Source: a virus. Taken from it: a stretch of DNA of 25,991 nucleotides. The stretch covers positions 1-25,991 of the IMG/VR virus record IMGVR_UViG_3300046170_000157; one strand, 5' to 3'. Made by a program: the position numbers and the translations under genes. This document shows positions 1 to 25,991 of this stretch, one piece after another (position 1 is the first letter of the stretch; the number at the start of each line of letters is the position of its first letter). The notes beneath the pieces are model-generated. The model saw nothing but the letters and a program-made list of their open reading frames with translations, searched no databases and was not told the origin of the DNA.

Positions 1-1
1 T

Positions 2-202
2 AGAACTATAGAAACCTTTGGAAGTGCCTTAAAAGGAGACAGCTATAAAGAAGGCAACACAAATAGCTGGTATGTGGCAGAAATGGCAGAGAAACGAGCA
101 ATGAGCAGAGCCGTTTTAAAATTAACGGGCTTCTACGAGTTAGGAGTCTTTGGAGAGGATGAGTCCGAATCTTTTAAAAAACCTACAATCAAAACCCTAT
201 AA
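2..202 (+). CDS. C-terminal fragment, probable phage DNA recombination protein
   Basis: This is the 3' end of a gene that begins before the window; 66 residues are visible, ending in TAA at 200-202. The visible part contains the stretch WYVAEMAEKRAMSRAVLKL followed by GFYELGVFGEDES and a short charged tail. The Glu/Lys/Arg-rich helix resembles the end of the conserved core in phage single-strand annealing or recombination proteins, but I cannot name the family from this fragment. Its position directly before an SSB-like gene, with a RecE-like exonuclease further down, fits an annealing partner. That role is inferred from context. It shares a transcription unit with the SSB-like gene, which is followed by a terminator. 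Confidence 0.6.
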   Translation, partial: RTIETFGSALKGDSYKEGNTNSWYVAEMAEKRAMSRAVLKLTGFYELGVFGEDESESFKKPTIKTL

Positions 203-227
203 TATAAATAAACATAAATAAACAACT

Positions 228-524
228 ATGAGTTCACTAATAAATTTTAATTTGAATGTCGCTAAGCTACCAAAGGAGAAATTCGTAGCTGGTAAGGAAG
301 GGGCAGTATATGTCAATCTTACAATGGCTGTAAATGATGAAACTAGATACGGCAACAATACAAGCGTATATGTGGCACAGTCAAAAGAAGAAAGAGAGGC
401 TAAGAAGCAACGCCAATACTTAGGTAACGGCAAAGTGTTATGGACTGACAATGTAATAACTCTCGCAGAAAGAGAGCCACAAGCTGACCCAGTAACAACT
501 GAAAAAGTAGATTTACCATTTTAA
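228..524 (+). CDS. Small SSB-like single-stranded DNA-binding protein
   Basis: 98 residues. The N-terminal 60 or so residues alternate beta-type stretches (LINFNLNVAKL, AVYVNLTMAV, TSVYVAQ) as expected for a single OB fold. The extreme C-terminus is VDLPF after a charged linker, close to the acidic DxPF tip by which bacterial SSBs recruit partner proteins. It is shorter than cellular SSB (about 110-180 residues) but of usual size for Bacteroidetes phage versions. The expected role is coating single-stranded DNA during phage replication and recombination. It follows the putative recombination gene by 25 bp of A/T-rich sequence with no Shine-Dalgarno, and a strong terminator follows it. The fold is inferred from pattern and the terminal motif. 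Confidence 0.75.
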   Translation: MSSLINFNLNVAKLPKEKFVAGKEGAVYVNLTMAVNDETRYGNNTSVYVAQSKEEREAKKQRQYLGNGKVLWTDNVITLAEREPQADPVTTEKVDLPF

Positions 525-526
525 AT

Positions 527-555
527 AAAGGGGGGTTTTTTAACCCCTTTTTTTT
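527..555 (+). terminator. Rho-independent terminator after the SSB-like gene
   Basis: The stem GGGGTT/AACCCC (532-537 with 542-547) closes a TTTT loop. Flanking G/A bases can extend it by wobble pairs, and eight T follow (548-555). It closes the transcription unit ending with the SSB-like gene, so the ATPase gene at 591 must have its own promoter or depend on read-through. Confidence 0.9.
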
Positions 556-567
556 ATATCTTTATCC

Positions 568-583
568 AAAACAAAAACAAAAT
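568..583 (+). promoter_or_regulatory. A/C-rich leader motif, copy 1 (early class)
   Basis: The 16-base string AAAACAAAAACAAAAT lies 8 bp before the ATG of the ATPase gene and just after a terminator. The same string appears at 2771-2786 and 4730-4745, each time in the untranslated leader of a new early unit. Bacteroidetes genes generally lack Shine-Dalgarno sites and favour A-rich leaders, so a translation-initiation role is plausible. A weak -7-like TATCTTTA lies about 10 bp upstream. Confidence 0.5.
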
Positions 584-590
584 ATAATTA

Positions 591-1451
591 ATGACCGAAA
601 AAGAAACGACACAGGCTATGTTAATGGAACTCATAAAAGAAGAGTGTACAATAGACACTACAGAAGTTATGGAGTACCCACCAACGGCCTTGAGTTATGG
701 AGAGAAAACAATACAAACACCAAACGGAGAAATAACATTTCCAATCCCTTTGGGTACTTACGGTAACTTTAGTTTTGTACAAGCACCGCCTAAAAGTAAA
801 AAGACCTTTTTTGCCTCACTATTAGCCTCTGTTTATTTAAGCGGAGGTAATAACTTTGGCGGTAACATAAGGGGACACAGAGACGGCAAATGCCTTTTGC
901 ACTTTGATACAGAGCAAGGCCACTGGCACTCACAGCGAGTATTCAAAAGGGTTATAGATATGGCAAACATAAAAGAGGTGGGATGTTACCAGACCTATGC
1001 GCTTAGAACAATAGGCTACAAAACAAGAATAGAATTTATTGAGCATATATTAAAAAACAACAAAGATAAAAACGGACTTGTAATTATAGACGGAATCGCT
1101 GACTTAGTAAGTGACGTAAACAACCTTGAAGAGTCTAACCTTTGTGTTCAAAAGATAATGGAATGGTCTGCAAAATTCAATTGTCATATTGTGACGGTTA
1201 TACACAGCAACTACGGCAGCGAGAAACCCACAGGCCACCTTGGTTCTTTTCTTGAGAAAAAGACAGAGACCCAGATACAATTGGAACTAAACTCAGTACA
1301 TAAAGAAAACATAACCGTTAAGTGTAAAAGGTCAAGGGGCTACGCTTTTGACACCTTTAGTTTTAGCGTCAATGAGTTTGGTTTGCCTTTTGTAATTGGA
1401 GAGATTTACGACCCCTTAGAGTATTTTGTAACGAGTAATAAAAAGCTATGA
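591..1451 (+). CDS. RecA-fold AAA ATPase (RepA/DnaB-like helicase or Sak4-like)
   Basis: 286 residues. A degenerate P-loop APPKSKKT sits at residues 65-72, followed by FFASLLAS. A Walker B strand GLVIIDG is at about 162-168. A further strand, IVTVIHSN, resembles the sensor region of RecA-type ATPases. The P-loop lacks the usual second glycine (KSKKT rather than GxGKT), which is common in the AAA_25/RepA-like group of Bacteroidetes elements. It is expected to be a cytoplasmic ATP-dependent replication or recombination protein: either a hexameric helicase or helicase loader, or a Sak4-type strand-annealing ATPase. The neighbouring SSB-like and exonuclease genes fit both. The ATG at 591 follows the A/C-rich leader. 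The downstream sigma-like gene overlaps it by 4 bp (ATGA). Confidence 0.8.
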   Translation: MTEKETTQAMLMELIKEECTIDTTEVMEYPPTALSYGEKTIQTPNGEITFPIPLGTYGNFSFVQAPPKSKKTFFASLLASVYLSGGNNFGGNIRGHRDGKCLLHFDTEQGHWHSQRVFKRVIDMANIKEVGCYQTYALRTIGYKTRIEFIEHILKNNKDKNGLVIIDGIADLVSDVNNLEESNLCVQKIMEWSAKFNCHIVTVIHSNYGSEKPTGHLGSFLEKKTETQIQLELNSVHKENITVKCKRSRGYAFDTFSFSVNEFGLPFVIGEIYDPLEYFVTSNKKL

Positions 1452-1942
1452 AATCACTAGTTGAACTTGCCTACGATAAACACAAAGACTGGATAAATGT
1501 GGTTAAATCTTTTGGCTGCAATCCTAGCCTAGCAGAAGACATAGTACAAAGTATGTACTTGCAGTTAATTTGCGACATCCAAAAAGGCTTAGACCTTTGG
1601 TACAATGATGACATAAATACTTATTACTGTTATAAAGTTTTAAGAGGGATATTCTTAAACACCCACAAGAAACAAGCTAGGGAACTAAAAACCTACATAG
1701 AAGAGATAAAAGGAGAAATAAAACAAATTGATGACTTATCAATAGACGAGGTACAATACGCTAAGAACAAAAACAAAATAGACGGTATTCTAAAAGAAAT
1801 GTACTGGTATGACTCCAAAGTTTTTACTTTAGTTGCTAGTGGTAAGTCTGTAGCCTCACTAAGTCGAGAAACTAAAATTTCCTACTATAGTTTATATAAT
1901 ACATATAGGACAGCTTTAAAACACATAAAAGAAAGTATATGA
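1448..1942 (+). CDS. Sigma-70-family-like protein (phage-encoded)
   Basis: 164 residues. Residues 25-75 (NPSLAEDIVQSMYLQLI, then an aromatic-rich segment and YYCYKVLRGIFLN) resemble sigma region 2. The C-terminal 35 or so residues (VASGKSVASLSRETKISYYSLYN, ending in KHIKES) resemble a region-4 helix-turn-helix. The length fits ECF-type sigma factors. The expected role is to direct host RNA polymerase to phage promoters. It lies in the early module, co-translated with the ATPase, while five later genes carry the shared motif TATATATTARTA, a candidate target. The sequence is divergent and lysine-rich, so it could instead be a DNA-binding regulator that no longer acts as a sigma factor. Confidence 0.68.
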   Translation: MKSLVELAYDKHKDWINVVKSFGCNPSLAEDIVQSMYLQLICDIQKGLDLWYNDDINTYYCYKVLRGIFLNTHKKQARELKTYIEEIKGEIKQIDDLSIDEVQYAKNKNKIDGILKEMYWYDSKVFTLVASGKSVASLSRETKISYYSLYNTYRTALKHIKESI

Positions 1943-2079
1943 AACTAGGGGACTTTATTTACTACATTACTTATTATACTGGTATTAATTGGCTTGTAAA
2001 AAAGATAAGCAAACTACTAAAAAAAGACTGCGGCTGTGATAAGCGAAGGGACGAGTGGAATGATATAGAGTTATGGTAA
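1939..2079 (+). CDS. Small CGCDKRR-motif protein
   Basis: 46 residues, starting at an ATG that overlaps the TGA of the sigma-like gene (ATGA) and ending TAA at 2077-2079, just inside the next gene. The N-terminal half is an aromatic amphipathic or membrane-associated helix (GDFIYYITYYTGINWLVKKI). The C-terminal half has the motif DCGCDKRRDEWN. Short proteins of this shape, a hydrophobic helix followed by CGCDxR, recur in flavobacterial phages. The function is unknown. The CxC pair could bind a metal, but two cysteines alone would need a dimer. The overlaps on both sides support it as a real gene. Confidence 0.75.
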   Translation: MKLGDFIYYITYYTGINWLVKKISKLLKKDCGCDKRRDEWNDIELW

Positions 2080-2273
2080 AAGAAGATATTATATTGTGGG
2101 CTAAATTCAAAGAGGACGTAAAAGACCGTCTCACAAAAGAACAATATAAACTCTTGTGTCGTTTGCACTCAGAACTATTTAACCACAAATACTACGAGCC
2201 TTGTAACTGCAACCCCCAAAAGTTGGTTGGTTGGATTAAAGATATAGATAAAATTTATGAGCAACATATTTAG
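2073..2273 (+). CDS. Hypothetical protein with CNCNP motif
   Basis: 66 residues, overlapping the preceding small gene by 7 bp and the following nuclease gene by 17 bp. Residues 28-60 (LCRLHSELFNHKYYEPCNCNP, then WIKDIDKIY) form a compact Cys/His-containing segment with an aromatic C-terminal helix. I recognise the general pattern from Bacteroidetes phage genomes, but it has no function I can name. It may bind a metal through C29, H32 and the CNC pair. Confidence 0.7.
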   Translation: MVKEDIILWAKFKEDVKDRLTKEQYKLLCRLHSELFNHKYYEPCNCNPQKLVGWIKDIDKIYEQHI

Positions 2274-2694
2274 TTCAGAGGGACTTAACCAAGTACACCT
2301 TTGGGAGAAAGCCGTAGTACACTTACTAAACCTAGACGGCTGGGACTTAACACATACTGGCAGCGGTTCACAAAGCTGGGATGCTGAGGGCTACAGCCCC
2401 AAAGGTAAGGCGGTAGTGATAGAGATGAAATTTAGAAACAAATACTACCAAAAGAAAATGATACAGCTTGATAAGTTCAAAAGACTTATAGACACTGGCA
2501 AGACGGCTTTATATTTTGTCAATGACCCAAAAGGCAATTATTTATTTTGGTTAAACAACCTCAAAGACTTAGAGCCTATTGAATTTTACCTACCAGATAC
2601 CACACTCTGGAGCAAAAAGAAACACAAAAAGCCTTGTTATCTACTAGACGAGCGGCTTGCTTCAATAGTCAATCTTACCGATTTTAAGAAGTAA
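2257..2694 (+). CDS. PD-(D/E)XK-fold nuclease-like protein
   Basis: 145 residues. After an N-terminal helix, the segment SWDAEGYSPKGKAVVIEMKFR at residues 40-60 has the order expected of a PD-(D/E)XK site: D42, then E56-x-K58 on the following strand. Q70 in KKMIQLDKF sits where the helix glutamine of VRR/Holliday-resolvase-type nucleases lies. A basic segment (WSKKKHKKP) is near residue 120. It is a likely DNA endonuclease or junction-processing enzyme in replication or recombination. The 17-bp overlap with the upstream gene indicates co-translation. The substrate cannot be told from sequence. Confidence 0.7.
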   Translation: MSNIFSSEGLNQVHLWEKAVVHLLNLDGWDLTHTGSGSQSWDAEGYSPKGKAVVIEMKFRNKYYQKKMIQLDKFKRLIDTGKTALYFVNDPKGNYLFWLNNLKDLEPIEFYLPDTTLWSKKKHKKPCYLLDERLASIVNLTDFKK

Positions 2695-2699
2695 AATAA

Positions 2700-2784
2700 A
2701 TTTTTTTAAAAAAAGTTTGTTTATAATTTGTTTATAACAATTATTTATTTGTATATTGCGGTATATTAATAAAACAAAAACAAA
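2700..2784 (+). promoter_or_regulatory. Promoter/leader region with 11-bp tandem repeat
   Basis: This is a 90-bp gap without a gene. It contains T-rich and A-rich runs, a perfect tandem repeat of TTTGTTTATAA (2716-2726 and 2727-2737), and then TTTGTATATTGC and TATATTAATA before the A/C-rich leader (2771-2786). A candidate Bacteroidetes-type promoter is TTTG at 2727-2730 with TATATTG about 21 bp downstream, an imperfect match to TAnnTTTG. The string AAGTTTGTTTATA (2713-2725) recurs at 7929-7941 upstream of the terminase genes. Confidence 0.55.
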
Positions 2785-3042
2785 ATGACAACAAAACAAA
2801 AAGATACAGTAAGCAGATTAACAAAGGTAGTCGAAAGATTAAATGGTAAGCAAACTGTAAGTGTTAACGAACTTAGAAAAGGTCATATTTCTCTTGACAT
2901 ATTCAACGTAAGAGATAAAGTTGACTTCATCAGAACAACTACTTTTGTTAGTGTTGATATAAATACAAACGGCAAAGTAGTAAAAGGTTTTGTAAACGAG
3001 TATAGCCCAAAAGAAAAAACAGTATTTCCTTACATAAATTAA
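2785..3042 (+). CDS. Hypothetical protein, 85 residues
   Basis: First gene after the 2700-2784 promoter region. A basic N-terminal half (TTKQKDTVSRLTKVVERLNGKQTV) is followed by a beta-rich half (TFVSVDINTNGKVVKGFVNEY). There are no membrane segments, cysteines or catalytic motifs. The short basic N-terminus could bind nucleic acid. I do not recognise the family. Its ATG is part of the A/C-rich leader string, supporting this start. Confidence 0.65.
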   Translation: MTTKQKDTVSRLTKVVERLNGKQTVSVNELRKGHISLDIFNVRDKVDFIRTTTFVSVDINTNGKVVKGFVNEYSPKEKTVFPYIN

Positions 3043-3051
3043 GCAAAAACA

Positions 3052-3165
3052 ATGAAAACAATTACAGAAACAGAAAAAGCTTGGATTACAATGATGGTTC
3101 AAGCTTACGGAATGAACCAGCAAACTGCGCTTACTTATATTCAGAACGTAAACACTCACAAATGA
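3052..3165 (+). CDS. Small hypothetical protein, 37 residues
   Basis: The ORF starts at ATG 3052 after an AAGCAAAAACA leader and ends in TGA at 3163-3165. The protein begins MKTITETEKAWITMMVQAYG and continues with NQQTALTYIQNV. It is a probable single helical domain with alternating hydrophobic residues. Its stop overlaps the next start (ATGA at 3162-3165), the usual coupling in this phage, which supports it over the longer competing reading frame beginning at 3081. Function unknown. Confidence 0.6.
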   Translation: MKTITETEKAWITMMVQAYGMNQQTALTYIQNVNTHK

Positions 3166-3317
3166 GAACGCAGCTAGATGACCTTAGGAAGGAGTTAAGG
3201 GACATTGACGCCATATTATACTACAACAAGCGCAAGAGGTCTTTAACCAAAGAGAAAAAAGCTGAACTAGAAAAAAGGGGCAGCGAGATAAGAACAATTA
3301 TTTATAACATACAATGA
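3162..3317 (+). CDS. Small charged coiled-coil protein
   Basis: 51 residues when started at ATG 3162, which overlaps the TGA of the preceding small gene. An upstream ATG at 3081 in the same frame would run inside the 37-residue gene and is less likely. The sequence MRTQLDDLRKELRDIDAIL, followed by RKRSLTKEKKAELEKRGSEI, is a strongly helical charged coiled coil. It probably self-associates. Its function is unknown. It is coupled to the next gene through another ATGA overlap at 3314. Confidence 0.65.
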   Translation: MRTQLDDLRKELRDIDAILYYNKRKRSLTKEKKAELEKRGSEIRTIIYNIQ

Positions 3318-3496
3318 AAAAAACAAAAACAGGTCTTCACATAGAGACAAGAAAAAATAGGATTGAGGTTTACACTCAAAAAGAATTAGAGGCTAAGATT
3401 AAAAAACAACAGCTACAAAAAGATTTAATAATTTATACAGGCGTAGTAGTGTTTTCTTTTTTATGCGCCTTAGTTATTTATTGTGCTTTACTGTAA
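3314..3496 (+). CDS. Small membrane protein, C-terminal anchor
   Basis: 60 residues. A basic, polar N-terminal part of about 37 residues (with QKELEAKIKKQQLQKD forming a helix) precedes one hydrophobic segment at residues 38-60 (IIYTGVVVFSFLCALVIYC). The likely topology is tail-anchored with the N-terminus in the cytoplasm. Such proteins in an early operon can act as membrane-associated host-interaction or superinfection factors. There is no evidence here for a holin, and no lysis genes are adjacent. The start overlaps the previous gene (ATGA), and the stop overlaps the next start (TAATG). Confidence 0.65.
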   Translation: MKKTKTGLHIETRKNRIEVYTQKELEAKIKKQQLQKDLIIYTGVVVFSFLCALVIYCALL

Positions 3497-3750
3497 TGAC
3501 CTTGCTACAAAGACAGTCTTATTTAGTCTGGTATTCGTTTCTTATGGATAAACTCTTAGAGTGGCAAAAAGAAAAACCAAACAACAAGGACTTAAAAAAC
3601 TGCGCAAAGGCTATCACTCAAATCGGTTTATATAACAACCTTCTGCAAACAGAGCTTGAGGTACAAACAAAAAAGGAAAGCCTTACAAGACAAGAAAAAA
3701 ACAAACAGATACTAAAACTAGAACAAGAACTAAAACAATTTGAACTATGA
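3496..3750 (+). CDS. Hypothetical helical protein
   Basis: 84 residues with the start at ATG 3496, which overlaps the TAA of the membrane protein. An ATG at 3463 would place 11 extra residues inside the preceding gene. The N-terminal part is aromatic (QRQSYLVWYSFLMDKLLEW) and the C-terminal 45 residues are a charged coiled coil (TKKESLTRQEKNKQILKLEQ). No family recognised. It overlaps the next gene by 4 bp. Confidence 0.6.
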   Translation: MTLLQRQSYLVWYSFLMDKLLEWQKEKPNNKDLKNCAKAITQIGLYNNLLQTELEVQTKKESLTRQEKNKQILKLEQELKQFEL

Positions 3751-3953
3751 CAATAAACTATTGCGGTGTAAAATTACTTGTAGACTTTAGCTACGAGGCA
3801 CCAGAAAAAGAAACTTACGACCATCCAGGAAGCCCAGACAGTGCGGATATAGAAAGTATCCTTGTAGAAAATACAGATATCTACGACCTTTTGACTGCTG
3901 AACAGCTTTACGAGATAGAAGAGATGATTTGCCAAAAGATGAGAGATGAGTAA
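3747..3953 (+). CDS. Conserved small acidic phage protein
   Basis: 68 residues, very acidic. An N-terminal beta hairpin (INYCGVKLLVDFSYEAP) is followed by ETYDHPGSPDSADIESILV and a C-terminal helix DLLTAEQLYEIEEMI. The segment around YDHPGSP...ADIESI with a final DLL...IEE helix is a pattern seen in small proteins of many unrelated phages, usually next to replication or recombination genes. No function is established that I can cite. It overlaps the RecE-like gene by 8 bp. Confidence 0.65.
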   Translation: MTINYCGVKLLVDFSYEAPEKETYDHPGSPDSADIESILVENTDIYDLLTAEQLYEIEEMICQKMRDE

Positions 3954-4719
3954 GATAAAACTATTAGACGGTAAATACTACGACAAAGCAGAACTGCTTA
4001 AGCGGATGGATGATGACACCTTTTATTATGGGGACTTAAACAAACTTGCACTTAGCAGCAGCAGTCTTAAATTGTTATTGTCAAGCCCCAAAACTTACAA
4101 ATTTAGTTTGAACTACGGCAGCGGAGAAAGTCAAGCACTAAGAGACGGTTGGTTATTTCATACCGCCATACTAGAACCAGAGGTTTTCTCTGCTCAAGAG
4201 TTTGTAGAGGTACAATCTAAGAACACAAAGAAGTTTAGAGAGGCAAAGGCAAACAACCCCAGAGTATTTACAGCAAAAGAACGAGGGGATGCAGAGAGGC
4301 TTGTAGATGCGTTCTATAGAAACGAATACGCAAAAGAACTAATCACAAAGGCAGAGTTTGAGATACCAGCTATAGACAATGTCTTAGACTATCCCTTTAG
4401 GGGCAAAGCAGACGTTCTAGCTACGAATAGAATCGTAGACCTAAAAACTACTACAAACATAAAAGACTTTAGCTGGAGTGCTAATAAGTACGGCTATGAC
4501 GTCCAATGCTATCTTTATTGTAATCTGTTCAAGAGAGAATACAAAGACTTTCACTTTTTAGTATTAGACAAAGGCAGTCTTGATGTTGGTATATTTAACT
4601 GCTCAGAAGAGTTTTACTACAGAGGCGAGGAGAAAGTACAAAAAGCCCTAGACTTATACAACAAGTTCTTTATACAAGGGGCAGACTTAGACAACTATTG
4701 CTTAACTGGAGAATTATAA
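3946..4719 (+). CDS. RecE-like exonuclease (PD-(D/E)XK, exonuclease VIII type)
   Basis: 257 residues. The N-terminal region (LALSSSSLKLLLSSPKTYKF, then a charged helix and LRDGWLFHTAILEP) is typical of the RecE/DUF3799 exonuclease group. The active site is read as D156 in FRGKADVL (about 151-158) and D165-x-K167 in RIVDLKTT (about 162-169), with an upstream glutamate in AEFEIPAI. It is expected to degrade one strand of duplex DNA 5' to 3', making single strands for an annealing protein; the fragment at 2-202 is the candidate partner. It is the last gene of its operon before a new leader at 4730. Confidence 0.85.
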   Translation: MSKIKLLDGKYYDKAELLKRMDDDTFYYGDLNKLALSSSSLKLLLSSPKTYKFSLNYGSGESQALRDGWLFHTAILEPEVFSAQEFVEVQSKNTKKFREAKANNPRVFTAKERGDAERLVDAFYRNEYAKELITKAEFEIPAIDNVLDYPFRGKADVLATNRIVDLKTTTNIKDFSWSANKYGYDVQCYLYCNLFKREYKDFHFLVLDKGSLDVGIFNCSEEFYYRGEEKVQKALDLYNKFFIQGADLDNYCLTGEL

Positions 4720-4729
4720 TAATAACGTA

Positions 4730-4745
4730 AAAACAAAAACAAAAT
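4730..4745 (+). promoter_or_regulatory. A/C-rich leader motif, copy 3 (early class)
   Basis: The third exact copy of AAAACAAAAACAAAAT, with the final AT forming the start of the ATG at 4744, as in copy 2 at 2771-2786. The remaining bases of the 24-bp gap (TAATAATAACG) show no clear promoter. Confidence 0.5.
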
Positions 4746-5550
4746 GAAAACAATAAAAAGAACATCTTACACAAAAAAAGATTTTAATAATGTAATTATA
4801 CCAACTTGGCAAAGATGGAAAAACGAAAAGAATGTAAAAGATTTAGCTGAAGCAGTATCTGAAAACGGACAGCTTCGGGATGTTCTTATATGTATAACTA
4901 AAAACCGAACTAAAATATTAACTGATGGAAACCACTTATGTAGTGCTGTTTTCGATTATCTTAAATACAGAAAGATTAATGTTTTAGAAAAACAAGTTAA
5001 AGACAATGAAGAAGCAAGAGAAACATTTATATCTTTTAACACAAGAGGAAAATCTTTAAAAGTCATTGATTACATTGTTAGCTATGCTGGTAGTGGGAAT
5101 AAAGATTATAAAAGGTTTTTATTAGAGGTTATGAAAAGCCCAAACAACTTAAAGGAAGCTGAGGGTGTTTATGGAAAACTTTTTACTATCCCGTCTTTAA
5201 TTTCTATTTTTTTAGGTTTTACAAACAATGTTAAAAAAGGTGTTTGCAAATTACCTAAAAACCACAATAGACTTTTAGAAATTGTCGAGTATTTGGGGCA
5301 AAATTATTTATATGATGGAAGATTAATAAAGCACTTAAATAAAAATGGTAAAGCTATGAAACTAAATGGCGGAAGTATTATCCCAGTATTTAATAAGATT
5401 AAAAATAATAATAACATAATGTGTATGTCTAATGATGAAATATTAAATTTACTAATTGATTTTACTTTTTACCATTATAATTCAATGCAAAATTGCACTT
5501 TTACTAAAGATGCCATTGACAAAAGTTTTAATGTTTACCTAAAAAGATGA
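4744..5550 (+). CDS. ParB/Srx-fold-like protein (DGN motif), accessory gene
   Basis: 268 residues. The N-terminal third has the shape of a ParB-N/DGQHR-type domain: LAEAVSENGQLRDVLIC (about 34-50), then ILTDGNHLCSAV (58-69), in the position of the DGxHR motif, and FNTRGKSLKVIDYI (about 98-111). The remaining 150 residues are lysine/asparagine-rich and helical, with no domain I recognise. ParB-fold proteins use CTP or ATP or act as nucleases. The arginine after DGNH is replaced by leucine here, so catalysis is uncertain. It overlaps the following mom-like gene by 4 bp. Codon choice (TTT, AAT, GAT, TTA) is distinctly more AT-rich than the flanking genes, suggesting recent acquisition. Confidence 0.65.
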   Translation: MKTIKRTSYTKKDFNNVIIPTWQRWKNEKNVKDLAEAVSENGQLRDVLICITKNRTKILTDGNHLCSAVFDYLKYRKINVLEKQVKDNEEARETFISFNTRGKSLKVIDYIVSYAGSGNKDYKRFLLEVMKSPNNLKEAEGVYGKLFTIPSLISIFLGFTNNVKKGVCKLPKNHNRLLEIVEYLGQNYLYDGRLIKHLNKNGKAMKLNGGSIIPVFNKIKNNNNIMCMSNDEILNLLIDFTFYHYNSMQNCTFTKDAIDKSFNVYLKR

Positions 5551-6278
5551 TGAAGAAACAATACATATACTCAGCACAATCTTCATTATGGGGGGATTCA
5601 GTATGTTTAGGCTTTGGCACAGAAGAATTTTACATAAAAGAAATAGAGAGAAACCTTGCGAATGATTTAATAGTAAAGAATCACTACAGCGGTAAATTTT
5701 ATAATGCTACTTACATACACTTAGGTTTGTTTGTAGATGGAGAAATAAAAGGAGTTTTACAGTATGGCTACGCTATGAATCCAGCAAGCTGCGGAAGTGT
5801 AGTGACTGGAACACAAAAAAACGAGTATTTAGAATTAAACAGAATGTGGATAGCAGACAATGTTGGTAAATACCCAGAGAGTAGAGCAATAAGTTATTCA
5901 CTTAAATATATAAGACGTAAATACCCTAAAATAATGTGGATACAAAGCTTTGCAGATGAAAGATGCGGAGGGTTTGGAATTGTATATCAAGCTTGTTCTT
6001 TTAATTATTTTGGCGAACATAATAGTTTGTTTTGGACTTTAGACGGAAATATATACCATAATAGCTTAATGACAAGAAACCCTAGCCTAAGCAAGTCCGC
6101 TAAATACTTACAAGAAAACAAGAACAGAGCAACGAGCGAAAAATTAAGGCAATTTAGATACATTAAGTTCTTAGACCAAAGGGCAAAAAAAAAATGTACA
6201 TTGAAAGAGCAACCTTATCCAAAACACTATAATGAAACAAAAGAAACATACCCAGATTCAACGAATACTAAGACTTGA
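5547..6278 (+). CDS. mom: Mom-family DNA adenine modification enzyme (GNAT fold)
   Basis: 243 residues. The family resembles phage Mu Mom, which adds a carbamoylmethyl group to the N6 of adenine and protects phage DNA from many restriction enzymes. Supporting segments are VKNHYSGKF (43-51), LGLFVDGEIKGVLQYGYAMNP (about 59-79), ELNRMWIADN (about 92-101), SRAISYSLKYIRRKYP, and WIQSFADERCGGFGIVYQAC, the acetyltransferase-like core of the family. The C-terminal 60 residues are basic and could bind DNA. It starts within the ParB-like gene stop (ATGATG; either ATG is possible). Mu controls mom tightly, but no equivalent control is visible here. The last 47 bp overlap a small downstream ORF. Confidence 0.8.
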   Translation: MMKKQYIYSAQSSLWGDSVCLGFGTEEFYIKEIERNLANDLIVKNHYSGKFYNATYIHLGLFVDGEIKGVLQYGYAMNPASCGSVVTGTQKNEYLELNRMWIADNVGKYPESRAISYSLKYIRRKYPKIMWIQSFADERCGGFGIVYQACSFNYFGEHNSLFWTLDGNIYHNSLMTRNPSLSKSAKYLQENKNRATSEKLRQFRYIKFLDQRAKKKCTLKEQPYPKHYNETKETYPDSTNTKT

Positions 6279-6366
6279 GAACATAGTATCTCAATTATAT
6301 GTACAGATACAAGCTATAAAATTAACTTTAGCAAAGAATGAAGAGAAAACAGATACCAGTATTTAG
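6232..6366 (+). CDS. Small coiled-coil protein, 44 residues
   Basis: Begins at ATG 6232 inside the end of the mom-like gene, fills the otherwise empty gap 6279-6337, and ends in TAG at 6364-6366 inside the next gene. The sequence MKQKKHTQIQRILRLENIVS, then QLYVQIQAIKLTL, is a regular heptad-like helix. Long overlaps on both sides weaken the call; coverage of the gap and a plausible helical product support it. Function unknown. Confidence 0.5.
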   Translation: MKQKKHTQIQRILRLENIVSQLYVQIQAIKLTLAKNEEKTDTSI

Positions 6367-6649
6367 CGGAGTCTTAAAATACTTCCCAGACGCAATAAGA
6401 GAGGTAGCCAAGACTTCTTGGATAGGGAACCAACAGCACCACCCCAACAAACCCTTACACTGGGACAGAAATAAAAGCTCAGACGAATTAGACGCTTTAA
6501 CAAGACATCTTATGGAAGTGGGAACAATAGACACTGACGGTATAAGACACTCTGCCAAGGTCTGCTGGAGGGCCTTAGCCAACCTACAAAAAGAACTTGA
6601 AAAAGAAGGCAAAGCGCCTTTAAGTAAATATAATAAGAAACAATGGTAA
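6338..6649 (+). CDS. DUF5664-type protein (dATP/dGTP diphosphohydrolase N-terminal-like)
   Basis: 103 residues matching by eye the phage family first called DUF5664 and later described as dATP/dGTP diphosphohydrolase N-terminal domain. Visible signatures are VFSGVLKYFPDAIREVAK (9-26), GNQQHHPNKPLHWDRNKSS (about 30-48), LDALTRHLMEV, DTDGIRHSAKVCWRALANL. Histidine, aspartate and arginine residues in these blocks are the expected metal and nucleotide ligands. A role in hydrolysing purine dNTPs, shaping the pool for modified DNA, is known for relatives in diaminopurine phages. No PurZ or matching polymerase is visible here, so substitution of adenine cannot be claimed. It sits between two DNA-modification genes. 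Confidence 0.7.
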   Translation: MKRKQIPVFSGVLKYFPDAIREVAKTSWIGNQQHHPNKPLHWDRNKSSDELDALTRHLMEVGTIDTDGIRHSAKVCWRALANLQKELEKEGKAPLSKYNKKQW

Positions 6650-6756
6650 TACATAACGAAATATTTTGCACTTACAGACAAGAGCAAGAGAAAATAGACA
6701 AAGCAATACAACTGCTAAAACAAAACGGCTATATTATACACAAGCGAGAGGAATGA
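6643..6756 (+). CDS. Small hypothetical protein, 37 residues
   Basis: ATG 6643 overlaps the end of the DUF5664 gene (ATGGTAA), and the TGA at 6754-6756 overlaps the methyltransferase start (ATGA). The product begins MVIHNEIFCTYRQEQEKIDK and continues AIQLLKQNGYIIHKREE: a helix followed by a strand, as in small helix-turn proteins. Double overlap strongly supports it as real and sets the methyltransferase start. Function unknown. Confidence 0.6.
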   Translation: MVIHNEIFCTYRQEQEKIDKAIQLLKQNGYIIHKREE

Positions 6757-7406
6757 AAATACTTAACTTGTATGCTTGTTTAGGTGGGAATAGGTATAAG
6801 TGGGACGAGGTTACAAAAGTAGAAGTAACAGCGGTTGAGTGGGACGAGGAACTTGCAAGGCTGTATCAGGAACGCTTCCCACAAGACAAAGTAATAGTAG
6901 CAGATGCACACCAATACTTACTAGACCACTACAAAGACTTTGATTTTATCTGGAGTAGTCCACCTTGTCCAACACATAGCAAGGTAAGAATGACACAAAA
7001 GACAACACAATCTTTTACCCCCCTATACCCAGATATGAAATTATATCAAGAAATTATATTTTTAGATAATCATTTTAATGGAAAGTATGTAGTTGAAAAT
7101 GTTACACCATATTATGAGCCTTTAATATCGGCAAAGAAACGAGGTAGGCACTTATATTGGACAAACTTTAACTTGCCAACTTGCTTAAATGAAAGAACAC
7201 AAGGAAAGGGTCTTATGAACGGAGTAACTAACGAAATACCAAAATGGTGTGAATTTCACGATTATGATTTTTATAAATATAAAGGAAAACAAAGGCGAGA
7301 TAAAATAGCAAGGAACTTAGTAGATTATGAAGCTGGTAAGACAATTCTAGAGACAGCGATAGGAATAATAAAAAAACAAAACGTAAAACAAACAGAATTA
7401 TTTTAA
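6753..7406 (+). CDS. C5-cytosine DNA methyltransferase (phage type)
   Basis: 217 residues from ATG 6753; an upstream in-frame ATG at 6666 would add 29 residues lying inside the preceding small gene. SAM-binding motif I is LNLYACLGGNRYKW (4-17). Motif IV is SSPPCPTHSK (68-77), with catalytic C72. Motif VI is VVENV (113-117). The C-terminal QRRDKIARNLV followed by AGKTILE corresponds to motifs IX-X in the compact phage form. The target-recognition domain is very short, as usual for this group. It methylates cytosine C5 in DNA, probably protecting phage DNA from host restriction. The second half (from about 7035) is richer in AT codons than the first, hinting at a mosaic gene. Confidence 0.85.
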   Translation: MKILNLYACLGGNRYKWDEVTKVEVTAVEWDEELARLYQERFPQDKVIVADAHQYLLDHYKDFDFIWSSPPCPTHSKVRMTQKTTQSFTPLYPDMKLYQEIIFLDNHFNGKYVVENVTPYYEPLISAKKRGRHLYWTNFNLPTCLNERTQGKGLMNGVTNEIPKWCEFHDYDFYKYKGKQRRDKIARNLVDYEAGKTILETAIGIIKKQNVKQTELF

Positions 7407-7407
7407 T

Positions 7408-7920
7408 ATGAAGTTAGAGGAATTAATAAAAGAACTAAACAACCTTTACGGATTTGATATAACAAAAAGAGTAAGAAAAAGACAATACTCCTACGCAAGA
7501 AAGGTTTACTGTAAACTAGCCAAAGAATTAGGCCACACTTTACAAATGTTTGGGGGGAAGGTTGGGATATCTCACGACTGTGCATTATATCACATAAGAA
7601 CTTTTGAGGCAATAACTCACAATGATAAAATAATATTCAACACTATAGTTAAAAATTTTAGATTGAATCTTAAACTCTGCAAAATGCCAAGAAAAAAAAG
7701 AGAGGAAAAACAAGCACAAATAAAACCACAAAACAAAGAACTAATAAAAGAAATTACACAAGTTCTAAACAAGTGGGACACAGAAAGCCTTATGCGTTTT
7801 ATAGGCACCAGACTTGAGCCATACGATAAACTTATAAAAGCAACAAAGCCACAGATACAACCACCAAGGGTTAAGGGGGCAAAGCTTATAAGACAAGTTA
7901 AAAATCCAATGCTGTGCTAA
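7408..7920 (+). CDS. DnaA domain-IV-like DNA-binding protein
   Basis: 170 residues. Residues 22-68 (VRKRQYSYARKVYCKLAKEL, then GKVGISHDCALYHIRTF) match the layout of DnaA domain IV: basic helix, YAR helix, and a helix-turn-helix ending in a histidine-containing recognition helix. There is no AAA domain. The second half is lysine-rich with a conserved-looking NKWDTESLMRFIGTRL segment. It may bind DnaA-box-like sites in the phage origin or act as a regulator. It lies one base after the methyltransferase stop and is the last gene before the packaging module. Confidence 0.75.
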   Translation: MKLEELIKELNNLYGFDITKRVRKRQYSYARKVYCKLAKELGHTLQMFGGKVGISHDCALYHIRTFEAITHNDKIIFNTIVKNFRLNLKLCKMPRKKREEKQAQIKPQNKELIKEITQVLNKWDTESLMRFIGTRLEPYDKLIKATKPQIQPPRVKGAKLIRQVKNPMLC

Positions 7921-7928
7921 AAAAAAAT

Positions 7929-7950
7929 AAGTTTGTTTATATATTAATAA
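7929..7950 (+). promoter_or_regulatory. Late-class motif TATATATTARTA, copy 1
   Basis: In the 57-bp gap before the terminase genes, AAGTTTGTTTATA is directly followed by a TATATATTAATA motif (7938-7949). The ATG of the small terminase is 29 bp after the motif, so an ordinary leader is possible here, unlike the four other copies. The AAGTTTGTTTATA part is shared with the 2713-2725 region. Confidence 0.6.
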
Positions 7951-7977
7951 TTCAGTTAACTAATTAAAAACTGATTT

Positions 7978-8250
7978 ATGGATAAGAGAAAATTTAACAA
8001 AGGAACAAAAGGAAATAAAGGCGGCAGACCTTCCAAGGCTGCAGAGCAAAAACTAATAGAACGCCTAGACAATATAATAGACAAAGACGAGGCAATAGAA
8101 ACCCTAGGGAAGCTAGTAGCTAAAGGCGATATGAGAGCCTTACAGACGTATTTAAGCTATCGTTACGGCAAGCCAAAGGAAAGTATGGACATCAACTCCA
8201 GCGAGGGCTTAAACATCAATTTTAAAGACTTAATAAAATTCGTTGACTGA
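7978..8250 (+). CDS. Terminase small subunit (short form)
   Basis: 90 residues directly before the large terminase. The N-terminus is basic and glycine-rich (RKFNKGTKGNKGGRPSKAAE), a pattern common at the start of phage small terminases. It is followed by helices with a GKLVAKGDMRALQTYLSYRYGKP segment typical of the family's C-terminal part. It would recognise the packaging site and load DNA onto the motor. It is short for the family (usually 120-180 residues), so the DNA-binding domain is probably reduced. Position adds most of the confidence. Confidence 0.75.
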   Translation: MDKRKFNKGTKGNKGGRPSKAAEQKLIERLDNIIDKDEAIETLGKLVAKGDMRALQTYLSYRYGKPKESMDINSSEGLNINFKDLIKFVD

Positions 8251-8252
8251 CA

Positions 8253-9461
8253 TTGATTAAAGTAAAAAAAAAGTATCTGCCTATAATATCAAACGATAGT
8301 AGGTACTACATAGTAAGCGGAGGCAGGGGGTCTGGAAAGTCTTTCTCAATCAATGCGCTTTTAGTGATGCTTACTTACGAGTCCAAACATACAATCCTAT
8401 TTACAAGGTACACTCTAACGAGTGCTTACATTTCAATTATCCCAGAGTTCTTAGACAAGCTGGAACAGTTGCAAATGACACAGGACTTCCACATAACAAA
8501 AGACGAAATAATAAATAAAAAGACTGGCAGCAAAATAATCTTTAGAGGTATAAAGACATCAAGCGGAGACCAGACAGCAAACCTTAAATCCTTGCAAGGT
8601 ATTACTACTTGGGTAGTAGATGAGGCAGAGGAACTAACAGACGAGCAGAAGTTCGACACTATAGACCTAAGTGTAAGACAGCAAGGCAGACAAAACAGAG
8701 TTATTCTAATACTTAACCCTACAACCAAAGAACACTTTATATATAGACGTTTCTTTGAGGACAGAGGGGTACAAGAGGGAAGCAATATAAACAAAGGCAA
8801 TACAACCTACATACACACCACTTACAAGGATAACTTAGAACACCTATCTAAAAGCTACATTGAGCAGATTGAACAAATGAAGCAGAGACGTCCAGAGAAA
8901 TACAAACAACAAATGCTGGGGGCTTGGATGTCAAAGGCGGAAGGGGTTATATTTAACAACTGGACAATAGGGGAGTTCAAAAGATACAGCGTTAGCGTTT
9001 GGGGTCAAGACTACGGCTTTGCAGCAGACCCTTCGACTTTAGTAGAGTGTAACATAAACACCTCAACAAAGACTATTTATTTAAAAGAGTGCTTTTATCT
9101 GCCTAGACTTACAACTTCACAAATAGCAGAGCTGAATACTAAATACGCAAAGGACGGCCTTATAATAGGGGACAGCGCAGAACCTAGACTATTAAGCGAA
9201 ATAAAAGCCAAAGGCTGCAACGTAAAGCCCAGCATAAAAGGACAAGGCAGTGTTACTTATGGGATAAGCCTTTTACAAGACTACGACTTAGTTGTAGACC
9301 CAGCAAGTACAAACCTAATAAAAGAACTCAACAACTACAGATGGCTAGAGCGAAAGTCAAACACTCCTGTAGATAAGTACAACCACTTACTAGATGCAAT
9401 TAGATACGCTGTAGGCTACCAACTACAAAACCCAAATAGAGGTAAGTATATTGTTCACTAA
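8253..9461 (+). CDS. terL: Terminase large subunit
   Basis: 402 residues. The ATPase domain has Walker A GGRGSGKS at 23-30 and Walker B VVDEAEEL at about 121-128. The nuclease domain shows DYGFAADPSTL (about 252-262), GDSAEPRL (about 306-313) and a terminal DAIRYAVGY, giving the acidic metal ligands. This is the PBSX/Terminase_3-like arrangement. It packages DNA into the prohead by ATP hydrolysis and cuts it. The start is TTG at 8253 (a CTG at 8247 is the only alternative) because the first in-frame ATG lies after the Walker A. It lies 2 bp after the small subunit stop. Confidence 0.95.
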   Translation: MIKVKKKYLPIISNDSRYYIVSGGRGSGKSFSINALLVMLTYESKHTILFTRYTLTSAYISIIPEFLDKLEQLQMTQDFHITKDEIINKKTGSKIIFRGIKTSSGDQTANLKSLQGITTWVVDEAEELTDEQKFDTIDLSVRQQGRQNRVILILNPTTKEHFIYRRFFEDRGVQEGSNINKGNTTYIHTTYKDNLEHLSKSYIEQIEQMKQRRPEKYKQQMLGAWMSKAEGVIFNNWTIGEFKRYSVSVWGQDYGFAADPSTLVECNINTSTKTIYLKECFYLPRLTTSQIAELNTKYAKDGLIIGDSAEPRLLSEIKAKGCNVKPSIKGQGSVTYGISLLQDYDLVVDPASTNLIKELNNYRWLERKSNTPVDKYNHLLDAIRYAVGYQLQNPNRGKYIVH

Positions 9462-9476
9462 AATAATTTAAAAACG

Positions 9477-9492
9477 TTTATATATTAGTATG
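9477..9492 (+). promoter_or_regulatory. Late-class motif, copy 2, abutting ATG
   Basis: TTTATATATTAGTATG contains TATATATTAGTA and ends with the ATG of the next gene (9490). Upstream is AATTTAAAAACG. No Shine-Dalgarno is present. If the motif is a -10 box, transcription would start at or inside the start codon, giving a leaderless message. Confidence 0.6.
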
Positions 9493-10146
9493 AAAGTCAA
9501 TCTAAGAATACCAACAAGCCTTAACGAAATAACCCTAGCGCAATACCAAGAGTTTGCAAAGCTAGAAGCAGACCTAGACAAAACCAAAGACACTGCGATA
9601 CAATTAAAGATAGTTGAGATATTTTGTAAAGTGCCAGAGGTAGTTGTAAGAAATATGAAGGCTACAGACATAGCAGAGATATGCGAAATAATTAACACTA
9701 TGTTTGACACCGAACACCAACTAATAAATAGGTTTAGACTCAAAGGGATTGACTACGGCTTTATCCCAGAGCTGGACGATATGTCTTTTGGGGAGTATAT
9801 GGACTTGGATACTTTTATAAGTGATAACGATAATTTACACAGAGCGGTTAACGTACTATTCAGACCAATAGAACACAAGCGAGGGAACAGATACACAATA
9901 AAAGACTACAACCCAGATACAAGCGAAATAGCAAAGGACTTCCCATTAGATGCAGTCTTAGGGGCTATTGTTTTTTTTTACAGTTTAGGCAAGGACTTAT
10001 CACTGGTTATGCTGAACTCTTTGGACAGCAAGAACGAGAAGGCTTTAGCACAGCATCTAATTTCACAGCAAAGTGGGGATGGTTTAACTCACTCTATGCA
10101 ATCGCTCAAGGCGATATTACAAGATTTAAAAATATCACTGAATTAA
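9490..10146 (+). CDS. Tail-assembly-chaperone-like protein, zero-frame product
   Basis: 218 residues. The N-terminal half reads RIPTSLNEITLAQYQEFAKL, then LQLKIVEIFCKVPE and a central DYGFIPELDDMSFGEYMDLDT. The layout resembles conserved Bacteroidetes phage proteins that sit between packaging and tail genes. The role is inferred: a tail-assembly chaperone binding the tape measure, based on position and on a two-frame structure like lambda G/GT. The region 9963-10146 is open in two frames (see next entry). The gene starts at the ATG within late-class motif copy 2. Confidence 0.65.
   Translation: MKVNLRIPTSLNEITLAQYQEFAKLEADLDKTKDTAIQLKIVEIFCKVPEVVVRNMKATDIAEICEIINTMFDTEHQLINRFRLKGIDYGFIPELDDMSFGEYMDLDTFISDNDNLHRAVNVLFRPIEHKRGNRYTIKDYNPDTSEIAKDFPLDAVLGAIVFFYSLGKDLSLVMLNSLDSKNEKALAQHLISQQSGDGLTHSMQSLKAILQDLKISLN
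9971..9979 (+). other. Candidate -1 slippery sequence (T9)
   Basis: Nine T in the zero-frame context GTT TTT TTT TAC, so T_TTT_TTT (9972-9978) satisfies X_XXY_YYZ. Slipping here joins residues 1-163 of the upstream frame to LQF and onward in the -1 frame. No clear stimulatory stem-loop was identified by eye just downstream. Confidence 0.5.
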
Positions 10147-10232
10147 ATATACATCAATGCTTGACCTACTTAGAATACACAAAAGAAAAAAACCAAATAG
10201 AAGCAGCACAAATTAAAAACAAGTTTAAATAA
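9978..10232 (+). CDS. -1 frame extension of the chaperone-like gene
   Basis: Read one base back from the upstream gene, this segment is open without an ATG, passes the zero-frame stop at 10146 and ends at TAA 10230-10232, six bases before the next gene. Its product includes FTAKWGWFNSLYAIAQGDI, then TRFKNITELNIHQCLTYLEY and EAAQIKNKFK, which resembles the downstream frames of other phage tail-chaperone pairs (WGW, GDI, LTYL). With no start codon, expression needs -1 frameshifting. Candidate slippery sites are T_TTT_TTT in the T9 run at 9971-9979 and T_TTA_AAA at 10125-10131, both in the right phase. The WGW part lies upstream of the second site, favouring the first, but both frames look protein-like over the last 90 bp. 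Confidence 0.7.
   Translation, partial: LQFRQGLITGYAELFGQQEREGFSTASNFTAKWGWFNSLYAIAQGDITRFKNITELNIHQCLTYLEYTKEKNQIEAAQIKNKFK
10125..10131 (+). other. Candidate -1 slippery sequence (T_TTA_AAA)
   Basis: The heptamer TTTAAAA lies in frame as GAT TTA AAA ATA, a canonical X_XXY_YYZ slip site five codons before the zero-frame stop. Slipping here would append NITELNIHQCLTYL and the rest to an almost complete zero-frame protein. Confidence 0.45.
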
Positions 10233-10238
10233 AAGTAA

Positions 10239-10709
10239 ATGAGCCAACAAGGGATAAGAGGTTTTTACCAACTTACAGAAACAATAGAAACACAGCTACT
10301 AGCGGATGTTAATGTAAACACCGTTACTACTGGGGACATATACGATATTGACTTATCAAAACAAAGCATCTTCCCTTTGTCCCATATTGTTATAAATTCT
10401 GTAACAACCCAAGAGCAAGTCTTATCCTTTAACATTACTGTAATGGCAATGGATATTGTAGACGAGAGCAAAGAAAAAACAACAGATATATTTAGAGGCA
10501 ACAATAACGAACAAGACGTTTTAAACACTCAACTAGCAGTACTTAATAAACTTATAATGGTACTAAGACGAGGGACACTATATAGCGAGAAATTTCAGCT
10601 TGAAGGAGACCCCACACTTGAGCCTTTCTACGAAAGGTTTGAGAATCGACTTGCTGGGTTTGCTGCCACAATGGACGTAATAATCCACAATGATATTGAT
10701 ATATGTTAG
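10239..10709 (+). CDS. Conserved phage tail-region protein (possible tail terminator)
   Basis: 156 residues. Segments such as DIYDIDLSKQSIFPLSHIVI, LSFNITVMAMDIVDES and DVLNTQLAVLNKLIMVLRRG suggest an alpha/beta protein like tail-terminator or tail-completion subunits, whose strands are followed by a counted helix. The family is familiar from Bacteroidetes phage tail clusters, but its role is not established from sequence. It starts 6 bp after the -1 frame stop and overlaps the next gene by 7 bp. Confidence 0.55.
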   Translation: MSQQGIRGFYQLTETIETQLLADVNVNTVTTGDIYDIDLSKQSIFPLSHIVINSVTTQEQVLSFNITVMAMDIVDESKEKTTDIFRGNNNEQDVLNTQLAVLNKLIMVLRRGTLYSEKFQLEGDPTLEPFYERFENRLAGFAATMDVIIHNDIDIC

Positions 10710-11248
10710 GGGACAAGTTTTTAAGGGACGAGTTAAACAAGTTTGCTAAGTATGTGATACAACAAAGCCGCAGCAACTTAACTAAGGGCAAATCACCCTA
10801 CGGAAGTTTTAACGATACCAAAAAACTTTATAACAGTATGGACTTCAATGTAGGCCAAAAGGGAAGCACAATGTCTCTAGCGTTTAAAATGGAGGACTAT
10901 TGGAAGTTTAAAGACAAGGGTGTTAAAGGCAAGTCCTCAAGCAGTAAGGCACCTAACAGCCCATTTAAGTTTGGAACTGGAAGCGGTCAAAAAGGTGGCC
11001 TCACAAAAAGTATAGACAAATGGGTAAGAAGAAGAGGTATACAATTTAGAGACAAAAAAAGCGGAAGGTTTTTAAGCTACGAGCAAACTGGTTTTATAAT
11101 TACAAGAAGCATATACCAAACAGGAACAAGACCAAGTATGTTTTTTACAAAGCCTTTTGAGGCTGCTTTTAAAAGACTGCCAGACGAATTAGTAGAGGCC
11201 TATTCTATAGGACTAGAAAAACAGATACAAGTAAACATAAACAAATGA
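10703..11248 (+). CDS. Neck/tail-completion protein (HK97 gp10-like)
   Basis: 181 residues, basic. Segments: KFAKYVIQQSRSNLTKGKSP at the N-terminus, YWKFKDKGVKGKSS in the middle, TGFIITRSIYQTGTRPSMFFTK, and a final helix FKRLPDELVEAYSIGLEKQI. The order, an N-terminal helix, a beta region with DKGVKG, and a GxxPSxFFxxPF-like turn before a long helix, fits HK97 gp10-like proteins that join head and tail. It overlaps the next gene by ATGA. Confidence is moderate because the family is highly divergent. Confidence 0.6.
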   Translation: MLGDKFLRDELNKFAKYVIQQSRSNLTKGKSPYGSFNDTKKLYNSMDFNVGQKGSTMSLAFKMEDYWKFKDKGVKGKSSSSKAPNSPFKFGTGSGQKGGLTKSIDKWVRRRGIQFRDKKSGRFLSYEQTGFIITRSIYQTGTRPSMFFTKPFEAAFKRLPDELVEAYSIGLEKQIQVNINK

Positions 11249-12405
11249 GCAAGATAAACGTAAGAAGCCCGTTTTATATTTCAATCACAGCAACAAACCT
11301 AACTAGCTGCCAATTAGAACTATTTATATATACAGGCACCCAAACAAGCAGCAGACCTTCTGCGGCCACTTATACCCTAAATTCTTTTGCAGTCAATAAC
11401 GTATGTACATTTGAAATAGCAGAACTTGTTAGAGACTATTTTGATAACGAGTTTGACGGAGATTACAGCACCTCAATTTTTTGGGTAGACTACAGAACAA
11501 CAAACACAATACAAACCACCGTAGGGTCTGCAACCAGCTTCACACAGCTTAAAGGTTTTTACGGCTACGGCTTTTTTGAGGACGGAGTACAAAACAATAC
11601 TCTTAACTCCGATACAAGTGCTGCAACTACATCTTACATAAACAACAAAGCGGTATTACAATCAAACACAAAGATTGTCAAGCTAGATGACGCCCCAGCG
11701 GTTATTGCTGTAGATAGGTCATTAGCAACTAGAGTAACGTATCTTAAAAATGGGACTCAAGTTTACACAGAAGAGATAACCTCTACAACAAACAGCAGTA
11801 CACAAATAAAATACGTTACAAGCGGTGTAAACGGTTCAGACGAGTTTGAGGACAGAGTTATACAAGACGGCGGTATATTTGAGGGCAGTGACTGTCTTAC
11901 TAATTTCTCTAAAGAGTTTACTTTATTTGACTTTGATACAATACTTGTAGACAGTTCTTTGGGAGTTACAAAGCTAACAGTAACAAACGAGGAAGAGTGT
12001 AAATTCACACCCCTTAAAATAACTTTCATAAATAAATACGGAACACTGCAAGACATCTGGTTTTTTAAACGCTCAAATGAAGCCCTAACAACAAAGACAG
12101 AGGACTTTAAAAAGAACATCATAAGCGCAGCGAGTTACAACATAAGTAAACACCAAAACAAAACGCTAACAAAAAACGGTAAGGAGAAACTTACCTTAAA
12201 TACTGGTTATTATCCAGAGGCTTACAATGATGTCTTTAAAGAGATGCAATTAAGCGAGGACTGCTGGATAGAGATAGACTCAAAGACTTTACCTATAAAA
12301 GTCACTAGCAGTTCTTTTGCTTACAAGACTCAACTAAATGATAAAATTATAAACTACACAATAGAGGTAGAGTTTGCCTTTGACACTATTAATAACGTCC
12401 GTTAA
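11245..12405 (+). CDS. Conserved virion structural protein (tail or baseplate)
   Basis: 386 residues, almost all beta-type sequence. The N-terminus INVRSPFYISITATNLTSCQ, with LELFIYTGTQ, is a pattern known from Bacteroidetes phage tail clusters. The C-terminal part includes FTPLKITFINKYGTLQDIWFF, like the interaction strands of distal tail proteins. No signal peptide or membrane segment. It probably belongs to the tail tip or baseplate and is coupled to the large tail protein downstream (TAATG). Its exact role cannot be assigned. Confidence 0.6.
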   Translation: MSKINVRSPFYISITATNLTSCQLELFIYTGTQTSSRPSAATYTLNSFAVNNVCTFEIAELVRDYFDNEFDGDYSTSIFWVDYRTTNTIQTTVGSATSFTQLKGFYGYGFFEDGVQNNTLNSDTSAATTSYINNKAVLQSNTKIVKLDDAPAVIAVDRSLATRVTYLKNGTQVYTEEITSTTNSSTQIKYVTSGVNGSDEFEDRVIQDGGIFEGSDCLTNFSKEFTLFDFDTILVDSSLGVTKLTVTNEEECKFTPLKITFINKYGTLQDIWFFKRSNEALTTKTEDFKKNIISAASYNISKHQNKTLTKNGKEKLTLNTGYYPEAYNDVFKEMQLSEDCWIEIDSKTLPIKVTSSSFAYKTQLNDKIINYTIEVEFAFDTINNVR

Positions 12406-14951
12406 TGCAGATAATTGAACTATATATAAGAAACGGTTTAAGGTATTACGGTAGTTCTACAAGCACCTCTAGTAATAACTTAGTGGACGGCTCAAAGGAC
12501 TTTACAACTGGGGTGCAAGTTGGTTTTGTTGCTGTAAACTTAACAGACAAGACAGAGGCTTTTGTTACCTCTGTTGCTGCAACTACTTTGGGACTTAGTG
12601 CGGATATATTTACTGCTGGGGAGTCTTATATTGTCAAGAGTGATTTTAAACGTTTGGACTTGTTTGAGGACGAGAGTGTAACAATAACGGACTCAATAAA
12701 AAACGTCAAAGACATAGGTAAAATATTTACACCTTTCTCGCAGCAGTTTAACGTACCAGCTTCCAAGCACAACTCCAAAATATTTAGACACTACGAGGAT
12801 AGCGACATTACTAACAGCTTCGATGCTAGATACAAAGTAGATGCGCTTATAAAACTAAACGGCACAGACTACAAGAAGGGCAAAGTAAGACTTAACAGCG
12901 TATCAATGAAGGACAATAAGCCACACTCTTACAAGTTGGTTTTTTTTGGAGATACCGTAGAATTAAAAGACATCTTAGGAGAGACAATGTTAAGCGGCCT
13001 TACCTACGACCCTAGCCTAGACTTTGACTACACAAGGGCAAACGTACTGACTAAATTTACAACAGACAATTTAGATGTTTCTTACCCACTTATTACGCAC
13101 ACCAAAAATATGCGGTTTACAAATGCTGGATATAAAAGCAACGAGCAGGCACCAACGCTGTTAAACTTTACAGACATAAAGCCAGCTATAAAAATCCGAA
13201 AAATAATAGATGCGATAGAGACCACATTTAGAGAGATAGAGTTTACGGGGGACTTTTTTAACACCGAGGACTTTAACCGTATTTATATGTGGATGCACAG
13301 AGAAAAAGGGTTTATGTCAAATGCTACTGAGGGCGGTGGGCAAACTATTTTAGAAGATGTTTTTTACAGACCCGAAGACCCTGGGTTTACTGCTATAGGC
13401 ACAGACAATAGGCCGTATTTTGTTGAGGGCAATTCACTCTTCCCAGAACTAAGCCCTACTATTCTAGTTACATTTTCAATACAGACCGCCTCTACGGCTA
13501 ACAATTTTGATATAAGAGTAGAAGGACTTACAGGAAACGTACTTATTGACAGCCCCAACAATACTGGTAGCACAAGTTATACTTTTAGCTACACAATCAA
13601 CGTAGGCTTTTTTGCTACTGTTGCTTTTAGGTCTATTATCACATCAACGGACACTTTAAACTTAACGCTTTACAGAGTTAGTGTAGTATCTGTTTTGGCT
13701 GGTATAAACGATACGTACGAAAGTGACAGTCTAGCAATAGCAAATAAAATAGTAATAGGCAGACATATGCCCAAAATGAAAGCTATAGACTTCCTTACAA
13801 ACATATTTAAACTTTTTAATCTAGTAGCTTTTAAACAAGACGATAAAATAAGGGTTTTGCCTTTAGATGACTTTTACAATGAAGGTGTAAATTATGATAT
13901 TACAAAATACACAGACGTTACAAAAAGCGACATAGCAAAAGTCTTACAATTCAAAAACATAGACTTTAATTTTAAAAGCAAGAAAACATTTCTAGTTCAA
14001 AAGTCTGACGAACTGCAAGGGGTTAATTTTGCTGGGGAAGACTATAGCCCAGAAAACTCACAATTTAACTCACTTAACGTAGACGGTTCAGAATATAAAA
14101 TCGAGCCTGATTTTGAAAAAATGATGTTTGAGAGATTATCAAACGACCAAGATACAACTCAGCTTACCACAATCTGCCAAGGGGCTTTTTTAGACAAAGA
14201 CTTTAACCCTACCATTGGCAAACCGCTTCTTATGTATATAGCAAGTCAATCAACAAGCGACACTTTTGTTTTTGATAATTCTGCTGGTAGCCCTGACAAC
14301 ATAACAACCTACAACAGACCTAGTCAAGTATTAGTACAGAGCGGTGCTGTTGGGGATGCTTCAGCGGCTTTAAATTTTGGAGTTGAAGCGGACGAGTTTT
14401 TTCAAGAGGCAAAAGGGACAAACCTTTTAGAGAAATATTACCTTAATTATATTATTAGTGTTTTCGATAGACAAGCAAGAATCAAAAAACTAGAGGCCTA
14501 TTTGCCTTTGCATATTATTTTAAGTTACAACCTAAGTGACAGATTTATAATAGGTAACAAAGTCTACCGCATCAACTCTATAAAAACAAACCTACTGACT
14601 AATAAAAGCAGTCTTGAACTTTACAGTTTAACTCAGAGTGTAACAGGAGTAGCCAACAGCCAAACAGACGCACTAGAGAGACTATCTTCTATAAGTGTAA
14701 CATCTAAAAACACTACAAGTATAACGATAGGATGGACGGCTTTAGCTGACCCAGTTGCAAATAATATAACTGGGTATGATGTTTACAAAGATGATGTTTT
14801 TGTGCAGAGTCTAGCAAACGACAAAGTTAGTGTAGTTTACACAGGACTTACAAGCGGTGTTACATATAAACTTGCAATAAGAGTAAAGTACACAATTAGT
14901 AGCACTGTAGCCTATTCACAAGACACTATAATTTTTGCAACAACAGACTAA
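12405..14951 (+). CDS. Large tail/baseplate protein with C-terminal FN3 domain
   Basis: 848 residues, the longest gene in the window. The segment VTITDSIKNVKDIGKIFTPF (about residues 91-110), then QQFNVPASKHNSKIF, marks a conserved Bacteroidetes phage tail-protein domain. The middle contains a beta-rich insertion, then PKMKAIDFLTNIFKLFNLVA (about 455-474), as in tail hub proteins. Residues about 758-848 form a fibronectin type III module (SISVTSKNTTSITIGWTAL, ITGYDVYKD, VYTGLTSGVTYKLAI). FN3 modules on virions commonly help bind host surfaces. The probable role is tail tip or hub linking tube and fibres. Confidence 0.7.
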   Translation: MQIIELYIRNGLRYYGSSTSTSSNNLVDGSKDFTTGVQVGFVAVNLTDKTEAFVTSVAATTLGLSADIFTAGESYIVKSDFKRLDLFEDESVTITDSIKNVKDIGKIFTPFSQQFNVPASKHNSKIFRHYEDSDITNSFDARYKVDALIKLNGTDYKKGKVRLNSVSMKDNKPHSYKLVFFGDTVELKDILGETMLSGLTYDPSLDFDYTRANVLTKFTTDNLDVSYPLITHTKNMRFTNAGYKSNEQAPTLLNFTDIKPAIKIRKIIDAIETTFREIEFTGDFFNTEDFNRIYMWMHREKGFMSNATEGGGQTILEDVFYRPEDPGFTAIGTDNRPYFVEGNSLFPELSPTILVTFSIQTASTANNFDIRVEGLTGNVLIDSPNNTGSTSYTFSYTINVGFFATVAFRSIITSTDTLNLTLYRVSVVSVLAGINDTYESDSLAIANKIVIGRHMPKMKAIDFLTNIFKLFNLVAFKQDDKIRVLPLDDFYNEGVNYDITKYTDVTKSDIAKVLQFKNIDFNFKSKKTFLVQKSDELQGVNFAGEDYSPENSQFNSLNVDGSEYKIEPDFEKMMFERLSNDQDTTQLTTICQGAFLDKDFNPTIGKPLLMYIASQSTSDTFVFDNSAGSPDNITTYNRPSQVLVQSGAVGDASAALNFGVEADEFFQEAKGTNLLEKYYLNYIISVFDRQARIKKLEAYLPLHIILSYNLSDRFIIGNKVYRINSIKTNLLTNKSSLELYSLTQSVTGVANSQTDALERLSSISVTSKNTTSITIGWTALADPVANNITGYDVYKDDVFVQSLANDKVSVVYTGLTSGVTYKLAIRVKYTISSTVAYSQDTIIFATTD

Positions 14952-14960
14952 TTTACGGAA

Positions 14961-15101
14961 ATGATAAAACTAATACTAGACTCACTAAAATACGCAAACG
15001 GAGAAACAGAAGCAATCCGAATAGCACAAGGCAAATATAAACTGCCTACAACACTAAAAGAGGGGTTTAAAGCACTAAAACAAGAAATAATATGGCGATA
15101 G
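14961..15101 (+). CDS. Small hypothetical protein before tape measure
   Basis: 46 residues starting at ATG 14961 after TTTACGGAA and ending at TAG 15099-15101, ten bases into the tape measure gene. The product MIKLILDSLKYANGETEAIR, then IAQGKYKLPTTLKEGFKALK, is helical and basic. It fills the only gap between two structural genes and overlaps the next start, so it is probably real. It could be a tail accessory protein; no family recognised. Confidence 0.6.
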   Translation: MIKLILDSLKYANGETEAIRIAQGKYKLPTTLKEGFKALKQEIIWR

Positions 15102-16852
15102 ACAAGACAATCAATATAGACATAAATACTAAAAAAGGTCAAAAGGACGTCAAAGACTTAGAGAAATCAATAGGGGACGTAAACAAAGAAGTCAAAGAGG
15201 TAAGCGAATCTAGCAGCGAATTAACTGGACAGTTAGACAATCTTACGGGCGGCGCAATCTCTAAATTTAAAGGTTTTAGAGGCACTCTGAAAAATGTAAT
15301 AACGAGCTTCAAAAGTCTTAAAGTTGCTATTATAGGGACTGGGATAGGGGCTTTACTTATTGCAGTGGTTGCTTTAGGTCAAGCCTTTACAAGAAGTGAA
15401 GAGGGACAAAACAAGTTTTCTAAGATACTTGGGGTCATTGGCAGTGTTATAGGCAATCTCTTAGACTTACTCGCAGACTTAGGGGAGAATATAATATCTG
15501 TATTTGAAAACCCAAAACAAGCCTTAAAAGACTTTACTAAACTAATTAAAGAAAACCTAATAAACAGGTTTGAGGGTTTGCTAGAGTTATTCCCAAAACT
15601 AGGCAAGGCTATAAGTCTTTTGTTCAAAGGGGAGTTTAGTGCGGCTGGTAAGGTTGCTGCTGATGCAGTAGGTAAAGTTACTCTGGGGGTTGATAGTATT
15701 ACAGACAGTGTAAGCGGTGCAATAGAAAAAGTTAAAGAGTTCGGAGCAGAGGTCGCAAAAGATGCAGCAAACGCAGCAAAGATAGCAGACCTAAGAGCCA
15801 AGGCAGACAGACTAGATAGACAATTAATAGTAGACAGAGCAAAGGCAGACAGAGACCGAGCAACGCTTTTAGAGCAATCCGTAAACAAAGAAAAGTTTAC
15901 AGTACAAGAGAGGATAGCATTTTTGCAAGAAGCAGCAGACCTAGAGGAGAAAATAACAAACCAAGAAATAGAAGCGGCTAGATTAAGACTCCAAGCCCAA
16001 CAAGCCGAGAACGCTTTAGGGAAATCAACAAAAGAGGACAAAGAAAAAGCGGCACAATTAGAGGCAAACCTTATACAACTAGAGACAGCAAGGCTTACAA
16101 AACAAAAAGAGGTTACCTCTCAAATTATAGCTTTTAAGGCAGAGGAAGCCGCAGCACTTGAAGCAATAGAATCTGAAAAAGCAGCTAAGGAAAAAGAAAG
16201 GGCAGACCAAAAAGCAGCAGAGGACAAAGAACGCAAAGACAAAGAAATACAAGAAGAGAAGGACAGACTAGAACAAGAAAAAGAAATAGAAGCACAAAGA
16301 ATAGCAACAAGAGAAAACACTTTTAACACTGCTGTTCAATTAGCTGGCGCAGAGTCAAGACTAGGAAAAGCTATTCTATTAGCAAAGCAATTAATACAAG
16401 CCAAAGAGTTTATCTTAGATGCAAAGGCACAAATACTAAAAGCCAAAAAAGCTGTTGCAGATGCTACCATAAATGCTGCTGAGGCTGGTGTAGAGGTACA
16501 GGGTTCTATTGCCAAGGCCACAAATACAGCCCCTCCCCCTTTAAACATACCTTTTATTATTAGTGCCATAGCTACTGGGGCTGGGGTGCTATCTGCTGTT
16601 CAGTCTGCTGTAAGTGCCACTAAGAGCGCAGCTTCTGCCGTAGGTGGGGGAGGTGGGGGCGGTGCATCAATAAGCACTCCAACGGCACCAGCACCCCCTT
16701 CTTTTAATATTGTTGGGGCTAGTGATACAAACCAACTAGCGGACGCAATAGGAGGACAGACACAACAACCAGTACAAGCGTTTGTTGTAGCAAATGACGT
16801 CACAACTGCCCAGAGCCTAGAAAATAACATAGTCGAAGGGGCTACATTATAA
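15092..16852 (+). CDS. Tail tape measure protein
   Basis: 586 residues. The N-terminus is a charged helix (KKGQKDVKDLEKSIGDVNKE), followed by a hydrophobic segment at 78-97 (VAIIGTGIGALLIAVVALGQ) and a second one around 110-130. A long Ala/Lys/Glu coiled coil runs from about 235 to 420. A Gly-rich stretch near 517-526 precedes a Pro/Thr-rich C-terminus. These are standard features of tape measure proteins, which set tail length and help DNA cross the host membrane. At about 1.5 angstrom per residue it would suit a tail of less than 100 nm (family rule of thumb). It is the last gene before the intergenic region with the putative minus-strand RNA. Confidence 0.85.
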   Translation: MAIDKTINIDINTKKGQKDVKDLEKSIGDVNKEVKEVSESSSELTGQLDNLTGGAISKFKGFRGTLKNVITSFKSLKVAIIGTGIGALLIAVVALGQAFTRSEEGQNKFSKILGVIGSVIGNLLDLLADLGENIISVFENPKQALKDFTKLIKENLINRFEGLLELFPKLGKAISLLFKGEFSAAGKVAADAVGKVTLGVDSITDSVSGAIEKVKEFGAEVAKDAANAAKIADLRAKADRLDRQLIVDRAKADRDRATLLEQSVNKEKFTVQERIAFLQEAADLEEKITNQEIEAARLRLQAQQAENALGKSTKEDKEKAAQLEANLIQLETARLTKQKEVTSQIIAFKAEEAAALEAIESEKAAKEKERADQKAAEDKERKDKEIQEEKDRLEQEKEIEAQRIATRENTFNTAVQLAGAESRLGKAILLAKQLIQAKEFILDAKAQILKAKKAVADATINAAEAGVEVQGSIAKATNTAPPPLNIPFIISAIATGAGVLSAVQSAVSATKSAASAVGGGGGGGASISTPTAPAPPSFNIVGASDTNQLADAIGGQTQQPVQAFVVANDVTTAQSLENNIVEGATL

Positions 16853-16881
16853 AAAAAAGAGCCACTTGTAAAAAGTAGCTC
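16851..16881 (-). terminator. Minus-strand rho-independent terminator
   Basis: The 9-bp stem at 16859-16881 ends in eight U (plus-strand A8 at 16851-16858) when read on the minus strand. On the plus strand there is no T run after the hairpin, so it does not terminate the tail transcript in that direction. Confidence 0.75.
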
Positions 16882-16916
16882 AATCCGTAAGTATTAAAAT
16901 TTCGTAGATCTTAATA
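16851..16916 (-). ncRNA. Putative minus-strand small RNA, about 66 nt
   Basis: Read on the minus strand, the gap between tape measure and protease genes shows a complete small transcription unit. A promoter is described separately; the RNA would start near 16916. It folds into a first hairpin with an 8-bp perfect stem (AGUAUUAA/UUAAUACU, plus-strand 16890-16897 with 16911-16918; 13-nt loop), a short linker UACGGAUU, and a second hairpin with a 9-bp stem GAGCUACUU/AAGUGGCUC and 5-nt loop, followed by eight U. The second stem has a U-G pair on the minus strand that would be a C-A mismatch on the plus strand, so the minus strand is the folded one. No ORF is present. Function unknown. Confidence 0.65.
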
Positions 16917-16919
16917 CTG

Positions 16920-16950
16920 CAAATATACATCTTTTTTGATAAAAACAAAA
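16920..16950 (-). promoter_or_regulatory. Minus-strand Bacteroidetes-type promoter
   Basis: On the minus strand, TTTTG (16950-16946) is followed after 18 bp by TATATTTG (16927-16920). This matches the Bacteroidetes housekeeping consensus TTG-N17 to N23-TAnnTTTG. The predicted start, 4-6 bp on, falls at the base of the first hairpin of the putative small RNA. Confidence 0.65.
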
Positions 16951-16963
16951 TAAATTAAAAATA

Positions 16964-16979
16964 CTTATATATTAATATG
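16964..16979 (+). promoter_or_regulatory. Late-class motif, copy 3, abutting ATG
   Basis: CTTATATATTAATATG, with TATATATTAATA ending in the ATG of the protease gene (16977). It is preceded by AATTAAAAATA. The region also contains, in the opposite direction, the promoter of the putative small RNA, so the two promoters diverge within about 40 bp. Confidence 0.6.
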
Positions 16980-17477
16980 CGAATAGTAGAGCTTATCATT
17001 GATGAAGAGCAAGAAATAGGGATTGAGGCTATTTCAGTTGTAGAAAATCCAGCTATTGAAGAGGACTTTGTAGCCCTTAAATCACAAGAGTTTAAACTTG
17101 CAGAGGTAAACAAAGAGAAACGTATTTTATTAGGGGCTTTACTAGTCCCAAACAAGCCTATTTACAGACGTAACGGCAAAGACGAGTATTATATATATTT
17201 CTCAAAAGATACGGTCTTAAAAGCCTCTCAAATGTTCTTACAGCAAGGCAAACAAAACAACTCAACCTTAGAACACCAACACAAACTAAACGGTCTGTCT
17301 TTAGTGGAGTCTTGGATTGTTGAGGACCCTAAAATGGACAAGACTAAATTATACGGTATGGAACTCCCTCAAGGTACTTGGGTGGGTGCTGTAAAAGTAA
17401 ACAACGAGCAAGTCTGGAACGAGTTTGTAAAGACTGGCAGAGTCAAAGGGTTTTCAATAGAGGGCTACTTTCGCTGA
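16977..17477 (+). CDS. Prohead protease, XkdF-like (first frame segment)
   Basis: 166 residues in the uninterrupted frame. The opening (RIVELIIDEEQEIGIEAISV, then VENPAIEEDF) and the core (ALLVPNKPIYR, LEHQHKLNGLSLVESWIV, GTWVGAVKV, GRVKGFSIEGYF) match the XkdF-type serine protease of PBSX-like phages. H100/H102 and S160 in the GFSIEG turn are candidate catalytic residues. It matures the prohead by cleaving scaffold and capsid N-termini. The frame ends at TGA 17475-17477 directly after GYFR. Relatives continue with a DK-E segment, which is found here one base out of frame (see next entry). Confidence 0.85.
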   Translation: MRIVELIIDEEQEIGIEAISVVENPAIEEDFVALKSQEFKLAEVNKEKRILLGALLVPNKPIYRRNGKDEYYIYFSKDTVLKASQMFLQQGKQNNSTLEHQHKLNGLSLVESWIVEDPKMDKTKLYGMELPQGTWVGAVKVNNEQVWNEFVKTGRVKGFSIEGYFR

Positions 17478-17981
17478 CAAAATGGAGCGACCCAAAGACA
17501 AAACCTTAAAAGACGAACTAGCTAAGATTGAGGAAGAGGAAGCAGAGTACCTAGCTTAGTCAATTAGAGGATATTGTTTTATCTAAAAAAACAAACTTAG
17601 AAAGTTACACTGACTATCCAGATGCAGTAAAGAACAACGCTCAAAAAGGTATTGACCTTAACAAAAAGGTAAACAACAAATGCGCTACAGAGGTAGGCAA
17701 AATTAGAGCGCAGCAACTAGCACAAGGCAAAGCAATAAGCGAAGAGACAATCAAGCGTATGTACTCTTTTTTGTCAAGAGCAGAAGAGTATTACGATGAG
17801 ACAGACAAAGAGGCTTGTGGCTACTATTTCTTATTTATTGTGGGGCGGTTTAGCTGGTAAAAGATACGCTGCTAAAAAACTAAAAGAGTTTGGGGAGCTG
17901 AGTTTAGCCTCAGTTCTTGTAAACGATGACTTCGCTATTATAGACGATAGACTTGCTTACTCAACCGAAGAGAAAGCCTAA
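16977..17981 (+). pseudogene. Full-length protease gene interrupted by three +1 shifts
   Basis: Skipping one base at three places joins four open segments into one 333-residue protein: 16977-17471, 17473-17556, 17558-17821 and 17823-17981. The surplus bases are C at 17472, T at about 17557 and T at about 17822. The rejoined product reads GFSIEGYFADKMERPKD, an acidic EEEEAEYLASQLEDIVLSK linker, then YPDAVKNNAQKGIDLNKKVN, QQLAQGKAISEETIKRMYSF and EACGTISYLLWGGLAGKRYA. The later blocks belong to a conserved head-module domain normally in one frame. None of the inner segments has a plausible start codon. Causes may be sequencing or assembly errors, gene decay, or recoding; errors are the simplest explanation. 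Confidence 0.7.
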
Positions 17982-17985
17982 AGAA

Positions 17986-18555
17986 ATGGCCTCTAATATA
18001 GGATGCGAGGGAATACACCAACACCAATATGAAGGTAAAACTTGGTATATGCCTTGTGAGAAACATAGCGTCAATATGTACGACAAATGCCCAAAGGGAT
18101 ATAAGAAAAAAGACGGCAAATGCGTAAAGATGGCTGAGGTAGGAGAAAGAGGCGGTATAAGACCAAGCAAGAAGGCACCTAAGAGCGACACTAAGAACCC
18201 AAACCCTAAAGGCAAAGGAACAGCCAAAGGGGACGCTTCTACAAGCAGAGGGGCTAAGGTATCTAAGGCAGACGAGGCCACCTTAAAAAAGAAGTCTGAT
18301 GACTTTAACGAGAGATACAAAAAAAAGCTAGGGTATGGCGTAAACGTAGGCACTCTTAAAGCTGTATTTCAAAGAGGTCTAGGGGCTTTTAATACAAGCA
18401 GAAGTCCTAGGGTCAAATCTGCCTCGCAGTGGTCTTTTGCTAGGGTCAATGCGTTTTTATACTTAGTTAAGAACGGCAGACCCCAAAACCCAAAATATAC
18501 AGGGGATAACGATTTACTCCCTAAAGGACACCCAAAGAGCGATAAGAAATGTTAA
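17986..18555 (+). CDS. Head-region protein with Cys-rich N-terminus (DUF5824-like)
   Basis: 189 residues from ATG 17986, 4 bp after the preceding stop; an ATG at 17953 in frame would overlap the upstream gene by 29 bp. The N-terminal 50 residues are Cys/His-rich (GCEGIHQHQYEGKTWYMPCE, CPKGYKKKDGKC), a likely metal-binding module. The middle is a basic Gly/Ser/Lys linker. The C-terminal domain (YGVNVGTLKAVFQRGLGAFN, WSFARVNAFLYLVKNGRPQN, then DNDLLPKGHP) resembles the DUF5824 type found in phage structural regions. Role unknown. Confidence 0.7.
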   Translation: MASNIGCEGIHQHQYEGKTWYMPCEKHSVNMYDKCPKGYKKKDGKCVKMAEVGERGGIRPSKKAPKSDTKNPNPKGKGTAKGDASTSRGAKVSKADEATLKKKSDDFNERYKKKLGYGVNVGTLKAVFQRGLGAFNTSRSPRVKSASQWSFARVNAFLYLVKNGRPQNPKYTGDNDLLPKGHPKSDKKC

Positions 18556-18698
18556 GACGAATTAAGAGATTTATAACACCAAGTAGAACCAGCCCCAAAG
18601 GGGGGCGCAGAGCTTGTCTATGTGAGGACAATACTTACAAGATAGAGTGCTGTGATGGTTCACTAAGGGCGCAAGGGATAGGAAAAATATCAAAGTAA
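18549..18698 (+). CDS. Small Cys-rich conserved protein (CLC...ECC motif)
   Basis: 49 residues starting at ATG 18549, overlapping the end of the previous gene by 7 bp, and ending at TAA 18696-18698. A basic N-terminus is followed by RRACLCEDNTYKIECCDGSL and a terminal QGIG. The pattern CLC-x(n)-ECC-x-G-x-L-x-x-QGIG recurs in small proteins of flavobacterial phages near head genes. Four cysteines in a short beta hairpin suggest a zinc site or disulphides. It may be a minor virion or assembly protein; function not established. Confidence 0.7.
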   Translation: MLRRIKRFITPSRTSPKGGRRACLCEDNTYKIECCDGSLRAQGIGKISK

Positions 18699-18721
18699 AA
18701 ATGCAAAATTAATTTTTAAAC

Positions 18722-18737
18722 ATTATATATTAATATG
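18722..18737 (+). promoter_or_regulatory. Late-class motif, copy 4, abutting ATG
   Basis: ATTATATATTAATATG: TATATATTAATA ending in the ATG of the scaffold gene (18735), preceded by TTAATTTTTAAAC. The gap before it has no gene and no Shine-Dalgarno. Confidence 0.6.
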
Positions 18738-19340
18738 AAATCAAATGATATGATAACTAAAATCAAAGAGGTTTTAAACTTGACAGAGGAAGTCAAGCTA
18801 GAACAACTAAAACTTGAGAACGGTACTATTTTAGAGGCCGACTCTTTTGAATCTGGCAAAGAAGTCTTTATTATTACAGAGGACGAGAAAGTAGCCCTAC
18901 CAGTTGGGGAGTATGAATTAGAGGACGGCCGCAGCTTACTTGTTGAAGAGGTAGGCTTAATTGCTGAAATCAAAGCTGAGGAAGAAGAAAAAGAAGAAGA
19001 AAAAGAAGAAGTAGAGGCTGAAGAAGAAAAAGAAGAAATGCAATACGCTACAAAAGAGGAACTAGCAGAGGTTAAAGAAATGATTGAGGAAATCAAAGCA
19101 ATGCTAGAACCAAAAGAAGAAATGAGTGCTGACGAAATGGGCAACCTTTTGACAGAGGAATTGTCAAAACAAGAAATCCCAGACGAGGTACAAGTAGAAC
19201 TAAACAAACCAGCAGCGGAGCCAATCAAGGCAAACCCAGAGGCTGAGACAAACAATATCGGTAAATTTACTTGGGGACAAAACAGAAAGAAAACAACTGC
19301 CGATAGAGTAATGGAGAAAATCTTAAATATTAACAACTAA
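18735..19340 (+). CDS. Probable head scaffolding protein
   Basis: 201 residues. The N-terminal part is a beta-type domain (LKLENGTILEADSFESGKEV, VALPVGEYELEDGRSLLVEE). A very acidic Glu/Lys coiled coil follows at about 78-135. The C-terminal 25 residues are basic (GQNRKKTTADRVMEKILN), as in scaffolds whose tail docks on the capsid shell. It lies directly before the capsid gene and after the protease, the standard scaffold position. It would guide prohead assembly and then be removed, probably by the protease at 16977. The opposite strand is a long serine-rich artefact of the GAA/GAG repeats. Confidence 0.8.
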   Translation: MKSNDMITKIKEVLNLTEEVKLEQLKLENGTILEADSFESGKEVFIITEDEKVALPVGEYELEDGRSLLVEEVGLIAEIKAEEEEKEEEKEEVEAEEEKEEMQYATKEELAEVKEMIEEIKAMLEPKEEMSADEMGNLLTEELSKQEIPDEVQVELNKPAAEPIKANPEAETNNIGKFTWGQNRKKTTADRVMEKILNINN

Positions 19341-19352
19341 AAATAAAATAAA

Positions 19353-20264
19353 ATGAGTGTAACAATTACAAGTTCTTATGCTGGCCAGTTTGCTGGGAAG
19401 TATATCGCAGCATCTTTACTAGCTGCAAAAACTATCGATGACGGAGCAATAACAGTGCTTCCAAACATCAAATATAAAGCAGCTATGAAAGTAGGGGCTT
19501 TTTCAAACTTAATTAAAGGGGCTTCCTGTGACTTTGACACTGCCACTTCTAGTTTAGCTTTGACAGAAAAAGTCTTGACTCCAAAAGAGTTACAAGTCAA
19601 TATCGACATTTGTAAAAAAGACTTGCACAGTGACTGGGAAGCTGCTCAAATGGGCTTTAGTGCTTTTGACAATTTGCCTCCTTTATTCTCTGATTTTGTT
19701 ATCTCAAGAGTGGCTGCCGAGGTTGCCTCTTCTACTGAGACATCAATTTGGGACGGTGCTTCTGGTGCTGATAACTTTGACGGCCTTAGAGCTTTAGCCC
19801 TAGCGGACGGAACTGTAAACGATGTCACTGGGACTGCTTCAACTTCTGCTAACGTAGTTGCTGAATTAGGGAAAATTGTTGATGCTATTCCTTCAGGGGT
19901 TTACGGTGCTGACGATTTATATATCTATGTATCTCAAAACATCTTTAAAAGTTATGTACGCGCTTTAGGTGGGTTTGCTGCAACAAACAGCGGTGTAGAC
20001 GCTAAGTCACACACTTTCTACAACGGTGGGGAGTTAAGCTTTGACGGTGTTAAATTGTACCCAACAAGCGGACTAAGAGACAACTGCGCTATCGCTGCAA
20101 GACAATCAAACTTATTCTTTGGAACTGGTCTACTAGATGACAGAAATGAAGTACGAGTTATTGATATGGCAGAGAATGACGGAAGCCAAAACGTAAGAAT
20201 CGTTATGCGATACACTGCTGGGGTTCAAATAGGAGTTGGTGCAGACGTTGTACTTTACGATTAA
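19353..20264 (+). CDS. Major capsid protein
   Basis: 303 residues. The composition (alanine/serine/aspartate-rich, no cysteine clusters, moderate GC with rounded codon use) and the position between scaffold and terminator fit the major capsid protein. Recognisable parts are the central helix DLHSDWEAAQMGFSAFDNLP (about 89-108), VAAEVASSTETSIWDG, and the C-terminal strands NVRIVMRYTAGVQIGVGADV as in HK97-fold capsids of Bacteroidetes phages. It is preceded by an AAAATAAAATAAA leader rather than the late-class motif, so it is probably co-transcribed with the scaffold. Confidence 0.85.
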   Translation: MSVTITSSYAGQFAGKYIAASLLAAKTIDDGAITVLPNIKYKAAMKVGAFSNLIKGASCDFDTATSSLALTEKVLTPKELQVNIDICKKDLHSDWEAAQMGFSAFDNLPPLFSDFVISRVAAEVASSTETSIWDGASGADNFDGLRALALADGTVNDVTGTASTSANVVAELGKIVDAIPSGVYGADDLYIYVSQNIFKSYVRALGGFAATNSGVDAKSHTFYNGGELSFDGVKLYPTSGLRDNCAIAARQSNLFFGTGLLDDRNEVRVIDMAENDGSQNVRIVMRYTAGVQIGVGADVVLYD

Positions 20265-20289
20265 TAACAACAATTAACTAACATAAGAA

Positions 20290-20317
20290 GGGTGGGCAAA
20301 ACTGCCTGCCCTTTTTT
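20290..20317 (+). terminator. Rho-independent terminator after the capsid gene
   Basis: A 9-bp stem GGGTGGGCA/TGCCTGCCC (two G-U pairs) with an AAAC loop, followed by six T (20312-20317). It may work partially, giving more capsid transcript than downstream transcript, because the next gene has no late-class motif of its own. Confidence 0.85.
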
Positions 20318-20332
20318 ATTAAATCTAAAAAT

Positions 20333-20872
20333 ATGGCTTGTGCAATCACAAAAGGTAGAGGGGTAGGATGTAAGACCGCCTTTGCTGGAATCAATAATAT
20401 TTACATACTAGACTACAGCGACACTATTGCAGCTTTAGGGGACTCAAGCGGAACAATAACACTGCCTACGGATAACAGTGCAGAGTTCTTTAAGTTTGAA
20501 GTACAAGGGGCTTTAAGTAGCCTTGAGACTGCTGTAACAAGTTCAAGAGATAACGGTACGACATTTTACGAAAGTACCTTAAACATCACTTTTCAAAACT
20601 TAGACGTAGCAACTCAAGAAGAATTAAAACTCTTAAACAGAGGAAGAGCACACTACGTAGTTGAGTTATTTCAAGACGGTGCTGGGAACACTAAAAGACT
20701 TTTACTAGGTCGAGACAACGGCTGTGAGGTTACTGCTGGAACAATCGTTACTGGTGCTGCCCCTGGGGATTTACAGGGCTTCACTTTAACAGTTGTAGCA
20801 ACAGAGGTCTTCCCACCGTTTTTCTGTACTGCTCCAGATGTGGCAAGTGCTTCACCTATCACACCAGCATAG
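20333..20872 (+). CDS. Probable major tail tube protein
   Basis: 179 residues. It opens MACAITKGRGVGCKTAFAGI and continues through NNIYILDYSD, FKFEVQGALSSLETAVTSS, TTFYESTLNITFQNLD and VTAGTIVTGAAPGDLQGFTL. This pattern, with SSLETxVTSSRxNGTTFY in the centre, is characteristic of a Bacteroidetes phage virion protein that I take to be the tail tube. The two N-terminal cysteines are typical. It is flanked by terminators on both sides, as expected for a protein made in large amounts. A head decoration protein is the alternative. Confidence 0.65.
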   Translation: MACAITKGRGVGCKTAFAGINNIYILDYSDTIAALGDSSGTITLPTDNSAEFFKFEVQGALSSLETAVTSSRDNGTTFYESTLNITFQNLDVATQEELKLLNRGRAHYVVELFQDGAGNTKRLLLGRDNGCEVTAGTIVTGAAPGDLQGFTLTVVATEVFPPFFCTAPDVASASPITPA

Positions 20873-20894
20873 TAGTTTATTTATGTTTAAAACG

Positions 20895-20920
20895 AGCCTT
20901 CCTTTTGGGGGGCTTTTTTT
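20895..20920 (+). terminator. Rho-independent terminator after the tail tube gene
   Basis: An 8-bp stem AGCCTTCC/GGGGGGCT (two U-G pairs) with a TTTT loop and seven T (20914-20920). It is followed 22 bp later by late-class motif copy 5, marking the start of another unit. Confidence 0.85.
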
Positions 20921-20941
20921 ATACAAAATATTTTAATTTTA

Positions 20942-20957
20942 TTTATATATTAGTATG
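20942..20957 (+). promoter_or_regulatory. Late-class motif, copy 5, abutting ATG
   Basis: TTTATATATTAGTATG is identical over 16 bases to copy 2 (9477-9492) and ends in the ATG at 20955. It follows a strong terminator, so the unit 20955-25991 needs a promoter near here; this is the best evidence that the motif drives transcription. Confidence 0.65.
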
Positions 20958-21305
20958 AAGATTATAACAACAAGCGGCACTAAGGCCTTAAAGATCATAC
21001 CTAGGACTTTTTTTGCTGGAACTATTAATCTAAAACTAACAAACGAAAGTACGGGCGGTGTAGTAAATACAACAGCTACAGCCTCAACAGATAAAAACTA
21101 TATGAGTTTTACTGGTACTTTTGGAACTCTTATAGAAGGAGAGTTTTACAATTTAGAGGTTTTATTGTCTGGGGCTACAATATACAAAGACAAAGTATTT
21201 TGCACAGACCAAACAATAGACCAAACAAACAACAATTACTATTCTGTTAATAGTGGAGAATATAACACAGAGGATAGCTTTGATAACGATTATATAATTT
21301 TATGA
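20955..21305 (+). CDS. Conserved beta-rich virion protein, 116 residues
   Basis: Beta-type throughout: KALKIIPRTFFAGTINLKLT, then a glycine/threonine-rich middle and FYNLEVLLSGATIYKDKVFC, followed by TDQTIDQTNNNYYSVNSGEY. The segment IYxDKxFCTDQ-x-IDQ with YYSVN recurs in flavobacterial phages next to portal and capsid genes, and sometimes in fibre-like proteins. No enzymatic residues. It probably decorates the head or neck. It overlaps the portal gene by 4 bp. Confidence 0.6.
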   Translation: MKIITTSGTKALKIIPRTFFAGTINLKLTNESTGGVVNTTATASTDKNYMSFTGTFGTLIEGEFYNLEVLLSGATIYKDKVFCTDQTIDQTNNNYYSVNSGEYNTEDSFDNDYIIL

Positions 21306-23119
21306 ACGATTTACGGATAGTTAATTTAAGCAGCTACACAAGCCCAGAGATTGTAGAGAAATCAAATAAGAAGTTTGTAGCTTACGGAAGTGATAACAAT
21401 TTTTTTGGACATCTAATATCTAATTACGAAAATAGCCCAACAAACAACGCTATAATAAACGGTATTAGTCAAATGATTTACGGCAAAGGATTAGACGCCT
21501 TAGACTCTAGCAAAAAGCCAGAGCAATACGCTCAAATGGTAGCCTTGTTTAACAAGGACTGTGTAAGAAAGCTGTGTTATGACCTAAAACTTATGGGTCA
21601 GTGTTCTATGCAAGTAATTTACTCAAAGGACAGAAAGACAATAGCACAAGTAGAACACATACCAGTTGAGAATCTAAGGGCTGAGAAATGCAACGAAAAA
21701 GGGGAGATAGCCGCTTATTACTATTCTGATAACTGGCAAAAGGTAACAACAAGAACAGAACTTAAAAGAATCCCAGCCTTTGGGTATTCAAACGAAAATA
21801 TCGAAATTGTTTACGTCAAACCTTACCGAGCTGGTTACAAATATTATTCTAGCCCAGACTATACGGGTTGTTTACAGTGGTGCGAGATAGAATCCGAAGT
21901 GTCAAATTTTCACCTCAACAATACTGCAAACTCTTTCAGCCCTAACACTTTCATACAGTTTAACAATGGCACTCCACCAGCCGAAGAGAGACAAATGCTG
22001 GAAAATCGTATTGCAGAGAAATTTACTGGCTCGTCAGGGTCTAAGTTTATACTTGCTTTTAATGATAACCCAGAAAGCGCAGCAACTGTAGAAACTCTGC
22101 AAGTTAGTGACGCTCACAATACTTATCAATATGTAAGCGAAGAGGCAACTAAAAAAATAATGGTAGGTCACAGAGTTGTAAGCCCTTTACTTTTAGGAAT
22201 CAAAGACAATACTGGTCTAGGCAATAATGCAGACGAACTACAAACAGCTAGCACCTTAATGGATAACACCGTTATAAGACCATTTCAGCAGCTTTTAATA
22301 GATGCCTTTGATAGTATACTAGCTTTTAATAATATAGCCTTAAAACTATACTTTAAGACCTTACAGCCGCTAGAATTTACAGACCTAGAAAACGTAGAGG
22401 ATGAAGAGACAAAAGAGGAAGAGACAGGGGTAAAACTATCAAAGGACTTACCAGCAGACTTAGGGAGTGAAATAGCAGACGCCTTAATAGACTTAGGAGA
22501 GGACGAAACAGACCTTTTAAACGACTTTGACGTAATGGACGAGCGAGAGGTAGACTACGACCAAGAAGAGGGCTTAGATGAAGTTATAACAGACTTAAAC
22601 AAACCAAAAGAAAAAAGCACACTTGCTAAAATCTGGGAATTTGTTAGCACTGGAAGCGCAAAGCCTTATACTAAGAGCGACCAAGACGGAACAAGCAAAC
22701 AAGAGAGAGAAGAAGGTAATACTTTTTTAGTACGGTATATGTACAGCCCACAGCGATACAGTAAGAATTCAAGACCTTTTTGTATAAAGATGGTAAACGC
22801 AAAAAAGGTTTACCGCAAAGAGGATATTCAAGCAATGACTACAAAGGCTGTAAATAGAGGTTTTGGCAAAGGTGGTAGCGATACTTACTCTATCTGGTTA
22901 TATAAGGGCGGTGCTAGATGTCAACACAAATGGCTCAGAAAAACTTACGTTCGAAAGGACGGTGCTAAAAGTTTAGGGGATGCAATCACAACCACAGAGG
23001 CAAGGTCAAGGGGGTTTAAACCAGAGGCTAACGCTCAGAAAGTACCTGTAGCCCCCAAAGATATGAAGTACAAAGGTTACACAGCGGAATATTGGAACAA
23101 AATAGGATTTAAGAACTAA
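21302..23119 (+). CDS. Portal protein with C-terminal extra domain
   Basis: 605 residues. The N-terminal 375 or so residues have portal features: NAIINGISQMIYGKGL, YDLKLMGQCSMQVIYSKD, VEHIPVENLRAEKC, EEATKKIMVGHRVVSPLLLG and QLLIDAFDSILAF. It forms the ring at one head vertex through which DNA is packaged. An acidic linker (about 360-440) leads to an additional domain at about 475-545 (LVRYMYSPQRYSKNSRPFC, RKEDIQAM, YSIWLYKGGARCQHKW), with Cys/His residues that could bind a metal. That domain is known in Bacteroidetes phage virion proteins, but its function is not clear. It overlaps its neighbours by ATGA and TAATG. Confidence 0.8.
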   Translation: MNDLRIVNLSSYTSPEIVEKSNKKFVAYGSDNNFFGHLISNYENSPTNNAIINGISQMIYGKGLDALDSSKKPEQYAQMVALFNKDCVRKLCYDLKLMGQCSMQVIYSKDRKTIAQVEHIPVENLRAEKCNEKGEIAAYYYSDNWQKVTTRTELKRIPAFGYSNENIEIVYVKPYRAGYKYYSSPDYTGCLQWCEIESEVSNFHLNNTANSFSPNTFIQFNNGTPPAEERQMLENRIAEKFTGSSGSKFILAFNDNPESAATVETLQVSDAHNTYQYVSEEATKKIMVGHRVVSPLLLGIKDNTGLGNNADELQTASTLMDNTVIRPFQQLLIDAFDSILAFNNIALKLYFKTLQPLEFTDLENVEDEETKEEETGVKLSKDLPADLGSEIADALIDLGEDETDLLNDFDVMDEREVDYDQEEGLDEVITDLNKPKEKSTLAKIWEFVSTGSAKPYTKSDQDGTSKQEREEGNTFLVRYMYSPQRYSKNSRPFCIKMVNAKKVYRKEDIQAMTTKAVNRGFGKGGSDTYSIWLYKGGARCQHKWLRKTYVRKDGAKSLGDAITTTEARSRGFKPEANAQKVPVAPKDMKYKGYTAEYWNKIGFKN

Positions 23120-23634
23120 TGGCAACAGCACTTTTTATAAATAGAACAGACCTTGTAAAGAACTCTATTATTGACGGCAATGTAGATGTAGATAAATATA
23201 TTCAATTTATTAAGGTTGCCCAACAAATCGACATCCAGAATTTATTGGGTTCAGACCTTTACAATAAGATAAGTGCAGATATTACAAGCGGTGCTGGTGG
23301 TGGTACTGGTTTAACTGGTAATTATTTAACCTTAGTTAATACTTATGTACAACCTACTTTAATTTGGTTTGCTCAAATGAATTATATACCTTTTGCGGCT
23401 TACAGTATAAAAAATGGTGGAGTGTTTAAGGGGTCAAGTGAAACAGCAGAAACAGTAAATAAAAACGAGGTGGACTATTTAGTAGACAAGGCCAGAGAAT
23501 ACGCAAACTATTACTCGACTCGCTTGGTAGACTATTTGCAGTTTAATACGGATTTATTCCCAGAATACAACTCAAACACTGATAACGATATACACCCCGA
23601 CACTGATACAACCTTTAAAGGCTGGGTTTTATGA
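23119..23634 (+). CDS. Head-tail connector-like protein (DUF6712 type)
   Basis: 171 residues. Opening ALFINRTDLVKNSIIDGNVD, then DKYIQFIKVAQQIDIQNLLG and SDLYNKI, with a helical C-terminal half (EVDYLVDKAREYANYYSTRL). The layout, a short strand and then several helices with IQNLLGxDLY, is that of the DUF6712 family of Bacteroidetes phages, probably the adaptor that sits under the portal. It lies immediately after the portal, supporting a connector role. The family has no experimentally named function that I can cite. Confidence 0.65.
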   Translation: MATALFINRTDLVKNSIIDGNVDVDKYIQFIKVAQQIDIQNLLGSDLYNKISADITSGAGGGTGLTGNYLTLVNTYVQPTLIWFAQMNYIPFAAYSIKNGGVFKGSSETAETVNKNEVDYLVDKAREYANYYSTRLVDYLQFNTDLFPEYNSNTDNDIHPDTDTTFKGWVL

Positions 23635-23735
23635 AGTATAAAGTAAAAGAAACAAACCTTAGTAAACTAAAAAAATACATTATTGAAACTTTGAAAAAAG
23701 AAGAGATAAAAGAAAAACCAAAAAACAATGAGTAA
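23631..23735 (+). CDS. Small basic hypothetical protein, 34 residues
   Basis: ATG 23631 overlaps the TGA of the connector gene (ATGA), and the TAA at 23733-23735 lies 8 bp inside the next gene. The product MKYKVKETNLSKLKKYIIET, then LKKEEIKEKPKNNE, is a lysine-rich helix. It may only serve translational coupling between head and fibre genes. Function unknown. Confidence 0.5.
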   Translation: MKYKVKETNLSKLKKYIIETLKKEEIKEKPKNNE

Positions 23736-24672
23736 CCCTATCTTAGCTTTAATACCTAGCGGCTATCACACCGCCAAGGTTTATAGTATTTTACCAAGTG
23801 ACGGCACTGGGGATTTTACCTACGATAGAAACACCCCAACAGAAGGTACTAGGATAAGACAAGACGGTATTATGGAATTGATGGGCAATGACATACCTAG
23901 GTTAGATTGGTTGAATAGCAACTGCCCTAGCTTACTTATTGAGGCTGCAAGAACAAACAGACAGATAAGGTCTGAAGAGTTTAGTGACGCAGCTTGGGTA
24001 AAACAAGCAGACATAACAGTAACAGCAGACCAAGTAACCGCACCGACTGGAGAAATGACAGCAGACAAAATCCAAAGGGGTTCGACTACAAACACAAATA
24101 ACTTTTTATCTGACAGTGTTAGTAAAAGCGGCTCAAGTGCTTTAGATGCTTGTACCTCTGTTTTTGTAAAACAAGGGGAAGGGGATTTTTTCGCTATGAG
24201 AGCGCAAGGGTCTGGACTCAACCAAGTGAACGGTGTTTACCAATTCAGTACAAATACTTTTACAACAAGTGCAGATGGTAGCGGCTTTACTGTAACAAGT
24301 TCAAAGGTTGAAAACTACGGGAGCGGCTGGTATAGGCTTTCTATTGTTTACAATACAGACACCGCAGCAACAATAACAACAGTATTCAGCCCAAGGGGTA
24401 CGACTGGGGACGTAGACGATACGGACACAAGCACAACTGCTTTTGTTTATTTGTGGGGATGTCAAGTAGAAGAGGGGTCAAGTCTTTCTAGTTACATAAA
24501 AACAACTAGCGGAACGGCCACAAGAAATGCAGATGTTTGCAGCGTTACAACCCCCAGCGGAGTGGTAAAAATCACTGAGACATTTTCAGACGATACAACA
24601 AACGTAATAACAAGCATACCTTCTACTTATACTGTAAGTGCTGGTAAAATTAAAAAAGTTATAATGATATGA
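23728..24672 (+). CDS. Tail fibre / receptor-binding protein, paralogue 1
   Basis: 314 residues. After a short N-terminal segment comes GDFTYDRNTPTEGTRIRQDG (about 28-47) and the block PRLDW...CPSLLIE..RTN (about 57-77), a conserved linker in Bacteroidetes phage fibres. Residues 80-265 form a beta jelly-roll-like region (VFVKQGEGDFFAMRAQG, YGSGWYRLSIVYN, FVYLWGCQVEEGSSLSSYI, TRNADVC), as in carbohydrate-binding tail modules. A short C-terminal strand region follows. It would bind the host surface. The same linker block and jelly-roll ending recur in the gene at 24845. Confidence 0.75.
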   Translation: MSNPILALIPSGYHTAKVYSILPSDGTGDFTYDRNTPTEGTRIRQDGIMELMGNDIPRLDWLNSNCPSLLIEAARTNRQIRSEEFSDAAWVKQADITVTADQVTAPTGEMTADKIQRGSTTNTNNFLSDSVSKSGSSALDACTSVFVKQGEGDFFAMRAQGSGLNQVNGVYQFSTNTFTTSADGSGFTVTSSKVENYGSGWYRLSIVYNTDTAATITTVFSPRGTTGDVDDTDTSTTAFVYLWGCQVEEGSSLSSYIKTTSGTATRNADVCSVTTPSGVVKITETFSDDTTNVITSIPSTYTVSAGKIKKVIMI

Positions 24673-24848
24673 GCTACGGAGAAATTTACAAACAGAGTAA
24701 TTTTGGAACTGCTGTCAATAACGACATAGGGTACGGAGACACTTACTTAGCCCCTTCCTTACTTAACCAACTATTTATAAGAGTTACAAACTTTGAAAAC
24801 TTTGGCGGTTCTTTGGATTTACTAACCGAAATACAAGACGTACTATGA
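24669..24848 (+). CDS. Small hypothetical protein between fibre genes
   Basis: 59 residues, overlapping both neighbours by ATGA. The sequence MSYGEIYKQSNFGTAVNNDI, GYGDTYLAP, then SLLNQLFIRV and LLTEIQDVL has an aromatic/glycine N-terminus and a hydrophobic C-terminus. Its position between two fibre genes suggests a fibre attachment or assembly factor. It has no hydrophobic stretch long enough to span a membrane. Function unknown. Confidence 0.65.
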   Translation: MSYGEIYKQSNFGTAVNNDIGYGDTYLAPSLLNQLFIRVTNFENFGGSLDLLTEIQDVL

Positions 24849-25991
24849 GCAACTTATTAAGCAAAGCAAGTATTTTATTGACGCCTACAGCATATAGTGA
24901 CGGCACACTTCACAGCGTTAAACCCGTTCAAACTTTTGGGAGTGAGTTAGTCACAAACGGAGATTTTGCAAGTGATAGTGATTGGGCTGTCAATGCTGGT
25001 TGGAGTATTTCAGACGGCAAAGCTAATATTGATACAGATAACGGAACTGATAATTTTAGTCAAAGTAACGTCCTTGTTGTTGGCAAAAAATACAAACTTT
25101 CTTTAACCGCAAATGTAACAGTTGGAAGTATTAAGTTTGAAAGTGGCGAAGGAGATAATTTTGTTTTCACCGGTGATGTTGATAGTCATATATTTACAGC
25201 TGATTTAACACAGGCAGTTTTTAGGAGACAAGTAGTACCAACAAGAGGCTACATTGATAATGTAAGTATTGTAGAAGTAACGGACGGCGATTTTGACTTC
25301 ACAAGAGCAACTACAGCTACAAGAGTAAACTCAAGCGGTCTTATAGAGTCTGTTGCAAGTGGTTTACCTAGGATTGATTTTACGGGAGGTACGGGGCAAA
25401 TACTTTTAGAACCAGCCTCAACAAATTTAATTACTTTTAGTGAGAATTTAGCAGTTGGTTCAGGTGGCACATCTAACCAAAATAATGCTACAACAACCCC
25501 TAGCAGCCTACCTTCTCCAGACGGTGGCACAAACGCTTTTACTTTTATTTATGACGGTACATTTAACGCTTCAATAAAAAAACAAACAGCTATAAGCGCA
25601 GACCAAGTAGTAACTTTAAGTGTTTTTATTAAAAAAACTGCTGACACTCCAACTTTTTCAGCAGACAATAAAATTCAAATGGGTATTTTTGGAAATGTTG
25701 TTTCCTCTGTTGGTTTAAATTTAGGGAATGCTTTAAATGCTGCTACAATAGGGGAATGGGTTAGATACAGTGTTACTGCTACAGCGGACTCCGATGGGGG
25801 CAATACAAACCCAAACATACGCTGTGATGTAGCCGCTCAAATTGATGTTTTCGGATGGCAACTTGAAACTAACTCTTTTGCCACATCATACATCCCCACA
25901 AGCGGAAGCTCTGTGACCCGTAACAAAGACGAAGCAAACAGCAGCGGAGATACAAACCTTATAAACTCAACAGAGGGGGTTTTATATGGGG
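24845..25991 (+). CDS. Tail fibre / receptor-binding protein, paralogue 2 (partial)
   Basis: 382 residues visible; the gene runs off the window end without a stop. Residues about 32-145 (SELVTNGDFASDSDWAVNAG, then GWSISDGKANIDTDNG) have the form of a carbohydrate-binding beta-sandwich (CBM4/9-like) absent from paralogue 1. Next come DFDFTRATTATRVNSSGLIE (about 148-167) and PRIDF...GQILLEPASTN, the shared fibre linker, then a jelly-roll-like region ending FGWQLETNSFATSYI and VTRNKD. The last visible residues, NSTEGVLYG, usually begin a LamG/concanavalin-like domain. It is coupled to the preceding small gene by ATGA. Confidence 0.75.
   Translation, partial: MSNLLSKASILLTPTAYSDGTLHSVKPVQTFGSELVTNGDFASDSDWAVNAGWSISDGKANIDTDNGTDNFSQSNVLVVGKKYKLSLTANVTVGSIKFESGEGDNFVFTGDVDSHIFTADLTQAVFRRQVVPTRGYIDNVSIVEVTDGDFDFTRATTATRVNSSGLIESVASGLPRIDFTGGTGQILLEPASTNLITFSENLAVGSGGTSNQNNATTTPSSLPSPDGGTNAFTFIYDGTFNASIKKQTAISADQVVTLSVFIKKTADTPTFSADNKIQMGIFGNVVSSVGLNLGNALNAATIGEWVRYSVTATADSDGGNTNPNIRCDVAAQIDVFGWQLETNSFATSYIPTSGSSVTRNKDEANSSGDTNLINSTEGVLYG

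Follow-up and report, generated by a model that had tools for sequence, protein, structure and literature searches.

The closest described systems are the tail-chaperone genes of the phages lambda (gpG/gpGT) and HK97 (gp13/14), where a gene of the tail cluster gives a short 0-frame product and a longer -1 fusion. In lambda the slip takes place on the heptamer GGGAAAG, and known tail chaperones share little sequence among themselves. In the annotated SEA-PHAGES cases the 0-frame stop follows the slip site at a mean of 26 nt (PMC10885494), whereas in the family described here the distance is typically ~170 nt (29-260 nt). The genes that use transcriptional slippage on nine As or Ts, such as those of IS elements and Thermus dnaX (PMC1088944), likewise have, within the gene, a run of at least nine As or Ts, and their shifted frame encodes an extension that is conserved.

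The locus described here belongs to the virus record IMGVR_UViG_3300046170_000157, of which the whole stretch of 25,991 nucleotides (the window) was analysed. Compared with lambda and HK97 it has a T9 tract, stands directly after terL and gave no match in sequence or fold to either, while it differs from the IS elements and Thermus dnaX in being a phage tail-cluster gene for which slippage is proposed from sequence. An earlier note on this DNA, whose coordinates match the sequence exactly, had pointed to a probable programmed -1 shift in this gene. The features are as follows.

8253-9461, + strand: terminase large subunit gene (terL), the conserved upstream neighbour (33 of 38 representative loci)
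9490-10146, + strand: gene read in the 0 frame, 218 aa, made up of an N-terminal domain and a 0-frame tail, TAA stop at 10144-10146; homologues found, modelled with AlphaFold
9971-9979, + strand: putative T9 slip tract, GTT TTT TTT TAC; at least nine Ts in all 335 homologous loci
9972-9978, + strand: in-phase heptamer T_TTT_TTT, the minimal site for a ribosomal slip, from the sequence
9972-10232, + strand: -1-frame segment predicted to be read once the slip has occurred (FFLQFRQGL...IKNKFK; 86 codons, then a stop); the fusion would have 247 aa
9978-10143, + strand: dual-coding stretch, with purifying selection on both frames
9986-9988, + strand: TAG in the third frame, at which reading of a transcript short of one T would stop, giving a product of ~165 aa
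10125-10131, + strand: T_TTA_AAA, a rejected slip site
10239-10709, + strand: phrog_30964 neighbour with no assigned function, conserved downstream (34 of 38 loci)
10703-11248, + strand: second downstream neighbour (32 of 38 loci), whose homologue in Nonlabens phage has a match to phrog_5 (tail completion or Neck1)
15092-16852, + strand: gene for a tape-measure-like protein (phrog_20660, E 2.6e-7; phrog_58, E 2.2e-5)

Comparison of the homologues makes it highly probable that two products, a protein of 218 aa and a fusion of 247 aa, are encoded by way of the T9 tract, and we infer from the same comparison that both are made. One gene would thereby give two main proteins at a set ratio, with the majority of copies being the 218-aa 0-frame product and a minority slipping by one nucleotide at T9 into the -1 frame to give the 247-aa fusion. 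Between 9852 and 10232 the -1 frame is open and has no ATG, exactly as the earlier note had it, and 3' of T9 its only start-like codon is a TTG at 10161. The last 84 residues of the fusion are distinct from the 218-aa product, the two phenylalanines at the tract being common to both. In the AlphaFold models the N-terminal domain is predicted confidently (pLDDT ~85) and the T9 codons fall within a long helix that is continued by both products. The tails are of low confidence, and in the fusion model the -1 tail is weak past residue 170 (pLDDT ~42-67). A stop in the +1 frame lies within three codons of the tract in 330 of the 335 loci; this may be a by-product of the Leu-Gly and Phe-Arg codons in the other two frames.

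A T9 run would be expected by chance 0.21 times across the coding sequence of the window. In a first set of 78 close relatives from IMG/VR, those with enough sequence to be judged have both frames open and conserved between T9 and the 0-frame stop, and the tract is unaltered, the sole exception being one contig (L071) with ten Ts. Scans with divergent queries enlarged the set to 335 loci, with 256 distinct contexts and 39 lineages of less than 62% identity. With L071 excluded, the tract has nine Ts in 281 of these loci, ten in 52 and twelve in two, and never seven or eight. It is kept in 21 codon contexts, including the compensated registers GCT TTT TTT TTC and TTT TTT TTT CTG; where GCT precedes the Phe codons, or CTG follows them, an extra Phe codon supplies the missing Ts. 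Most searches used FFY or FFL peptides, which constrain the amino acids and leave the codons free. A search with the downstream motif only gave 73 new loci, all 73 of them with at least nine Ts, and in a collection-wide pattern scan family members made up, among the matches listed, 0 of 80 sites of the T8 form and 77 of 79 of the T9 form. Homologues, on which the earlier note had staked its proposal, keep the -1 frame: 3' of the tract it is conserved as FFLxFRxRL..YxELFG..F..KWGWYxSIYALAxGDI.. and the position of the 0-frame stop varies. In four relatives (L064, L065, L067 and L068) a -1-frame stop lies just 5' of the run, so that entry into this frame must be at the T run.

True homologues are found in the cultured Nonlabens phages P12024S and P12024L, whose gp38/gp39 show ~30% identity, the same T9 and a conserved -1 tail. 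There they are annotated as two hypothetical genes and the 0-frame stop comes 83 nt after the tract; it is very likely from the sequence that gp38 and gp39 (L080:2501-3195, L081:2501-3195) are one frameshifted gene. A first scan of genome contigs gave no confirmed relative, and a second with the -1 tail as query gave seven in Bacteroidota genomes and MAGs. As to hosts, these Bacteroidota genomes and MAGs include Winogradskyella, Flavobacterium and the Galbibacter pacificus isolate CAA-3, and relatives occur in the cultured Nonlabens phages besides. Weak profile similarity was seen to proteins of Duneviridae/Helgolandviridae (Flavobacterium phage FPSV-F7, Cellulophaga phage Ingeline and Polaribacter phage Leef_1), which differ in being a single unshifted ORF of 259-301 aa, and this homology is tentative. 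Flavobacterium phage 6H has weak fold similarity to the family. Its gp10 (L349:10352-10927) has 191 aa, where FPSV-F7, laban6-1 and Ingeline have a continuous ORF of 293-301 aa. A frameshift in 6H gp10 on T_TTT_TTC was considered and rejected, as the -1 frame hits a TAG at once and the relatives have one continuous ORF; gp10 is more likely to be truncated, and the 6H-related group seems to need no frameshift. The open-access literature that was searched gave no report of the family or of a tail-chaperone shift on a T run.

The earlier note had also suggested that the two frames might both be coding over about 90 bp. Substitution rates bear out the dual coding and give it a greater length, with both frames under purifying selection over ~165 nt, or ~55 codons. 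Column entropy peaks at codon position 3 of the 0 frame 5' of T9 and at position 3 of the -1 frame 3' of the 0-frame stop, while in between it is suppressed at position 3 of both frames. Across 48 sister pairs, changes silent in the -1 frame only occur at a rate of 0.092 within the overlap, compared with 0.233 downstream, and those silent in the 0 frame only at 0.065, compared with 0.289 upstream; doubly silent changes are still frequent in the overlap (0.50, from few sites). When the -1 protein was fixed and the synonymous codons were randomised, a stop-free 0 frame was left in 0.3% of draws per lineage, and with the 0-frame protein fixed a stop-free -1 frame was left in 1.2%. Both frames are open in 24 of 24 lineages of less than 85% identity. 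Constraint on the 0 frame is lowest in the middle third of the overlap. Its stop comes only 29 nt after the tract in L177 and 56 nt after it in L084, besides the Nonlabens phages, and the 0-frame tail is not indispensable everywhere. So long a dual-coding stretch offers a clean natural case for the study of overlapping selection. The programmed shift that had been proposed gains support from the conserved T9, the conserved -1 frame and the selection on two frames. The frameshift reading is largely right, though the slip site and the likely mechanism depart from what was first supposed, and the T9 frameshift is a real and widespread variant of the known short and long architecture.

Two in-phase slippery sequences had been put forward, T9 at 9971-9979 and T_TTA_AAA at 10125-10131, and both exist in the window, with T9 then proving invariant across the 335 loci. 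A shift at T_TTA_AAA, near the 0-frame stop, would use a canonical heptamer, but most relatives have TTTGAAA, TTTGAAC or TTTGAAT in its place and conservation of the -1 frame begins at T9, ~50 codons 5' of it; this site was refuted by conservation, and a shift there is extremely improbable. We give as little credence to the view that the two frames are separate genes or that T9 arose by faulty sequencing or assembly within a gene of a single frame. Although gp38 and gp39 are annotated apart in the Nonlabens phages, the -1 gene there is conserved upstream of its ATG as far as the T run, and in 164 of the 335 loci, about half, the -1 frame has no ATG after the tract, so that a separate gene with its own start was rejected. 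An error might be read from L071:1746-2489, where the T10 tract reads straight through and the 247-aa fusion is encoded in a single frame, but T9 recurs in hundreds of contigs (281 loci, from many metagenomes, plus the two cultured phages) and selection acts on both frames, and sequencing error was rejected too. The T10 of L071 may stem from misassembly, or it may be a natural variant, which would make mainly the fusion.

As to how the slip occurs, RNA polymerase slippage at T9 would yield U10 transcripts encoding the fusion, and on balance we lean towards this as the cause. A conventional -1 shift of the ribosome on T_TTT_TTT, in which tandem Phe-tRNAs would re-pair with the U run in the manner of lambda G/GT and HK97, could give the same two products and is a serious possibility that falls short of being probable; the small rest of the probability goes to both mechanisms together or to another. 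Any T9 contains an in-phase T_TTT_TTT, so a ribosome could slip there, and this heptamer, of the form X_XXY_YYZ, is indeed conserved in phase at every one of the 335 loci. UUN codons and heptamers made only of pyrimidines shift with comparative ease in E. coli (PMC4066793), and the reviewed tail-chaperone frameshifts are described as ribosomal (PMC5009743). Against a ribosomal slip, neither a conserved stem-loop nor a Shine-Dalgarno-like stimulator was found in the 39 lineages: for folds without pseudoknots, the 90 nt that follow the tract are no more stable than shuffled sequences (mean z -0.04; +0.12 for a 57-nt window), and a Shine-Dalgarno-like motif lies upstream in 3 of the 39 lineages against 15% of control windows, which makes it rarer and not enriched. 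Frameshift stimulators are common but not obligatory. Flavobacterial ribosomes seldom use Shine-Dalgarno-like motifs in initiation, and prfB frameshifting uses one (PMC8710568). Moreover, the doubly silent sites of the overlap vary freely, and so give no sign of a conserved RNA element, and the run is never trimmed to seven or eight Ts though the heptamer would survive.

Transcriptional slippage calls for an uninterrupted run of ~9 or more As or Ts, which is present in 335 of 335 loci. In many bacterial genomes, selection against runs prone to slippage is seen at a length of nine As or Ts (PMC1088944). On T7/T8, E. coli RNA polymerase gave 5-10% insertion rescue (PMC6260861), a range that would be useful for a minority product. 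Polymerase slippage is slightly favoured over the ribosome because there is no conserved stimulator, the run never falls below nine Ts and, among the sites listed, the T8 and T9 forms divide so sharply. The length of the run is only suggestive of it, since any T9 includes the ribosomal heptamer and the Ts on either side of it may result from hydrophobic residues encoded in the two frames. The fuller picture, in which a widespread flavobacterial phage group sets its tail-chaperone ratio by polymerase slippage on T9-T12, makes up to three products (~165, 218 and 247 aa) and keeps a long dual-coding stretch, is tentative and has a little less than an even chance of being right.

The tail-cluster context that had been suggested for the gene is upheld by the conserved synteny. 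A tail-chaperone-like role is likely, in which the N-terminal domain common to both products would bind the tape measure protein and the tail encoded in the -1 frame would recruit the tail tube protein, as in lambda G/GT. This assignment rests on architecture and neighbourhood and not on homology, since there is no solved relative and only one weak match to an annotated chaperone. As in G/GT-type genes, a short product and a -1 fusion with a common N-terminus are predicted. The gene is not immediately upstream of the tape measure; terL is directly upstream of it and four genes lie between it and the gene at 15092, so we describe it as working like G/GT and do not file it as a member. It is rather unlikely, but far from negligible, that the frameshift is real and the protein is some other tail or neck assembly factor. 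Such a reading would fit the position of the gene directly after terL and ~5 kb before the tape-measure-like gene, and also the lack of similarity to chaperone families: hhalign, PHROGs and PDB profile comparisons gave no similarity to lambda G/T or HK97 gp13, a PDB structure search gave no match at E ≤ 0.001, and PDB profile, Foldseek and VIA-align comparisons gave no informative chaperone match. In BFVD the sole fold match to a protein annotated as a tail assembly chaperone is weak (E 0.17), the other predicted viral homologues being without names. On the other hand, a short and long pair that arises by a -1 shift typifies tail chaperones, most lineages have a tail completion gene two genes further on, and some family members match phrog_166, a tail protein (best E 2.9e-4). 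A link through phrog_166 to T4 gp26/gp51 was considered and dropped, as these match phrog_150 instead.

The -1 half is cut off or omitted by gene callers and family databases, examples being Nonlabens gp38/gp39 and the separate PHROGs 32199 and 38404. Mis-annotation of this locus is therefore likely in many phages of marine and fresh water. Should polymerase slippage set the ratio, one of the classic cases of ribosomal recoding would gain a transcriptional counterpart, and this reading is open to testing in cultured phage-host pairs.

The gene order of the window is unusual between 8253 and 23119, with the tail module directly after terL and the head protease (16977) and the portal, encoded at 21302, 3' of the tape-measure-like gene. 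An A9 run a few codons into terL (8264-8272) is possibly slippage-prone. A Mom-like DNA modification gene (5547-6278; PF25680, E 2.1e-69) lies near a C5 cytosine methyltransferase-like gene (6666-7406), and an A10 run (6185-6194) lies towards the end of the Mom-like gene.

Follow-up and report, generated by a model that had tools for sequence, protein, structure and literature searches.

What kind of unit occupies the minus strand between two plus-strand structural genes of this marine Bacteroidetes phage, and how did it come to lie there? The question arises in the window, the whole stretch of 25,991 nucleotides that was analysed (IMG/VR record IMGVR_UViG_3300046170_000157), where the stop codon of a tape-measure gene (16850-16852) and the start of a head maturation protease gene (16977) are separated by a spacer of 124 bp. 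Read along its minus strand, this gap contains, in order, TTG-N18-TATATTTG-CAGTATTAAGATCTACGAAATTTTAATACT-TACGGATT-GAGCTACTTTTTACAAGTGGCTC-TTTTTTTT (Table 1). Morons, such as the 'ant moron' of P22-like phages, are units that have been added to phage operons and are expressed independently of them, and they can include a noncoding RNA, as in the case of the sar antisense RNA in P22 (PMC2629481). We propose, with a probability of about 0.5, that the unit described here is a noncoding moron, a foreign segment of 90 bp lying antiparallel in the late structural operon and yielding a structured RNA of about 65 nt. An earlier note on this DNA had described a small-RNA gene in the gap, and its coordinates and base pairings proved correct when the sequence was re-read and folded.

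Table 1. Coordinates of the minus-strand unit, its component elements and the two neighbouring genes in the window.
Feature	Position	Strand	Basis
Tape-measure-like tail protein (upstream neighbour)	15092..16852	+	PHROG matches: tail length tape measure protein
Head maturation protease, N-terminal part; frame broken in window (downstream neighbour)	16977..17477	+	PHROG matches and relatives
90-bp insertion, tape-measure stop to protease start	16853..16942	-	Empty site in relatives; only window and L002 filled
-33 element TTG	16946..16948	-	Same bases in empty-site relatives
-7 box TATATTTG of predicted sigma-A promoter, TAnnTTTG	16920..16927	-	Consensus and position per PMC9723704
Predicted noncoding RNA of ~65 nt, +1 ~A16915 to end of U-tract	16851..16915	-	Promoter geometry and terminator
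5' hairpin AGTATTAA/TTAATACT	16890..16918	-	Fold
Intrinsic terminator, 9-bp stem, 5-nt loop, U8	16851..16881	-	Sequence, consensus scan, fold

The promoter that the earlier note saw on the minus strand, TTG-N18-TAnnTTTG, is present, with TTG at 16948-16946 separated by 18 nt from TATATTTG at 16927-16920. Because the Flavobacterium sigma-A box TAnnTTTG spans -12 to -5 (PMC9723704), transcription would start at about A16915 and produce an RNA of about 65 nt, close to the 66 nt first estimated. Near-identical promoters (AAAAAAGATGTATATTTGC and similar) are found 5' of a tRNA-His gene and of ORFs in Bacteroidia genomes, and sequence comparison supports the view that this promoter type is the one used by Bacteroidetes hosts. 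The unit had also been said to diverge from a promoter of the protease gene, a claim we could not uphold, since a scan of the plus strand of the gap for TAnnTTTG found none. Directly 5' of the protease ATG, positions 16953-16979 contain ACGTTATATAAT-like bases that recur in most relatives and may represent a conserved translation signal or late promoter.

Downstream of the box, the hairpin of 9 bp followed by eight U is confirmed: GAGCTACTT and AAGTGGCTC (16881-16859) pair around a loop of 5 nt and are followed by T8 (16858-16851), an arrangement also picked up by a consensus scan for terminators. The stop codon of the tape-measure gene contributes its AA to the U-tract. As had been claimed, this second stem pairs fully only as minus-strand RNA, which has U-G where plus-strand RNA has C-A. 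Folding gives -18.5 kcal/mol for the minus RNA (z -6.0, 0/200 shuffles) and -12.3 kcal/mol for the plus RNA (z -4.1). The first hairpin, AT-rich, likewise has the 8-bp stem previously described, AGTATTAA (16918-16911) pairing with TTAATACT (16897-16890), but as drawn it begins 3 nt upstream of the predicted start; with transcription from A16915 its stem would consist of about 8 bp of AUUAAGAU/AUUUUAAU. A short linker of about UUACGGAUU between the hairpins is predicted to be single-stranded. The combination of promoter and strong terminator within 150 nt occurs once in the window, in 0/200 shuffles of the whole window and in 0/3000 shuffles of the gap. A hidden small protein was ruled out, as the predicted RNA has no ATG and all TTG or GTG frames in the unit continue past the terminator and enter the tape-measure gene, and a tRNA search found none. 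The predicted product is thus noncoding, structured and intrinsically terminated, as phage trans-acting small RNAs are by sequence, and together these features support a minus-strand transcription unit that is complete and noncoding. By sequence, the unit has the promoter and terminator of its own that characterize a moron, the -33 TTG lying just outside the insert.

A moron should also be extra DNA in an operon that related phages have without it, and this was found. Some 160 viral contigs encoding protease relatives were fetched, and the junction could be measured in 153 contigs besides the window, six contigs ending too close to it. The spacer between tape-measure and protease genes is at most 63 bp in 152 of the 153, mostly 34-35 bp; L002 alone has a 124-bp spacer like that of the window. 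Relatives L003-L008, with 98-100% protease identity and 85-94% DNA identity over the main aligned blocks, carry a clean empty site, TTATAAAAACAAA, to which the window and L002 add 90 bp, so the unit is an insertion acquired at a single exact point. Direct repeats of 7 bp, ATAAAAA (16849-16855 and 16939-16945), border the insertion and leave its exact edges ambiguous within them; they suggest entry either through microhomology or with duplication of a 7-bp target. The TTG of the promoter lies outside the 90 bp and comes from the original phage junction. This fits a scenario in which the -7 box was acquired with the unit and the promoter was completed at the landing site by the phage TTG; alternatively, the -33 element may be dispensable. 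The earlier note would have counted relatives lacking the hairpins against its gene. Literally, all relatives but one lack them, yet what is absent is the whole insertion, which points to an acquired accessory unit rather than decay of a conserved structure.

The second copy helps to define what was acquired. The insert of L002 is identical to that of the window at 90/90 positions, although the two contigs are 88.5% identical (11.5% divergence) over 8.3 kb. Since L002 is independent and divergent, an assembly artefact was rejected as the source of the insert. Such identity despite divergent flanks suggests either constraint or recent exchange, which two copies cannot separate; both copies of the stems are identical (n = 2), leaving no compensatory changes to compare. 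At the tape-measure end L002 diverges from the window by about 11%, and within the protease gene by about 4%; the probability of no change in 90 bp is about 2e-5 at the former rate and about 0.02 at the latter. With the protease gene so little diverged, agreement at 90/90 positions is by itself weak evidence for constraint. L007, the closest to the window among L003-L008, is nearer to it than L002 yet has no insert, and so presence of the unit does not follow overall relatedness.

Elsewhere in the window, the protease gene itself departs from all the close relatives compared by four inserted single bases (TAC|T|TTC, CTA|G|CTT, GGC|T|ACT and GCC|T|AAA, within 17468-17979). Each lies at a codon boundary and is soon followed by a stop, whereas in L003 and L007 the frame stays open over its length. 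No comparable cluster was seen in the other aligned parts; decay, assembly error or something else may have produced it. A Mom-like protein of DNA modification (phrog_1384, E 2e-56) is encoded at 5547-6278, and a gene resembling a DNA methyltransferase lies nearby at 6666-7406.

Homologues were sought among RNA families, phages, plasmids and hosts. The suggestion that the RNA belongs to the Flavo-1 class was rejected, as was membership of other Rfam families: the 601-bp region gave no Flavo-1 match up to E = 10, its best covariance-model score was 18.5 bits for suhB/mmgR against a cut-off of 41, and nothing in the window reached a gathering score. In IMG/VR, exact-pattern scans for the 5' hairpin, linker and terminator returned L002 only, plus a coding coincidence in L189, making the insert rare (two records, the window and L002). 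Phage BLAST searches yielded only weak AT-rich matches or, in Polaribacter P12002L and Tenacibaculum Gundel_1, stretches resembling promoters, and a plasmid search for the insert yielded none. A genome-wide scan for the terminator stem hit five unrelated bacteria, as ordinary terminators, and a similar terminator lies 3' of a Bacteroidia FKBP-type gene. The idea of a captured host RNA likewise gained no backing from the roughly 1,200 Bacteroidia genomes sampled (a search run with no positive control), in which the only matches were to the promoter, to the terminator or short ones due to chance, none of them full length.

The main rival explanation is that the insert is a functionless passenger, perhaps still transcribed: the promoter and terminator left by a lost protein-gene moron in reverse orientation, or a scrap of host intergenic DNA picked up by chance. 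We consider this a serious competitor, though less probable than a noncoding moron. In its favour, each half of the insert, promoter and terminator, looks like an ordinary host element and the two match at different places, no full-length homologue was found anywhere searched, and many close relatives live without the insert. In L072 (about 70% protease identity), a minus-strand gene start (MTYKEFYTEATKGID..., L072:1-90) lies directly 5' of the protease gene, in the same orientation as the unit and with a TATATTTA -7-like box; the contig ends inside this gene, so that the tape-measure side falls outside it. Against this explanation, there is no trace of coding sequence between promoter and terminator; that space is occupied by a regular 5' hairpin, and the two copies are letter-identical though their flanks differ by 4-11%.

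The gene start in L072 has a wider distribution. The same MTYKEFYTEATKGID... protein, 52 aa where complete and with no PHROG match, is encoded behind the terminase gene in L184-L187, co-oriented with it and under its own TATATTTG promoter (L184:9505-9536; L186:5614-5645). Its location at the terminase in these contigs and at the protease in L072 suggests that small self-promoting units move between junctions within this phage group, as morons do. Two further regions were observed in named phages. In Tenacibaculum phage Gundel_1 (L089:2382-2538, minus strand), an unannotated segment among clustered tRNA genes has a promoter of the same type (TATATTTGCAGTATG), a frame of up to 23 codons and a terminator, making it a candidate small transcription unit. 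In Polaribacter phage P12002L (L088:2046-2641), an unannotated intergenic region of about 600 bp near the tape-measure gene holds minus-strand TATATTTG promoter-like sites and a terminator.

A second alternative is that the RNA acts in cis, being fully complementary to the tape-measure/protease spacer of the late mRNA, so that pairing, RNase III cutting or polymerase collision there would lower or separate head versus tail expression. The unit is antisense to a spacer inside the late operon, its complement would be present in every read-through late transcript, and STnc6030, which acts on the BTP1 tailspike mRNA, provides a precedent for a phage antisense RNA on a structural gene (PMC12197685). 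We nevertheless regard this explanation as improbable: the complementarity exists merely because the mRNA contains the insert itself, the antisense covers neither the protease start nor tape-measure coding sequence, and relatives manage without the insert. Least probable is a small MITE-like mobile element with a 7-bp target-site duplication, because, although the insertion is clean with ATAAAAA on both sides, it has no terminal inverted repeats, IMG/VR, phages, plasmids and the ~1,200 Bacteroidia genomes yielded no further complete copy, and microhomology explains a 7-bp A-rich repeat equally well.

If the unit is a noncoding moron, its promoter would be served by host RNA polymerase as soon as infection begins, with no dependence on the late transcription of the phage. 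Transcription would halt precisely on the stop codon of the tape-measure gene, sparing the structural genes from antisense reading, and would release a stable short RNA consisting of the 5' hairpin, the linker and the terminator hairpin. This predicted layout is that of a trans-acting base-pairing small RNA. Among the start-codon regions of the phage, none pairs with the RNA better than with shuffled RNA (best z -0.57), and a phage target is thus not indicated; the likely target would be a host mRNA, bound in trans by either the unpaired linker or the 5' loop. We infer transcription, start site, regulatory function and a host target from these features of the DNA. A bolder version, which we hold to be rather unlikely, is that the unit is an exchangeable noncoding RNA gene, a 90-bp cassette that marine Bacteroidetes phages exchange at the boundary of tail and head genes and that uses early sigma-A transcription to reprogram a host mRNA.

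Like other phage-encoded small RNAs (PMC12197685), the RNA predicted here from sequence is short and has its own promoter, a hairpin and an intrinsic terminator. The names Bacteroides and Flavobacterium are absent from the text of that review, and a search of the open full-text literature for small RNAs of Flavobacterium or Cellulophaga phages found none; if the RNA is made, it would provide a Bacteroidetes phage small RNA accompanied by a natural experiment, in that close relatives exist with and without the cassette. No likeness to Flavo-1 (Rfam) was detected over the 601-bp region at E values up to 10. Independent Flavobacterium small RNAs such as Rfp18 share with the unit the TAnnTTTG box at -12 to -5 and its predicted organization as an independent transcription unit, but the Rfp RNAs are chromosomal and expression-mapped (PMC9723704), and the likeness is one of promoter type and layout. 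As in phage morons, extra DNA lies between late genes, is present or absent in close relatives, and has a promoter and terminator by sequence. Unlike known morons, the unit is wholly noncoding, 90 bp long and antiparallel, and it has its -33 element in the phage flank; if its RNA is made, morons can be reduced to a single RNA in little more than 90 bp.
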